Shown piece by piece: positions 1 to 64,000 of a stretch of DNA of 64,000 nucleotides. Made by a program: the position numbers and the translations under genes. The notes below the pieces were generated by a model, which was given only the letters and a program-made list of their open reading frames with translations, did not search any database and was not told the origin of the DNA. Source of the DNA: an uncultured Acidimicrobiaceae bacterium (GTDB lineage: Bacteria; Actinomycetota; Acidimicrobiia; Acidimicrobiales; UBA10347); assembly GCA_905182135.1 (NCBI GenBank), contig CAJJAG010000002.1, forward strand, positions 186,001-250,000, read 5' to 3'. Position 1 is the first letter of the stretch. Every line of letters begins with the position of its first letter.

Positions 1-48
1 GTTTTCGGCCGCTCCGCTTCTACGACGGTCACCGTCACAGACTCTTAG
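1..48 (+). CDS. C-terminal tail of an unidentified gene (cut by window edge)
   Basis: The frame is open from base 1 and ends at a TAG at 46-48. It gives a Ser/Thr/Val-rich tail (…SASTTVTVTDS), which looks like the last beta strand of a secreted Ig-like or repeat domain. Only 15 codons are visible, so no function can be assigned. The following 243 bases to the next gene hold nothing recognisable. Confidence 0.35.
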   Translation, partial: VFGRSASTTVTVTDS

Positions 49-291
49 GGCCACCCCTGCGAGTCGTAGCGTCTATTCAATGGCCACCTGTGCCCTTTGT
101 CATGTTCCCAAGCCGCAGTCCCGGACCAGCAGTAGCGGTTCTTGCAGCCTGGCAAGGATCGCAGATCGCTCACAGAACTATCCACAAGGTCAACCGAGTA
201 GAACACTTCATATTTGTGGACCTAGGGCGCGGCTACCGCGCCATTGGGTCCACTGATTCTGAAGTGGCCTTTAATCTGCTTGACTAACGAG

Positions 292-1410
292 ATGAAGATC
301 ACACCGTTCGCCGTCGAACAATGGATGAACGAATACGAGAATCATTGCGAATACAACCTCGCTGAAACCTGCGTCGAGTCCCTTACCGTTGAAGAGCTCC
401 TCAACCTGGCTGACCTCGGCCGGAACGCACTCGACGACATCTTGTCGATGAAGTTGACCTACGGACCTATCGAAGGCTCAGAGCGGCTACGCACCGCCAT
501 CGCAGCGTTATACGACAATGTCGCCGTCGAAAATGTGCTCGTAACCCATGGAGCCATCGGAGCGAACAAGCTCGTCCACGAGACCCTGGTTGAGGCGGGC
601 GACATTGTCATCTCGGTACAACCGACCTACCAGCAGCACTATTCAATCCCGGCCAGCTACGGCGCTGACGTCAGAATTCTTAGCCTGCGAGCCGACAACG
701 GCTATCTGCCCGACATCGGCGAGCTACGAGAAATGGCAACACCCGACACAGCCTTGATTGCAATCAACAACCCGAATAATCCGACCGGTTCGTTGATGAA
801 CACCGCCATGCTCGCCGAGATCGCACAAATCGCAGCAGCTAATGGGGCCTACGTCCTATGTGACGAGGTCTACCGCGGGACTGACCAAGCAGGCAGCGGC
901 ACCTCCACCTCGATTGTCGACCTCTCAGACCATGGGATCAGCACCGGAAGCATGTCCAAGGCCTTCTCGCTCGCCGGGTTACGCCTGGGTTGGATCGCTG
1001 CTCGCGTCGAGGTGATCAAGGCAGCCGAGCTCCACCGCGACTACAGCACCATCAGCGTGGGCATGATCAATGACTTCCTCGCAGCAATTGCACTCGAGCA
1101 CGCCGACACCATCCTCGGGCGCAGCCGTTCCATCACTCGGACCAACCTGGCCATCTTGAGCGACTGGGTCGACGCTGAATCGCGCATTAGCTGGATCAAG
1201 CCGCAGTCTGGCACAACCGCATTGCTTCGCTTCGACGCTGACTTGTCGTCACGCGATTTTTGCACTGCACTGCTACGCCAAACGGGTGTGCTATTCATGC
1301 CTGGCAGTGCACTCGAATCTGAGGGCTCGGTGCGTATTGGCTATGCCAACAACGAACAGATCCTGCGCGATGGCCTCGCTCAGGTCTCCATCTTTCTCGC
1401 ACATCTGTAA
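292..1410 (+). CDS. PLP-dependent aminotransferase, class I/II
   Basis: This is a 372-aa fold-type I aminotransferase. The sequence shows the NNPNNPTG substrate-loop motif (about residues 158-166), the CDEVYRG aspartate strand, and the SMSKAFSLAGLRLGW block whose Lys223 should carry pyridoxal phosphate. An arginine for the substrate carboxylate follows near the C-terminus (VRIGYAN). The ATG at 292 is chosen because an upstream TTG at 244 would add 16 residues with no homology-like character. Its N-terminus and compact length resemble the capreomycidine-synthase/arginine-utilising branch of the family, but the substrate cannot be read from sequence. It stands alone and converges on truA 33 bp away. 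Confidence 0.85.
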   Translation: MKITPFAVEQWMNEYENHCEYNLAETCVESLTVEELLNLADLGRNALDDILSMKLTYGPIEGSERLRTAIAALYDNVAVENVLVTHGAIGANKLVHETLVEAGDIVISVQPTYQQHYSIPASYGADVRILSLRADNGYLPDIGELREMATPDTALIAINNPNNPTGSLMNTAMLAEIAQIAAANGAYVLCDEVYRGTDQAGSGTSTSIVDLSDHGISTGSMSKAFSLAGLRLGWIAARVEVIKAAELHRDYSTISVGMINDFLAAIALEHADTILGRSRSITRTNLAILSDWVDAESRISWIKPQSGTTALLRFDADLSSRDFCTALLRQTGVLFMPGSALESEGSVRIGYANNEQILRDGLAQVSIFLAHL

Positions 1411-1443
1411 ACCGCTAGCGCCACTAGCCGCACCGCTAGCGGG

Positions 1444-2202
1444 TCAATACGTCACCTGGAGAAGGAAAAGCCCATGGGGCGGGGCTACCCGTTGGACTGC
1501 CTTGCGATCCTTAGCTTCAAGAATGCTCGGAACGTCGCTAACCGCCAATACTCCGAGGCCAACATCCACGCACATCCCGGTGATCGAACGCACCATCTGT
1601 TGACAAAACGACGAGGCAGCAATCACTAGCTGGATCTCATCGTCGGGCTGACGAGTCCACCCGACCGATCGCAGCGTACGAGTACGCGGCTTCTCGACTC
1701 GCTGGTCGCCAAACACTTCAAACTGGCGGCGACAGAACGAACTAAAATCGTGGGTTCCCAACAAAAGTTGCCCTGCGGCCTGCATCTGATCAACGTCCAG
1801 GGGTAACGACACCCGCCATGTGTAGTCCTTCCGAAAGGGATCGGGTAGCCGCCTATTCAAAATCCGGTACCGGTACGACCGCCCCTTGCACGAGAAACGA
1901 GCGTCAAAGTCGTCAGCCACCAGCTGTACATCGCTGACCACTATGTGCGGCCTGCACAGCGAGTTCAGCGATGTCCGCAAGGCCTCCAGAACGACCGGCT
2001 TATCTGTATCAAACGACACAACCTGGACGAGCGCATGGACACCGGCATCTGTGCGGCCAGCACACACGATCGGGACAGAATGCTGGAGCACTTTTTCCAA
2101 AGCATCACGCAAAGCACCCCCAACGGTAGGAACACCTTCGTTGGGAGCGAACCCGCGAAAGGGCCGTCCGTCATAACTCAACTGAAGTCGATACCTAGCC
2201 AT
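1444..2202 (-). CDS. truA: tRNA pseudouridine(38-40) synthase TruA
   Basis: This 252-aa protein isomerises uridines 38, 39 and 40 in the anticodon stem-loop of tRNAs. The catalytic aspartate lies in the motif GRTDAGVHA (Asp52). The RSITGMCVDVGLG block near the C-terminus is also typical of TruA. It lies after rplQ, as in many actinobacteria, but a 291-bp gap and a promoter-like TAGATT 8 nt before the ATG suggest its own transcription. Confidence 0.95.
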   Translation of the reverse strand: MARYRLQLSYDGRPFRGFAPNEGVPTVGGALRDALEKVLQHSVPIVCAGRTDAGVHALVQVVSFDTDKPVVLEALRTSLNSLCRPHIVVSDVQLVADDFDARFSCKGRSYRYRILNRRLPDPFRKDYTWRVSLPLDVDQMQAAGQLLLGTHDFSSFCRRQFEVFGDQRVEKPRTRTLRSVGWTRQPDDEIQLVIAASSFCQQMVRSITGMCVDVGLGVLAVSDVPSILEAKDRKAVQRVAPPHGLFLLQVTY

Positions 2203-2210
2203 CGATTCAG

Positions 2211-2216
2211 AATCTA
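2211..2216 (-). promoter_or_regulatory. Candidate -10 of truA (leaderless)
   Basis: On the minus strand TAGATT stands 8 nt before the truA ATG. It fits the TAnnnT pattern seen at other single genes in the window. No good -35 was seen. Confidence 0.35.
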
Positions 2217-2493
2217 TCTGCAGAGTGGTGCCACAAAACGGGTCGCACGGTCACGTTCATGGAGCTACGGCGGGCTACTCGCGCCAGGTTTCCCGAATCG
2301 CCTCGTTGAGAAGAAAAAAATGGACCCCACAACACACATCAAAACGCGGAAACGCCCCCGCACCAAGTACAGGGGACGATTACCGGTTTTTTGATCCACA
2401 CACACTGAAGTGCGACGAGGTCACACAACAGCAGTATCGGATCAGACAGGATCAGGCGGACACCGGAACGGTGAGGCCTCCGGACCCGCAGAA

Positions 2494-2847
2494 CTAGACG
2501 AGTTCAATCCGCGCCATGGGAGCCTTGTCACCGCTACGTGGACCAAGCTTCAGGATACGGGTGTAACCGCCAGGACGATCGACATATCGAGGGCCGACCT
2601 CATCAATCAGCTTCTGAGCAATCTCACGATCATCCAGGAACTTGAGTAGCTGACGGTGGTTATGTAGCCCGCCTTTTTTCGCCTTCGTGATCATCTTCTC
2701 AGCGATCGGGCGCATGGCTCGAGCCTTAGCCTCGGTCGTCTCGATAGCCTCTGCGGCGACGAGCGACGAGACCAAATTGGCCATCATCAGCTTTTGGTGT
2801 TGCGAGCTACCACCGAAACGGCGGCCCTTTTTGGGAGTTGCTGGCAT
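2494..2847 (-). CDS. rplQ: 50S ribosomal protein L17
   Basis: This 117-aa protein has the typical start MPATPKKGRRFGG and the segment NLVSSLVAAEAIETTEAKA. It is a large-subunit protein at the exit-tunnel side. It is the last gene of the ribosomal supercluster and starts 6 nt after rpoA. No T-rich intrinsic terminator is evident in the 291-bp gap that follows, only a short CACCG/CGGTG hairpin near 2461. Confidence 0.97.
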   Translation of the reverse strand: MPATPKKGRRFGGSSQHQKLMMANLVSSLVAAEAIETTEAKARAMRPIAEKMITKAKKGGLHNHRQLLKFLDDREIAQKLIDEVGPRYVDRPGGYTRILKLGPRSGDKAPMARIELV

Positions 2848-2853
2848 GGGGAA

Positions 2854-3792
2854 TCAGCTCCGGGTTGCGAGCGAAAGTCCACGCTCGTCAAGCTTCTGGG
2901 CAACCTCGTCGAGCGACTTCTGACCAAAGTTGGTGATTGCCAACAGATCATCGATCGACTTCTCGAGCAGCTCGCCAATGGTATTGACCTGAGCACGCTT
3001 GAGACAGTTACGGGGGCGTTCGGAAAGTTCGAGATCCTCGATAGGGAGATCAAGGTCGGGCGAACCGCTAGCGGTTGCCGTGGCCTCGGCCAGTTCGAGT
3101 CCTTCAGGCTCGTCGCTCATCTCTTCGACAAGCTGCACGATGCTACGTAGCGTTGCACCGGCCGAAGCCAAAGAATCACGAGGCGAGATCGAACCATCGG
3201 TCTGAATGTCGAGCACCAGACGGTCATAGTTCGTCGACTGCTCAACGCGTGCAGCTTCAACATTGAAGCTGACACGGCGAACAGGCGAGAAGATCGCATC
3301 GACCGGAATGAGGCCAATGGCGCCACCGGTGTCTTGATCGGCGGCTGACAGGTAGCCAGCGCCGCGCTCGATCGTGAGATCGCATGCAAGACGTGCCTTC
3401 TCGTTGAGCGTTGCAATGACCAAGTCCGGGTTGAGAATCTCAACCTCGGGGGTGGTCTGCAGATCAGCAGCTGTAACCGTTGCCGGTCCTGCTACGTCAA
3501 GGCGAACCACTATTGGTTCATTGCTGTGGCTGATCAACACCACGTCTTTAATATTGAGGATGATGTCTGTGACATCTTCCGCAATACCCGGAAGCGTATC
3601 GAATTCGTGCAAAGCACCATCGATACGAATCTGGGTAATCGCTGCACCAGGAATCGACGACAGCAACGTGCGCCGTAACGAGTTTCCTAGCGTATGACCG
3701 AACCCCGGCTCAAGGGGTCCAATCGCAAATTTTTGCCGGTTAGTCGATTCGTCGTTGACGGCATCGACAGTCGGTCGTTGAATGACAAGCAT
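2854..3792 (-). CDS. rpoA: DNA-directed RNA polymerase alpha subunit
   Basis: This 312-aa protein has the N-terminal dimerisation domain (GFGHTLGNSLRRTLLSS, near residue 30) that nucleates assembly of beta and beta'. A linker of about 20 residues rich in Ala, Thr and Ser leads to the C-terminal domain (LELSERPRNCLKRAQVNTIGEL), which contacts UP elements and activators. It lies between rpsD and rplQ as in the standard alpha operon. A 59-bp gap separates it from rpsD. Confidence 0.97.
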   Translation of the reverse strand: MLVIQRPTVDAVNDESTNRQKFAIGPLEPGFGHTLGNSLRRTLLSSIPGAAITQIRIDGALHEFDTLPGIAEDVTDIILNIKDVVLISHSNEPIVVRLDVAGPATVTAADLQTTPEVEILNPDLVIATLNEKARLACDLTIERGAGYLSAADQDTGGAIGLIPVDAIFSPVRRVSFNVEAARVEQSTNYDRLVLDIQTDGSISPRDSLASAGATLRSIVQLVEEMSDEPEGLELAEATATASGSPDLDLPIEDLELSERPRNCLKRAQVNTIGELLEKSIDDLLAITNFGQKSLDEVAQKLDERGLSLATRS

Positions 3793-3851
3793 CCGTTAGT
3801 CACCTCGGGGTTTGGAGGACTATGTCCTGCAGTCACGCAGGAGAAGTCGCT

Positions 3852-4469
3852 TTACTTGCTGTACAACTCGACGATCAATGATTCCCGAATGGGAACATCA
3901 ATCTGTTCGCGGATCGGACGTGAACGGACGGTGGCTTCCCAGCCCTCGCCTGCCATGTCAATCCACGCCGGCGCCGGACGGTCAACGACGTCGTTATTCC
4001 ACTGGAACGTATGATTGTCTTTGCTCTTTGGACGAACGGTGACAACATCACCCTTACGCAGGCGGTAGCTACAGATGTCGACACGACGGCCGTTTACATC
4101 GATGTGGCCGTGGTTCACGAACTGGCGAGCCTGTGAGCGGGTTGCTGCCCAGCCGACTCGATAGACGAGATTGTCAAGTCGCAGTTCAAGGAACTGCAAC
4201 ATGTTCTCACCTGTCACGCCTTGGCTACGGTTCGCCTCTTTGTAGAGGTTGCGAAACTGACGCTCGGTCAGGCCGTAGGTGAAGCGAGCCTTCTGCTTTT
4301 CTTGCAGCTGGATCAGGTATTCAGAGACATTGCCGCGGCGGCGGGTGCGCCCGTGTTCGCCTGGCGGGTATGGGCGCTTGTCAAGAGCGACAGCCTCGCC
4401 CTTGGTTCCCCAAATGTTGGTGCCGAGACGGCGCGCTACGCGTGCCTTTGGACCGGTATAACGAGACAT
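3852..4469 (-). CDS. rpsD: 30S ribosomal protein S4
   Basis: This 205-aa 16S rRNA assembly initiator begins [18 protein letters not shown]. The S4 RNA-binding domain is visible from LELRLDNLVYRVG onward. I chose the start at 4469 because it matches the family and overlaps the rpsK stop (TGATG). An upstream in-frame codon at 4499 would add ten residues inside rpsK and is rejected. In many bacteria S4 represses this operon, but no leader structure was checked here. Confidence 0.95.
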   Translation of the reverse strand: MSRYTGPKARVARRLGTNIWGTKGEAVALDKRPYPPGEHGRTRRRGNVSEYLIQLQEKQKARFTYGLTERQFRNLYKEANRSQGVTGENMLQFLELRLDNLVYRVGWAATRSQARQFVNHGHIDVNGRRVDICSYRLRKGDVVTVRPKSKDNHTFQWNNDVVDRPAPAWIDMAGEGWEATVRSRPIREQIDVPIRESLIVELYSK

Positions 4470-4840
4470 CAGCCCCTCCGACGCTTTGGTGGGCGGCAAC
4501 CATTGTGAGGAACCGGCGTAACATCTTTGATGCCGGTGACCTCGATGCCGAGATTTTGAATTGAACGGATGGCGGTTTCGCGACCCGAACCCGGACCGGT
4601 GACTTCGACATCGGCCTTACGGAGGCCCTGTTCCATTGCCTTACGGGCTGCCGACTCGGCTGCCGTCTGCGCTGCGAACGGGGTGCTCTTACGAGAACCC
4701 TTGAAGCCGGCGCTACCGGCCGAGGCCCAGGCAATCACATTGCCGCCCTGGTCGGTAATCGAAATAATCGTATTGTTGAATGAGCTCTTGATGTGCACCA
4801 CGCCGTAAGGCACGTTGCGACGCTCTTTGCGCTTCGCCAT
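4469..4840 (-). CDS. rpsK: 30S ribosomal protein S11
   Basis: This 123-aa small-subunit platform protein contains [19 protein letters not shown] and a basic C-terminus ([11 protein letters not shown]). Its start overlaps the rpsM stop by one base and its stop overlaps the rpsD start, which indicates translational coupling. Confidence 0.97.
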
Positions 4841-5217
4841 TACTTCATTACCTTCTTCTTGCCCGCAATAGCCTTCTTAGGACCCTTGCGAGTACGAGCG
4901 TTGGTGTGAGTGCGCTGGCCACGTACTGGCAGGCCACGACGGTGGCGGATGCCTTGGTAGCAACCGATTTCCATCTTGCGCTTGATGTCTTGCTGGACCT
5001 CACGTCGGAGGTCACCTTCAACGCGGAGGTTGCCTTCGATATAAGAGCGGAGATTAGCGATGTCTTGATCGTCTAGATCCCGAACTCTAATGCTTTCATC
5101 GATGTCACATGCGGCCAGCACCTGCTTCGAGGTGGTGAGTCCGATGCCAAAGAGATAAGTAAGGGAGATTACAACGCGCTTTTCACGCGGAATGTCTACG
5201 CCTGCAATACGTGCCAT
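4840..5217 (-). CDS. rpsM: 30S ribosomal protein S13
   Basis: This 125-aa small-subunit head protein contacts the P-site tRNA and forms bridges to the large subunit. It begins [15 protein letters not shown] and contains [19 protein letters not shown] before a basic tail ending KKVMK. It starts 3 nt after rpmJ. Confidence 0.97.
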
Positions 5218-5220
5218 GTT

Positions 5221-5334
5221 CTAGCCCTGCCGTTGCTTGTGTCGAGGGTTGGTGCAGATGACTTGGATGCGACGGTGCCGACGAATAATTCGGCACTTAT
5301 CACACATTTTTTTGACGCTGGGTCGTACTTTCAT
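5221..5334 (-). CDS. rpmJ: 50S ribosomal protein L36 (zinc-ribbon form)
   Basis: I translated this 37-aa gene by hand. It begins [14 protein letters not shown] and ends with the TAG at 5221-5223. Cys11, Cys14, Cys27 and His32 form the usual zinc ribbon, so this is the zinc-binding (C+) form. It sits between infA and rpsM, as in most bacteria. It is short enough to be missed by a simple length cutoff. Confidence 0.95.
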
Positions 5335-5417
5335 TTGCTACTCAGGTTCGAGATAGAGGGTGGAGGTGTCTGAAGCTTCAGCGTCTACTGAGTTCAGGTG
5401 GTACCGGGGATTAGCCG

Positions 5418-5639
5418 CTACTTGTAGCGGTAAGTAATGCGACCCCGCTTGAGGTCATAGGGGGTCAATTCGACTTGCACCTTGTCACCAGGCAGGATGC
5501 GAATGTAATGCATTCGCATTTTGCCGGAGATGTGGGCGAGCAGTTCGTGGCCATTATCGAGTTCGACCCGGAACATGGCGTTGGGCAGGCTTTCAGTAAC
5601 CGTGCCCTCCATCAATATTGCGTCTTCTTTTGTAGCGAT
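5418..5639 (-). CDS. infA: Translation initiation factor IF-1, apparently with an AUC start codon
   Basis: This is the S1-fold factor that occupies the ribosomal A site during initiation. The core [20 protein letters not shown] and the end GRITYRYK are typical. The nearest standard start (TTG at 5615, followed by ATG) gives only 65 aa and drops the conserved N-terminus. Reading upstream in frame gives [11 protein letters not shown], which matches the family pattern, and the codon before that Ala is ATC at 5639-5637. This yields 73 aa, the usual length. A GGAAAG Shine-Dalgarno lies about 8 nt upstream of that ATC. No in-frame ATG, GTG or TTG is available there. The gene is certain; the start is inferred. 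The map gene often found between adk and infA is absent. Confidence 0.9.
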
Positions 5640-5742
5640 GATGCTTACTTTCCATTCAGGGTTGGGATGACGAATTCAGGCACTTTGCCGACGCCTATCC
5701 CGCTGCGCGGCAAACACAAGCCGACGCGCGCAAACGACTATC

Positions 5743-6339
5743 TTATTCCCCGTTATCTCCTTCTCCAACCTCGACACCTGCTATACAAGCATCGAGTGCC
5801 GTCTTAACCCGTGCGAAGACGTCGTCTTCGCCTCCAAGACCGTCGACTTGTCGCAAAAGACCCCGCTCGTCAAACCAGTCCAGCAACGGGCGAGTCTGAG
5901 ATTCGTAAAGGCCTAGTCGCTTAGCGATCGCCGCTTCAGTATCGTCATCCCTGCCACGCTCGAGCATACGAGCGGTGACTTCTTCTACTGAGACTTCCAG
6001 GTTGACAGCGGCGTCGATGGAACGCTCACCTAGAATCCGGACCAGTTCATCGGCCTGTGCAGGAGTGCGAGGGAAACCATCGAGCAAGACCCCTCGATCC
6101 ACAATATCTGACTCGGCAAGGCGGTCGGAAACAATACCGATCATGGTGTTGTCGTCGACCAGGCCACCAGCGTCCATAATCTTCTGCGCTGCAAGCCCCA
6201 ACTGGGTACCGGCAGCGATCGCTGCGCGCAGCATGTCGCCAGTCGAGACATGCACCACGCCATAGGCATCAACGATGCGCTGGCTTTGGGTGCCTTTACC
6301 GGCGCCTTGGCGCCCGAATATTGCGAGATGTAGTGCCAC
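5743..6339 (-). CDS. adk: Adenylate kinase (short-LID form)
   Basis: This 198-aa enzyme interconverts ATP + AMP and 2 ADP. The P-loop GRQGAGKGTQ is at residues 9-18, the AMP-binding DGFPRTPAQ follows, and the R-rich segment RMLERGRDDDTEAAIAKRL replaces the long zinc-type LID insert. Short-LID forms are common in Actinobacteria. It follows secY by 19 bp, the usual place at the end of the spc operon. Confidence 0.95.
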   Translation of the reverse strand: MALHLAIFGRQGAGKGTQSQRIVDAYGVVHVSTGDMLRAAIAAGTQLGLAAQKIMDAGGLVDDNTMIGIVSDRLAESDIVDRGVLLDGFPRTPAQADELVRILGERSIDAAVNLEVSVEEVTARMLERGRDDDTEAAIAKRLGLYESQTRPLLDWFDERGLLRQVDGLGGEDDVFARVKTALDACIAGVEVGEGDNGE

Positions 6340-6358
6340 TGTTTATTCCTTACCTGAA

Positions 6359-7705
6359 TTACTTCAGGAAGCCCTCGTAGTTGCGCATCATGAGCTGGCT
6401 GTCAATCTGCTTCATGGTCTCAAGACCTACGCCCACGGCGATCAGAATTGAGATACCCGAGAAGCCGAAGAAGCCAGTGCTACCAGCAGGCAGAACAAGG
6501 CCGAGAGCCACTGCGGGAAGCAGCGCCACAACAGCGATGAACAGAGCGCCCGGGAATGTGATACGGCTCAATATCTTGGAAAGGTGACGCTCGGTCTCTG
6601 GACCTGGGCGTAGTGGCGCAATGTGGCCACCCTGGCGTCGGAGTTCGTCTGCTTTTTTAACAGGATCAAACGTAATGGCCGTGTAAAAGTATGCGAAACC
6701 AATAATGAGAAGACCGAAAATAATCAGATACACCGGATCAGCGGGATTGACGAGACGCTCGTCTACGAAGGTACGGACCGTGTCACCCCAGCCCGAAGGT
6801 AGGACCACGGCAAAGAGCTGCGGAAGGTAGAGCACCGATGAAGCGAAGATGATGGGAATAACGCCACTCTGGTTGACTTTGAGCGGGATATACGTCGATG
6901 TGCCGCCGTACTGTTTGCGGCCTACCACTCGCTTCGAGAACGTGACCGGGATTCGGCGTTGACCATTCTCGATGAACACGATGGCAACAAGCATCACGAT
7001 GTAGAGCGCCAGGATGATGGCGATCCAGCCCCAGCCACCGTTCCTGAACACGTCAACGAACTGGTTAGGAATGGTCGTCATGACCGAAGCGAAGATGATG
7101 ATCGAGATGCCGTTACCGACACCCTTCTGAGTTATGAGCTCACCCATCCACATCAGCAAGGCAGTTCCCGCAGTCAGCGTCAACACAACGAGACCAACAC
7201 GAGGAGCGGTAAAGGTTGGCAGCAGGTCGAGCCCGTTGCCGGACTGACCCGATGACCCTGTTCCAAAGCCGTTGCCCTGGCGGTTGAACAGAAAAGCGAA
7301 GCCCGTGGACTGAACGATGGCGATAGCGATAGTCAGATAACGAGTCCACTGGGTAATCTTGCGTTGTCCTACAGCTCCCTGATTTTGCCACTGCTCAATC
7401 CGAGGAATCACTATGCCCAGAATTTGCATGATGATCGACGCAGTGATGTAAGGGAAAACGCCCAGGGCGAAAATCGCCATCTGCGTCAACGCTCCACCGG
7501 AGAATAATGCCAAGAAATCGAGCACGCCGCCACCTTCGAGCTCTGTACGAGCTCGAATAGCCGCTACGGCATCAAAGTTGATGCCCGGCGACGGGATAAA
7601 CGCGCCAATGCGGTAGATGACGACCATCGCCAAGGTAAACAGTACCTTGTTGCGAAGGTCGGGAATGCGGCCGATGTTGGCAATATTCCGTAAAGTGCTG
7701 AGCAT
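6359..7705 (-). CDS. secY: Preprotein translocase subunit SecY
   Basis: This 448-aa integral membrane protein forms the protein-conducting channel with SecE and SecG. About ten hydrophobic segments are visible. Family markers include the N-terminal IPSPGIN plug-region segment, ITASIIMQIL, and the cytoplasmic loops FSKRVVGRKQYGG and LRRQGGHIAPLRPG. The C-terminus (MMRNYEGFLK) is typical. It follows rplO with a 36-bp gap. Confidence 0.97.
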   Translation of the reverse strand: MLSTLRNIANIGRIPDLRNKVLFTLAMVVIYRIGAFIPSPGINFDAVAAIRARTELEGGGVLDFLALFSGGALTQMAIFALGVFPYITASIIMQILGIVIPRIEQWQNQGAVGQRKITQWTRYLTIAIAIVQSTGFAFLFNRQGNGFGTGSSGQSGNGLDLLPTFTAPRVGLVVLTLTAGTALLMWMGELITQKGVGNGISIIIFASVMTTIPNQFVDVFRNGGWGWIAIILALYIVMLVAIVFIENGQRRIPVTFSKRVVGRKQYGGTSTYIPLKVNQSGVIPIIFASSVLYLPQLFAVVLPSGWGDTVRTFVDERLVNPADPVYLIIFGLLIIGFAYFYTAITFDPVKKADELRRQGGHIAPLRPGPETERHLSKILSRITFPGALFIAVVALLPAVALGLVLPAGSTGFFGFSGISILIAVGVGLETMKQIDSQLMMRNYEGFLK

Positions 7706-7741
7706 GAGGTGCTTACTCCGATCGCGGCCAGCCGAAGCTAG

Positions 7742-8227
7742 CTAGCGGTTCTGGTGTGCGCTGCCGTTAGCGGCAGGACGGACCCGGTATGGCGAAGGAA
7801 GTTCAATGACGGTGCCACCGGCTTCCTCGATTGCGGTCTTGGCCGAAGCCGAGAATGCATGTGCCGTTACCGTTACTGCACTGGAGATAGTCCCACGTCC
7901 TAGGACCTTCACCAGCGCACCCTTACCAATGAGACCATTGGCATAGAGCGTCTCTGGTGTGATATCGGATAAAGCGGAGTCGGTGATCGTGTCCAAGTTG
8001 ATGGCTTGGTACTCGACACGGAATGGGTTGTTGAAGCCACGTAGCTTAGGAACACGCTGCAGAAGCGGCATCTGGCCACCTTCGAAGCCAACGCGCACAG
8101 TGTTACGTGCTCGTTGGCCCTTGCTACCGCGACCGGCAGTCTTGCCGCCATTGGCGCCGATACCGCGACCGACGCGCTTTCGACGCTTGTTTGAGCCCTC
8201 AGCGGGCTTGAGATCATGGATCTTCAT
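7742..8227 (-). CDS. rplO: 50S ribosomal protein L15
   Basis: This 161-aa large-subunit protein has the typical start [20 protein letters not shown] and the Gly/Arg-rich [18 protein letters not shown] stretch. The [20 protein letters not shown] block is also diagnostic. It lies between rpmD and secY. Confidence 0.97.
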
Positions 8228-8250
8228 GGATTTCGTCCTCTCAGGCTCAG

Positions 8251-8433
8251 CTACTCGGAGATCTCTTCGACAGACACCAGGTGTGGAACCTTGGCGATCA
8301 TGCCGCGAATCTCAGGGCGGTCAGGAAGGTCATTTGATTGGCCGAGCCGGCGCAGACCGAGAGCACGCAAGGTGCCACGCTGCTTAGGCTTGGTACCGAT
8401 CTGGGACCGGGTTTGGGTAACGCGCAGGGCCAT
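8251..8433 (-). CDS. rpmD: 50S ribosomal protein L30
   Basis: This 60-aa protein contains [20 protein letters not shown], the L30 signature. It starts 3 nt after rpsE. Confidence 0.95.
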
Positions 8434-8436
8434 GAC

Positions 8437-9048
8437 TCAGTCCTCGCTTGGCCCAGCAGTTGCCGAGCCCTTCTTTTTGGTATCAAGGTAGGCGGCCCAG
8501 AGGCCTCCAGGAACGAACTCTTCGGGATCAAGTCCACGAAGGGTCGCTATTTCGTCGGGACGTTTGAGACCAGCGAGGCCCGCAATAGTTGCTCGGGCCA
8601 CATTAATATGATTGGCCGAACCCAGCGACTTGCATAGCACGTCGTGCACGCCAGCCTCTTCGAGAATGACACGGGCAGCTCCGCCAGCTATTACACCAGT
8701 ACCAGGTGCAGCGGGCTTAAGGAGCACGCGGCCAGCGCCAAGGCGCCCTGTGATTGTGTGAGTAATCGTGGTACCAGCAAGTGGCACATTGATTAGCGAG
8801 TTCTTCGCTTCTTCGGTGCCCTTCTGAATAGCCAGTGGCACTTCCTTGGCCTTGCCATAGCCAAGACCAACACGACCGTTACCATCGCCGATTACGACGA
8901 GCGCGGTGAACGAGAAACGTCGACCACCCTTGACGACCTTGGAAACGCGGTTGATATTGATGACACGTGAGTCGCGTAGACCATCGTTATCGCGGTCATT
9001 ACGACCACCACGGTCATTGCGGTCGTTGCGACCTCTATCGTCGGCCAT
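8437..9048 (-). CDS. rpsE: 30S ribosomal protein S5
   Basis: This 203-aa protein helps set decoding accuracy together with S4. An N-terminal extension of about 25 residues built from Asp, Arg and Asn ([18 protein letters not shown]) precedes the family start [20 protein letters not shown] similar D/R/N composition appears in Rho in this window. The start overlaps the rplR stop by one base. Confidence 0.96.
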
Positions 9049-9407
9049 CAGAACTCCAGTCCTGCTTCACGAGCAGCGTCGGCGAGGGCGGCAATGCGGC
9101 CGTGGTAGCGGTTGCCACCACGGTCAAACACTACAGTCGAAACGCCTGCGGCTTTGGCTCGTTCTGCGATGAGCGATCCGACCTGTGCAGCAGCCGTTGC
9201 ATTACCGGTTGCGCCACTACGAAGGTCGGCTTCGAGCGATGACGCGGAGGCAATTGTAGTGCCATCTGCATCGTTGATCAGTTGCACAGCAATGTGCTTG
9301 TTTGAACGAAACACCGACAAGCGGGGACGTTCTGCGTTGCCAACGACCTTGCGGCGAAGGCGGGCGTGGCGGCGATGCCGGGCGGCCCGGCGGCTCTTGG
9401 TTGCCAT
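9048..9407 (-). CDS. rplR: 50S ribosomal protein L18
   Basis: This 119-aa 5S rRNA-binding protein has a basic N-terminus ([19 protein letters not shown]) and the segment [16 protein letters not shown]. It ends with the usual REAGLEF. Confidence 0.97.
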
Positions 9408-9416
9408 CGTCGTCTC

Positions 9417-9956
9417 CTACTTGGCTTGCTTGCCGGCTTTGCGAATGACATGTTCGCCGGCGTAACGGATGCCCTTGCCCTTGTAAGGCTCAGGCTTGCG
9501 GAAAGCACGAATCTCTGCAGCGACCTGTCCGACAACTTGCTTGTCGATACCGCTGATTGAGATCTTCTGTTGGTCTGGCACCTCAAAAGTGATGCCGTCA
9601 GGAGCGGTGTAACTCACCGGGTGGCTGAAACCGAGTTGCAGTTCAAGGCCATTAGAGCCCTTTGCAGCACAGCGGTAACCGACGCCGATGATTTCGAGGT
9701 CCTTGCGGAAACCCTCGCTCACACCTGTGACCATGTTTTTAACAAGCGAGCGAGCAAGGCCGTGCAAGGCCTTTGACTGTTGGTCATCGTTCGGACGCTC
9801 GACCACGAAATCGTCACCGTCTTGATGAGCGGTGATGCCTGTGGGCAAATCAATGTTCAGTTCGCCCTTGGGGCCCTTGACCGTCACGGCATTGCCATTT
9901 ACAGCAATATCGACACCGGAGGGCAGAGCGATGGGATTATTTCCAATGCGGCTCAT
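9417..9956 (-). CDS. rplF: 50S ribosomal protein L6
   Basis: This 179-aa protein starts [17 protein letters not shown] and ends [21 protein letters not shown], both diagnostic. It lies near the factor-binding site of the large subunit. Confidence 0.97.
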
Positions 9957-9962
9957 ATCGAC

Positions 9963-10364
9963 CTACCAGACGTAGCAAAGCACTTCGCCACCAAGACGGC
10001 GGCGTCGCGCTTCACGATCGCTCATAAGGCCCTTGCTGGTGGAGACCACGGCTACGCCGAGACCGCCCACAACACGGGGAACTTCTTTGGAACCGGAATA
10101 GACCCTAAGTCCGGGCTTCGAGACTCGTTTGAGCCCCGAAATGACCCGCTCACGCTTAGGTGAGTACTTCATTTGGATGGTCAGGTTCTGGCCTGGCTTG
10201 TCAGAGTTGGCGGTTACATCGAAACCACCGATGTAACCCTCAGACTCGAGCATGCCAGCCAGAGCGACCTTCAGCTTGGAACTGGGCATGACAACCTCAT
10301 CATGCATCGCCGTATTGGCGTTGCGGATTCGGGTGAGCATGTCAGCTACGGGATCAGTCATCAT
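9963..10364 (-). CDS. rpsH: 30S ribosomal protein S8
   Basis: This 133-aa 16S rRNA-binding protein contains [14 protein letters not shown] at the start and [20 protein letters not shown] near the end. Two adjacent ATG codons (10364 and 10361) could both serve as start. In other bacteria S8 represses the spc operon near rplE, but I did not identify the binding site here. Confidence 0.96.
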
Positions 10365-10375
10365 CGCTACATCAC

Positions 10376-10561
10376 CTACCGGGAACTCTTGGTTACGCCA
10401 GGAACTTCACCTGCGTGAACCATATGTCGGAGACAGATACGGCATAGCCCGAACTTGCGGTAGACCGAACGCGGTCGGCCGCATCGACGGCATCGGGTGT
10501 AGCCACGGACCTTGAACTTGGGCGTCTTCTGCTGCTTCTCGCGAAGCGCTTTCTTTGCCAT
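10376..10561 (-). CDS. rpsN: 30S ribosomal protein S14, zinc-binding type
   Basis: This 61-aa protein begins [20 protein letters not shown]. Cys24, Cys27, Cys40 and Cys43 form the zinc ribbon of the short (type Z) S14. The frame is open well upstream into rplE, but family alignment and the 1-nt distance to the rplE stop fix the start at 10561. Confidence 0.96.
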
Positions 10562-10562
10562 C

Positions 10563-11141
10563 TCAGCTGTCCTTCTTGAACGGGAAGCCGAATGCATCGA
10601 GCAAGGCACGACCCTGTTCGTCGGTCTTCGCCGTATTGACGATCGTAATATCCATGCCCCGCGTCCGGTCGACGTCGTCGTACGAGACCTCGGGAAAGAT
10701 GAGTTGTTCGGTAACACCGAACGTGTAGTTGCCATGGCCGTCGAACGACTTGGCTGGCAGGCCTCGGAAGTCACGGATACGAGGAATCGCAAGCGTCACG
10801 AGGCGGTCAAAGAACTCCCACATACGGTCATTTCGAAGGGTTGCCTTCACGCCGATGGGATTATCTTCGCGGAGTTTGAAGCCAGCTATTGACTTCTTTG
10901 CCCGAGTGGTAATCGGACGTTGGCCAGTGATTGTGGTCAAGTCGGCGATGGCTCCTTCTAGGAGCTTGGCCTGCGAGACGGCGGCACCTACGCCCATGTT
11001 CACAACAATCTTGGACATGCGAGGCACCTCCATGATGTTGCTTAGCTCGAGTTGTTCTTTCAGAGCCGCACGAAGTTCAGTGTCATACATGACCTTGAGA
11101 CGTGGACCCATTGTTACTGGAGTAGAGGTTGGGGCAGTCAC
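10563..11141 (-). CDS. rplE: 50S ribosomal protein L5
   Basis: This 192-aa 5S rRNA-binding protein contains [16 protein letters not shown] and the [20 protein letters not shown] block. The GTG start overlaps the rplX stop by four bases (GTGA). A later ATG at 11111 would shorten the N-terminus by ten residues and cannot be excluded. Confidence 0.95.
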
Positions 11142-11452
11142 TTGATTTCGACTCCAGTGCGCTTACAGACACGAACCTTGGTGCCATCAGCCTCGACCTT
11201 GTAACCCACACGGGTCGCCTTGCCGTCTTTAGGACTGATTACCGCAAGCTTTGACAAGCGGATCGGCATGTTCACGTCGATGATGCCGCCGGTCTGCATC
11301 TCATCTACAGGTCGTTGGCTTTTGCGAGCGATATTGACGCCTTCGACGATCGCACGATCGGTTCTTGGATGGACTTCGACGACGTTGCCCTCTTTGCCCT
11401 TGTCCTTGCCGGACAGAACGATGACGCGGTCACCCTTGCGAATCTTTGCCAC
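11138..11452 (-). CDS. rplX: 50S ribosomal protein L24
   Basis: This 104-aa assembly initiator of the large subunit has the KOW motif ([17 protein letters not shown]) at its N-terminus. Its start overlaps the rplN stop by one base. Confidence 0.96.
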
Positions 11453-11820
11453 TAGAGCACCTCCGGGGCGAGCGACACAATGCGCATGAAGCGCTTTTCG
11501 CGAAGTTCGCGGCCTACAGGACCGAAGATACGGGTCCCGCGTGGTTCACGATTGTCATTGATGATCACGGCTGCGTTCTCATCAAACTTGATGTAGCTGC
11601 CATCAGCACGGCGGCGTTCTTTTTTGGTACGCACGATGACGCATTTGACAACTTCGCCCTTTTTGACACCGGCTGCCGGAACGGCGTCCTTGACGGTGGC
11701 GACAATGACGTCACCAACACCGGCGTAGCGGATCTTGGATCCACCCAGCACCTTGATGCACAGAACTTCTTTAGCGCCGCTGTTGTCAGCGATCTTGAGT
11801 CGGGACTCTTGTTGAATCAT
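11452..11820 (-). CDS. rplN: 50S ribosomal protein L14
   Basis: This 122-aa protein contains [19 protein letters not shown] and [20 protein letters not shown], both highly conserved. It follows rpsQ by 15 bp. Confidence 0.97.
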
Positions 11821-11835
11821 GTTTTCCCTGCCGAT

Positions 11836-12108
11836 CTAGCGCGAGCGCTCGAGGATCTCGACCAAGCGCCAGCGCTTGGTCTTGGACAGTGGACGAATTT
11901 CAGTAACTCGAACCCGGTCACCAACATTGGCGTCGTTGTTCTCGTCATGCACGTAGAGTCGCTTGTCGCGTTGCACGGTCTTGTTGTAGCGACGGTGACG
12001 AACTCGGTCAGTGGCAACTACCACAACCGTCTTGTCCATCGATGACGATGCAACAACACCTTCGCGAACCTTGCGGGGGTTCTCGCGGGTTTCGTTATTG
12101 GAGCTCAT
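11836..12108 (-). CDS. rpsQ: 30S ribosomal protein S17
   Basis: This 90-aa OB-fold 16S rRNA-binding protein contains GVVASSSMDKTVVVVATDRV and YVHDENNDANVGDRV. The start overlaps rpmC by four bases. Confidence 0.96.
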   Translation of the reverse strand: MSSNNETRENPRKVREGVVASSSMDKTVVVVATDRVRHRRYNKTVQRDKRLYVHDENNDANVGDRVRVTEIRPLSKTKRWRLVEILERSR

Positions 12109-12323
12109 GAGGTGGCCTCAGCTTCAGCAGCGTTGATCTCACGCATGCGCAATTCGGTCTTAATACGAGCAACCTGCTTGCGCACGACACCGATGCGCTT
12201 GAAGTTGTCAAGCTGACCGGTCACGTGTTGGAATCGCAGATTGAGTGATTCGTCTTTGGTTTCGTCGAGCAAATTCACCAGATCGGTGTCTGATAGCTCG
12301 TTGAGATTCTGATTGTTTGCCAT
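12105..12323 (-). CDS. rpmC: 50S ribosomal protein L29
   Basis: This 72-aa helical protein near the tunnel exit contains LNLRFQHVTGQLDNFKRIGV and a typical KTELRMREI. It overlaps rplP by one base and rpsQ by four. Confidence 0.95.
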   Translation of the reverse strand: MANNQNLNELSDTDLVNLLDETKDESLNLRFQHVTGQLDNFKRIGVVRKQVARIKTELRMREINAAEAEATS

Positions 12324-12739
12324 TAGAAGCCATCCTTACGGGTGACGAACTTGCACTTCATCGGGAGCTTCTGGATCGCACGGTCAATAGCTTCGCGGGC
12401 GACTTGTTCGTCGTGATAGGCGAGTTCGAAAAGGACACGACCAGGCCTAACTACTGCAACCCAGCTCTCAGGGTTACCCTTGCCAGAACCCATCCGGGTT
12501 TCAGCCGGTTTCTGAGTCACGGGCTTGTCGGGAAAGACGTTGATCCAGACCTTGCCGCCGCGCTTGATGTGACGAGTCATGGCAATACGGGCTGCTTCGA
12601 TCTGGCGGGCAGTGACCCACGCAGGTTCGAGTGCTTGGATTCCGTATTCGCCTTGAACGACCTTGTTTCCGCCCTTAGACGGACCACGAGTACGGCCACG
12701 CTGTTGCTTACGGTGTTTTACCTTTTTCGGCATCAACAT
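12323..12739 (-). CDS. rplP: 50S ribosomal protein L16
   Basis: This 138-aa protein of the peptidyl-transferase/A-site region begins [19 protein letters not shown] and contains [20 protein letters not shown]. It starts 3 nt after rpsC. Confidence 0.97.
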
Positions 12740-12742
12740 GAG

Positions 12743-13651
12743 TTAGTCCACCTGCCCAGGACGGAAGCGCTCGGTTTCGCTGTTCTCACGTGAGAGGCGA
12801 TCGATTTCTTCTTCGGCGTCGAGTAGCTTCTCGAACTCAGGGTCAGCGTTGCCGAGCAGCGGAGCCGGCTTCTCATCAGTAGGCGGCGCTTCAGCAGGCG
12901 CTTCGACGGCATCAGCTCGACCAGCCGAACTGATAACTCGCTTTGGACGATCCGGATCAGCAGCGTCCCCGACAGCCATTGCGGCTTCTCGGGTGGTCTG
13001 CTCATCGGCTTTGACCTTGTACGGCAAGATCTGGCCCTTGTAAATCCAAACCTTGACACCGATACGTCCGTAGGTGGTGACCGATTCACGGAAGCCGTAG
13101 TCGATGTCAGCGCGGAGGGTGTGCAATGGGACTTGACCTTCACGGTACCACTCGGTACGTGACATCTCAGCACCACCAAGGCGCCCGGAACACTGGACTC
13201 GAACGCCGAGTGCGCCGGCCTTCATTGCGTTCTGAACGGCACGCTTCATCGCACGGCGAAAGGCCACACGACCAGCGAGCTGATCGGCGATGCCCTGTGC
13301 CAAAATTGCAGCGTCAATGTCTGGCTGCTTGATCTCTTGGATGTTCAGCTGGACTTTGTTGTTGCCAGTGATCTTGGTAAGTCCGGCACGCAGACGATCA
13401 GCTTCGGTGCCACGACGACCGATCACAATGCCGGGTCGAGCGGTGTGCACATCGATCTTCAGATGATCTCGGGTTCGCTCTACCTCGACACGACTGATGG
13501 CTGCATGTGGCAGTTCAGTCATCAGGTAGTTACGGATAGTCCAGTCTTCGATCAGAAGATCCTGGTACTCCTTGCGGGTTGCGAACCAGCGACTCTTCCA
13601 CTCGGTCGTGATACCGAGACGGAAGCCATACGGGTTTACTTTTTGGCCCAT
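12743..13651 (-). CDS. rpsC: 30S ribosomal protein S3 with extended acidic C-terminus
   Basis: This 302-aa protein begins [20 protein letters not shown], carries the KH domain motif [16 protein letters not shown], and has the second domain ending near [15 protein letters not shown]. About 80 further residues follow, rich in Ala, Pro, Glu and Asp ([31 protein letters not shown]). This tail is longer than in most S3 proteins. Confidence 0.96.
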
Positions 13652-13653
13652 AG

Positions 13654-14181
13654 TTATTCTTCTTCCTCGGTGGTTGCCGTGGTTTCTTCGGCGACATCTT
13701 CAGCATGGTCGTCGTCAGCACCTTGCGACTGCTGAACCCGGCGACGACGAGCCTCAGCCTGAGCTGCGCTTGTATTGCCTAGGGACTCAGCCTTTTGGCG
13801 GCGGGTATCGAGTTCGTCATTGCCGTAACGAGCGACAATGATCGTGATATGCGATGTGCGCTTGTTGATGCGACTAGCACGGCCTCGGGCACGAGGGCGG
13901 AAGCGCTTCATGGTTGCGCCTTCGTCGGCGTAACACGCAGCGACGTAAAGCTCATCTTCGGCGATGCCGTCGTTGTGGCCGGCATTCGCAATAGCGGACT
14001 CAAGAATTTTGGCGATCACTTCGGAGACGCCAGTGTCGGAAAACTGCAGGATGGTGCGAGCATCTGCGATTGATTCGTTCCGAATCAAGTTGAGCTGGCG
14101 CCGCGCCTTGCTGGCCGAACCCTTCAGGTATCGGCCCTGGGCACGAGTGCCTGGACGTTCGTTTGTCTTAGGGCCCGACAT
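13654..14181 (-). CDS. rplV: 50S ribosomal protein L22 with acidic C-terminal tail
   Basis: This 175-aa protein lines the exit tunnel. The core ends with [17 protein letters not shown]. About 45 extra residues end [20 protein letters not shown]. The motif DDHAED recurs in the L4 tail of this genome. Its start overlaps the rpsS stop by one base. Confidence 0.96.
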
Positions 14182-14459
14182 TAGCGACGTGCTCCTCGTT
14201 CTTGACCAGCGTGGAATCGGAAGGTACGAGTTGGAGCGAATTCGCCCAACTTGTGGCCAACCATCGACTCGTTGATGTACACCGGAATGTGCTTACGACC
14301 ATCGTGCACAGAGACCGTGTGGCCAACCATGTCGGGGATGATCGTCGAACGGCGGGACCAGGTACGGATGACCTTCTTCTCGCCGCTTTCGTTGAGTGCG
14401 TCGATCTTCTTGAGCAGGTGCCCATCGACAAATGGACCCTTCTTGAGGCTTCTTGGCAT
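14181..14459 (-). CDS. rpsS: 30S ribosomal protein S19
   Basis: This 92-aa protein begins [20 protein letters not shown] and contains [16 protein letters not shown], which is highly conserved. It belongs to the head of the small subunit with S13. Confidence 0.97.
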
Positions 14460-14468
14460 GACGGGCTC

Positions 14469-15305
14469 CTAGCGTCGCTTCCCGCGACTGCGGCGGCGGC
14501 GAACGATCATCTGCTCGGATGGCTTGTTGCGATTACGAGTACGGGCCTCAGGCTTACCCCAAGGTGATACGGGGTGACGGCCACCCGAAGTCTTGCCTTC
14601 GCCACCACCGTGTGGGTGGTCGACAGGGTTCATGGCTACACCACGGGTCTGGGGGCGAATGCCCTTCCAGCGATTACGGCCCGCTTTACCGATCTTGATC
14701 AATTCGTGATCACTATTACCAATGCCACCAATAGTTGCTCGGCAGTCGATGGGCACACGGCGCATCTCCGTGCTAGGCAGACGCACTGTTGCGTAGCGGC
14801 CTTCTTTCGCCACGAGTTGAACGCTGGTTCCGGCGCTACGAGCGAATTTGCCGCCGCCGCCTGGCGCTAACTCCACATTGTGGATGACTGTTCCCACCGG
14901 GATGTAACGGATCGGGAGTGCGCAGCCAGAACGAATTTCGGCCGATGGACCATTGCTGACCTTGTCGCCGGCGTTGAGACCTTCAGGCGCAAGAATGTAG
15001 CGCTTTTCGCCATCGTGGTAATGCAGCAATGCAATACGGCAGGTGCGGTTCGGGTCATATTCTATCGACGCAACGGTGGCGGGAACGCCGTCCTTGTTGC
15101 GCTTGAAGTCGATTTGGCGGTAGCGCTGCTTGTGGCCGCCACCACGGTGACGGCTGGTCTTGCGACCGTTGTTGTTACGACCACCGGTCTTGTGCTTTGG
15201 GGAGAGCAGCGACTTCTCGGGAGAAGTCGTGGTTAGTTCAGAGAAATCGTGGGACGTCTGGAAGCGACGTCCCGGGCTGGTCGGTTTACGGCGACGAATA
15301 GCCAT
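14469..15305 (-). CDS. rplB: 50S ribosomal protein L2
   Basis: This 278-aa protein is needed for subunit joining and peptidyl transfer. The conserved C-terminal block [20 protein letters not shown] is present with its universal histidine. The N-terminus has [20 protein letters not shown]. It lies 2 nt after rplW. Confidence 0.98.
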
Positions 15306-15307
15306 GA

Positions 15308-15598
15308 TCAGACCTCGAACAGTTCGATCGAGTCACCCTCAGCGAGGGTGACGATTGCACGTTTGCGCGAGGGACGAGTTCCCCAACTGTTGGTGCGGCG
15401 GTTCTTCTTACGCTTGCCTTTGCGAATCAAGGTGTTTACCTTGAGCACATCGACATCGAAGATTGTCTCGACAGCGTCTTTTATCTCGGGCTTCGAGCTG
15501 CTGGGATGGACTTCAAACGTATAAACGTTGTCCTCGAGCAGCATGTAGCTCTTTTCACTCACGACAGGGCGAATGATGACGTCGCGTGGATCCTTCAT
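15308..15598 (-). CDS. rplW: 50S ribosomal protein L23
   Basis: This 96-aa tunnel-exit protein docks SRP and trigger factor. It contains [20 protein letters not shown] and the loop KGKRKKNRR. The start overlaps the rplD stop by one base. Confidence 0.96.
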
Positions 15599-16371
15599 TA
15601 CTCTTCTTCTCCGTCAGATGCGTCTGCGGACTGATCGTCAGCAGAAGGAGCGTCTTCGGCATGGTCGTCGTGGACTGCAACGCTCGAGTTAGCAGGCGAA
15701 CTCAACGCAGTCATTGCTTCGATGCGTGCAATCCTGCGAGCCGCTGGTGCGGGTCGCGAGGAACAGGTGGCTTCGAAGGTTGCCTTGGTGAAGACGATGA
15801 AGTCGTTGACCAGGACGTCGTAGGTGTTGAGCTGGTCCTGAGTGATTACCTGGACACCGACAAGGTTGGCAAAGCTCTTCGAGGCTGCGGCGTCGTCGGG
15901 ACCAACAATGATGAGGATCTTGCCCCAGACGTCAATCTTGCTCAGAACGGTGATGGCATCCTTGGTCTTCGGCGCTGAAATGCCGAAGTCGTCGAGGATG
16001 CGGACCTTGCCGTCAGATGCCCGGTCTGACAAGGCTGAAGCCAACGCCAGTCGAATCATCTTCTTGGGGGTGCGCTGGTGGTAGGAACGAGGCTTGGGCC
16101 CCATGGCCACACCGCCGCCACGCCAATGCGGAGCGTTCAGCGAGCCAGCACGAGCACGACCAGTGCCTTTCTGGCGCCAGGGCTTGGCAGCACCACCACG
16201 GACCTCGGCCCGTGTCTTGGTGCTCTGGGTGCCAGCTCGACGGTTCGCAAGCTGGGCGGTTACAACCTGGTGCATGACCGGAACGTTGGGTTCGACACCG
16301 AAGAGGTGATCAGGACCCGACACGCTTCCAGCGGCCGAGCCACCAGTGTCCAGGACGTTGAAATCAGGCAT
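15598..16371 (-). CDS. rplD: 50S ribosomal protein L4 with acidic C-terminal tail
   Basis: This 257-aa protein has a conserved tunnel loop ([19 protein letters not shown]) and continues [19 protein letters not shown]. The second of two tandem ATGs (16371) sits 6 nt after a GGAGG and is preferred over 16374. It overlaps rplC by 8 nt. After residue ~205 the sequence departs from usual L4 and ends in an acidic tail ([14 protein letters not shown]…GEEE) similar to that of L22. L4 is a known autoregulator of S10 operons elsewhere. Confidence 0.94.
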
Positions 16372-17032
16372 CATTGGCCTCCGACGCCACAAATGCTGGC
16401 TTCTTGACGGCATTGCGGATCACGACGGTTGCACCTCGAGGGCCAGGGACTGAACCGCGGACGAGCAGTAGCTCTCGCTCGGGATCAGCTTGTACGACTT
16501 CAAGGTTTTGAGTGGTGACTTTTTCGCCACCCATGCGGCCGGGCATTTTCTTGCCCCTAAACACACGAGATGGGGTCGCACACTGGCCAATTGCACCTGG
16601 TTTGCGATGATTTCGATGAGCGCCGTGTGAGGCACCCATGCCTTTAAAGTTGTGGCGTTTCATCACTCCGGCGAAGCCTTTGCCTTTGCTGATGGAGGTC
16701 ACGTCGACAAGTTCGCCAGCGGCGAGCTGTTCAACAGTGAGCTCATCGCCTATGGCGATGTCACCAACGTCATCGAGACGAAGCTCGACCAGCTTAGGGC
16801 CAGGTGCGACGCCGCCTTTGGCGAAGTGACCTGCCTCTGGGCTGCTGAGGCGCTGCGGCTTCTGTTCACCCCATGTGACCTGAACAGCTGAGTAGCCGTC
16901 GATCTCGGGTGACTTCACCTGTACTACTCGACATGGCCGAACAGTGAGTGCGGTGACCGCTATGAGACGATTTTGGTCGTCCCATACTTGGGTCATACCG
17001 ATTTTTGTTCCAACAATCGCTTTGATAGCCAT
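16364..17032 (-). CDS. rplC: 50S ribosomal protein L3
   Basis: This 222-aa assembly initiator begins MAIKAIVGTKIGMTQVWDDQ and contains GAIGQCATPSRVFRGKKMPG. I chose 17032 because it matches the family and has a GGAAG Shine-Dalgarno about 6 nt upstream. The frame stays open 183 nt further upstream, but that stretch does not resemble L3. It is the first gene of the run because rpsJ lies 3.1 kb away beyond an ABC transporter. Confidence 0.96.
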   Translation of the reverse strand: MAIKAIVGTKIGMTQVWDDQNRLIAVTALTVRPCRVVQVKSPEIDGYSAVQVTWGEQKPQRLSSPEAGHFAKGGVAPGPKLVELRLDDVGDIAIGDELTVEQLAAGELVDVTSISKGKGFAGVMKRHNFKGMGASHGAHRNHRKPGAIGQCATPSRVFRGKKMPGRMGGEKVTTQNLEVVQADPERELLLVRGSVPGPRGATVVIRNAVKKPAFVASEANDA

Positions 17033-17317
17033 TGGATCTTCCGGAATCTTCTGCGGGCGGTTATTCATGCAAACGCTCCGCACAGGCATGACAGAGGTCA
17101 AGCTCGGCGGAGCGGTGCTTCGGTTGTGTAATGCGGTTCCCAAAGGGCCTACATCAACGTCGATTCTTGCGAAGGCAGTGAGATCAAGGTTTAACGCTCG
17201 ACTAAACGCCTTCAAACAGACCTGTGGATGCTAACGGGGCAGGATGAGGTTCCCTCCCTGAAAGGCGGAATACCACACGAATGGGTCGAGATATTGGGTT
17301 AACAGGCCTTGGCGAGA

Positions 17318-17350
17318 GCGACGAGGTCCCTGAAAGCGGGTCCTCGTCGC
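17318..17350 (-). promoter_or_regulatory. Strong hairpin in the rplC leader region
   Basis: A perfect 9-bp stem, GCGACGAGG with CCTCGTCGC, encloses a 15-nt loop that can add an inner CCC/GGG. No T-run follows on either strand, so it does not look like an intrinsic terminator. It may be a leader structure for r-protein feedback or an operator; this is inference. Confidence 0.45.
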
Positions 17351-17621
17351 TGCGTACCAGGGCGGACGCCACTAATGCGGCAGGCGGCGTGCCCGTGCCA
17401 GTACGCACACCCCACCGCCCTCTTCTTCGAAGGACCTCACCTTCTCTCCCCCACGAGTGGCCAAGCCGCTGTACCTGTGAATCGTGGACCCAGCGCCAGA
17501 GCAGGCACCTGCGGACACTGGCGACTGGCGAGCGAGCCTAATGGCGGGTCAACGCCGAGCGCCAGTATGAGCCAAATTGGTAGGTCCAGCGCGAGAACGC
17601 TGCGCCGTACCCAATTTTGCT

Positions 17622-17627
17622 TAGACT
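17622..17627 (+). promoter_or_regulatory. Candidate -10 of the ABC transporter operon (leaderless)
   Basis: TAGACT is followed by 6 nt and then the GTG start at 17634. That spacing would place the transcript start at or next to the start codon. Confidence 0.45.
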
Positions 17628-17633
17628 TTCGCA

Positions 17634-18401
17634 GTGGAGAATGCACTCGTCGCCAACGGACTCGTGAAGCGGTTTGGCGACAAGGTGGCGGTGAACCATC
17701 TCGACCTGGCTGTGCCGCGAGGTAGCTGGTTCGGAATTGTCGGACCAAATGGAGCCGGCAAAACGACATCAATTCGAATGATCGTCGGCCTGCTACGCCC
17801 GGACCAAGGAGCCGTTGTAGTCAACGGCATCGATGTGTGGCCTGACCCAACTGAGGTCAAGCGAATGGTGGGTGTCCTTCCCGATGATCTGCGCCTATTT
17901 GAACGCCTTACTGGCGAAGAGCTACTGGTTTATATAGGACTGTTGCGACGTCTTGACCGCACGGCCGTGGTGAGCCGTGCCGAGCAATTACTCGACGTGC
18001 TTGGTTTGACTAATGCGGCGAACGACCTGGTAGCGGATTATTCCACCGGCATGCGGAAGAAGATTGCGTTAGCAGCAGCGCTCCTTCACTCCCCTTCCGT
18101 TCTCATTCTCGACGAACCGTTTGAGTCCGTCGATCCTGTATCAAGCAAGGTCATCGTTGATGTGTTGCAGCATTATCGCTCTTCGGGCGGCACCATTCTC
18201 TTCTCGAGTCATGTCATGGACACCGTCGAACGACTCTGCGACCAGATCGTCATCGTGTCCAGTGGTGAAGTTGTGCAATCTGGTTCCATCCAAGAATTGA
18301 CACAATCATCAAGCGTGCGTCTTGAGGACGTCTTTATCGATGCAGTCGGTGGGCCCGGCGCCCAGGCAAGCGAGTCGCTCAAGTGGCTCCGGCAGCCATG
18401 A
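17634..18401 (+). CDS. ABC transporter ATP-binding protein
   Basis: This 255-aa ATPase powers a membrane partner encoded next to it. It shows Walker A GPNGAGKTTS (about residues 42-51), a signature YSTGMRKK in place of LSGGQ, Walker B VLILDEPFESVDP, and the H-switch SSHVMD. These features are typical of ABC-2-type exporters. The GTG start lacks a Shine-Dalgarno but has a TAGACT hexamer 6 nt upstream. The stop overlaps the permease start (ATGA). The substrate is unknown. The pair lies on the plus strand between rplC and rpsJ, splitting a normally contiguous ribosomal operon. Confidence 0.92.
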   Translation: MENALVANGLVKRFGDKVAVNHLDLAVPRGSWFGIVGPNGAGKTTSIRMIVGLLRPDQGAVVVNGIDVWPDPTEVKRMVGVLPDDLRLFERLTGEELLVYIGLLRRLDRTAVVSRAEQLLDVLGLTNAANDLVADYSTGMRKKIALAAALLHSPSVLILDEPFESVDPVSSKVIVDVLQHYRSSGGTILFSSHVMDTVERLCDQIVIVSSGEVVQSGSIQELTQSSSVRLEDVFIDAVGGPGAQASESLKWLRQP

Positions 18402-19978
18402 ATTCACTCGTTCACATGGCGCGCCTGGGTGTGTCGCTACGGTGGCGATTATCTTCAAACCGGCTGCGCCGTCGGGGGAAACACACCCGACGGTCCACCA
18501 TCCTGGTAGCGGCTAGTTACACAGTATTGAACGCGGTAGTACTCGGCAGCGCCCGCTTTGGCAGCGAAGCTGCAGCAGTCAAGACCCTCACGTTATTAAT
18601 GGCATCGATGGCGCTCGGCTGGGTATTTGGCCCGGTACTTATTGGCGGTGTCGACGAAACTATCGACCCGACGCGACTGGCGCTGCTCCCATTGTCATCG
18701 ACCGAGCGTTACATCGTTCAGCTTTCCGCTGCTATGACAGGCCCCGGTCCGCTTGCGGCAACCGCTGGCCTGGTCATAGGCCTGATGGTTGGATACACGA
18801 GGCTTGGCATCTCGATCTTGGTAGTGCCGTTAGCCTCTATCTGCGCCATATTGCTGATGGTAGGTGCCGCTCGTTCACTTGCCGCCGCTCTGGCGATTGC
18901 CCAACGGAGCCGGGTCGGGCGTGATTTCGCAGTGTTGGCGGCTGCAATCGCCGGCGGATCTTTGTTTATAGTCGCCCAATTAGCGCGCGACGTGGGGGCA
19001 CGAGCCGATGCACTGATCAAGGCACTGGCTTGGATTCCACTGGTGTGGCCTGCACGCGCCATCAATACCGCTCGCCGAGGTGAAGGACTTCCTGCTTTCG
19101 GCTGGCTTGTTGCCAGCCTCACTTTGGTTGTTGCCCTTCACGCAGCTTGGATATGGCTGTCGCACTTCTTGTTGATCAATGGAGAACGTGGATCCCAGAG
19201 CCGTCAACGCACAAATCGCTCGACGCTCAGCGGTGCCTCGACTCGGTTTGGCGCTGCGCTTGCTCGCCAGCTGATCTACCTTCGCCGCTCGCCCAACAAC
19301 AGCGTCGGCTTCCTTTATGGCACCGTGTTCGGCATCTCATTCGCAATGGTTCAGATTGTGCAACATGGAGCTGGGAACGGGACGGCCTCTGCGTTCGGGA
19401 TTCTGCTTGCGATGCTGGCGAACTTGGGTGCTGTTACCAATGTGCTGGGTTTCGACGCGGGCTCCTTATGGATTGAAGTCCTTGCCGACGGCCCAGGGCG
19501 CCCCCATATCATGGCTCGGCAACTCATCGCACTCCCCAACCTGCTTGTACCAACATGGCTGTCGGGCGTCGTCGTCGGAATTTGGACCGGCGAGTGGACA
19601 CTCGTATTGCTCGTGTCGATATTGGCCATCCCAATCGCCATCAACGTGCTTACGTTCGGTGTGGTCGCCTCGGTCTTGGCCCCAGCCGCACTACCTGATT
19701 GGGACAACCCCTTTGGCAACCGCCAGTCGAATGAGGGACGCGGGCTGCGGTTGGTAGTCATTGCACTGACAGGCATGGTCTCTATTGCGGTTCTGTCAGC
19801 TCCAATTTTCATGGTGGTTTTTCGTTCGTTCGGCTACTGGTGGCTCTGGCTACTGCCGTTTGGAGCACTGGCCTATGCAGCAGTGCCCTTTGGACTCGCA
19901 TTGCTATGGGCAGGCTGGTACCTGCACGGCAAGGAACCTGATCTGATCGAAGCCCTCGCTTCCCGAGCACTGAACTAG
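18398..19978 (+). CDS. ABC transporter permease, multi-pass membrane protein
   Basis: This 526-aa protein has about ten or more hydrophobic segments spread over its length and short basic loops. The N-terminus is basic and cytoplasmic-looking (LRWRLSSNRLRRRGKHTRR). A segment after the second helix, DETIDPTRLALLPLSSTERY, resembles the equivalent loop in actinobacterial ABC-2-type permeases. I chose the ATG at 18398, which overlaps the ATPase stop, over 18383. It ends about 135 nt before a hairpin that can terminate both this operon and rpsJ. The exported substrate is not evident. Confidence 0.88.
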   Translation: MNSLVHMARLGVSLRWRLSSNRLRRRGKHTRRSTILVAASYTVLNAVVLGSARFGSEAAAVKTLTLLMASMALGWVFGPVLIGGVDETIDPTRLALLPLSSTERYIVQLSAAMTGPGPLAATAGLVIGLMVGYTRLGISILVVPLASICAILLMVGAARSLAAALAIAQRSRVGRDFAVLAAAIAGGSLFIVAQLARDVGARADALIKALAWIPLVWPARAINTARRGEGLPAFGWLVASLTLVVALHAAWIWLSHFLLINGERGSQSRQRTNRSTLSGASTRFGAALARQLIYLRRSPNNSVGFLYGTVFGISFAMVQIVQHGAGNGTASAFGILLAMLANLGAVTNVLGFDAGSLWIEVLADGPGRPHIMARQLIALPNLLVPTWLSGVVVGIWTGEWTLVLLVSILAIPIAINVLTFGVVASVLAPAALPDWDNPFGNRQSNEGRGLRLVVIALTGMVSIAVLSAPIFMVVFRSFGYWWLWLLPFGALAYAAVPFGLALLWAGWYLHGKEPDLIEALASRALN

Positions 19979-20112
19979 CAGCCCCGACACCCACCCACAA
20001 ACATCGGTCGTTAGTGCCGCCAGATGTCCAAAGCACGTCATTTTGGAAATTTAGAGGTGACGCCAGGGGCGCGCTAAGCATTTAGTCAGCCACGACCGTT
20101 GGCCAAAACGAC

Positions 20113-20142
20113 AAGAGCCCCGGGCCGAAGCCCGGGGCTCTT
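20113..20142. terminator. Bidirectional intrinsic terminator between ABC operon and rpsJ
   Basis: A 12-bp GC-rich stem (AAGAGCCCCGGG with its complement) closes a 6-nt loop. Short T-rich tails follow on both strands: TTTC on plus, TTGTCGTTTT on minus. It lies between two convergent genes. Confidence 0.85.
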
Positions 20143-20173
20143 TCAGAGTCTTAAGCTGAACTCAGAGAGTTCG

Positions 20174-20494
20174 TTACGCTTGTTGGATCTTGATCTCGAT
20201 ATCGACACCTGCAGGAAGATCGAGACGCTGAAGCGAATCGACTGTCTTGGGTGACGGATCGTGGATGTCTAGCAGACGCTTATGCACTCGCATTTCGAAG
20301 TGCTCGCGGCTGTCTTTGTACTTGTGCGGGGACCGAATCACGGTGAACCGGTGCTTCTTTGTGGGAAGCGGGATCGGGCCACGAACCTCGGCCTGCGTGC
20401 GTTTAACCGTCTCGACGATCTTCTTGGTTGATTGATCGATTACCTCGTGGTCATAGGCCTTGAGGCGAATACGGATCTTTTGTGCAGCAGCCAT
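20174..20494 (-). CDS. rpsJ: 30S ribosomal protein S10
   Basis: This 106-aa protein (NusE in antitermination complexes) contains [20 protein letters not shown] and [20 protein letters not shown]. It follows tuf by 10 bp and is the last gene of the str operon here. In the common bacterial layout it leads the S10 operon directly before rplC; here 3.1 kb with an opposing transporter operon separates them. Confidence 0.97.
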
Positions 20495-20504
20495 GAAGTG
20501 TTTC

Positions 20505-21692
20505 CTACTCGAGGATCTTTGTTACGGCGCCAGCACCAACGGTACGGCCACCTTCGCGGATAGCGAAGCGAAGACCATCGTCCATCGCAATGGGGTTAAT
20601 GAGCTCAACCGTCATTTGGGTGTTATCACCAGGCATGCACATTTCAGTGCCTTCTGGAAGAGTGATTTCACCAGTAATGTCGGTGGTGCGGAAGTAGAAC
20701 TGAGGTCGGTAGTTCGAGAAGAATGGCTTGTGACGGCCACCCTCCTTCTGTGTCAGAACGTAAACCTCGGCCTCGAACTTCGTGTGCGGGGTGATGCTGC
20801 CAGGCTTGGCGAGCACTTGACCACGCTGGACATCATCCTTGTCGATGCCACGAAGCAGAGCGCCGATATTGTCGCCAGCCTGACCCGTGTCCAGCAGCTT
20901 GCGGAACATCTCGACACCAGTACAGGTGGTGGTCTGTGTATCCCGGATACCGATGATTTCAATTGAATCGCCGGTATTGACAATGCCCTGCTCGACCTTG
21001 CCGGTAACTACCGTTCCACGACCAGTGATCGAGAATACGTCTTCGATCGGCATCAGGAATGGCTTGTCGAGATCACGCTCTGGGGTCGGGATGTACTCGT
21101 CGACCTGGGCCATGAGATCCAGAACCGCAGCAGTTGCGTCTGCATCACCTTCAAGAGCCTTGAGGGCGCTTACAGGGACAATTGGTGTGTCATCACCAGG
21201 GAAGTCGTACTCGTCGAGAAGTTCGCGGACTTCCATTTCGACGAGCTCGATGAGCTCTTCGTCGTCGACCATGTCCACTTTGTTGAGTGCCACGATGATC
21301 TTCGGCACGCCAACCTGACGAGCGAGCAATACGTGCTCACGAGTCTGAGGCATAGGGCCGTCGGCAGCTGAAACAACCAAGATTGCACCGTCGACCTGAG
21401 CCGCACCGGTGATCATGTTCTTGATGTAGTCAGCGTGACCTGGCATATCAACATGGGCGTAGTGGCGGTTTTCGGTTTCGTACTCAACGTGTGAAACGTT
21501 GATCGTGATACCGCGTTCGCGTTCTTCAGGGGCCTTATCGATATTCTCGAACTCGGTGAAGGTCGAACCTTCAACAGTGTCAGCGAGCACCTTGGTGATC
21601 GCTGCAGTCAGGGTGGTCTTGCCATGGTCGATATGACCCATGGTTCCCACGTTTACGTGCGGCTTGTTGCGCTCGAAATTAGCTTTCGACAT
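20505..21692 (-). CDS. tuf: Elongation factor Tu
   Basis: This 395-aa GTPase delivers aminoacyl-tRNA to the ribosome. It begins [20 protein letters not shown] and shows the P-loop [10 protein letters not shown], the switch [14 protein letters not shown], and NKVD for guanine specificity. It lies in the str operon between fusA and rpsJ. Only one copy is seen in the window. Confidence 0.98.
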
Positions 21693-21757
21693 CTCTTACT
21701 TACTCCTCAGACAGGACTCTTGGTGGGTGGTTTTGGGGGTTTGTACGTCAGTCATGT

Positions 21758-23854
21758 TCACTCACCGCGAATCCGCTTGACGATTTCTTCTTGCACCGAT
21801 GCTGGTGTCTCTTTGTAAGAGTCAAACAGCATCGAGTAACTCGCTCGGCCTTGGGTACGTGAGCGGAGATCATTAGCGTAGCCAAACATCTCCGACAGCG
21901 GAACCAGTGCATTTACGATCTTGTTGAGGCCGCGGGATTCAGTGCCTTGCACCTGGCCGCGGCGGGCGTTGACGTCGCCGACGACATCACCAAGGAAGTC
22001 ATCAGGGGTAACAACTTCGACAGCCATCATTGGCTCGAGCAGTTTTGGCTTAGCTTGGCGAGCAGCCTCGCGGAACCAGGCGTTACCTGCGATCTTGAAC
22101 GCCATTTCGGACGAATCAACATCGTGAGTCTTGCCGTCGTTCAAGGTGACCTTGATATCGACCGTCTGGAAGCCGGTGAGCACACCGTTACTCATTGCCT
22201 CTTTGATGCCCTGCTCGACCGGAGCAATGTATTCCTTAGGAATGGAGCCACCGCTGATCTTGGACTCGAACTCGAAGCCATTGCCGGGGTTTGGCTCAAG
22301 CGTGCAGCTGATGACGGCGAACTGACCAGAGCCGCCAGATTGCTTCTTGTGGGTGTAGGTGTAATTCGGCAGTTCCTTGGAGATTGTCTCTCGGTAAGCA
22401 ACCTGAGGGCGGCCAACGGTTGCCTCAACCTTGAACTCACGCATCATGCGGTCCACGAGAACTTCAAGGTGAAGCTCGCCCATACCGCTGATTATGGTTT
22501 GGCCGGTTTCCTCATTGGATTCAACTCGGAACGTGGGGTCCTCGGCCGATAGCGTCGCGAGGGCATTACCCAGCTTGTCTTGGTCAGCCTTGGAGTTCGG
22601 CTCGATCGATACGTCAACCACGGGCTCTGGGAACGTAAGGTTTTCGAGAACGATCTGCTGTTTCTCGTCGGTAAGTGTGTCACCAGTGCGCATGTCTTTG
22701 AGACCAAGGAATGCCACGATGTCGCCGGCATAGGCTACATCGAGATCTTGCTTTGCAGCAGAGTTCATTTCGAGCAGTCGGCCGATGCGCTCTTTGCGAC
22801 CGGTGCGGGTGTTGACGATGGTCTCGCCCTTGGAAAGCGTGCCGCTGTAGATACGAGCGAAGGTCAGGCGACCCTCTCGTTGATCAATGGTCATGAGCTT
22901 GAACGCCAGGGCCGAGAACGGATCGTCGTCTTTCGGGCGACGGATCAGTTGCTCTTCTTCGTTGCGAGGGTTCGTACCCACGGTCTCTGGAATATCGAGC
23001 GGTGATGGCATGAAGTCGACAACTGCATCGAGCAAAGGTTGAACGCCCTTGTTCTTGAAGGCGCTACCACAAAGGATCGGCACGATTTCGCCAGTGATGG
23101 CGCCGTGGCGGATCGAAGCCTTCAGCACTTCGACGGTGATTTCTTCACCCTCGAGGTACTTCTCCATGATGTCTTCGTCGTATGCCGAAACCGCATCCAT
23201 AAGCAGATCGCGATATTCGTCAGCCAGCTCAACAAGATCATCGGGGATATCGACGACGTCCCATTCGGCACCGAGATCTTCGTTCTTCCAGATCAGTGCC
23301 TTCATCTCGACCAAGTCGACAACACCTGCGAAATCGCCTTCGGAACCGATTGGCAGCTGAAGAACAGCTACATCTTTGGTTAGGCGTTCCTTGATGGTGT
23401 CAAGGCAGTAGAAGAAGTCGGCACCGGTGCGGTCGAGTTTGTTGATAAAGCACATACGAGGAACCCCGTACTTATCAGCCTGGCGCCAAACGGTTTCAGA
23501 CTGTGGCTCAACGCCGGCGACGCCATCAAATACGGCAACAGCACCATCGAGAACACGCAGTGAGCGCTCTACCTCGACGGTGAAGTCAACGTGACCAGGC
23601 GTATCGATGATGTTGATCTTGTGCTTATCGCCATCTTTGCCCCAGTAGCAGGTGGTGGCAGCAGAAGTAATCGTGATACCACGCTCTTGCTCTTGCTCCA
23701 TCCAGTCCATGGTGGCGCCACCATCATGAACTTCGCCGATCTTGTAGTTCACACCGGTGTAGTACAGGATGCGCTCTGTCGTGGTCGTCTTGCCAGCGTC
23801 AATGTGCGCCATGATGCCGATATTGCGGACTTTGTTCAGGGGATGTCGTGCCAT
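21758..23854 (-). CDS. fusA: Elongation factor G
   Basis: This 698-aa translocation GTPase shows the P-loop [15 protein letters not shown], switch [21 protein letters not shown], and the domain IV/V block ending [20 protein letters not shown] 121-nt gap with two hairpins separates it from rpsG, and 65 nt separate it from tuf. Confidence 0.98.
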
Positions 23855-23906
23855 GGGCTTGCCTTGTATCTAAAGCGGTGATTGGGGGATTCGCAGGAAC
23901 TGCTTG

Positions 23907-23969
23907 GCCGACGAAACCGTCGGCTTGCGCTCAGAAGCGATAGCGGCGACACATGGAGACCATGTGTCG
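23907..23969 (-). promoter_or_regulatory. Two stem-loops in the rpsG-fusA intercistronic region
   Basis: The first stem is GCCGAC/GTCGGC (23907-23924). The second is a perfect 9-bp stem, CGACACATG/CATGTGTCG, with a 5-nt loop (23947-23969). Neither has a T-run after it. They could be a protein-binding regulatory site or RNA-processing site; no family is recognised. Confidence 0.4.
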
Positions 23970-23975
23970 GTCCTG

Positions 23976-24443
23976 CTACCAGCGGTAGTGAGCGAAGGCC
24001 TTGTTGCTGTCGGCCATCTTCTGAAGGTCATCGCGCTTCTTGACTGCAGCGCCGATGCCATTACCGGCATCCATAATCTCATTTGCCAGACGCTCTGCCA
24101 TCGTGCGTTCGCGGCGAGAGCGAGCGAACTCAACAACCCAGCGGATCGCAAGTGTGTTCGCACGCTTGGGGCGAACTTCGACGGGAACCTGGTAGGTCGC
24201 ACCACCAACACGGCGGCTGCGGACTTCGAGGGGCGGCTTAACGTTTTCGACCGCACGCTTCAGGGTCGCTACGGGATCTTCGCTGGTTTTCTCGGCGACG
24301 GTGGCCAAAGCGGTGTACACAATGCGCTCAGCAGTCGAGCGCTTGCCGTCTTGCAGGACCTTGTTGATGATCTGTGTTACAAGAATCGAGTCGTACAACG
24401 GGTCGGCGGGGACGTCGCGTCGAGGTGCAACATTCTTACGCAT
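23976..24443 (-). CDS. rpsG: 30S ribosomal protein S7
   Basis: This 155-aa head protein begins [19 protein letters not shown] and contains the segment [20 protein letters not shown] and [14 protein letters not shown]. It starts 1 nt after rpsL. S7 is the autoregulator of str operons in other bacteria. Confidence 0.97.
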
Positions 24444-24444
24444 T

Positions 24445-24816
24445 CTACTGAGCCTTCTTTGCGCCGTAACGGCTGCGTGCTTGGCGGCGCTTGTCTACGC
24501 CGCTTGAGTCGAGCGTGCCTCGAACGATCTTGTAACGCACACCTGGCAAGTCCTTCACACGACCGCCACGCACGAGCACAATTGAGTGCTCTTGCAGGTT
24601 GTGGCCTTCGCCAGGGATGTACGCGGTGATTTCGATACCTGAAGTCAGACGCACGCGAGCGACCTTGCGGAGCGCAGAGTTCGGCTTCTTAGGAGTAGCG
24701 GTGTACACGCGCGTGCAAACACCACGACGCTGAGGGGCACCCTTGAGTGCAGGCGTCTTTTCCTTGCGGAACTTGGCTTCGCGTCCCTTGCGGACAAGCT
24801 GTTGAATGGTGGGCAC
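24445..24816 (-). CDS. rpsL: 30S ribosomal protein S12
   Basis: This 123-aa decoding-centre protein starts with GTG ([12 protein letters not shown]) preceded by AGGAA. It contains the loops [17 protein letters not shown] and [14 protein letters not shown], where streptomycin-resistance changes usually occur; the lysines there are the wild-type residues. It is the first gene of the str operon. Confidence 0.97.
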
Positions 24817-25514
24817 AGTGATTCCTGAATTTTGGTGGCGTTACGTTTCGAAATTTGCAACTGGGGTGCTTGTAGGAGAGGCGTGAAATCTCTTGCCTAA
24901 AGCGTCTAACGCAGCGATCAGCAACAGGCCGCTGGGCCAGCAGACAAGCCTACGAAGCCGCCAAGCACTGCACAACCCGCGGGAAAACAATTGCAACTTC
25001 ATTGCCATGTGTCTCTGGGGCAGCTTAGTGGACTCTTTGGGGGTCAGCGAGGCTGCACCGGCATGATTCGTTCTGCTTGCAGGTGAAAGGAAACCCGCGA
25101 ATACCATCACTAACCACCGTTGCCACTAGCGCTCCAAAGCCAGTCTTGGGGCTAAACAAAGGCTAGAAACCAGGCGGCTCAGGCGTGTGCCATTTCAGGC
25201 GCAAGCATTACTCCCTCTTTCGCTGGACCCGTGCCTACGTCGAAAAATCGACTGACGAAAGGTGGTGGCCCTGATCGCATCTTCGCGAAAGTTTTGCGAC
25301 CCAGCAGGATGTGTCGCTGTTGTTCACGACCTGGTTTACCGACCCAATCAGATCCAGTTGACGGGCCACACGTGCGTTAGCAGCGCGAAATGCGTTGACT
25401 TGAGCGCTGGATCCGGAGCAGTCGCCGAAGCTTGGAGAACCGCTTCATGGGTCATCCCCGCCCGTCTCAGGCTCGTCGAATGGGGCGTCGATCAGCTAGC
25501 GGTATCGTCAAAGG
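24817..25514. other. Non-coding gap between the str operon and engB
   Basis: About 700 bases separate divergent rpsL and engB. No open frame here has a credible start or family resemblance. It should hold the str operon promoter, but I could not pick a confident -10/-35 pair. The engB -10 lies at its right end. Confidence 0.5.
25503..25508 (+). promoter_or_regulatory. Candidate -10 of engB (leaderless)
   Basis: TATCGT is followed by 6 nt and then the GTG start at 25515. No Shine-Dalgarno is present. Confidence 0.45.
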
Positions 25515-26108
25515 GTGTCTGTGCCTCTCCCCTTGCGATTCCTTCGGTCGGCAAGCGCTCATACCCAACTAGATGAGTCCATTACCGAGATCGCGATGAT
25601 TGGCCGGTCAAACGTTGGCAAGTCATCGCTGATCAATGCTTTAGCCAATCGCAACAAATTGGCTAAGACCTCCAAGACCCCCGGCGCCACCCAACTAATC
25701 AACATCTACGAGTTCGGCGACGAAGACTCAGACCGTTGGCTCGTCGACCTACCTGGTTACGGCTTCGCCAAGCTGTCGAAGAACCGGCAGAAGCAGATGG
25801 CAGCGATGATTAATGACTATGTGCTTGAGCGTGAACCCCTCAGCCATGCCGTGGTTCTGGTCGATGCGAACGTCGGACCCACCACGCTCGACCTTCAGAC
25901 GATCGACTGGTTGCGCGACATCGACCTTCGCTTTGTTGTAGTTGGCACCAAAATTGACAAGATCAAGTCCGGTGACCGATCAAAGAAGCAAAAGAAGGCC
26001 GCCGAGAAGTTGCAGATGACCTCGGGCGACATCCGTTGGGTCAGCGCTGAGAAGGGAACTGGCATACCGGAGCTGAGATCTCTGCTGGCAAACCTGCTCA
26101 GCAGTTAA
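25515..26108 (+). CDS. engB: Ribosome biogenesis GTP-binding protein EngB (YihA/YsxC)
   Basis: This 197-aa GTPase is needed for late assembly of the large ribosomal subunit. G1 GRSNVGKSSL is at residues 30-39. KTPGATQLIN is the G2/Thr region, DLPGYGFAK is G3, TKIDKIKSG is G4, and VSAEKGTGI is G5. The length is typical. The GTG at 25515 has a TATCGT hexamer 6 nt upstream. Confidence 0.95.
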   Translation: MSVPLPLRFLRSASAHTQLDESITEIAMIGRSNVGKSSLINALANRNKLAKTSKTPGATQLINIYEFGDEDSDRWLVDLPGYGFAKLSKNRQKQMAAMINDYVLEREPLSHAVVLVDANVGPTTLDLQTIDWLRDIDLRFVVVGTKIDKIKSGDRSKKQKKAAEKLQMTSGDIRWVSAEKGTGIPELRSLLANLLSS

Positions 26109-26460
26109 TGCAGCCCTGACATTCAAGCCCGTCAGGTCAGTCGCCCTGAGCGTGATGACCTCATCTGTGCAGGACGGCCGAACTGTCGCACCACGGTTCA
26201 CAGGCTTACAACCCCACACCCGATGCCCCCAGGGTCATCGAAATACGAACAGCGACCAGGCTCTTAGCCAACGTGCACAACGTTCACGGGGCCGTCAAAA
26301 AATCAGCGTTTCGGTTAGGTTGACGAGATCGATGCCATTGGGGCCGACAATATTGAGGCCGCCGACATTGAACATTGAACATTGAAGCGTCCGAGAATCT
26401 CGGTCCGGCTTCCACGCGTGGTGTCCGGCAAAATTGGCTGCGGCTGTCTCTCGCTGCAGA

Positions 26461-26492
26461 CAAGCACACATTGCAACAAGCACACATTGCAA
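26461..26492. repeat. 16-bp direct tandem repeat, two copies
   Basis: CAAGCACACATTGCAA occurs twice in immediate succession (26461-26476 and 26477-26492). It is non-coding and probably a slippage duplication. Confidence 0.8.
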
Positions 26493-26595
26493 CAACGGCG
26501 TTAGGCCAGAGCCAGACCGGCCAACGCCGCACACTACTCAGCGCCACTGTGTAGAGCCAGACGCCTCACAACAGACGTGTGAGCGCTCCTGAAAC

Positions 26596-26609
26596 ATGAT
26601 GTACATCAT
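26596..26609. repeat. 14-bp perfect palindrome
   Basis: ATGATGTACATCAT is a perfect palindrome lying 22 nt beyond the ung stop. It could be an operator half-site pair, but nothing next to it needs one. Confidence 0.4.
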
Positions 26610-26631
26610 TCGCTAGCTAGGTCAAACCATC

Positions 26632-27300
26632 TCAGCCGTCGGGTATCGGCAGCGACCAATCGATGGGTTCGCGGCGGGATTCAACCAGCGCATCGTTCGC
26701 TCGGCTGAACGGCTTGGTCCCGAAAAAGCCACGTGATGCTGACAGCGGCGACGGATGAGGTGACTCGATGATGTGATGGTGGCTTGCGATTAGCGAGGCC
26801 TTCGATCGGGCGAAGTTGCCCCATAAAATAAATACGACAGGATCTGACTTTTCCGAGACGACCTCGATGATGCGGTCGGTCAGGATCTCCCAACCCTGCT
26901 TGCGATGACTACCTGCATCGTGGGCCCGCACAGTCAGTACTGAATTCAGCAGAAGGACACCGCTGCGGGCCCAGGCCTCGAGGTTGCCATGTCCTGGATG
27001 TTCAATTCCCATGTCATCGTGCAGTTCCTTATAGATATTGCGCAGTGACGGAGGAACGGCAACACCCGGACGAACGGAGAAGCTCAAGCCATGAGCTTGG
27101 CCAGGGCCGTGATAGGGATCTTGGCCCAAGATCACGGCCCGCACATCGGCATGGGGCGTGAGGCGTAGGGCACGGAAGACTTCATCGTGGGCAGGAAACA
27201 CCTGGTCGTGCAATCGTTCGGTTTGCACGAACCTTTGCAGTTCTTCCCAGTAGGGCTGCTCGAACTGCTCGCTCAGTAGTGATTTCCAGTCGGTCTGCAC
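26632..27300 (-). CDS. ung: Uracil-DNA glycosylase, family 1
   Basis: This 222-aa enzyme removes uracil from DNA to start base-excision repair. The water-activating motif GQDPYHGPGQAHG carries Asp61. SVRPGVAVPPSLRNIYKEL and the minor-groove loop HPSPLSASRG are also family signatures. The GTG start at 27300 has TACGAT 9 nt upstream. A second, unrelated uracil glycosylase (family 5) is encoded at 50059-50733. Confidence 0.96.
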   Translation of the reverse strand: MQTDWKSLLSEQFEQPYWEELQRFVQTERLHDQVFPAHDEVFRALRLTPHADVRAVILGQDPYHGPGQAHGLSFSVRPGVAVPPSLRNIYKELHDDMGIEHPGHGNLEAWARSGVLLLNSVLTVRAHDAGSHRKQGWEILTDRIIEVVSEKSDPVVFILWGNFARSKASLIASHHHIIESPHPSPLSASRGFFGTKPFSRANDALVESRREPIDWSLPIPDG

Positions 27301-27657
27301 GAAGTGTTCATCGTAGGTTCTTGGCGGCTATCCAAAAGCTTTGTGCTGAGAACTGCCCCCTCGATGCGTGCATATTCAACGCGTCAGCAGTTCTTGAACA
27401 TCGAAGCGACGGCGCCGGAACAGCGTCGAGCCAGCCACACGGAGCGACCAACTGCAACGAGGAGGCTCTGATGCAGGCGTTCGCGATCACATCGTTGCGC
27501 ACGACTGGCTCGGTCATATCGAGCGAGACATCGGACGCCAGATCGGCACCGACCCTATTGGTGCCACGTCCACGTTAATGACAGGCCAAAAGGATGGTGC
27601 TGGCGCCACGCCGGCAAACTCGGTACGTCGAGCGCATAGACCATCGGGAGCGAAAGA

Positions 27658-27747
27658 GCCGGTCTCTCACCATCGGGCGTGGGGTGAGAAGACCGGCCTA
27701 AGCATGACACTGCATGGGGTGGGGGGATTAAATAGAACCCCGCAGTG
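27658..27747. ncRNA. Possible structured RNA: two adjacent long hairpins
   Basis: The first stem pairs GCCGGTCTCTCACC with GGTGAGAAGACCGGC (one bulge, 27658-27698). The second pairs CACTGCATGGGGT with ACCCCGCAGTG (two-base bulge, 27708-27747). Neither is followed by a T-run. No known RNA family (tmRNA, RNase P, SRP, 6S) is recognised. It is a candidate only. Confidence 0.25.
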
Positions 27748-28481
27748 GCAGCGAAGGTGCGCAAGCAACACGATTTACATCGGCTCTGACGTGCTCGCGC
27801 AGTTATTGCAGCAAAGAATTAAATTAAGTGGTGGGTCGAGAGTGTGTTCGGTGAGTGGTTTCCCACAGACACCATTTGCGCGAACCAAATTCAGTTCACG
27901 AAGTACTAGTCAATCGCCACTCTGTCACCATTGGCAACAATATTCAACCGCTAGCTGCACCTTGTAACACAACCGCAAACCCCGCGTGGTAGTCGGAATA
28001 CCGAGATGACAAGATCATCCAGGTCCAAAACGACCATCACAACGGGACAGTATTTCCTCAAGGAACACGGCCCCCTCCTTGGGGGAACCTCACGACCGCC
28101 ACTATCTCGGCGTTCAGAATTTTGATCGCCTGCGGGATTACCGGGTCAGCGATCGAACCAGAAGTCGAGAACCTGACCCGAGTCGGCAGAACCGATAGGT
28201 CGGCGGTTGCTACCTCAGCCTGCTGGCGCATCGACGCCGGCCAGGGTCGGTTCGGGTGTGTCACCTGGACCCTCAGCGGCATCAAGTTGTGCATCTGCGA
28301 TAAGCGCAGTCGCTGACAACGCACCCACAAAAACGGGTGGCCCACACATGCCGGGTCGTGATCGTTTCCACTTGAGCTGTCACTCGCCAGCGGAACCCTC
28401 CTCCGACTCTGGCTGTTTCGAGCTTCAATCTGCACTCTGCGCCTCAGGCTTAACCCAGACAACAGACAACGAAAACGCAAA

Positions 28482-28509
28482 CGGTCCGGCTGTCGAAACA
28501 GCCGGACCG
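28482..28509 (-). terminator. Intrinsic terminator of rpoBC
   Basis: A perfect 12-bp stem, CGGTCCGGCTGT with its complement, closes a 4-nt loop. On the minus strand it is followed by TTTGCGTTTTCGTT. It lies 66 nt after the rpoC stop. Confidence 0.85.
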
Positions 28510-28575
28510 AAGCAAAATTAGATTTGTAAGTCTCCGTCCGCGGCTAATGCGGTTCAGGTCTCACAGATGTATGAG

Positions 28576-31500
28576 CTAACGACCCATATCGATGACGTCG
28601 GCGAGGCGTGAGCCTGCACCACTGCCACCGCCAGCGAGCCATTCGCTTGGGTCGACGTCGGAATCTTCTGACGAGTAGAAATCCATCGGCTTGTAGTCCG
28701 GAGCATCGGTGACGACCTCGCGGTACCGCTCGATACCGGTGCCAGCCGGGATCAACTTACCAATGATGATGTTCTCCTTGAGACCACGCAGACCATCGTT
28801 CTTGCCTTCGATCGCTGCCTCGGTGAGCACACGGGTCGTTTCCTGGAAGGAAGCGGCCGAGAGCCAAGATTCCGTAGCTAGCGATGCCTTGGTGATACCC
28901 ATAAGCACGGGACGGCCGTCAGCAGGGCGCTTGCCCTCTTGGACCAGTGCCATATTGGTGTCGCGGAAGATCTTGGCGTCGATGCTCTCGCCAGGCAAGA
29001 ACTCACTGTCGTTGGCTTCACCAATCGCGATGCGACGGGTCATCTGCCGAACAATGAGTTCGATGTGCTTGTCGTGAATCGATACACCTTGATCTCGGTA
29101 CACCGACTGCACTTCCTCGACGAGGTAGCGCTGCGTCTCGCGGATGCCACGGATCTCAAGGAGCTCCTTGGGATCACGAGGACCTTCAACGATTGGATCG
29201 CCGGCGGTGATCTCGTCACCGTCTTCGACCTCGAGGCGCTGCTGGCCAGGAATCAGGTAGACCTCTTCTTCGCCATCGTCGCCGATGACGTTGATCGCAC
29301 GACCGCGACCCTCGTCTTCACCGATACGAACAGTGCCAGAGATACGAGCAAGAGTTGCCTTGCCCTTCGGACTACGTGCCTCGAAGAGCTCAACAACGCG
29401 TGGGAGACCACCAGCAATGTCCTTGCCCTTAGAGGCAACACCACCGGTGTGGAACGTACGCATGGTCAGCTGAGTACCAGGCTCACCAATCGACTGAGCG
29501 GCGATAACGCCAACCGCTTCGCCAACCTCGATGTTGCCACCGGTTGCCAGCGACATGCCATAGCTGGCCCGGCTGATGCCGTGATCAGAGTTGTCGGTCA
29601 GCGGTGACAAGCACCGAACTTCGGTGACGGCTTCGTCGTCACGCATGTCCGCCATCATGAACTCATCGATGATGGTGCCGGCTGCAAACACACGGCCATC
29701 ACTCAAGGTGATGTCTTCACCAAGGGTACGGCTATAGAGACGGGTCTCTAGGTAGTAACGGGCATTGGCTTCGTCTGGCTTTACATCTTCGATGATCACC
29801 ACCGGTGGCTTTGCGCCATCAGCGAATGGATCGTCGTCGTTGATGATGACCTCTTGGGCCACATCGACGAGGCGACGGGTTAGGTAACCCGAGTCAGCAG
29901 TACGGAGCGCCGTATCAACCAGACCCTTACGAGCACCAGGTGTCGCGATGTAGTACTCAAGCATCTTGAGACCTTCGCGGTAGTTGCTCTTAATTGGACG
30001 AGGGATCAAGTCACCACGAGGGTTCGCTACCAGACCACGCATTCCTGCGATCTGTCGCACCTGCATCCAGTTGCCACGAGCGCCAGAACCGACCATCATC
30101 TGGACCGGGTTGAACTCCATCGCCTTGAGGCTTTTCTCCATCTCAGCAGCGATAACAGCCGTAGCGTCGGTCCAAATTTCCACTTCTTGCTGGCGACGCT
30201 CACCATCGGTGATGATGCCTCGACGGAAGTGCTGCTCAACCTTGTCAGCTTCGATCTCGTACTCGTCGAGAATCTCTTGCTTGTTCGTCGGTGTACGAAC
30301 GTCGTCGATCGAAACAGTCACCCCGGAACGCATGGCGTACAAGAAACAAATGTCCTTGAGGCCATCGAGGCTCGTCGACACTTCCGACTTGATGAACTTG
30401 CGAGCGAGCGTGTCGACGATCGTGCCCATGAGGCGTTTGTCAACTGGCTCGTTGATGAACTCGAAGGCTTCAGGCAAGACCGCGTTGAAGAACACACGAC
30501 CAGGGGTGGTCGACCGGTACGTAGCCGCAACACCGTTGGCCGGAGTTTCGACCAGGGTGGCGGTGCGGTACTCGATTGCGTCGTGCAACTTAACATGGCC
30601 GTCTTCGTAGGCACGTTCCAGTTCCATGAGGCTGCGGTAGACCGGCAGACGCTCGGGGCTTACGCCACGCACGTCGTCGGTCAGGTAGTAAGCACCGATG
30701 ATCATGTCCTGCGTTGGCGTGACGAGCGGACGGCCGTGGGCCGGGCTCAACACGTTGTTGGCAGAGAGCATCAGAATGCGAGCCTCGGCCTGCGCTTCGG
30801 CAGACAGCGGCAAGTGAACAGCCATCTGGTCGCCGTCAAAGTCAGCGTTAAAGGCGGTGCAAACCAGAGGGTGAATCTGGATTGCCTTGCCCTCAACCAG
30901 TACAGGCTCAAACGCCTGGATACCAAGACGGTGAAGCGTAGGAGCACGGTTCAACATGACAGGGTGTTCTTGGATAACGCCGGCGAGGACGTCCCAGACT
31001 TCACTCTTGCGGCGCTCAACCATGCGCTTAGCCGACTTGATGTTCTGGGCAATGCCCTCGTCGACAAGCTTCTTCATGACGAACGGCTTAAATAGTTCGA
31101 GAGCCATCAGCTTAGGAAGACCGCACTGGTGGAACTTCAGGGTCGGGCCAACCACGATCACAGAACGACCGGAGTAGTCAACGCGCTTACCCAGAAGGTT
31201 CTGCCGGAAGCGGCCCTGCTTACCCTTGAGCATGTCAGAGAGCGATTTGAGTGGACGGTTGCCAGGACCCGTTACCGGACGGCCACGACGACCATTGTCA
31301 AACAACGCGTCAACCGCTTCTTGCAACATGCGCTTTTCGTTGTTCACGATGATCTCGGGAGCTCCGAGGTCGAGCAAACGCTTGAGGCGGTTATTGCGGT
31401 TGATGACTCGGCGGTAGAGATCGTTCAAGTCAGAGGTCGCAAAGCGGCCACCGTCAAGCTGCACCATTGGGCGCAACTCTGGCGGGATGACCGGAACAAC

Positions 31501-32502
31501 ATCGAGCACCATGGCGCCCGGATCGTTCGCACGTTTGCCGCGCTCGTCGCGACGGTTGAATGCCGTAACGATCTTCAGGCGTTTGATGGCCTTTTGCTTT
31601 CGCTGCGCCGACAGAGGTCGCATACCTTCTGGTGGATCAACAGCGATACGGAGCTTGACTTCTTCGTCGTCGAAGTCGATACGTTCGATCAGTGACTTGA
31701 TCGCATCAGCGCCCATGCCACCTTCGAAATAATCGGCGTAGCGATCGCTGAGCTCACGCCACAACATTTCATCTTCGATGATCTGGCGGCTGAACAGTGT
31801 CTTGAACTGGACATAGGCAAGTTCGATGAGTTCGAGTTCTGCTTCGTACTCTTCGCGGATTGCTTCGAGGTCCTTATCGCCCGCCTTGCGGCGTTGCTTG
31901 ATCTCGTTGTCCTTGGCGTTGTCGGTCTCGAGTTCAGCGAGTTCATTCTCGAGTTCTTCGGTGCGCTCTTGCAAACGAAGATCACGCTCTTTAGCGATCT
32001 CTTCCTTCTCAAGCAGCATTTCCTTTTCGAGCTCAACAAGGTCTTCGTCACGCTTTTCTTCGTCAACCCAGGTGACCAGGTTCGCTGCGAAATAGATGAC
32101 CTTTTCGAGCTGTTTTGCCTTGAGTTCTTCTTTGGGCTCAGTGCCCATAAGCAGGTAGGCCAACCACGAACGGGTACCACGCAGGTACCAGATATGGACA
32201 GCCGGGGCAGCCAACTCGATATGGCCCATACGCTCGCGGCGAACCTTTGAGCGGGTTACTTCGACCCGGCAACGCTCACAGATGATGCCCTTGAAGCGAA
32301 TCCGCTTGTACTTGCCACAGGCACATTCCCAGTCCTTGGTAGGACCGAAGATGGTCTCACAGAAGAGGCCGTCTTTCTCAGGCTTAAGCGTGCGGTAGTT
32401 AATGGTCTCGGGCTTCTTTACTTCACCGTTTGACCATGTGCGGATTGAATCTGCGGTGGCAAGGCCAATTCGCAGGTGGGCGAAATCATTTACATCTAGC
32501 AT
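28576..32502 (-). CDS. rpoC: DNA-directed RNA polymerase beta' subunit
   Basis: This 1308-aa subunit forms the catalytic centre and clamp. The N-terminal zinc site is Cys60, Cys62, Cys75 and Cys78. The Mg-binding [14 protein letters not shown] lies at about residues 545-560. The bridge helix/trigger loop follow, including [20 protein letters not shown] lysine/glutamate-rich coiled-coil insert lies around residues 155-220. The start overlaps the rpoB stop by one base. Confidence 0.98.
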
Positions 32503-35500
32503 CAGACGCCACTCCTCTCGGCTCGTTCGCGGGCTCTGCGAGCATCTTCCTCATCGGAGCCACGCTCGGGACGTGACAGATCGATACCGAGTTCTTCGGT
32601 TGCCCGGAAGACCTCGTCGTCGAGTTCACGCATTTCGATATTGGACCCGTCGTGGTGGAGGACCTCGACGTTCAGACACAGGGCCTGCATTTCCTTGATG
32701 AGCACCTTGAAAGACTCAGGAATGCCCGGCTCAGGAATGTTGTCACCCTTGACAATTGCTTCGTAGACCTTGACTCGGCCAAGCACGTCGTCGCTCTTGA
32801 TGGTGAGCAACTCTTGCAGGCAGTAAGCGGCGCCGTATGCCTCGAGTGCCCATACTTCCATCTCACCAAAGCGCTGGCCACCGAACTGGGCCTTACCGCC
32901 AAGTGGCTGCTGTGTGATCATCGAGTATGGACCCGTTGAACGTGCGTGGATCTTGTCATCGACCAAGTGGGCCAGCTTCAGAATGTACATGAAGCCAACG
33001 GTGGTCTTGCTGTCGAACTTTTCGCCGGTACGACCGTCGATCAGCTGAACCTTGCCGTCATCACCAATCAGGCGGACACCGTCATGGGTTTCAGGGTTGA
33101 TGTTGCGCAGGATGTCCTGGATGGTCGGGTGTTTGCCGGCCAACTCGACTTCGTCCCACTTCGCACCATCGAATACCGGCGTCGCTACGAGCGTCGACGG
33201 CTTCGTGACAGGGCGGGTCTTGGTCTCTGTGCCGTAGAGCGGATCGTCGCCGACCCGGTTTCCATCAATTTCCCAACCCCAACGAGCTGCGTAGCCAAGG
33301 TGCGCTTCGAGCACCTGACCTACGTTCATGCGGCTTGGAACACCCAGTGGGTTCAAGATCACATCGACCGGAGTGCCGTCTTCGAGATATGGCATGTCTT
33401 CGATCGGAAGGATCCGAGAGATAACGCCCTTGTTGCCATGACGGCCAGCGAGCTTGTCGCCGACGCTGATCTTGCGCTTCTGCGCTACGTAGACACGTAC
33501 CAACTGATTCACACCAGGAGGGAGTTCATCGCCGTCGTCGCGGCTGAAGACACGGACATTGGTGACTTTGCCTTGTTCGCCATGTGGAACCTTGAGGCTT
33601 GTGTCACGGACCTCGCGGGCCTTCTCGCCAAAGATTGCACGTAGCAGACGCTCTTCTGGCGTGAGCTCGGTTTCGCCCTTGGGCGTGACCTTGCCGACCA
33701 GTACGTCGCCAGGCTTGACTTCCGCTCCAACACGGATGATGCCGCGTTCGTCGAGGTCAGCCAGGATCTCGTCGCTCAGGTTTGGAATATCACGAGTGAT
33801 TTCTTCCGGGCCGAGCTTGGTGTCGCGAGCATCGATCTCGTGCTCGTGAATGTGAATCGAAGTCAGCACGTCGTCCTTGACGAGGCGCTGACTCAGGATG
33901 ATCGCATCTTCAAAGTTGTAACCGCGCCATGGCATGAATGCCACGAGCAGGTTCTTACCGAGGGCAAGTTCACCCCAATCAGTAGACGGACCGTCACAAA
34001 TGAGCTGGCCCTTCTTGATGACATCGCCAACAATGACTCGCGTCTTGTGGTTAATGCATGTGTCTTGGTTCGAACGGTTGAACTTCGACAAGACGTGGGT
34101 ATGACGGCCCGTGGTGTAGTCGACCACGATCGAGTTGCCGTTGACTTCCTGGATTGTCCCGTCTTCGAGGGCCAGGATCATGTTGGCTGCGTCATTCGCG
34201 GCGCGAGCCTCGACACCGGTACCGATGTACGGGGCTTCGGCACGCAGCAGGGGAACTGCCTGGCGCTGCATGTTCGCACCCATAAGGGCACGGTTTGCAT
34301 CGTCGTGCTCAAGGAACGGGATCAGTGCCGTAGCGATCGAAATGATCTGCTGCGGCGAAACATCCATCATCTGGACTTCTCTGCCCGGAACGTACGAGAT
34401 TTCGGTGGTAGCACCGAAGAAGACGTCCTGTTCGAGCTGCAGTCGCAGACCTTCGAGGGTTGCTGCCTGAGGCGAGCGACGCACAAGAACCTTGGCCTCG
34501 GCGAACGTGCCATCGGGGTTCAGCTTGGCGTTGGCCTGAGCAACAACGTATTCCTCTTCCTCGTCAGCAGCGAGGTAACGAATGATGTCGTGCTGGACGA
34601 CACCGTCGTGGACCTCACGGTATGGCGATTCGATGAAGCCGAAGCTATTCACGCGGGCGAAGCTGGCGAGACCACCGATAAGGCCGATGTTCGGGCCTTC
34701 TGGAGTTTCGATCGGGCACATACGGCCGTAATGGCTGAAGTGCACATCTCGTACTTCGAAGCCAGCACGTTCGCGGCTCAGTCCACCTGGGCCGAGCGCT
34801 GAAAGGCGACGGCGGTGAGTCAGCCCGGAAAGTGGGTTGACCTGGTCCATGAACTGCGACAGCTGTGAGGTTCCGAAGAACTCCTTCACTGCGGCAACGA
34901 CGGGGCGAATGTTGATGAGCGTCTGTGGCGTGATGGCCTCAACATCTTGGGTGGTCATGCGCTCGCGCACGACACGTTCCATACGGCTAAGACCGATACG
35001 AACCTGGTTCTGAATCAGTTCCCCCACGGAACGGATACGACGGTTTGCAAAGTGATCTTGGTCATCCAGGCGGTAGCCGGGCTCGGCTCGCACCAGATGG
35101 AGCAGATAGGTACAGCTAGCGAGAACTTCGGCCGGAGTCAGAACAGGGTGATCGAGTTCTGGGCCTTCAAGGTCGATGCCGAAGGTCTCTTCAATGCGCT
35201 TGATTTCTGGACCGAGCTTGCGGTTCAGCTTGTAACGGCCAACGCGGCTCAGGTCATAACGACGGCTCTCGAAGAACGCGCTACGGAAGTAGTTACGGGC
35301 AGACTCGACTGATGGCGGCTCGCCCGGGCGAACTCGCTTGTAGATCTCGAGCAGCGCTTCGTCTTGGGTCTGAGCCAGAAGCTTGGTCTGGTCTTCTTCC
35401 CACTGGCCTTCGAGAAAGTCGAAGTGGCGAACGAATGCAGGCAGGAAGCCAGGTGCATTTTCTTCGTCGAAACCAAGCGCACGGATCAGCGTGAACATCG

Positions 35501-36101
35501 ACAAGCGGCGCTTGCGAGCTACACGAGTACCGGCCGTGACATCCTTGCCAGGCTTCTGCTCGACGTCGAACTCGATCCATTCACCGCGGTACGGGTGAAT
35601 GGTGCCGGTTACAAGCTGGTGCTTGCTCAAGTTGCGCAGGCGGTAACGCTCACCCGGCTGGAAGATAACGCCTGGGCTTCGTACGAGTTGCGAAACAACA
35701 ACACGCTCGGTGCCGTTGATGATGAAAGTGCCGTTCTCGGTCATCATGGGGAAGTCGCCCATGAACACGGTCTGTTCCTTTATTTCGCCAGTTTCGGCGT
35801 TCATGAAACGGGCCCGCACGAAGATCGGAGCGCTGAACGTCATGTCTTGACGCTTGCACTCACTCTCGGTGAACTTCGGTGGTGGGCGAAGATCTTCGTC
35901 GGTTGCGTCGAATTCGAGTTCGAGTTGCAGGTTCTCCGAGAAGTCCGTAATTGGACTGATATCGCGGAAAATTTGCTGCAGACCATGGTCCAAGAACCAT
36001 TTGAACGAGTCGCGTTGGATGGAAATGAGGTCAGGAAGTTCGAGAACAGTTTCGAGGTTGCCGAACGAGTAACGCACAGGCGCTGTAGCGCGAGTTGCCA
36101 C
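32502..36101 (-). CDS. rpoB: DNA-directed RNA polymerase beta subunit
   Basis: This 1199-aa subunit starts with GTG after an AGGAG. The rifampicin-region segment [31 protein letters not shown] is present with the wild-type-like residues, followed by [18 protein letters not shown]. The C-terminal [20 protein letters not shown] block is intact. No rplJ/rplL genes precede it; instead 540 non-coding bases and rho lie upstream. Confidence 0.98.
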
Positions 36102-36643
36102 GTGTAACTCCTAGTAGTGGGGACGCATCAAAAACGATGCCAGGTGAGAAAAGGAGCTCATGAAGAGACGCGCCAAAAAGAAAAAGAACCAGTTTGACCC
36201 ATCGTAAACAAGGCTCGTCCAGCCTAAAGCGCCCATTTAGGGTTTCACAACGCAGCCGACAACGTTTGTTTTCATCGTTTTCTGGCCGGTTCGCCGGCTG
36301 TGGCTCTTTCGGACAGAAAGTAGCTCGAGCAAAGGAGCTGTACCGGTACGGGCCACCGACGGCAAAAGCTAGATTGTGGAGCATCCGCGTCGGCGACAAG
36401 GACATCAACAAACCAATACCTTTGCATTTGCTGCAGTGGACCTATGCCGTGGTCCCCGTCGTTGCTCGCCTCGGAGCGATTACAACCGATGCAACTCCGT
36501 GGCCGGGCTCGACCGGCTAATCGAAACCAACCCAGCTGGCAGCGTGGTCGACCCGGCAGCATGGTCGCCAAAAACCGACCCGCCGGTGGCCATCGGGAAG
36601 GTTCCAGCCAGACCGGGTTACTTGGACTTCCAGCCAGACCGGG
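36102..36643. other. Non-coding region between rpoB and rho
   Basis: These 540 bases hold the leader and probably the promoter of rpoBC, plus the 3' flank of rho. No gene is seen. A short GCCGG/CCGGC hairpin at 36285-36298 lacks a T-run. A 26-bp tandem duplication covers the rho stop at the right end. Confidence 0.5.
36201..36228 (-). promoter_or_regulatory. Candidate promoter of rpoBC
   Basis: On the minus strand TTTAGG (36228-36223), 16 nt and TACGAT (36206-36201) form a weak -35/-10 pair, giving a leader of roughly 90 nt before rpoB. Confidence 0.3.
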
Positions 36644-36653
36644 TTACTTGGAC
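36602..36653. repeat. 26-bp tandem duplication across the rho stop codon
   Basis: Two perfect 26-bp units lie at 36602-36627 and 36628-36653. The inner copy contains the last Ser-Lys codons and the TAA of rho; the outer copy repeats them outside the gene. Confidence 0.85.
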
Positions 36654-38359
36654 TTGGCGACTTCGTTCAGGAAGTCAGCGTTCGTCCTAAAATTCCTGAG
36701 CCGGTCGAGCAGGAGGTCCAGCGATGCGACGGTCTTCGATGAACCTTCGTCTCCGACGGCGTCGAGGACTCGGCGCATCTTCGTCGTTGCACCCAGGCTT
36801 TTTGAGTCCATCAACAACTCGTCGTGACGAGTTGAGCTAGCCGCTATGTCAACCGCAGGCCACATGCGTTTTTCAGCTGCGTCACGAGACAATCGCAGTT
36901 CCATGTTGCCGGTGCCCTTGAACTCTTCAAAGATCACTTCGTCCATGCGCGAGCCGGTTTCAACTAGTGCCGTCGCCAGAACGGTAAGCGAGCCGCCGCC
37001 TTCGATATTGCGCGCTGCACCGAAGAGGCGCTTGGCCGGGTACAAGGCACCAGCGTCTACGCCACCGGACATGGTGCGCCCACTGAAGCGACCACTCAAG
37101 TTGTAGGCCCTAGCTAGACGAGTGATGCCATCCATAATGATGCAGACATCGTCGCCGGATTCGACCATACGTCGAGCTCGCTCGGACACAAGTTCGGCAA
37201 CCGCTATGTGTTCGTCGGTTGGGCGATCGAAGGTCGAGGCAACGACCTCACCGTTGGTGAGCCACCGCTTCATATCGGTGACTTCTTCTGGGCGTTCGTC
37301 GATGAGCAGCACGATCAAGCGAACTTCTGGGTGATTTGTTTCGATCGAACGAACTATTTCTTTGATGACCGTCGTCTTGCCTGCCTTCGGAGGCGCAACA
37401 ATCAGGCCACGTTGGCCCTTGCCAATAGGGGCAACAAGATCCACGATTCGTGCGGTCAAATTGGCTGGAGTCGTCGCCCGCTCGAGAACAAGTTGCTCTG
37501 TGGGGAAGATTGGCGTGAGGTCGTCGAAGTTGGGCCGGCCTCGGGCTTCTTCTGGTTCGCGTTCGTTGACGGCGTCAACGGTAATCAATGCTGGGTTCTT
37601 CTCGTTGCGAGCAGCAGGCCGGGAGGTCCCACGGATGCGATCACCTGACCGCAACCCGAAGTCGCGGACCATCTTGACCGGCACATAACAATCGTCGCTA
37701 CTTGCAAGGCCGCCCTCGACGCGCAAGAACCCATATCCGTCACTACGCAGGTCCATGAAACCATCTACAGAGACGTGCTCACCGTCCCATCCCAATTCTT
37801 CGCGGTCACGACCCCGCCGGCGGCGGCGACGCTTATTACCCTGATCGTCGTTCGAATCGCCACGGTCATTATTTGAATCGTTGCGGTCGCCGCGATCGCT
37901 ATTCGAATCGCCACGGTTCTTAGAATCGGCACGGTCATTGTTTGAATCGTTGCGACTGTTCGAATCGTTGCGGCCGCCGCGATCATTATTCAAATCGCCG
38001 CGATCGTTACGGACATTCTGTCGACCTTTGCTTGCCGTGCGCTGAGGCGCACCTCTGCTCGGCCCAGGAGTTTTCTCGCTCGCGTCATCGCGCTCATCAC
38101 CATCGGCGCTTGCGTCGCCACGACTGCTGTTTGGGACTGTGTCCGGTGCGTCGTCGAACGCGAGTCGCACCGCAGAGTCATCAGTCGCATCGGTCTCGTT
38201 AGCGCCAACGATCAGATCAATGATCTGTGCCTTACGCATACGAGATCCGACCTTGTTGCCCATCGCCTGAGCGATGACGGTCAGTTCGGCACGATCCTTG
38301 CCTTCAAGGGTGCTGCGATCGGAAGTCACGGGTAACTCCTGTGAGGTGTGTGATGCCAC
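36644..38359 (-). CDS. rho: Transcription termination factor Rho with long disordered N-terminal insert
   Basis: This 571-aa hexameric RNA helicase ends transcripts at rut sites. It has an N-terminal Rho-N helix region (residues ~14-52), then an acidic/polar stretch, then a low-complexity Asn/Asp/Arg/Ser stretch (about residues 113-175) and an Arg cluster. The OB fold follows (GFMDLRSDGYGFLR), then Walker A PPKAGKTTV and the Q/R-loop region. Actinobacterial Rho commonly has an insert at this place, but the repeated N-D-R-G-D-S composition here is extreme. The start is GTG. Downstream of it lie rpoBC, upstream thrH. Confidence 0.95.
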   Translation of the reverse strand: MASHTSQELPVTSDRSTLEGKDRAELTVIAQAMGNKVGSRMRKAQIIDLIVGANETDATDDSAVRLAFDDAPDTVPNSSRGDASADGDERDDASEKTPGPSRGAPQRTASKGRQNVRNDRGDLNNDRGGRNDSNSRNDSNNDRADSKNRGDSNSDRGDRNDSNNDRGDSNDDQGNKRRRRRRGRDREELGWDGEHVSVDGFMDLRSDGYGFLRVEGGLASSDDCYVPVKMVRDFGLRSGDRIRGTSRPAARNEKNPALITVDAVNEREPEEARGRPNFDDLTPIFPTEQLVLERATTPANLTARIVDLVAPIGKGQRGLIVAPPKAGKTTVIKEIVRSIETNHPEVRLIVLLIDERPEEVTDMKRWLTNGEVVASTFDRPTDEHIAVAELVSERARRMVESGDDVCIIMDGITRLARAYNLSGRFSGRTMSGGVDAGALYPAKRLFGAARNIEGGGSLTVLATALVETGSRMDEVIFEEFKGTGNMELRLSRDAAEKRMWPAVDIAASSTRHDELLMDSKSLGATTKMRRVLDAVGDEGSSKTVASLDLLLDRLRNFRTNADFLNEVAKSK

Positions 38360-38473
38360 TCAATTCCGCTGCCCAAACTGGGGCTGGAATGAGGGGCGGG
38401 AAGACGGAACGAGGCCCGTGTGCGAAAGAACTTCAGTGGCTAACTACCTGAACAGAACGGTATCACTGGTGCT

Positions 38474-38502
38474 GATCCGTTCCTCATATTGGAACACGGA
38501 TC
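38474..38502 (-). terminator. Possible terminator after thrH
   Basis: GATCCGTTCC pairs with GGAACACGGATC (two-base bulge) in a 10-bp stem 25 nt beyond the thrH stop. No T-run follows, so this is tentative. Confidence 0.3.
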
Positions 38503-38526
38503 GGGTGCTCGCCCAACGCCGGAGGG

Positions 38527-39132
38527 CTAGAGAGAGTCGATCCAGTATAGGAAATCGTCATATTCTTGGAACGAAGCAAGCTGCGGATTGTCCGCAATAA
38601 TTTGGTCCGGCGCATGGAAGAGACTGCCAGCCTCGGCAGCGTTCAACATGGACAGGTCGTTGAACGAATCGCCACCAGCAGTCACATGGAAGTTCAAAGC
38701 TTGCATCGCCTCTACGGTGCGCCGCTTGTGATCAGGCGTGCGTAGCTCGTAGTTAACAATTCGGTCATTCTCGACGATCAGTCGGTGGCAGAAAATCGTT
38801 GGCAGTCCGAGATGCGGCATCATGGCGCCTGCGTATTGCTCGAACGTGTCGCTCAGCAAAAGCACCTGATGGCGGCTACGCAGTGCATCAAGGAAGTCGA
38901 CAGCCCCGTCAAGTGGCTTGATCTCGGCCAAAACCTCGGCGACCGTCGGCATCGTCAGATCGTGGTCGGCCAGAATCGCGAGCCGGTAGTTCATGAGGAC
39001 GTTGTAATCCGGTTCGTCGCGGGTCGTCCGTCGCAACTCTTCGATACCGGTCAGTTCGGCCATCTCAATCCAGACCTCAGGCATGAGGACACCTTCGACA
39101 TCAAGACAGGTAACTCGCTGCTGATCAGTCAC
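38527..39132 (-). CDS. thrH: Phosphoserine phosphatase / homoserine phosphotransferase ThrH
   Basis: This 201-aa HAD-family enzyme resembles Pseudomonas ThrH over its whole length. The nucleophile motif is DVEGVLMPE (Asp11, with Glu13 rather than the usual Asp), as in ThrH. Motif II LLLSDTF, the motif III lysine region and motif IV GGDSFNDLSML follow. In Pseudomonas this enzyme hydrolyses phosphoserine and can pass its phosphate to homoserine. Here it lies beside hom and thrC in the position usually held by thrB (homoserine kinase), so it may supply phosphohomoserine. It has a GTG start and TATCCT 6 nt upstream. Confidence 0.88.
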   Translation of the reverse strand: MTDQQRVTCLDVEGVLMPEVWIEMAELTGIEELRRTTRDEPDYNVLMNYRLAILADHDLTMPTVAEVLAEIKPLDGAVDFLDALRSRHQVLLLSDTFEQYAGAMMPHLGLPTIFCHRLIVENDRIVNYELRTPDHKRRTVEAMQALNFHVTAGGDSFNDLSMLNAAEAGSLFHAPDQIIADNPQLASFQEYDDFLYWIDSL

Positions 39133-39138
39133 AAGACG

Positions 39139-39144
39139 AGGATA
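39139..39144 (-). promoter_or_regulatory. Candidate -10 of thrH (leaderless)
   Basis: On the minus strand TATCCT is followed by 6 nt and the GTG start of thrH. Confidence 0.4.
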
Positions 39145-39209
39145 ATGCGATCACACAAAAACCGACAGCCCCCTAAACCCACCTGGCAGTATTACTCAGT
39201 CGATCTTCG

Positions 39210-39641
39210 TCACTCAGTCCGCAAACTGCGGGTGTAGTAGCGAATATCTTCGAGATAGTCCCAACCCATGTTCGACCAAAACGCTTGCGCACCGGTATTT
39301 GTCGCCCACACTTCGAGCCGTAATTCGGTGATACCTCGAGCAGCGAAGCGGCGCTCGAGTTCAGTCATGATCTCACGGCCCAGCCCAGTCCCCTGCTGCC
39401 CAGGGTCAACCACACACCGCTTCACCCGACCCCGATGACCGTCATAAGTGCCCATCACTGAGCCGACGATGCTGTCATCACGTTCGGCCAAGATGAACAG
39501 CTCGCCGTCGCAATCGAGTTTGGTCACTATTTCGTCGCGATCCATCTCGGGATTGTGCTCGACGCCGCCGCGACGCCAAAGCGCCAGAACAGCGTCGACA
39601 TCATCGATGGTCACCTGCCGGAACTTGACCACACTGATCAT
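39210..39641 (-). CDS. GNAT-family N-acetyltransferase
   Basis: This 143-aa protein shows the acetyl-CoA-binding motif VDPGQQGTGLGREIM and the final beta-strand region ITELRLEVWATNTGAQAFW. GNAT proteins acetylate amines or protein N-termini; the C-terminal pattern with N-T-G-A-Q-A-F-W is like small-molecule or RimI-like members. Its ATG directly abuts the thrC stop (TAGATG), so it is the last gene of hom-thrC. The substrate is unknown. Confidence 0.85.
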   Translation of the reverse strand: MISVVKFRQVTIDDVDAVLALWRRGGVEHNPEMDRDEIVTKLDCDGELFILAERDDSIVGSVMGTYDGHRGRVKRCVVDPGQQGTGLGREIMTELERRFAARGITELRLEVWATNTGAQAFWSNMGWDYLEDIRYYTRSLRTE

Positions 39642-41033
39642 CTACCGGTGCGCCCGAACAAAAGCTTGGACGGTCGCCAATTCGTTCGGCAGCACGTGGA
39701 AGCGCTCGTCACGTTCAAACAAGTCTCCGACTCGACTCGGGAGTTCCGGTCGCTGACCGCTCCCCTTCTCGACGGCATCGGGAAACTTCGCTGGATGCGC
39801 TGTTGCCAGACACACCATTGGTGAACCAGTAGCGGACAGCGAGCGCGCCGCACTTAGCCCTACGGCGCTGTGTGGGTCGAGCAGCATGCCGTGTGTCTCA
39901 TACACCTGCGCAATCGTCTCGACTACGCCGCCCGGCGCATCGTCGTCAACCCTCACACCGCTCCACAATTCGGCGAGCAACTGTCGGTGCGGATCGTCCA
40001 GCGTCAAAGAACCAGTAGTGCGGAACTCGGCCATGGCCTCGGCGATGTACTGGCCGTCACGGCCATGAGTCTCAAAGAGCAGGCGTTCCAAATTGCTCGA
40101 AATCTGGATATCCATGCTTGGCGACAGCGTTGGCACAACCTCCAAAATTTCCATCGTGCCCGTGTTAAAAAGTCGAGCCAGGATGTCATTAGTATTGCTT
40201 GCCACGTAGAAACGATCGATCGAAAGCCCCATGCTGCGGGCCGCCCAGCCTGCGAACACATTGCCGAAGTTTCCGGTTGGCACCGTGAACGAAACCGGTG
40301 TGGATACCGACGCGACTCGTGACGAGGCCACTACGTAGTAGACGATTTGGGCCATGACCCGTGCCCAGTTGATCGAGTTCACTGCGCCTAGGCGCACCTC
40401 GTCGCGAAACGTCGCGTCAGCGAACATGGCCTTGACCAAATCCTGGCAGTCATCGAAGGTTCCTTCGATCGCGACATTATGCACGTTTGTCGAATCGACC
40501 GTGGTCATCTGGCGTCGCTGAACGTCGCTGACCCGACCATGTGGATGAAGAATGAAGATGTCCATGGCGTCACGGTCTCGGCATGCCTCGATTGCGGCAG
40601 AGCCGGTGTCGCCCGAAGTCGCCCCCACAATCGTGATGCGTTCGTTGCGACGACTCAGCTCATAGTCGAACAGTCGCCCAACGAGCTGCAGAGCCACGTC
40701 CTTGAACGCCAACGTCGGTCCGTGGAACAACTCCAGTAGCCAGACGTTCGGATCAAGCTCAACGAGTTCGACCACATTGTCGGTCTCGAAGGTGCCATAC
40801 GTCTCGCTGACGATGGTCTCGAAGTCGTCGCGAGCAATCACGCCATCGACGAACGGCCACATGACATCGACGGCCGTGTTCACATAGGTGTCGGTGCGCG
40901 CCGTTGCTACCGACTGAGGCCAGCTCTCTGGCAAGTACAAGCCGCCATCGTTTGCAAGACCTGTGAGCAGCACGTCACCAAAGTCGAGTGCGGGGGCAGC
41001 GCCCCGGGTACTGATGAACTTCATGGCGCTCAT
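39642..41033 (-). CDS. thrC: Threonine synthase
   Basis: This 463-aa PLP enzyme converts O-phosphohomoserine to threonine. The PLP lysine is Lys111 in HGPTLAFKDVALQ. GATSGDTGSAAIEAC binds the phosphate, and VPTGNFGNVFAGW is typical of the long (E. coli/yeast-like) class, which begins MKFISTRG. Its start overlaps hom by four bases. Confidence 0.95.
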   Translation of the reverse strand: MSAMKFISTRGAAPALDFGDVLLTGLANDGGLYLPESWPQSVATARTDTYVNTAVDVMWPFVDGVIARDDFETIVSETYGTFETDNVVELVELDPNVWLLELFHGPTLAFKDVALQLVGRLFDYELSRRNERITIVGATSGDTGSAAIEACRDRDAMDIFILHPHGRVSDVQRRQMTTVDSTNVHNVAIEGTFDDCQDLVKAMFADATFRDEVRLGAVNSINWARVMAQIVYYVVASSRVASVSTPVSFTVPTGNFGNVFAGWAARSMGLSIDRFYVASNTNDILARLFNTGTMEILEVVPTLSPSMDIQISSNLERLLFETHGRDGQYIAEAMAEFRTTGSLTLDDPHRQLLAELWSGVRVDDDAPGGVVETIAQVYETHGMLLDPHSAVGLSAARSLSATGSPMVCLATAHPAKFPDAVEKGSGQRPELPSRVGDLFERDERFHVLPNELATVQAFVRAHR

Positions 41034-42322
41034 GGGCCGATAACCCGATACAAAGCACCGACACGGTTCACGCTCGGCAACGAGGTCAATTTTTCGATCG
41101 TGGCAGCGATGTCTGCTTCGGAAGCCTGGTGAGTGATAAACGCCAGGCTCGCCTCGGTCCCAGTGCCTTCTTGTTCCATCGACCGAATCGATACACCATT
41201 TGCACCGAACACGCCGGCGACTTCGGCCAGGACACCAGGGCTGTCATCGACAGCAAGATCGAGATAGAAGGCAGACGTGGCGGCCTCAGGGGGACGCACA
41301 TGTGCGTCAGCCAAGGCGGGCAGTCGTCGCACGGTGCCTTGTGCAATTCCACTCGCAGCCTCGATGACATCGCCCAGCACAGCCGACGCCGTTGGCCGCC
41401 CGCCTGCACCACGGCCGTACAACATGAGTTCATCGAGCGCACCACCCTCGATGAACACAGCGTTGAAGCTGCCGCGCACCGTCGCCAAAGGGTGGTCGAA
41501 AGGCACCATGGTCGGGTTCACCCGAGCCGAGATCTCGTACGGCGCTTCGGTCCCGACCCGCTCGACGACGGCAAGCAACTTGATCACATAGCCCAGCCTG
41601 CTGGCATTGGCTATGTCTGCTGCAGTGACGCCGCTGATTCCTTCGACCGGGACATCATCGGCAGTGATACTCACGCCGAATGCAACTGTGGCAATGATCG
41701 CAGCCTTGGCTTGTGCGTCGTGGCCCTCGACATCGGCCGTCGGGTCTGCCTCGGCGTAACCCAGGCGTTGGGCCTCGGCCAGAATTTCGGCATAGTTGGC
41801 ACCGTCTTCGGTCATAGCGGACAACATGTAGTTGGTGGTGCCGTTGACGATGCCCATGATCCGGGTGATCGGCTCGCCTCGCAGTGACTTCTGCAACGTG
41901 CGCATGAGCGGAATCGCACCTGCGACCGAAGCTTCGAAAAGAAGCTCGGCGCTGTTCTCTGCGGCAAGGTCGAATAGCTCGCGGCCGTGAGCGGCAAGCA
42001 GCGCCTTGTTGCCTGTCACTACGGACTTTCCTGCGCGTAGTGCCTGACCGATCCAATCGCGGGCCAGGTCTACCGCACCGACCAACTCGACGACCAGATC
42101 AACATCATCGGCTTGGATCACTTCGCTTGCCTGATCGGTCAACACCGCATCTCCGATGCCAGGGCGGGGCTTCGTCAAATCGTTGACTGCGACTCGAGTC
42201 ACCGTCAGGTCAATGCCGGTCAGCGCTGCAATATCGGTTCGCTGCTCGGTGATCAGTTCGACTAGGGAACCACCTACGGTTCCAAAGCCAAGAAGCCCAA
42301 TACGCACCGACTGCATTCCCAT
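41030..42322 (-). CDS. hom: Homoserine dehydrogenase
   Basis: This 430-aa enzyme reduces aspartate semialdehyde to homoserine. The Rossmann motif GLLGFGTVGG is near the N-terminus. The catalytic region contains GIVNGTTNYMLSAM and YAEADPTADVEGHDAQAKAA. A C-terminal ACT domain (about residues 350-425) probably senses threonine. It starts its own unit (hom-thrC-GNAT), with TAGCCT 7 nt before the ATG. Confidence 0.96.
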   Translation of the reverse strand: MGMQSVRIGLLGFGTVGGSLVELITEQRTDIAALTGIDLTVTRVAVNDLTKPRPGIGDAVLTDQASEVIQADDVDLVVELVGAVDLARDWIGQALRAGKSVVTGNKALLAAHGRELFDLAAENSAELLFEASVAGAIPLMRTLQKSLRGEPITRIMGIVNGTTNYMLSAMTEDGANYAEILAEAQRLGYAEADPTADVEGHDAQAKAAIIATVAFGVSITADDVPVEGISGVTAADIANASRLGYVIKLLAVVERVGTEAPYEISARVNPTMVPFDHPLATVRGSFNAVFIEGGALDELMLYGRGAGGRPTASAVLGDVIEAASGIAQGTVRRLPALADAHVRPPEAATSAFYLDLAVDDSPGVLAEVAGVFGANGVSIRSMEQEGTGTEASLAFITHQASEADIAATIEKLTSLPSVNRVGALYRVIGP

Positions 42323-42329
42323 CCACAGC

Positions 42330-42335
42330 AGGCTA
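42330..42335 (-). promoter_or_regulatory. Candidate -10 of hom-thrC (leaderless)
   Basis: On the minus strand TAGCCT is followed by 7 nt and the ATG of hom. Confidence 0.4.
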
Positions 42336-42434
42336 GCGACTGAGTCGCCGCGTGATCCCCGAGTTCCTGACGCAATTGAGAGCGTCGCGCACCCTGTCGA
42401 TGCATTCAGCTCTTCATTCGCGCTGGTATGGCGA

Positions 42435-43724
42435 CTAGACGACGTCGAGGCGGGTCAGATCATCAAGTTCTTCGCGACGCACAACCAAGCGGGCACGGCC
42501 GTCGCTGACGAAAACCACTGCGGGACGGGTGACCTTGTTGTAGTTCGAGGCCAGAGAGTGGCCATAGGCGCCAGTGACCGGTGTGACGAGCAAATCTCCA
42601 ACGGCGAGATCAGCTGGCACGTTGGCCTCGCGAATAATAATGTCACCGGACTCACAGTGTTTCCCGACTAGACGGACCTGATCGGGTCGATCGGCATCGG
42701 CCCGATCGGGAATAAAGGTCTCGTAGCCACTGCCGTACAGCACTGGTCGAGGGTTGTCGCTCATGCCACCATCGACAGCTACGTAGGTGCGAATACCCTC
42801 GAGTTCTTTCACCGTGCCGACCCGGTAGACAGTCATACCTGCCGTCCCCACAATCGAGCGGCCAGGCTCCGCCAGCACATGCGCTGTGATACCAGCATCG
42901 CCGGTCGCCTCAAGCACCGACCGACCCCATTGTGAAATCGTTGGGGCTTCCTCGCTGCCGACATAGGCAACGCCGAGTCCGCCGCCAACCGAGAGCTCAG
43001 GAAGCTGGTAGCGCTGAGAAATTTCGGCCAACACCGCGGCCGACTGGCGCATTGAGTCAATGCGAAAGACCTGGGATCCGATGTGGGCGTGGATCCCGAG
43101 CAGATCAATAGCTGGTGATGCGGTCGCCTGTTCGATAGCACGGTCTGCCAGGCCGGTCGAGACGGTGAAACCAAATTTCGAATCGTCTTGGCCGGTCGCA
43201 ATAAACTCATGGGTGTGTGCTTCCACACCAGGCGTGATCCGGATCAGAGCGCTGGCGATTAGGCCTGTCTCGGCATAGATTGCCTCGATTCGGGCGATCT
43301 CGTCGAAGCTGTCGATAACGATGCGGCCGACGCCGGCCTGCATCGCAGCCAGCAGTTCGGCGCTGCACTTGTTATTGCCGTGAAACACGCAGTCGCTAGC
43401 GGGCACACCGGCCGTCTTCGCTACGTGGAGTTCGCCCAGCGTTGCGACATCAAGGTGCATGCCTTCTTCATGAGCGAGTTTGGCCATGGCCACGCACAGG
43501 AATGCCTTGGTCGCATAGGCGACGCCGGAGCCAAACACTTCAACGGCCTCGCGACATCGATCGCGCAGATGGTCCTCGTCATAGATGAACAGCGGCGTGC
43601 CAAACTCGGCGGCAAGTTCCGCAATATCGACGCCGCCGACGCTCATCCGCCCTTCGGCCGATACCGCTGCGTTGTCGGGAAGCAGGTGCTGAGGGATAGG
43701 TCCGATTGCTAGATGAGACATCAT
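42435..43724 (-). CDS. lysA: Diaminopimelate decarboxylase
   Basis: This 429-aa fold-III PLP enzyme makes lysine from meso-diaminopimelate. The PLP lysine is Lys73 in YATKAFLC. LDVATLGEL, HGNNKCSAEL, HIGSQVF and CESGDIIIREANV are family blocks. I chose the ATG at 43724, which overlaps the argS stop. The frame is open further upstream inside argS, but that stretch is unlike LysA. It forms an operon with argS. Confidence 0.95.
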   Translation of the reverse strand: MMSHLAIGPIPQHLLPDNAAVSAEGRMSVGGVDIAELAAEFGTPLFIYDEDHLRDRCREAVEVFGSGVAYATKAFLCVAMAKLAHEEGMHLDVATLGELHVAKTAGVPASDCVFHGNNKCSAELLAAMQAGVGRIVIDSFDEIARIEAIYAETGLIASALIRITPGVEAHTHEFIATGQDDSKFGFTVSTGLADRAIEQATASPAIDLLGIHAHIGSQVFRIDSMRQSAAVLAEISQRYQLPELSVGGGLGVAYVGSEEAPTISQWGRSVLEATGDAGITAHVLAEPGRSIVGTAGMTVYRVGTVKELEGIRTYVAVDGGMSDNPRPVLYGSGYETFIPDRADADRPDQVRLVGKHCESGDIIIREANVPADLAVGDLLVTPVTGAYGHSLASNYNKVTRPAVVFVSDGRARLVVRREELDDLTRLDVV

Positions 43725-45331
43725 CACATTTCCTTGGGGGCAGAGACGCCTACGAGGTCCAGGCCGGTGGTCAGTCCAATACGTGCCGCCTCGATAAGCC
43801 ACAACCGGGCCTGAGTCAGCTCGGGGCTTACACCTTCGCCCACGACGTAACAGTCGTGGTAAAAGCCATGGAAAGCCGCCGCCATTTCGCGCAACCAAGT
43901 GGTGATCTTGTGGGGAGCTCGTTCCCGAGCGGCACTACCGACGACTTCGTCAAAGGTACTCAAAACTCGTAATATCTCGAGCTCGCGCCCGTCTATGAGC
44001 AAACTCAAATCGGCTTCGAAAAGTGTGGCACGGGCGCGACCTGCTGACTCGGCGTTATTGGCCAGCTGGTTGATCCGAGCCGTTGCGTACTGCACGTAGT
44101 GCACGGGGTTGTCCATGCTTTTCTTTGCAAGCGCTCGCAGGTCGACCTTCTGTTTGGTATCCATTGACTGAGTTAAGAAGGTGTACCTCGCTGCATCGGG
44201 GCCCACCTCGTCGACCACTTCGTCGAGCGAGACCATGTCGCCCAGACGACCAGACATCTGGAGCTCGACTCCATCGCGTTCAAGCGACACGAGTTGGGTG
44301 ACAATGACTTCGAGAGCGTTGGGATCATTGCCGAGAAACTCCATCGCAGCCTTCATCCGCGGGATGTAGCCGTGATGGTCCGCGCCCCAAACATTGATTA
44401 GCTGATCGGAGCGGCTGAACTTGTCTCGGTGATAGGCGATGTCGGGTGTGAGATAGGTGAAGTCACCATTGGCCTTGATGAGAACCCGATCCTTGTCATC
44501 ACCAGCCTCGGTCGTCTTGAGCCAGGTCGCTCCGTCGGCCTCAAACACCATGCCGCTTGCCCTCAGCTCGTTGAGCGCATCGGGCACGCTGCCGTCGGCG
44601 ACAAGTGACCGCTCCGAGAACCACACCTGGTGGTTCACGTTGATCTTGGCGAGTGTGTCCTTGTGGCTCTGCAATGCTCGGGCATATCCCCATTCGAGCG
44701 GGTCGGCATCGTCAGGCATCTCGGCAGCCCACTCGATCAGGTACTGACCGTGATAGCCGTTCTCTGGCACCTCGCCGCCGCGTTTGCGCGCCGCTAGCGA
44801 GTCGGCAAACAAAGTCATTTGTACGCCCCGGTCGTTTAAGTAAAACTCGGACGTGACTTGATACCCAACAGCTGCCAGCAAGCGAGCGACCGAATCGCCG
44901 TACACCGCCCCTCGGGCATGGCCAGCATGCAATGGCTTGTTCGGATTCGCACTCACGAACTCGACGTTCACGTGTGTACCTGCACCGAAATCATGGCGGC
45001 CGAAGTTCTCGACACCGGCCTCAACCACATGAACAAGTTCATCGAATAGCCACGTATCGAAGAGTCGGAAGTTCACGAACCCGGGGCCAGCGATCTCGAC
45101 TGCTTCGACATGAGACGGCAAGTTGGCGTTCAAGAGATCGGTCATCTCGACCGCAAATGCTCGCGGGTTTGAGCGGTCCGCTAGCTTCCAATTAGCCAAG
45201 GCGGCGTTGGATGACCAGTCACCGTGCTCGCGATGGGCTGGGCGCTCGAGCCCAATAGAGCCGGCGTCAACCTCGAGACCAAGGGCGCTGAGCGTGCCAG
45301 CGAGCGCATTGGTCAACCGCTCACGAATCAT
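43724..45331 (-). CDS. argS: Arginyl-tRNA synthetase
   Basis: This 535-aa class I synthetase shows the HIGH-type motif HAGHARGAV following FVSANPNKP, the Arg-binding region, and MSGRLGDMVSLDEVV in the place of KMSKS. The C-terminal DALR anticodon-binding domain begins near YVQYATARINQL. TACGCT stands 7 nt before the ATG. It couples to lysA. Confidence 0.96.
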   Translation of the reverse strand: MIRERLTNALAGTLSALGLEVDAGSIGLERPAHREHGDWSSNAALANWKLADRSNPRAFAVEMTDLLNANLPSHVEAVEIAGPGFVNFRLFDTWLFDELVHVVEAGVENFGRHDFGAGTHVNVEFVSANPNKPLHAGHARGAVYGDSVARLLAAVGYQVTSEFYLNDRGVQMTLFADSLAARKRGGEVPENGYHGQYLIEWAAEMPDDADPLEWGYARALQSHKDTLAKINVNHQVWFSERSLVADGSVPDALNELRASGMVFEADGATWLKTTEAGDDKDRVLIKANGDFTYLTPDIAYHRDKFSRSDQLINVWGADHHGYIPRMKAAMEFLGNDPNALEVIVTQLVSLERDGVELQMSGRLGDMVSLDEVVDEVGPDAARYTFLTQSMDTKQKVDLRALAKKSMDNPVHYVQYATARINQLANNAESAGRARATLFEADLSLLIDGRELEILRVLSTFDEVVGSAARERAPHKITTWLREMAAAFHGFYHDCYVVGEGVSPELTQARLWLIEAARIGLTTGLDLVGVSAPKEM

Positions 45332-45338
45332 GCCAGGA

Positions 45339-45344
45339 AGCGTA
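45339..45344 (-). promoter_or_regulatory. Candidate -10 of argS-lysA (leaderless)
   Basis: On the minus strand TACGCT is followed by 7 nt and the ATG of argS. Confidence 0.4.
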
Positions 45345-45515
45345 TTCGAGGTAGTCCGGATTCGTCGCGTTAGTGAGCGCAGCGAACAGCACGCTCCTCA
45401 TCTTGTCCAAGCTGAGCACATTCGAGCTGAATGCATCCGAGCTTCTGGGGACTTGTTGCAACCCCAGCAGTCCAGCGTTTACGCCTTGTGAAGGGCCTAG
45501 TAGTCGAATTGGGCG

Positions 45516-46922
45516 TTAGGCGCGGATAACGCCGTCGGCGATCGCAGCGGCGGACACTGCTGGGGCTACTGCTTGGAGTACTCGGGGATCGAATACCGAG
45601 GGGATGATGTAGTCGGGCGCGAGATCGTCGCCGACTACCGATGCAATATTTTCGGCGGCGGCCAACTTCATCGACTCGGTGATGTCGGTTGCGCCAACGT
45701 CAAGCGCGCCACGAAAAATACCGGGGAACGCCAGCACATTGTTGATCTGGTTTGGATAGTCGCTGCGGCCAGTAGCCATGACTGCGGCCAAGCCGTCGGC
45801 AGCTTCGGGCGTGATCTCGGGATTGGGGTTCGCCATGGCAAAGATGATCGGATCAGCAGCCATACCGCGAAGGTCAGCGGCGGTGAGCACGTCGGGTGCG
45901 CTTACGCCCATGAACACGTCGGCGCCCACAATGACGTCTTGCAGGCTGCCGACGCGGCGGTCACGGTTCGTGTTTGCGGCGAACCATTCCTTGACCGGGT
46001 TCAGGCGGTCGCGGCCCTGATAGATCGCTCCAGTTGAGTCCACGCCGATGACCTCGCCGACACCGGCACTCAACAGGATCTTGCCAATGGCAACACCAGC
46101 GGCACCAATACCTGAGATCACGACCGAAATGTCGGACATATTCTTGTCAACGATCTTCAGCGAATTCCAAAGTGCTGCGAGCGCAACCACGGCCGTGCCG
46201 TGCTGATCGTCGTGGAATACCGGGATGTCGAGGGATTCCTTCAGGCGTTGCTCAATTTCGAAGCACGCTGGAGCCGCAATATCTTCCAGGTTGATGCCAC
46301 CAAAGCTCGGCGCAATACGTTCGACCGTTTCAATGATCTCTTCGATGTCAGTTGTGTTCAGGCAAAGAGGGAACGCGTCTACCCCAGCAAACTCCTTGAA
46401 CAGCAGTGCCTTGCCTTCCATAACTGGCATGGCTGCCTCGGGGCCGATATTGCCAAGGCCCAACACAGCGGTCCCGTCGCTGACGATGGCAACCGTGTTC
46501 TTGCGAATCGTGTATTTGTATGACTTAGAGACGTCCTCGTGGATAGCCATACATACGCGGGCCACACCTGGGGTATAAGCCATCGAGAGATCGTCGCGAT
46601 CCCCGACCGAGCAGAGCGCCAGCGTTTCAATCTTTCCCGCCTCGTGCATGCGGAATGTGCGATCGAACCAATCTAACAACTCGACATTCTCCAGACTTTC
46701 AACGGCCGCGACGATGCGCTTCTGGTGATCTTCGTCACGAGCATTAACGCAGATGCTGCGTTCTAGCGAGGCGCCTTTAGCCTCGAAGCCTTCGACGACA
46801 GCGATGTTGCCACCAGCGTCGCCAATCGCTGACGCCAGCGCACCAAGCACGCCAGGTACGTTGCGAAGCCGCACACGCAATTGAATTTGAAATGCCGCAG
46901 TAGGAGCAGTTGGAACAGCCAT
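45516..46922 (-). CDS. NAD(P)-dependent malic enzyme with N-terminal ACT domain
   Basis: This 468-aa enzyme converts malate to pyruvate and CO2. Residues ~12-85 form an ACT-like sensor domain (VRLRNVPGVLGALASAIGDA). The catalytic part has YTPGVARVC, the lysine region VMEGKALLFKEF, VFHDDQHGTAVV and the Rossmann motif VISGIGAAGVAIG. The start is placed at the ATG at 46922; a TTG at 46931 is possible. ACT-fused malic enzymes are known in Gram-positive bacteria and imply amino-acid control. Confidence 0.93.
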   Translation of the reverse strand: MAVPTAPTAAFQIQLRVRLRNVPGVLGALASAIGDAGGNIAVVEGFEAKGASLERSICVNARDEDHQKRIVAAVESLENVELLDWFDRTFRMHEAGKIETLALCSVGDRDDLSMAYTPGVARVCMAIHEDVSKSYKYTIRKNTVAIVSDGTAVLGLGNIGPEAAMPVMEGKALLFKEFAGVDAFPLCLNTTDIEEIIETVERIAPSFGGINLEDIAAPACFEIEQRLKESLDIPVFHDDQHGTAVVALAALWNSLKIVDKNMSDISVVISGIGAAGVAIGKILLSAGVGEVIGVDSTGAIYQGRDRLNPVKEWFAANTNRDRRVGSLQDVIVGADVFMGVSAPDVLTAADLRGMAADPIIFAMANPNPEITPEAADGLAAVMATGRSDYPNQINNVLAFPGIFRGALDVGATDITESMKLAAAENIASVVGDDLAPDYIIPSVFDPRVLQAVAPAVSAAAIADGVIRA

Positions 46923-47179
46923 GGGCGGCAAGGGTAGTTATCCCAGTAGAAAAGCGGTGGCGGAAGAACGTGCTCATTTTCAGTCGTGCAAGGCGAACAT
47001 CCAACAAACACTCTTCCGTGCCAACTGAACCATCACACACTAATCCAACCCGTAGTCGGAACGGGCAGTGCCGAAAAGGCACGCAGCGTTGTCGGTTTCC
47101 ATCCGCAGCGTCGGCTCGTCGACCCAAAGCAGCTAGGCAGTAGAGCTGGGAACAAACGGCGAGAGATCCAACTCAATGA

Positions 47180-47395
47180 TCTCTTTACAGCGATCCTCTA
47201 AGGACTGAGTGCGCTCTGCAGGCAAGCCAGGTCAAGCGCCCCTGCGGTGACAACGCCGGAGAACGGGCAATGAAGCTACCCGTTCTCATGCTGATGCCAC
47301 TGGTGACCTGCATCCTCCCACCGCTCTTGATTGTGCTGCTCGGCCCTGCTGTTCTGCAGGTCATGGAGACCGGACTCGGCTCAGGCAACCTCTAA
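47180..47395 (+). pseudogene. C-terminal remnant of a type II secretion F / TadC-like protein
   Basis: The frame is open from 47180 to a TAA at 47393-47395. It contains GERAMKLPVLMLMPLVTCIL followed by PPLLIVLLGPAV, the hallmark end of GspF/TadC-like membrane proteins. A full protein is about 300 aa; only about 70 residues remain, preceded by a stop and no plausible start except an internal ATG at 47270. No other secretion genes are nearby. It is probably debris of a lost gene cluster next to a tRNA. Confidence 0.6.
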
Positions 47396-47498
47396 GCCTG
47401 TTCTTGCCTGTGTAAATGGGCACAGGTGTGGCTCCAAAACTGGTTCACCACCACTACAGTGCTGAATCTCGTAGCTTGCGCAAGTTGGCAACGTAGTA

Positions 47499-47570
47499 GC
47501 CCTCGTAGCTCAGGGGATAGAGCATTGGCTTCCGGAGCCATGTGCGCAGGTTCGAATCCTGCCGAGGGCG
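47499..47570 (+). tRNA. tRNA-Arg (anticodon CCG)
   Basis: The 72-nt cloverleaf has acceptor GCCCTCG/CGAGGGC, D-arm TAGCTCAGGGGATAGAGC, anticodon loop TTCCGGA (CCG), and T-arm GCAGG-TTCGAAT-CCTGC. Position 27-43 of the anticodon stem is a T-T mismatch. The 3' CCA is not encoded. It reads CGG arginine codons. Confidence 0.96.
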
Positions 47571-48188
47571 CTGCAGAGTTCAGATCACTTCCCAGCCGGG
47601 TTCTTTACCCGATCTGATGACAGCGATGACACCCGGTTCTACGAGCCTGTTCGCCTGGTCCAACACATTGACGACGGCGCAATTGCTGCCGTAACTTCGT
47701 TGTACGAAGAACTCAATATCAACGGCCGTGTCCTGGACATCATGGGTTCATGGATCTCGCACTTCGCAGCAGCTCCAGACGAACTGGTGGTGTTGGGCAT
47801 GAACCTGACCGAGCTACAGGCCAACCCCATGGCCACCGCGGTGCTGGCTCACGATCTGAACATCACGCCAACACTTCCGTTTGCGGACAACCACTTCGAT
47901 GACGTCGTCTGTGCCGTGTCGGTGGACTACTTAACCCAGCCAATCGAGGTGTTTGCCGACGTACAACGGATTCTGAAACCTGGCGGCCGATTGGTCTGTA
48001 CTTTCAGCAACCGCTGTTTCCCAACCAAGGCGATCCGCGGTTGGCTGTTAGCTACTGAAGCCCAGCGATGCAACATCGTGGCCCAGTACTTCGAGCTCTC
48101 AGATGGGTTCGCGCCAGCAACGACTGAGAACCGCACCGGCACTGCATCAGGTGACCCGCTCTACACCGTCTGGTCCACCGCCACCTGA
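47571..48188 (+). CDS. SAM-dependent methyltransferase domain protein, start codon unclear
   Basis: The visible domain has the methyltransferase motif I region GRVLDIMGSWISHF, motif II-like LPFADNHFDDVVCAVSVDYL, and RILKPGGRLVCTFSNRC. A TTG at 47700 would give 162 aa but removes a conserved-looking N-terminal stretch (FTRSDDSDDTRFYEPVRL; HIDDGAIAAV). That stretch is in frame and open back to base 47571, immediately after the tRNA-Arg discriminator base, with no ATG, GTG or TTG. The first codon after the tRNA is CTG. Either a non-standard start is used, or the 5' end was lost by recombination at the tRNA. The substrate is unknown. Confidence 0.7.
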   Translation: MQSSDHFPAGFFTRSDDSDDTRFYEPVRLVQHIDDGAIAAVTSLYEELNINGRVLDIMGSWISHFAAAPDELVVLGMNLTELQANPMATAVLAHDLNITPTLPFADNHFDDVVCAVSVDYLTQPIEVFADVQRILKPGGRLVCTFSNRCFPTKAIRGWLLATEAQRCNIVAQYFELSDGFAPATTENRTGTASGDPLYTVWSTAT

Positions 48189-48262
48189 TCGTGAACACAA
48201 CTCTATGCAGATGCCTCCGCAGAGAGTTGTCGTCTGCCTGGTGGTCAGCTGGTTCGGCCCTT

Positions 48263-48268
48263 TAAGCT
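48263..48268 (+). promoter_or_regulatory. Candidate -10 of the FrhB-like gene (leaderless)
   Basis: TAAGCT is followed by 6 nt and the ATG at 48275. Confidence 0.45.
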
Positions 48269-48274
48269 CAACAC

Positions 48275-49441
48275 ATGAGCACAGCTGAGGCCACCAAGCC
48301 AGCACGCGTCCGCTGGACGCACCAGTGGAAGGAACTCCACGACGAAGTCATTAACAGCGGGCTCTGCACCGGTTGCGCTGGCTGTGTCATTGCCTGCCCC
48401 CACGATGTCATTGGTTACAAGCACGAACCTGGGCACTACAAGCCGTTCCACCTTGAAGACGAACTTGGCGAAGCTAACTGCACCCACGGCGAAAAGGGCT
48501 GCACCAGCTGCACCCGGGCGTGCCCTCGCTTCCGCGACTGGGAGACCGAGGCCGACGAGCACTTGTTCGGCCGAGTCCGTGAACCCGACGAAATGTCGGG
48601 CGTGTTCAAAGACATCCTGCTGGTTCGCGCCAGCGACGACTTCGTTTACGACACGGGCCAAGACGGCGGTTTAGTTTCCGCCATCCTGATCTGGTGCCTT
48701 GAGAACGACATCCTCGATGGCGCTCTTGTCAGCCATCTCGAAGGCGGTGCCGATGGCGGCGGCTGGAAGGCCATACCCGGCGTCGCTACGAACCGCGAAG
48801 AGGTCCTGGCCGGCGCAGGAAGCCGCTACACCTATTCGGCCAACACCATGGCCTATCCCGAGGCCAAAGAGAAGGGCCTCGAGCGCCTTGCACTCGTGGG
48901 CATGAGCTGTCAGACCTCAATTGCGCCTGTCATGTGGCACCGCAAGGTCGGCAAGGTTTCTAAGCCGTTCAAGCTGAACATAGGCCTGCTGTGTTCCAAG
49001 TCGTTCGATGACTCACTGTTCGATGAATTGTTCGGCGTCAAGTACGGCCTGAACAAAGACGACATCGTCAAGATGAATATCAAGGGTGTCTTCCAGGTGT
49101 GGATGAAGGACGGCTCGTACCACGAGATCAACCTGAAGGAATGCCACGCCTGGACGCGTGAGGGCTGCATACATTGCCCAGACTTCGCGGCCGAGCACGC
49201 AGACATCAGCACGGGTGGGATTGGTAACGAAACGGACTGGACACTAACCGTCGTTAGAACCGACCTGGGTCGGGCCATTATCGAAGCCATGATCAAAGAT
49301 GGCGTCATCGATACCCGCCCAGGTGACGATGACCCTGCAGCGATTGACCTGATGCGCCGACTTTCACAGAAAAGCCGCGAACGTTGGCCACAATGGGCCA
49401 ATCAAAGCGCAGCGGTCGGCCTTCCCACCCGCAAGAAGTAA
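48275..49441 (+). CDS. FrhB-family iron-sulfur flavoprotein (coenzyme F420 hydrogenase/dehydrogenase beta-like)
   Basis: This 388-aa protein has two ferredoxin-type clusters at its N-terminus: Cys31, 34, 37, 41 and Cys69, 76, 79, 83. The FrhB N- and C-terminal domains follow, with GQDGGLVSAILIWCLE, LVGMSCQTSIAP, FKLNIGLLCSKSF and the cysteines of CIHCPDF. The family includes F420-reducing hydrogenase beta, F420-dependent sulfite reductase parts and 7-hydroxymethyl chlorophyll reductase. No hydrogenase genes are near, so it probably acts with ferredoxin or F420; the reaction is unknown. Confidence 0.88.
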   Translation: MSTAEATKPARVRWTHQWKELHDEVINSGLCTGCAGCVIACPHDVIGYKHEPGHYKPFHLEDELGEANCTHGEKGCTSCTRACPRFRDWETEADEHLFGRVREPDEMSGVFKDILLVRASDDFVYDTGQDGGLVSAILIWCLENDILDGALVSHLEGGADGGGWKAIPGVATNREEVLAGAGSRYTYSANTMAYPEAKEKGLERLALVGMSCQTSIAPVMWHRKVGKVSKPFKLNIGLLCSKSFDDSLFDELFGVKYGLNKDDIVKMNIKGVFQVWMKDGSYHEINLKECHAWTREGCIHCPDFAAEHADISTGGIGNETDWTLTVVRTDLGRAIIEAMIKDGVIDTRPGDDDPAAIDLMRRLSQKSRERWPQWANQSAAVGLPTRKK

Positions 49442-49505
49442 CCGGTTCACCACCACCACGCCAGGTCATCTACACCCGGCGTCTGTCACTCGTTCCTCCG
49501 TGCCC

Positions 49506-49560
49506 AACCATCTGTGTCAGACACAGATGGTTCAACCATCTGTGTCTGACACAGATGGTT
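49506..49560. repeat. Double 27-bp palindrome
   Basis: Two near-identical palindromes with arms AACCATCTGTGTC/GACACAGATGGTT lie at 49506-49532 and 49534-49560. They differ only in the central base and are reverse complements of each other. Located between two convergent genes, they could act as a bidirectional terminator or be a dispersed palindromic element. No T-run follows. Confidence 0.85.
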
Positions 49561-49638
49561 AGCCAGCGCAAGGATCCGGGACTGAAGACCCGGTAATCCT
49601 AAAACAGGGTTTGGGCGAGGAACGAGTTCAAAGCCGAA

Positions 49639-50037
49639 CTACCCCTGCCCGCCGGCTATGCAGCCTTTAACGATGTCGAGCATGCGCTGTTCAGCTGCGG
49701 GAGCATCCGCGCTGCCTATCAAACTGCCCGGGTCGCCTTTGAGGTCGTCGTTGAGCTTGACGAAGTCTTTGAACGCTATGCCATTTACACCTGAAATTTC
49801 GGCGTAGCTGCACTGGCAAATATTGTTGGCATCTTCTGCCAGGTCAGAGTCGTTCAGGCCGACTTTGCAGCCTTCAAGCCAATTGGCTTCGACATTACTG
49901 AGACCAGTTTCAGGGTCGATCTGATCGGTATAGCTCTCAGGGAAACCATCGCTGCTACAGGACGCGGCGATAATGACCACGAAGAGCAATGAAGCAATGG
50001 CTTTAGCGGTGCTGCTTAATGCAGGGCGGCGAGACAC
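49639..50037 (-). CDS. Small putative lipoprotein
   Basis: This 132-aa protein has a signal peptide with a hydrophobic core (AIASLLFVVIIAAS) and a lipobox cysteine at Cys27. The mature part contains paired cysteines (about residues 57, 74, 76 and 125), including a C-x-C, and alternating acidic residues. No family is recognised. The GTG start has TAGCCT 7 nt upstream. It is probably anchored to the outer face of the membrane. Confidence 0.75.
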   Translation of the reverse strand: MSRRPALSSTAKAIASLLFVVIIAASCSSDGFPESYTDQIDPETGLSNVEANWLEGCKVGLNDSDLAEDANNICQCSYAEISGVNGIAFKDFVKLNDDLKGDPGSLIGSADAPAAEQRMLDIVKGCIAGGQG

Positions 50038-50044
50038 GGCGGCA

Positions 50045-50050
50045 AGGCTA
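50045..50050 (-). promoter_or_regulatory. Candidate -10 of the lipoprotein gene (leaderless)
   Basis: On the minus strand TAGCCT is followed by 7 nt and the GTG start at 50037. It lies just before the end of the upstream udgB gene. Confidence 0.35.
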
Positions 50051-50058
50051 TCTGAATT

Positions 50059-50733
50059 TCAGCCTTCCCCGGTCTGCGACAATTCTCGGGCCCTCGAGAA
50101 CACTGCGTCGAGCATTTCCTCGGTAAGTCGGCCGGTGAACGTGTTCTGCTGACTCACGTGATACGAGCACAAGATCGTAAGCCCCGACTCGAGCAGGACT
50201 TCGACGCCGTGGCCAAACTTCGGCCTTGGTCTGACCTCAAGATGCTGGGCTACCGCTTGATAGCCGATCCCGCCGAGCGCCACGACGACTTTAAGTCCTT
50301 TCAGATACTCAAACTCTCGATTCAAGAACGGTCGGCATTGCGCTCGTTCGTTCGGCGTCGGCTTGTTCGCCGGCGGTGCACACTTGACTGGTGAGGTGAC
50401 CCACGCGTCGGTAAGTTCCAGGCCATCGTCCTTGCTAATGCTCTCTGGTTGGTTGGCAAACCCGGCGCGGTACATAGCCCGATATAGCCAATCCCCCGAA
50501 CGGTCACCGGTGAACATGCGACCGGTGCGATTAGCCCCATGAGCCGCAGGAGCAAGGCCAACAACCATGACTCCAGCTTTAGGATCACCAAACCCTGGAA
50601 CACCTTTGCCCCAATAATGATCGTCACGAAATGACGCTCGTTTGTCGACAGCAACCTGTTCGCGCCACTTGACCAACCGAGGACAGCGGCGACAGTTCTC
50701 GACATCAATCTCCAATTGGTGCAGTGCATTCAC
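50059..50733 (-). CDS. Uracil-DNA glycosylase, family 5 (UdgB type)
   Basis: This 224-aa iron-sulfur enzyme removes uracil and related deaminated bases from DNA. The catalytic motif GLAPAAHGANRTGRMFTGD is the family 5 form, which lacks the polar residue used by families 1 and 4. Cys14, Cys17, Cys118 and Cys133 should bind a 4Fe-4S cluster. HVSQQNTFTGRLT is the second motif. The GTG start has TAGCGT 7 nt upstream and is divergent from the phosphatase operon. Confidence 0.93.
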   Translation of the reverse strand: MNALHQLEIDVENCRRCPRLVKWREQVAVDKRASFRDDHYWGKGVPGFGDPKAGVMVVGLAPAAHGANRTGRMFTGDRSGDWLYRAMYRAGFANQPESISKDDGLELTDAWVTSPVKCAPPANKPTPNERAQCRPFLNREFEYLKGLKVVVALGGIGYQAVAQHLEVRPRPKFGHGVEVLLESGLTILCSYHVSQQNTFTGRLTEEMLDAVFSRARELSQTGEG

Positions 50734-50740
50734 TTTGACA

Positions 50741-50750
50741 ACGCTAGTTT
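50741..50750. promoter_or_regulatory. Overlapping divergent -10 elements (udgB and phosphatase operon)
   Basis: The sequence ACGCTAGTTT holds TAGCGT on the minus strand, 7 nt before the udgB GTG, and TAGTTT on the plus strand, 10 nt before the phosphatase ATG at 50761. They share the central TA. Confidence 0.4.
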
Positions 50751-50760
50751 TTTAAGCCAC

Positions 50761-51420
50761 ATGGCACGTAAGAAGAGCACATCGACGACTCCACCGGCAA
50801 TGACCACCATTCTGTTGGTGCGCCACGGCCAGACTCCAACCACCGGAAAGGTCTTGCCCGGCCGTGCGAAGAACCTGCATCTGGGCGATGTTGGCATGGC
50901 CCAGGCGGCCAAAGTAGGCGACCGCATGAGGGCGCTCAAGAAGGTCTCGGCGGTGTACGCATCACCTATGGAACGCACCCAGGAGACCGCAGCACCTATC
51001 GCCAAGGCCACGGGCTGTCGTATTCGCACCCGACCCGGTCTCAATGAGTGCGACTTTGGCCAGTGGACAGGCAAGAACCTGGCCGACCTACGCAAGCTCC
51101 CCGAGTGGCGCACGGTGCAGAGTTATCCGAGTGGGTTTCGTTTCCCAAAGGGTGAATCATTCCCAGAAATGCAGGCCCGCATGATCGGTGCACTCACCGA
51201 CATCGTCGCGGCTCATCCTGGCGAGACCGTTGTAGTGGTCTCGCACGCCGACACAATAAAAGCTGCGATTGCGTCAGCGATGGGCACTCACCTCGACCAG
51301 TTCCAACGGATCGTGGTTTCACCGTGCTCGGTCACAGCCATCATGTATGGACAAGCCGGTCCCATCGTCTTGGCTGTCAATTCGACAGGCGATGACTTGA
51401 CCTCACTTGTCCCATCATGA
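50761..51420 (+). CDS. Histidine phosphatase family protein (MSMEG_4193-like)
   Basis: This 219-aa protein has the RHG motif LLVRHGQT (His22), LNECDFGQWTGKNL, and the second histidine VVVSHADTIKAAI. The ATG at 50761 is preferred over a frame extension to 50716, which overlaps udgB; an ATG at 50800 gives the shorter classical start. It is followed by a DUF3090 gene and a SCO1664-like kinase, an arrangement conserved in Actinobacteria. Stop and start overlap (ATGA) with the next gene. The substrate is unknown. Confidence 0.88.
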   Translation: MARKKSTSTTPPAMTTILLVRHGQTPTTGKVLPGRAKNLHLGDVGMAQAAKVGDRMRALKKVSAVYASPMERTQETAAPIAKATGCRIRTRPGLNECDFGQWTGKNLADLRKLPEWRTVQSYPSGFRFPKGESFPEMQARMIGALTDIVAAHPGETVVVVSHADTIKAAIASAMGTHLDQFQRIVVSPCSVTAIMYGQAGPIVLAVNSTGDDLTSLVPS

Positions 51421-51914
51421 CTTCACTTGATCGTTCCTTCGACCTACCCGATGTTGACGCATTTGTAGCTGGCACGGTTGGCCCTGCAGGCGACCGGGCG
51501 TTCTTCCTTCAAGCGGTCGCTGGCGGCCAAGTTGTCACGCTTAAGGTCGAGAAGCAGCAGGTCATTGCCTTGGCCGAGTATCTCTCGAACATGCTGACCG
51601 ACTTGCCTGAGCCTGACGCCGGTACCGTCCCTGCGCCGTCTGGTCTGGCGACCCCGGTTGAGCCTGAGTGGGCGGTTGCCTCGATGGGCGTCGCGTACGT
51701 CGAGAGCCGTGATCGTGTTGCACTGTGGGCCGAGCAAATGCTCGTGCGCGAGGATGATGGTTCCCCGGCCACGAGTCGATTCCAACTCACCAGGGGTCAG
51801 GTCCTAGCTTTTGTCACCCACGCCACGGGCCTGGTAACCGCTGGGCGTCCCCCATGCCCGTATTGTGAGGCACCCCTGAACAACGTTGACGGCTGGTGCC
51901 CATGCTGGAACTGA
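51417..51914 (+). CDS. DUF3090 family protein
   Basis: This 165-aa protein has the DUF3090 pattern: FDLPDVDAFVAGTVGPAGDR at the N-terminus, VTLKVEKQQVIALAEYLSNML, and a Cys-rich end (RPPCPYCEAPLNN; CPCWN) that may bind zinc. Its function is not established. It overlaps the phosphatase by four bases and precedes a kinase-like gene, so the three products probably act in one process. Confidence 0.9.
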   Translation: MTSLDRSFDLPDVDAFVAGTVGPAGDRAFFLQAVAGGQVVTLKVEKQQVIALAEYLSNMLTDLPEPDAGTVPAPSGLATPVEPEWAVASMGVAYVESRDRVALWAEQMLVREDDGSPATSRFQLTRGQVLAFVTHATGLVTAGRPPCPYCEAPLNNVDGWCPCWN

Positions 51915-51921
51915 CAGCCCG

Positions 51922-52665
51922 GTGAGCGATGAAGAATCCCCGTTTCGCGATCGGGATCCGATCCCCAACAGTCAGGCAGAAGAACTACTACGCAACGGCG
52001 ACATTGACGTCTTAGGTCAGATGCCCTGGAGTTCGAACACCACATTGTTGTGCGACGTCGTCCACGGCGACCAGATCATTCAAGCCGTGTACAAGCCGCA
52101 CCGCGGCGAGCGGCCGTTGTGGGACTTCCCAGATGGCCTGTACCTCCGCGAGGTCGCGTGCTACCAACTGGCGAAATCAATCGGCTGGGATCTGGTCCCA
52201 CCAACCGTCTTAATCGATGGCCCAGTCGGCCCCGGCTCACTTCAACTGTTCATTCCGTGCAACTTCGAAGAGCACTATTTGACCTTGCATAACGAACCCC
52301 AGTTCCTGGCCGCGTTTCAGAAGCTGACGGCTTTCGACTTTGTTGCCAATAGCACCGATCGCAAGAGTGGTCATGTGTTGCTCGGCAAGGATGGCCATAT
52401 CTGGGCAATCGACAACGGCTTATCGTTTCATGCCGAGTTCAAGCTTCGCACTGTGCTGTGGGATTTCGCCGGTGAACCCATCCCCGACGACATCCGAACG
52501 GACCTGAGCACGTTCGTCGATGTTGGTCTGGGCGATGCCCTGATCGATCTGCTCGACGACGACGACGAGGTCGAAGCCGCACTCGAGCGGGCTGGCACAT
52601 TGATCAGCAGGGGCCGCTTCCCTACCGATCCAACCGGCCGGCGCTGGCCCTGGCCACTGGTCTAG
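51922..52665 (+). CDS. SCO1664-family kinase-like protein (PI3/4-kinase-like fold)
   Basis: This 247-aa protein contains the probable ATP-binding lysine in VYKPHRGERPLWDFPDG, the segment LTAFDFVANSTDRKSGHVLL with the catalytic-type Asp and Asn, and IWAIDNGLSFH with the metal-binding Asp. These are hallmarks of the PI3/4-kinase-like family in Actinobacteria. I prefer the GTG at 51922 (MSDEESPF), 7 nt after the DUF3090 stop, to a TTG at 51886. The substrate is unknown. Confidence 0.87.
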   Translation: MSDEESPFRDRDPIPNSQAEELLRNGDIDVLGQMPWSSNTTLLCDVVHGDQIIQAVYKPHRGERPLWDFPDGLYLREVACYQLAKSIGWDLVPPTVLIDGPVGPGSLQLFIPCNFEEHYLTLHNEPQFLAAFQKLTAFDFVANSTDRKSGHVLLGKDGHIWAIDNGLSFHAEFKLRTVLWDFAGEPIPDDIRTDLSTFVDVGLGDALIDLLDDDDEVEAALERAGTLISRGRFPTDPTGRRWPWPLV

Positions 52666-53179
52666 CCGCCTGCCTCGCTGAGTCCAACGAGTCGTTCTGT
52701 ACGAGGCCGATCGCATGGCGCACGCGAAAGGCAGTGCCACCTGGTTAGGCCAAGAACTTGCTGCCGTCGACGTGCCAACCTTGTTTGTGATTCATCAACT
52801 GCTGTTTAAGGCAGCTATCTGGCCCATGGACCGTATTGGGCTAAAGGTCGCTGGCCTCTTCGGAGTTGTCGGGCTCTCATATTCCTAGCGGGGCCGCCGC
52901 TCCTAACTTTGTTGCCGTGGCCCTCAGCCAGAAATCAATCGTCTCACCATGTTCAATTCGTTGCTCAACAGACCAGTGCCGTAACACGCAGGGCACAGAA
53001 CAATCTAGCCATCGGGGTTGGGGGCCCAACTCCCTCACAGGCCACACAAGCTGCCTCTGACGCCGTTAGCTGGAACAAGTCCACTACCCGTTGACAATTG
53101 CTGGGTAGCGCCTCCACGGCCGCCAAACCGGCCTAACAGCCACATCTAGCCAGCAGTGCGCAGCCCCGCGCCCAAAAAG
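52666..53179. other. Gap between the kinase operon and the etf terminator
   Basis: No recognised gene lies here. A plus-strand frame at 52715-52888 (57 aa) has plausible codon use and a hydrophobic second half, but no family or ribosome-binding site. The rest, to 53179, shows nothing identifiable. Confidence 0.4.
52715..52888 (+). CDS. Possible small protein, 57 aa
   Basis: ATG at 52715 to TAG at 52886-52888. The product begins MAHAKGSATWLGQELAAV and has a hydrophobic C-terminal half (IGLKVAGLFGVVGLSYS). It could be the remnant of a larger gene, because the frame is open upstream of the ATG (LYEADRMAH). No family is recognised. Confidence 0.2.
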   Translation: MAHAKGSATWLGQELAAVDVPTLFVIHQLLFKAAIWPMDRIGLKVAGLFGVVGLSYS

Positions 53180-53226
53180 TACTCTGCGACGTTGCACCTG
53201 CACAGCAGGTACAACGTCGCAGAGTA
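53174..53226 (-). terminator. Intrinsic terminator of etfBA
   Basis: A 21-bp stem with one mismatch (left arm 53180-53200, right arm 53206-53226) closes a 5-nt loop. On the minus strand it is followed by CTTTTTGGG. It is about 100 nt beyond the etfA stop. Confidence 0.88.
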
Positions 53227-53326
53227 GGAAGTGGTTAGCGGTTAGCCGGCCGCTTGCCTGAACTATCAAGGCGTCAGCCAGGACAGGGTTTCATTGAGGG
53301 GCGCAGCGACACCGCCGAAAGCCCGA

Positions 53327-54292
53327 CTACCCGCGGGCAGCGAGGGCTTCGAGCAGTTGCGGCAGGACCTTGTGCACATCGCCCACAATGCCCAGATCAG
53401 CAACACCAAAGATTGGCGCTTCAGAGTCCTTGTTGATCGCGATGATCGTCTTGGAGCCCTTCATGCCGACCAGATGCTGGGTAGCACCGGAGATGCCAGC
53501 TGCGATGTACACGTCGGGCTTCACAACCTTGCCGGTCTGACCGACCTGGTAGCTGTAGGGAACCCAGCCAGCATCGACGATTGCACGGCTTGCGCCCGGT
53601 GCAGCCTTGAGTGCCAATGCAAGGCTCTCTATCAGCGAGTAGCTGTCGGCTTCGCCGAGGCCACGGCCACCAGAAACAACAACCGCTGCCTCGTCGAGCT
53701 TGGGACCTTCAGTTTGTTCGACGAATGAATTCGTGACGACTGCTGCACCGGTGGCACCCAAGTCAGGAATGACAAGCGCCGATACGGCAGCTACGCCTCC
53801 GCCGGTCTCTGAAGCTTCGAACGACTTCGGACGAACCAGAAAGATGCCTGGCTTGTCGGTCGTGAACTTGGTCTTAACAAACGATGCGCCACCGAAGACG
53901 GGCTCGGTGCCAACAAGGCCACCTTCGTCGATCAGGTCAACGATGTTGGTGATAACGGGAGCATCGAGCTTGACCGATAGTCTCCCAGCGACATCACGGC
54001 CGCCATAGGTGGTGCCGATCAAGATCGCAGCGGGTGCTGCGCCGCCGGCGATGGCAGCTGCCATAGCGCCAGCAACCGATGGGCCAGGGAGGGCGCCGCC
54101 CAGGTCCCCGGTTGCGAGGACAGTCGTTGCACCGTGTGCGCCTAGTTCAGCTGCGACTGCGTCGCCGTCACCGCCAACAATGGCGACAACGTCGCTAGAA
54201 ATTTCGCGAGCCTTAGCGAGTATTTCGAGAGTAATGGAAGCGACCGAACCCTCGGCAACTTCGGTATGGACCCAAACTGTTCCTACAGACAT
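53327..54292 (-). CDS. etfA: Electron transfer flavoprotein alpha subunit
   Basis: This 321-aa subunit binds FAD in its C-terminal domain. The pattern [20 protein letters not shown], then [25 protein letters not shown] and [12 protein letters not shown], is the FAD-binding signature. It pairs with EtfB and passes electrons from acyl-CoA dehydrogenases to a quinone oxidoreductase. It starts 11 nt after etfB. Confidence 0.96.
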
Positions 54293-54303
54293 GGCAAGCC
54301 TCC

Positions 54304-55083
54304 TCAGATGACCTTGAGCTCGTCGAGGAATGCCACGATGCGTTGGTACGCCTCGCCCTCGTCTTCGATGATTTCGCCAACGTCTCGCACCGGCGCTTCT
54401 TCTACAGCGATAATTTCTTGTCCAGCGCCGGCCCAGCCAACCGAACCAGCGTCAAGGCCAAGGTCAGCAACAGTGACCTGGTCCACAGGCTTGGACTTAG
54501 CGGCCATGATGCCTTTAAACGACGGGTACCGAGGCTCGACAACGCCAGCGGTCACCGATACCAAGCACGGCATTGGACAACTCACATCATCGTAGCCAGC
54601 TTCGGTTTGACGCTTGACCTCAATACCGGCCTCGGTCATTTTGATCGACTTAGCGAACGTGACAGATGGCAAGCCCATGAGCTCGGCAATCTGTTCAGGA
54701 ACCGTGCCGGTGTAGCCATCGCTGGACTCGGTTGCAGTGATAACTAGGTCGGGCTCGGCGCGAGCAATGGCGGCAGCGAGGACCTTTGCGGTACCGAGTG
54801 CATCGGTACCGGCCAGCGCCTCATCGCTGATCAAGATGGCAGAGTCAGCACCCATAGCGAGAGCGGTTCGGAGGCCGTTGACCTCGCCATTTGGGACCAT
54901 CGAAACCAGGGTGACTTCACCACCACCGGCAGCCTCGACAAGCTGTAATGCCATTTCAACGCCATAACTATCTGACTCGTCGAGAATGAGTTTCATGTCA
55001 CGCTTGAGCGTCTTAGTAGACGGATCAAGGGCGCCCGGATCAGCCGGGTCTGGGATCTGCTTCACGCAAACGGCAACCTTCAT
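54304..55083 (-). CDS. etfB: Electron transfer flavoprotein beta subunit
   Basis: This 259-aa subunit begins MKVAVCVKQIPDP and contains ATESSDGYTGTVPEQIAELMG and VEVKRQTEAGY-type segments of the group I ETF. It binds AMP structurally. It is the first gene of the etfB-etfA pair and is divergent from a diacylglycerol-kinase-like gene 97 bp away. Confidence 0.96.
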   Translation of the reverse strand: MKVAVCVKQIPDPADPGALDPSTKTLKRDMKLILDESDSYGVEMALQLVEAAGGGEVTLVSMVPNGEVNGLRTALAMGADSAILISDEALAGTDALGTAKVLAAAIARAEPDLVITATESSDGYTGTVPEQIAELMGLPSVTFAKSIKMTEAGIEVKRQTEAGYDDVSCPMPCLVSVTAGVVEPRYPSFKGIMAAKSKPVDQVTVADLGLDAGSVGWAGAGQEIIAVEEAPVRDVGEIIEDEGEAYQRIVAFLDELKVI

Positions 55084-55180
55084 GTATGCAGTGTGGGGGG
55101 TTCGTGCACAACTTCACAATCTCAGTGGCGGGTAATTTCGTATTTCTTTTTGCGCCGATCCAGGCGAGACTGCCCGAGTT

Positions 55181-56122
55181 GTGCAACTTCTTCTGATCGT
55201 GAACCCATTTGCATCGTCGGTTTCGCCTCGTACGCAGGTGCTCGTTCAGCGTGCACTTGGCGAGGCTCACGACGTCCAAGTGGTCGAAACCACCCGCCGA
55301 AATCATGCGACTCGCCTGGCCGAGGATGCAGCGCGACGTGGCGTTGACGGCGTGGTCGTGCTTGGTGGCGATGGCACCGTGAACGAGGTTGCGAACGGCG
55401 TTGCGGATACACCCTGTGCGCTGTTGCCGCTGCCCGGAGGATCAACAAATGTGTTCTGCCGCACGCTTGGATTGCCCGACGACCCGCAGGATGCGGTGCG
55501 GTATTCGCTGGCTGCGATCGAGCACGACCTAATCCGGCCGGTTGGAATTGGCAGCGTAAATGGGCGCTATTTCTTGTTTCACACCGGTGTCGGGTTCGAT
55601 GCCGCCGTTGTCGAACAGGTCGAACGCCAAAGCGACCTCAAGCGCTATCTGAACCATCCACTGTTTGTGTATGCCGCCATCAAGACTTGGTTACGTCACT
55701 ATGACCGAAGCGAGCCAGCGTTCTCGATCGAGTTTCCCAATGGGCGGGTCGATGATGGTTATTTCACCATCTGCATGAACACCGACCCCTACACCTATCT
55801 CGGCAATCTGCCGCTGAACTTGGCACCGGGTGCGACGCTCGATCGCGGCCTGTCCACCGTCACTCTGCGCAGCTTGCGCAGCTCGCACCTGATGCGAATA
55901 GTTATTGATGCACTTCGTCCGCCGGCAGGAGTTACCGCAAACAAGTTTCTTGATCTGCAGTCCGATCTCACGTCGGCCACCCTGCGGGCACGGCGTCCGG
56001 TCCCGGTGCAGGTTGACGGCGATTACATCGGAACGTTCAACGAAATTGACTTCCGTCATCATCCCAATGCGTTGCGCCTAGCTCGCACCGACTTGCTGGA
56101 CCTTGCCGACCTAAATACCTAG
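55181..56122 (+). CDS. Diacylglycerol kinase family lipid kinase
   Basis: This 313-aa protein has the DAGK catalytic domain: LLIVNPFASS at the start, VVVLGGDGTVNEVANGV with the nucleotide-binding GGDGT (about residues 66-70), and LPLPGGSTNVFCRTLGLP. The C-terminal part contains the phosphate/lipid domain (VQVDGDYIG). It phosphorylates a lipid such as diacylglycerol or a sphingosine-like molecule; which one is unknown. The GTG start lacks a clear promoter hexamer. Confidence 0.9.
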   Translation: MQLLLIVNPFASSVSPRTQVLVQRALGEAHDVQVVETTRRNHATRLAEDAARRGVDGVVVLGGDGTVNEVANGVADTPCALLPLPGGSTNVFCRTLGLPDDPQDAVRYSLAAIEHDLIRPVGIGSVNGRYFLFHTGVGFDAAVVEQVERQSDLKRYLNHPLFVYAAIKTWLRHYDRSEPAFSIEFPNGRVDDGYFTICMNTDPYTYLGNLPLNLAPGATLDRGLSTVTLRSLRSSHLMRIVIDALRPPAGVTANKFLDLQSDLTSATLRARRPVPVQVDGDYIGTFNEIDFRHHPNALRLARTDLLDLADLNT

Positions 56123-56128
56123 ATCGCC

Positions 56129-56377
56129 TCAGGCCGGGGCCTTGCCCAGCAGCCCCAAGCTACTAGCACCGTGGGCTAGCGATGGCGCTCCAGAATCTTC
56201 TGCTCCGAGGTTGGAGTCGGCGGTGATACGCGATTCGCCGGCGCGCCACTCGAACCAGATCTGCTGTCCTGCTGCGTTGGACTCACCACAAACGAAACAG
56301 CTGCTCTCGTAATCCCATTTGTCATTTGTCAGCGGGAAGACATAGCTAGAGGTTCTCCAGGATGACCGCCGGGTCAT
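56129..56377 (-). pseudogene. Truncated hotdog thioesterase-like fragment
   Basis: This 82-codon frame contains SSCFVCGESNAAGQQIWFEW and ends GAPSLAHGASSLGLLGKAPA. The CFVCG pattern and the PxxAHGA pattern resemble the N-terminal half of PaaI-like thioesterases, which have about 150 residues. It overlaps the GDPD 3' end by 32 nt and stops 6 nt from the convergent lipid kinase gene. It may be a decayed gene or a small protein of unknown function. Confidence 0.45.
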
Positions 56378-57041
56378 CGCCGATAATCATGTCTACGCCG
56401 AGCGACGATGCCAGTTGCACGTCAGCTGGCTCGTTCACGGTCCAGGTCACAACGCGCAGCGACGCAGCACGAGCTTGTTCAACTAAGTCGGCGCTCAGCA
56501 GCCGGATCCAGGGGGCAAGCGTGCCGTGTCCATCGCTTTGGGCGATCGCCAGCGCTTCGTCGAACGAGCGTTTCCAGAAAAGTAAGCCGGTGGGAAGGTC
56601 AGGTTGCAATTCGCGCACGAGTCGAAGCGCATCAGCGTCGAACGAGGTGACCATCAGTTCGGTGGACGGCGAACAGTGAGAACCGATCTCGTGAACCACA
56701 AGTTCTGCAAAGCTCGCCAACGACATATCGATATCATCGGTCTTCATCTCGATGTCGAGACCGAGTGCTGGCGATGCGGCAACAAGATCGCCGAACCGCG
56801 GGATAGCTGAATCAAGGTCGCGATAGCCGGTCGACCCCAACCGGATCCCATCGATGGTCACAGGGTCATGGTGGATCGCCAGCTGGCCATCACCGGTGGG
56901 ACGAACATCAAACTCGACCCACGTCGCCCCCCGCTGCTCTGCAGCCGCAAAGCTGGCAAGTGTGTTCTCCGGCTGCACCGTTGGCGCACCCCGGTGGCCA
57001 CATACAACAGGACGTCGGTCCGGACTCGGTAGTGGTGTCAT
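56346..57041 (-). CDS. Glycerophosphodiester phosphodiesterase family protein
   Basis: This 231-aa TIM-barrel phosphodiesterase shows VVCGHRGAPTVQPENTLASF with the catalytic His and the PENT motif, EFDVRPTGDGQLAIHHD with metal ligands and the second His, and GLDIEMKTDD. It hydrolyses glycerophosphodiesters to glycerol 3-phosphate and an alcohol. I chose the ATG at 57041 (MTPLPSPDRRP). An extension to 57137 would encode a repeated segment and is unlike the family. No signal peptide is seen. Confidence 0.92.
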   Translation of the reverse strand: MTPLPSPDRRPVVCGHRGAPTVQPENTLASFAAAEQRGATWVEFDVRPTGDGQLAIHHDPVTIDGIRLGSTGYRDLDSAIPRFGDLVAASPALGLDIEMKTDDIDMSLASFAELVVHEIGSHCSPSTELMVTSFDADALRLVRELQPDLPTGLLFWKRSFDEALAIAQSDGHGTLAPWIRLLSADLVEQARAASLRVVTWTVNEPADVQLASSLGVDMIIGDDPAVILENL

Positions 57042-57056
57042 TTTCACATCGCTCTC

Positions 57057-57104
57057 CACCCGTACCCAATGAGCCAGATCCACCCGAACCCAATGAGCCA
57101 GAGT
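57057..57104. repeat. 24-bp imperfect direct repeat, two copies
   Basis: Units at 57057-57080 and 57081-57104 share CACCCG-ACCCAATGAGCCAGA with three differences. They lie just upstream of the GDPD start. Confidence 0.7.
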
Positions 57105-57143
57105 AGTGCGCCAGAAATCTGGACAAGTTTTAGCCAAATTGAC

Positions 57144-57175
57144 CCTTGTGGTTCAAACAGAACACAAGGTATGTT
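57144..57175 (+). promoter_or_regulatory. whiB promoter with overlapping inverted repeat
   Basis: TTGTGG (57146-57151), 18 nt and TATGTT (57170-57175) form a -35/-10 pair. The inverted repeat CCTTGTG/CACAAGG (57144-57150 and 57163-57169) covers the -35 and spacer, which is a likely repressor or activator site. The leader to whiB is about 75 nt. Confidence 0.5.
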
Positions 57176-57257
57176 CATAGTGAGTGGTCAAATCGACCAA
57201 CTCCAAGGGGAACATGCGGCAGCCCGTTAACTGCTGCATTTTAATTTAGGGGGACCA

Positions 57258-57575
57258 TTGGCACTCACAATGCCGAAGTACGACCCAAGCGACCATGACT
57301 GGCGCTTGAATGCTGCATGCAAAGATACCGATCCATCGCTTTTCTTTCCTATCGGAACAACAGGTCTAGCGATTAATCAGATCGATGCAGCAAAACAAGT
57401 CTGCACAACATGCCCTTGTATGACAGATTGCTTGCAATTTGCACTAGACACCAACCAGGATGCTGGTGTCTGGGGCGGCCTCGGCGAGGAAGAACGACGA
57501 GTCATCCGTCGCCAGCGTGCTGCAGCACGAAGATCAGCGCGTCTCGCAGCTGTCGAAGCCCAAGCGGGCCTCTAG
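57258..57575 (+). CDS. WhiB-family transcription factor
   Basis: This 105-aa actinobacterial iron-sulfur regulator has the four cluster cysteines Cys21, Cys49, Cys52 and Cys58 and the turn GVWGG at residues 70-74. A basic C-terminal tail (RRVIRRQRAAARRSARL) can bind DNA. It resembles the WhiB1/WhiB2 group. The TTG at 57258 is preferred because an AGGGGG lies about 5 nt upstream; the later ATG at 57270 is too far from it. WhiB proteins usually act with the principal sigma factor. Confidence 0.92.
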   Translation: MALTMPKYDPSDHDWRLNAACKDTDPSLFFPIGTTGLAINQIDAAKQVCTTCPCMTDCLQFALDTNQDAGVWGGLGEEERRVIRRQRAAARRSARLAAVEAQAGL

Positions 57576-57601
57576 CAGCCGGTCCTACAGTTCAAAACAC
57601 T

Positions 57602-57646
57602 AAAACTACGATGATCCGGCCGCCCGGCCGGGTCAGCGTAGTTTTT
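57602..57646 (+). terminator. Intrinsic terminator of whiB
   Basis: The outer stem AAAACTACG/CGTAGTTTT and inner stem GATCCGGCC/GGCCGGGTC (one G-T pair) are separated by a small internal loop. A T-run ends the hairpin. It lies 26 nt after the whiB stop. Confidence 0.88.
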
Positions 57647-57762
57647 AGGCAGCCATAGTCGACGCCCGCCCCAGCCCATACGAGACCAGGGCGCTTCCAA
57701 CGAGCACCGCTACTAACTATCAATCTGGCGAATGCCACCAGCACACAAAGCCGAACGAAGAC

Positions 57763-57990
57763 TCAGCTGAAGCCGATGCGCTGGTCTTCGGAGCTGCCAA
57801 TCTCAACGTAGGCGACCTTGTCGGCCGGGAAGCCGATTTCGCGGCCCTTCTTATCTGTTAGCCATATCAGACCAGCGCCCGCAGCGACTGCGTCGTCGAT
57901 CATGGCTTTGACGTCTGCCGCCGAGTTGTCGTCGGGCATTTCAATGCCGACCTCGCGGGGCGCGTTCACAATACCAATACGGATGTCCAT
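57763..57990 (-). CDS. DUF3107 family protein
   Basis: This 75-aa protein follows the DUF3107 pattern: MDIRIGIVNAPREVGIEM at the start, an Ala-rich helix, and GREIGFPADKVAYVEIGSSE. It has a strong AGGAGG ribosome-binding site. It is small and soluble. Its function is unknown, and it is widespread in Actinobacteria. It is transcribed after mrp with a 23-bp gap. Confidence 0.9.
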   Translation of the reverse strand: MDIRIGIVNAPREVGIEMPDDNSAADVKAMIDDAVAAGAGLIWLTDKKGREIGFPADKVAYVEIGSSEDQRIGFS

Positions 57991-58013
57991 GGGTTGCCTC
58001 CTACGGCGAAGAA

Positions 58014-59156
58014 TCAGATGATCTTGAGTTCAGGGTTGTAGCGACGTTTGGGAGCGAGTTCGACGTCGATTATCTCGGCCATCGAGGCAAAGATCAACCC
58101 AGCCTCGCTATCAGGGTCAGTGACCACAATCGGGCGGCCGTTATCGGCACCATCTCGCAACTTGGGAGTAAGTGGAATCTGGCCAAGCAACGGCACGTCG
58201 CATTTCTCGGCGAGTTCGGTGCCACCACCGGCGCCGAATAGTTCATAGCGCTTGCCATCATCGCCAGTGAACCAGGACATGTTCTCGATGACGCCGCGCA
58301 CCTCGAGGTTCACCTTGTCGGCCATCGTTGCAGCGCGCTGCGCAACCTTCTGGGCAACAGGTTGTGGCGTGGTCACGACGTACACCTCGGCGCGGGGCAA
58401 AAAACCAGCCATCGAGATCGAGATGTCGCCAGTGCCGGGTGGCAAATCGATGAGCAAGAAGTCAGGTTCGTCCCAGTACACATCGGTCAGGAACTGCTCG
58501 AGCGCCTTGTGCAACATAGGGCCGCGCCAGATAACCGCCTGATCTTCTTCGGCGAAGAAACCCATCGAAATCACACTTACGCCATGTGCTTCCGGCGGAA
58601 TCAGCATGGTGTCGATGACGACGGGTGGCCGGTCAATACCGAGCATGCGAGGTACAGAGAAACCCCAAACGTCGGCGTCGATGATGGCGACCTTGTGGCC
58701 TCGGTTGGCCAAGGCCACAGCCAGGTTCGTTGTCACCGATGATTTACCCACGCCCCCCTTGCCCGAAGCGATAAGCAGGACCCGAGTCTTCGATGCGGGG
58801 TCAGCCATAGGGATAGTCCGGCCTTCGGAATGGCCTTGCGACGGCTGGCTACCGGCCGTCGACGCCGGGTCGCCATGCAACATCTCGCGTACAGCTGCCC
58901 TCTCATCATCGTTCATGACGGTGAACTCGAGTGTTGATGTCGTCACCCCGTCGAGGGCTTCGACCGCTGTGCAAACACGGTTATCGATCTCGGCGCGCAA
59001 TGGGCAACCAGCAATGGTGAGGGCGACCAGCACACCGACATGACCATCGGTGATCGTGATTTCCCTAACCATGCCAAGGTCAACAATGCTGCGGTGGAGT
59101 TCAGGGTCTTCTACCGGCCGGAGTGCTTCAATAACTTCGGCTTCGGTGACGGCCAT
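58014..59156 (-). CDS. mrp: Mrp/ApbC-type iron-sulfur cluster carrier ATPase
   Basis: This 380-aa protein has an N-terminal MIP18 (DUF59) domain (residues ~5-85), a linker of ~30 residues, and a P-loop ATPase domain (Walker A SGKGGVGKSSVTTNLA near residues 131-146, DADVWGFSVPRMLG). It is thought to load iron-sulfur clusters on client proteins. The CxxC usually found after NMSWF is replaced by TGDDGK, as in several actinobacterial members. The start has an AGAGG ribosome-binding site. Confidence 0.94.
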   Translation of the reverse strand: MAVTEAEVIEALRPVEDPELHRSIVDLGMVREITITDGHVGVLVALTIAGCPLRAEIDNRVCTAVEALDGVTTSTLEFTVMNDDERAAVREMLHGDPASTAGSQPSQGHSEGRTIPMADPASKTRVLLIASGKGGVGKSSVTTNLAVALANRGHKVAIIDADVWGFSVPRMLGIDRPPVVIDTMLIPPEAHGVSVISMGFFAEEDQAVIWRGPMLHKALEQFLTDVYWDEPDFLLIDLPPGTGDISISMAGFLPRAEVYVVTTPQPVAQKVAQRAATMADKVNLEVRGVIENMSWFTGDDGKRYELFGAGGGTELAEKCDVPLLGQIPLTPKLRDGADNGRPIVVTDPDSEAGLIFASMAEIIDVELAPKRRYNPELKII

Positions 59157-59268
59157 GGGTACCTCTTGGTCAGGGGGATCTGGGTTCGGCGAATCATGAC
59201 GACTCGCAGCGTTGATATCCCGAGGCTATCGAATGAGTGTTCCGCTTGGCGGCCTGAGCCAAGCTGGA

Positions 59269-59274
59269 TACCGT
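59269..59274 (+). promoter_or_regulatory. Candidate -10 of the SixA-like gene (leaderless)
   Basis: TACCGT is followed by 7 nt and the GTG at 59282. Confidence 0.35.
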
Positions 59275-59281
59275 TTCGTGT

Positions 59282-59770
59282 GTGCCATTGTTTCTGATCC
59301 GCCACGCCATTGCTGGTGTTCGCAACAACCTTGACCCCTCCGACGAGCAGCGGCCACTCGACCGGGTCGGTCGCAGACAGGCACAGGCCATCGCGGATAC
59401 CTGGACCGAGACTGGAATCGAGGCCATCTATTCGAGTCCAGCACTACGCTGTGTTCAGACTGTCGAGCCGCTAGCGGAACGACTTCAAATACCGGTGCTG
59501 ATTGCTCCTGAGCTCTTCGAGGGCGCGTCTACTTCTCGTTCTATCGAGTACGTGCGCTCGTTCACTGGTCGCTCTGTGGCGCTCTGCAGCCATGGCGATG
59601 TAATTCCCGATGTGCTGCGCAATCTTGAGGTCGGCGGCAGTCAACTCCAAGGCCGGGGATGCGCCAAGGGATCTGTCTGGCTGCTGGACAACTCGACGGA
59701 CCGCATCGAAACTGGCATCTATCAGCCAGCGCTAGTCCACGTCGACGGGACCTCCCCAAATTCGTCCTGA
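59282..59770 (+). CDS. SixA-like histidine phosphatase
   Basis: This 162-aa member of the histidine phosphatase superfamily has the catalytic RHA motif (LFLIRHAIAG), ARCVQT-like SSPALRCVQTVEPLAERL, and the second catalytic histidine LCSHGDVIPDVL. Small members of this type dephosphorylate phosphohistidine or small metabolites; the substrate is unknown. It is oriented divergently from mrp. A second, unrelated family member lies at 50761-51420. Confidence 0.87.
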   Translation: MPLFLIRHAIAGVRNNLDPSDEQRPLDRVGRRQAQAIADTWTETGIEAIYSSPALRCVQTVEPLAERLQIPVLIAPELFEGASTSRSIEYVRSFTGRSVALCSHGDVIPDVLRNLEVGGSQLQGRGCAKGSVWLLDNSTDRIETGIYQPALVHVDGTSPNSS

Positions 59771-59837
59771 ATCCATAGCCCAGACTTCGTAACCGCCGAC
59801 TCTGACTGTGCATCGGCAAAGCCAGATAATTGATGAA

Positions 59838-59843
59838 TAGACT
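59838..59843 (+). promoter_or_regulatory. Candidate -10 of add (leaderless)
   Basis: TAGACT is followed by 5 nt and the ATG at 59849. The same hexamer precedes the ABC transporter gene. Confidence 0.45.
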
Positions 59844-59848
59844 CTGGT

Positions 59849-60916
59849 ATGGAACTCACGCACGACGCTCTACGCGTTGCACCCAAGGTCCTTCTTCACG
59901 ACCATCTCGACGGCGGATTGCGCCCTTCGACCGTGGTCGACCTGGCCAAAGACTCTGGATATGAGCTGCCAACCAGTGACCCTGATGAGCTCGCGACATG
60001 GATGGTTCGAGGCGCAAGCCGCCTTGACCTGGCCCTCTACCTAGAGACGTTCGCTCACACTGTCGGGGTCATGCAGAGCAGCGACGCGCTGTACCGCGTT
60101 GCAGCCGAGTGTGCCCAGGACCTGGCCGCTGACGGCATTGTCTACGCCGAAGTGCGTTTTGCTCCGGAGCTTCACCTTGACGATGGCCTGAGTTTGGACC
60201 AGGTCGTCGAGGCGGTCGCCGACGGTTTCACCGATGGATCGGCCGACAGCGGTATCCGAATCGGCACGCTGGTCACCGCGATGCGTCACGCGGCCCGATC
60301 GCTCGAGATCGCCGAGTTGGCCGTGCGCCATCGCGACCGAGGCGTAGTTGGATTCGATATTGCAGGCGCCGAGTCCGGCAACCCGCCAACTCGCCATCTG
60401 GATGCCTTTCAATACATCCAGCGGGAGAACTTCCATTTCACGATTCATGCCGGCGAGGCATACGGCCCACCCTCGATCTGGGAAGCCATTCAGTACTGCG
60501 GTGCTGAGCGCTTAGGCCATGGTGTGCGCATCATCGACGACATCACCGTCAACGAGGACGGATCAGTGGAAATCGGCCGGTTGGCGTCCTATGTTCGCGA
60601 CCGTCGCATCCCGCTCGAAATTTGCCCAACGTCGAACGTGCATACTGGGGCAGCCAGCTCAATCAAAGACCATCCGATCGGCCTGCTCAACGATCTGTCC
60701 TTCCGCACCACGATGAACACCGACAACCGACTCATGAGTGCAACGACCCTGACGCACGAATTCGCGGAATGCGCAGCCGCATTCGACTGGGATTGGAAAA
60801 TGGTGCGCTGGATGACCGTGAACGCAATGAAGAGCGCCTTTATCCCGTTTGACGAACGTATCGAACTGATCAACGACACAATCAAACCGTGGTACGAACC
60901 GAACCCCAGCGTCTGA
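59849..60916 (+). CDS. add: Adenosine deaminase
   Basis: This 355-aa zinc enzyme deaminates adenosine and deoxyadenosine in purine salvage. The metal ligands are in [14 protein letters not shown]; the substrate strand [18 protein letters not shown] has the third metal His and catalytic Glu. [10 protein letters not shown] and MNTDNRLMS complete the site. The family's usual start is intact. It converges on the TPR gene. Confidence 0.95.
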
Positions 60917-60956
60917 CACGCTTCATTCCGTCTACCAAGATCGGTTCAGAAGCCGC

Positions 60957-62132
60957 CTACCCCAGGACGGCCGCCAACTGGTCGTAAAGTGCCTGCAAGT
61001 CAGGTGATAGTGCATCACGGTCGACCACTTGCAGATCCTCGAGAGCAGCGTCAAAGTCGCTTTGCGCAGCCCATGCATCGGACCGGTACAGACGAATCAC
61101 AGGCTCTTCATCGGGCGACGCCAGCAACACAGCATCGTCGAGTGCTTGCATCGATCTGGCAACGATTTCAGGATGCTCGGCCTTGCTGAGTTGACGTGCG
61201 AGTTGCCCCTTGCCAACAAGCGCAACGAGTTGCTGCGGGTCGTTGGCAAGCACTGCATCGAAAGTCGCCTGCGCCAGCACGATGTCGCCGAGCTGCGACA
61301 GCAATGCACCGGCGCGCGCCACGTCTTCCAGGGACCCGCCGATCCCGGACAGGTCTACTGTTTCACCCGGTTCGAGAGGATCAAAAATTTGTTTAATCTG
61401 CCCAGCAGCAATCGACACGCGAAGGTCGAACTGTTCAACCAGCGCCAGCATCTCTTCTGGCGGGTCGATCGAGTCAAAAACCGCTAGCTGAGCGGCCGCT
61501 TCGATAAACCGCTGTTCGTCATCGAGCAGGATCGCTGAGAACACCCGAGCATCGGGATACTCAGGATCCACTACGACCGCTTCACTGAGATCAATCAGTC
61601 CGGTCTCAGGGTCACCTAGCCGAGCGGTGAGCCAGCCCCGATACGTAAGTGCCTCGACATTGCCAGGCGAAACCTCGAGTACCTCGTCATACACGTCAAG
61701 CGCCTCGGGCCAGCGACCTTCACGGGTCAAGGTGTCGGCTTCAGAAAGCAGTCCAGTCGAGGACTGACGTATAGCGCCAGTCACGCTGTCGTCGGGGCTT
61801 CTGAAGCCTGACGCTTGAGCCAACAGCACACCAGCCAACACCGCGAGCACCAGAACGCCGATGAGAGTGACCACGCGTTGGCCGGTTCCAAGCTTGGTGT
61901 CCATGTCGTGAAACGCAGCCCGTTCCTGTTGGATCGCGCGGGTGACTTCAGCAAGTCGGCGGGTGTAGTCGTCAGTTAGCCCTGCGTGGTCATTGGCCTC
62001 GAGATCACCAGCTGCAAGCTCTGCATCAAGATCGTCGAGAGACCGCAGCAGAAAGTCTCGCTCACGTTCCAACTCAGCGAGGGCATCGGGATCGAGTGAC
62101 GCCGTGGCGACCCCGGCCTTATCGGTTGTCAT
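60957..62132 (-). CDS. TPR-containing membrane protein of the cytochrome c maturation cluster (CcmI/NrfG-like)
   Basis: This 391-aa protein has a charged N-terminal coiled coil (about residues 14-80), one membrane helix (about 87-108), and tetratricopeptide repeats for the rest (for example WPEALDVYDEVLEVSPGNVE). The ATG at 62132 overlaps the ccmH stop (ATGA). In Ccm systems such proteins bind apocytochrome c and hand it to the heme lyase. The assignment rests on context and architecture. Confidence 0.82.
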   Translation of the reverse strand: MTTDKAGVATASLDPDALAELERERDFLLRSLDDLDAELAAGDLEANDHAGLTDDYTRRLAEVTRAIQQERAAFHDMDTKLGTGQRVVTLIGVLVLAVLAGVLLAQASGFRSPDDSVTGAIRQSSTGLLSEADTLTREGRWPEALDVYDEVLEVSPGNVEALTYRGWLTARLGDPETGLIDLSEAVVVDPEYPDARVFSAILLDDEQRFIEAAAQLAVFDSIDPPEEMLALVEQFDLRVSIAAGQIKQIFDPLEPGETVDLSGIGGSLEDVARAGALLSQLGDIVLAQATFDAVLANDPQQLVALVGKGQLARQLSKAEHPEIVARSMQALDDAVLLASPDEEPVIRLYRSDAWAAQSDFDAALEDLQVVDRDALSPDLQALYDQLAAVLG

Positions 62133-62614
62133 GAACGGTCTCGTCGAAGCTCGGCGACAAGCTCTCGGTCCTCTTCGGTCGCTGCGCGTAAAGAATCGGC
62201 TTGAACACGCCATCGCTGGAACGCCAGCCCGACCGCAGCCGTAGCCATCCCGGCCGCTACCACCGGGACGATCCAAACGAGCCCGGTAAAACCACCACTA
62301 TCAGGGTTCAGTACTATCGAGCGGCCATACCTGTCGATGTACACCTGACGAATCTCGTCGTCGGTCTCACCTTCAGAGATGCGGGTTCGGATGTCGCCGC
62401 GGATCTCGCGGGCGATTGCGACATTGGACTCAGCGACCGATTGACCTCGACACTGTGGACAACGAATGGTCGAGGCCAACTGTGACATTCGCTCACCGTC
62501 ACTCTGCGGGCCGCCATCACCAGCCGAGCCAACAATCAGAGCAGCAACACCAATAATTGCCATGAGTACCCAGGAGAGCCATCGCCACTGAGCCTTAAAA
62601 CCAGTAACAGTCAT
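62129..62614 (-). CDS. ccmH: Cytochrome c-type biogenesis protein CcmH
   Basis: This 161-aa protein has the redox motif RCPQCRGQSVAESN (Cys52 and Cys55), the LRCLVCQNQ counterpart, in a domain between two membrane helices (about residues 12-30 and 108-128). It keeps the CXXCH cysteines of apocytochrome c reduced for heme attachment. It overlaps the TPR gene and ccmG by a few bases. Confidence 0.92.
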   Translation of the reverse strand: MTVTGFKAQWRWLSWVLMAIIGVAALIVGSAGDGGPQSDGERMSQLASTIRCPQCRGQSVAESNVAIAREIRGDIRTRISEGETDDEIRQVYIDRYGRSIVLNPDSGGFTGLVWIVPVVAAGMATAAVGLAFQRWRVQADSLRAATEEDRELVAELRRDRS

Positions 62615-63153
62615 GAGCCACCAGCTTCGAGTTGGGCGATCGTGGCATCAATGCCATCGGCCGTTACGCCACTGGCGCCAATCCACTTTTGCACCACACG
62701 ACCACTCGGTGAAATAAGCAACGTCTCAGGAACAGCTGTCACGCCGTAGTCGATGGCGATGCGACCTGTCTCTTCGACCAAGGCTGGCCAATCGCCACCC
62801 AGCTCGTCGAAGAATTCACGAGCATTCTTTTCAGTGTCGCCAAACATAACGGCCACCACCTGCACATCGTCGTCTCGGTGTCGCTCGTTGAACTCAACGA
62901 GCTCAGGGTGTTCGACCCGGCAGCCAACACACCATGAGGCGAAGAAGTTCACTACGACCCAGTCGCCGCGATCATCTCGCAGTGAGTACTGACCCCCGTC
63001 GATGGTTGGGCCTTCGATCTGCGGCGCAACCTCACCAAGAATCGCAAGATTAATGGACCTGGTTTGTTGGGTTTCACTTGTCGCTAGTAACACGACGAGC
63101 ACCGCTATGACAGCAGCCGCCAGCCCCGCAGCAATGGAACTTCGATTCTTCAT
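62611..63153 (-). CDS. Membrane-anchored thioredoxin-like protein (CcmG/ResA type)
   Basis: This 180-aa protein has an N-terminal signal anchor (about residues 6-24) and a thioredoxin fold with the active site FFASWCVGC (Cys75 and Cys78) and cis-proline region GVTAVPETLL. It acts outside the membrane to reduce apocytochrome c. The ATG at 63153 overlaps the ccmF stop. The frame is open further upstream in ccmF but does not look coding for this protein. Confidence 0.92.
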   Translation of the reverse strand: MKNRSSIAAGLAAAVIAVLVVLLATSETQQTRSINLAILGEVAPQIEGPTIDGGQYSLRDDRGDWVVVNFFASWCVGCRVEHPELVEFNERHRDDDVQVVAVMFGDTEKNAREFFDELGGDWPALVEETGRIAIDYGVTAVPETLLISPSGRVVQKWIGASGVTADGIDATIAQLEAGGS

Positions 63154-64000
63154 CAGACCGAGGTAGTAGCCATTTGGGCGGGATCCGCCGAAACTGGGTC
63201 GGTTGGCCGCCGATGCAATCGATGAGGGAAGGCTGAGAACACAGTGCCTACGGCCATAAGCAAACCACCGATCCACAACCAAGCAATCAGCGGCTGGGTC
63301 GTTACGCGGATGACGACCTGCTTGTCATTCTCGGGCAAGGCAATGAGCGCTACCTGAGTATCTCTCGTGAAGGTACCAAACGTGTCAGGGGTGCCGATTG
63401 TCTGACCACTGAAGAACTGGTTGATGGCAGGCCGAAGCTCTTCGCCGTCGACCAAGATGACAGCCGCCGTGACACGCTTCTCGGCTGAATTAAGAGTCTC
63501 GAGGCCTTCGTAAGTGAATGACATATCAGCAAACTCGATGGCATCGCCTTGTTCGAGCGTGACCTCAGTCTGTCGCAGGTAGCTGTTACTCGCAGCAAAG
63601 GCGACCGCCACGATGATCACGCCCAAGTGCACGATCATTCCACCATTGGTGCGACCAACTAGGCCACGCCAACCGTTTCGACGGGTTGCCAACACGATCT
63701 GGCGGAGCGCTGCACCAGCAGCAAACCCTGCCAGTGTGAACGCGATGAGTGGCGTGATTCCACGGGCGCCAACCGCCACGGAGAAAACCAATGCACCAAC
63801 GGCAAACCATGCTGGCCACTCAAGACGCTTGCGAAGCAACTCGCCGCTGGCCTTTCGCCACGGCAACACCGGGGCGATAGCCATCAGGAACAACATGACC
63901 ATGCCAACCGGCATCGTCATGCGTTCGAAGTACGGCACGCCGACCGAGATGCGCTCGTCTTGTACAGCTTCGACAATTAGCGGGAACACCGTGCCCAGCA
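63153..64000 (-). CDS. ccmF: Heme lyase CcmF, C-terminal part (cut by window edge)
   Basis: The visible 282 residues cover the late membrane helices and the C-terminal periplasmic domain of CcmF. GTVFPLIVEAV at the right edge and GGMIVHLGVIIVAVAFAAS are family hallmarks. The frame continues past base 64000, so the start and the WWD motif lie outside. CcmF attaches heme to apocytochrome c in System I maturation. Confidence 0.93.
   Translation of the reverse strand, partial: LGTVFPLIVEAVQDERISVGVPYFERMTMPVGMVMLFLMAIAPVLPWRKASGELLRKRLEWPAWFAVGALVFSVAVGARGITPLIAFTLAGFAAGAALRQIVLATRRNGWRGLVGRTNGGMIVHLGVIIVAVAFAASNSYLRQTEVTLEQGDAIEFADMSFTYEGLETLNSAEKRVTAAVILVDGEELRPAINQFFSGQTIGTPDTFGTFTRDTQVALIALPENDKQVVIRVTTQPLIAWLWIGGLLMAVGTVFSAFPHRLHRRPTDPVSADPAQMATTSV

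Follow-up and report, generated by a model that had tools for sequence, protein, structure and literature searches.

A methyltransferase gene that lies immediately 3' of tRNA-Arg(CCG) in this genome is probably a derived allele without a start codon, its leader and GTG having been deleted beside the tRNA, and is best viewed as an incipient pseudogene. Most likely the gene became start-less recently and is now either weakly expressed or silent. The window is the whole 64,000-nucleotide stretch of DNA that was analysed (offset 186000), and its genome is referred to here as G000. The tRNA, located with the Rfam tRNA model, is at G000:C2:233499-233570. The features that matter, in window coordinates, are:

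47195 to 47392, + strand: C-terminal piece left over from a T2SSF (TadC-like) gene, which relative G003 has in full; a second deletion scar by the tRNA
47455 to 47460, + strand: TACAGT, a possible -10 element of the tRNA promoter, found by inspection
47472 to 47474, + strand: TAG that closes the methyltransferase frame 5' of the tRNA
47499 to 47570, + strand: tRNA-Arg(CCG) by the Rfam tRNA model, with no encoded CCA and with discriminator G at 47570
47571 to 47576, + strand: CTGCAG junction where the closest relative has a 35-nt leader and GTG, a net loss of 32 nt
47571 to 48188, + strand: start-less SAM-dependent methyltransferase coding sequence, 205 codons plus stop, frame intact and conserved residues kept
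47577 to 47672, + strand: N-terminal stretch with a GFF..R.D...D..FY...R...H.D block, conserved in orthologues and 5' of any canonical start
47700 to 47702, + strand: TTG, the first canonical in-frame start codon, which is internal codon 44 and not the native start
48275 to 49441, + strand: FrhB/FdhB-like coenzyme F420 dehydrogenase subunit, found in 6/6 genus genomes

The arrangement at the junction is simple. The codon CTG at 47571-47573 is the first past the discriminator and is in frame with the methyltransferase that ends at 48188 (ARAGORN also calls tRNA-Arg with anticodon CCG, at 47499-47571, placing the last base at 47571 rather than 47570). There is no ATG, GTG or TTG in this frame upstream of TTG 47700, checked back to the TAG at 47472-47474. 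An earlier sequence-only reading had reported the CTG and the lack of a canonical start before TTG 47700, and the sequence and its frames bear this out. It had also stated that the frame opens at the tRNA 3' end. The missing start codon stands, but the frame actually extends back through the tRNA, with no stop until the upstream TAG. Because it is open through the entire tRNA, its stop-free reach to the tRNA end means little by itself. Chance does not explain, on the other hand, why the conserved N-terminal block sits upstream of the only canonical start, unlike in the scorable orthologues.

Other ways to begin the protein were considered and rejected. A start further 5' in the same frame is excluded by the TAG at 47472 and by the lack of ATG, GTG or TTG after it. 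Near-cognate starts (CTG at codon 29, ATT at codons 33 and 38) would cut off most of the conserved block. The tRNA itself contains an ATG, but in the window this is out of frame with the methyltransferase; in G002 it is in frame by chance and without significance.

The strongest evidence that the upstream stretch is real coding sequence comes from orthologues. A scan of GTDB species genomes yielded 80 of them at 53-76% identity, mostly actinobacterial and many from Acidimicrobiia, and an order- and genus-level search agrees with this picture. The conserved residues encoded before TTG 47700 are F7, G10, F11, F12, R14, D16, D20, F23, Y24, R28, V30, H32, I33, D34 and A37. All 78 scorable orthologues have an in-frame start upstream of the block (ATG in 38, GTG in 36 and TTG in 4). 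The impression that this stretch is conserved was therefore correct. The sequence-only reading had named orthologues beginning at the position of TTG 47700 as the finding that would count against it; none of the 78 does so. Thus the native start is not TTG 47700, and among these genes that of the window is the exception.

Might the gene nonetheless start there and encode a 162-aa protein? This is highly improbable. In its favour, no canonical start codon precedes the TTG in the frame. However, its use would discard F11, R14, D16, D20, F23, Y24, R28, H32, D34 and A37, which are near-universal among orthologues, and would strip a confident AlphaFold model of its N-terminal cap and most of helix 35-47, in addition to contradicting every scorable orthologue. 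One practical consequence is that automatic annotation is likely to call, wrongly, a protein truncated at TTG 47700.

The protein itself appears to be a conventional enzyme of its class. It scores 36 bits against Methyltransf_11 (PF08241), above the curated cut-off of 21.2, with the match covering the C-terminal half of the domain, while no NCBIfam model reaches its cut-off. AlphaFold models the 205-residue product with a mean pLDDT of 94. A fold search of the PDB returns class I methyltransferases, the best matches including small-molecule and lipid N-methyltransferases, and neither the predicted structure nor the fold search indicates a specific substrate.

How the start was lost is best seen by comparison within the genus, for which six genomes were used (G000 and G001 to G005). 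The tRNA-Arg(CCG) gene was found in five of the six. In its anticodon loop, position 32 is T in the window but C in G001, G003 and G005. The closest relative is G002, which has the same order of tRNA, methyltransferase and frhB and shares 76% (methyltransferase) and 95% (FrhB) protein identity with the window. In G002, after a matching tRNA 3' half come the 35 nt CTACTTCTACGTCGATTCACGAACAGAGCACAAAC and then GTG AGT TCA GAG CAC TTC. The corresponding window sequence after the tRNA is CTGCAG AGT TCA GAT CAC TTC, so that six bases replace the leader and the start codon. A usable start is therefore absent where orthologues have one. G005 has the tRNA, 246 nt and then a methyltransferase with a GTG start, and G004 has a methyltransferase with a GTG start but the tRNA is not adjacent. 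GTG starts also occur in G004 and G005, so the shared condition is to have a leader and a start, and the window departs from it as a derived form. Comparing the junction in relatives was the check proposed by the sequence-only reading, and it singles out the window as the outlier. Of the two explanations then on offer, recombination at the tRNA that removed the true start is now well supported, by the homologous leader and GTG of G002 and by the GTG starts of the more distant G004 and G005. The other, a leaderless mRNA that begins with CTG, is disfavoured (see below).

In the simplest sequence of events, one deletion, or a few in succession, would have taken out the leader and the GTG in the interval from the tRNA 3' end to the second codon. 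With its end point at the tRNA 3' end, such a deletion makes the frame continuous with the tRNA, and the frame would have stayed joined to it by chance. The loss would be recent, and the protein would now be made poorly or not at all. Replacement of a lost start by CTG is rare: in reconstructed histories, 1/5,080 ancestral GUG starts became CUG (PMC5622118).

The methyltransferase also seems to be a gene that this genus can do without. In G001 and G003 the tRNA is followed directly by frhB (after 72 and 118 nt, respectively) with no methyltransferase between, and there is no orthologue-grade match elsewhere in G001 (71% complete) or G003 (94% complete). This means that the gene is dispensable in the genus. 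It is present or absent at one tRNA-frhB position among species of a single genus, with frhB in all six genomes lying 3' of the methyltransferase or, where that is absent, of the tRNA.

A second scar lies on the other side of the tRNA. The remnant at 47195-47392, flanked by the malic-enzyme gene and the tRNA, corresponds to a TadC-like gene that in G003 is complete (409 aa, PF00482) and located just 5' of the same tRNA (L145:8757-9983). The only other T2SSF family members that the window genome encodes lie on a different contig and are more distantly related (34% and 25% identity). In G001 the malic-enzyme gene and the tRNA are almost adjacent. Together, the absence of the methyltransferase from 2/6 genus genomes and the truncated tadC-like remnant by the tRNA point to a deletion-prone locus. 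Sequence around tRNA-Arg(CCG) has been lost repeatedly.

If the start is gone, has the coding sequence begun to decay? Visible decay does not extend beyond the start, and this counts against the pseudogene reading. The frame runs intact to its own stop with no internal stop or frameshift. At all 69 columns whose conservation across 81 sequences is 93% or higher, the window keeps the conserved residue. Between the window and G002, pN (0.146) is far below pS (0.701), giving an omega of about 0.08 that is rough since dS is saturated. Nevertheless, parsimony counts of unique amino-acid changes, made at positions where G004 and G005 agree, give 16 for the window methyltransferase and 5 for that of G002, which is weakly significant (p 0.027). 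For FrhB the corresponding counts are 4 and 9, and the contrast with the methyltransferase has a Fisher p of 0.014. The excess is, weakly, what some relaxation of constraint would produce. Overall, the pattern of substitutions fits either a recent loss accompanied by slight relaxation where the sequence is variable or a gene still in working order, and does not firmly separate the two.

This leads to the main rival of start loss. What if the methyltransferase is still translated from CTG 47571? Two routes can be imagined: a leaderless message with a 5'-CUG created by RNase Z cleavage, or an unprocessed transcript on which GAGG serves as the Shine-Dalgarno sequence. Several observations are compatible with this idea. 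Translation from this codon, which directly follows the discriminator, would add one residue relative to the G002 protein, and every conserved methyltransferase residue is kept. The genome encodes an RNase Z-like protein (310 aa), although it scores below the family cut-off. A scan detected neither a terminator nor a sigma-70 promoter between the tRNA and the methyltransferase, so the tRNA promoter probably drives the methyltransferase as well. The position of that promoter is suggested by TA(C/G)AGT hexamers 5' of the tRNA in G000, G001, G003 and G005, candidate -10 boxes picked out by inspection; the sigma-70 scan upstream of the tRNA found no full promoter. Leaderless translation is also probably used in the genus. 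In 6/6 genus genomes, frhB has a TAAGCT or TAGGCT box 6-7 nt before its ATG (48230-48277 in the window), the spacing expected of leaderless promoters, which makes leaderless expression plausible.

Nevertheless, translation from the CTG appears unlikely. In tests in Mycobacterium smegmatis, only ATG or GTG served for leaderless initiation and CTG was ineffective at that position; among selected leadered starts in mycobacteria CTG accounts for 0.03% (PMC4633059). The codon here is CTG and so does not conform. The alternative route fares no better, since GAGG (47564-47567) is only 3 nt from the CTG and is paired inside the tRNA acceptor stem, which makes a Shine-Dalgarno role unlikely. In addition, the CTG does not require selection. 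The base after the discriminator is C in 25/25 tRNA genes examined (27 were found, two at contig ends being left out), and the relatives G001 and G002 share GCTA after tRNA-Arg(CCG). The CTG is therefore readily explained as a leftover rather than a selected start, and its presence is not significant. As to the C itself, it follows the tRNAs even though CCA is not encoded, and the bases after it vary; it is possibly a remnant of CCA or a preference of RNase Z. The proposal that tRNA processing makes a CTG-leaderless mRNA thus found no positive evidence, is weakened by the mycobacterial data and faces this simpler alternative. The stronger form of the idea, in which bacterial tRNA punctuation by RNase Z after tRNA-Arg(CCG) yields a CUG-leaderless mRNA and ties the methyltransferase to tRNA maturation, is very unlikely.

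A different kind of doubt is whether the junction is real. An assembly or consensus error, with the true genome retaining leader and start, is conceivable for a draft that is 60% complete, but it is quite unlikely. The contig is 350 kb long and neighbouring long genes (for example, those encoding 1308, 1201, 568, 494 and 388 aa) align full length and in single frames to relatives, so the consensus is not riddled with indels. A clean, frame-keeping net loss of 32 nt is also atypical of consensus error. A search for the exact junction in viral contigs gave no match and is uninformative on this point. Start loss by deletion beside the tRNA is still the favoured reading.

Several known systems are worth setting beside this locus. 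One is the incipient pseudogene that arises by deletion of the start codon and leader. In common with this kind, the downstream frame is intact, the initiation site is lost and the gene is absent at the locus in sister species; what differs is where the deletion ends, at the 3' end of the tRNA. Should the gene be silent, it provides a clean example of gene loss that starts at the start site, at a locus where it is already missing from sister species. In tRNA punctuation as known from mitochondria, a coding sequence likewise abuts the tRNA 3' end, as it does here on the same strand (discriminator at 47570, first codon at 47571), and tRNA 3' processing would give a nearly leaderless mRNA. However, the present case is single, derived and bacterial and has CTG as its first codon, and the arrangement is not conserved, relatives having 35 nt (G002) to 246 nt (G005) between tRNA and gene. 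The literature on tRNA punctuation and dicistronic tRNA-mRNA transcripts, judged mostly from titles, offers no evident bacterial precedent. The leaderless mRNAs of actinobacteria (PMC4633059) come from the same phylum, and the adjoining frhB has its -10-like box 6-7 nt before ATG. The differences are that CTG takes the place of ATG or GTG and that the 5' end would come from processing. If the methyltransferase is expressed after all, a bacterium would have an mRNA punctuated by tRNA in the manner of mitochondria, and the rule that actinobacterial leaderless messages start with ATG or GTG would have an exception. Finally, the protein resembles the class I SAM-dependent Methyltransf_11 superfamily (PF08241) in its score above the Pfam cut-off and its confident Rossmann-like model, but it belongs to a subfamily of its own, with a conserved N-terminal GFFxRxDxxxDxxFYxxxRLVxHID block and with VLDLMSSWxSH in place of the glycine-rich SAM motif I.
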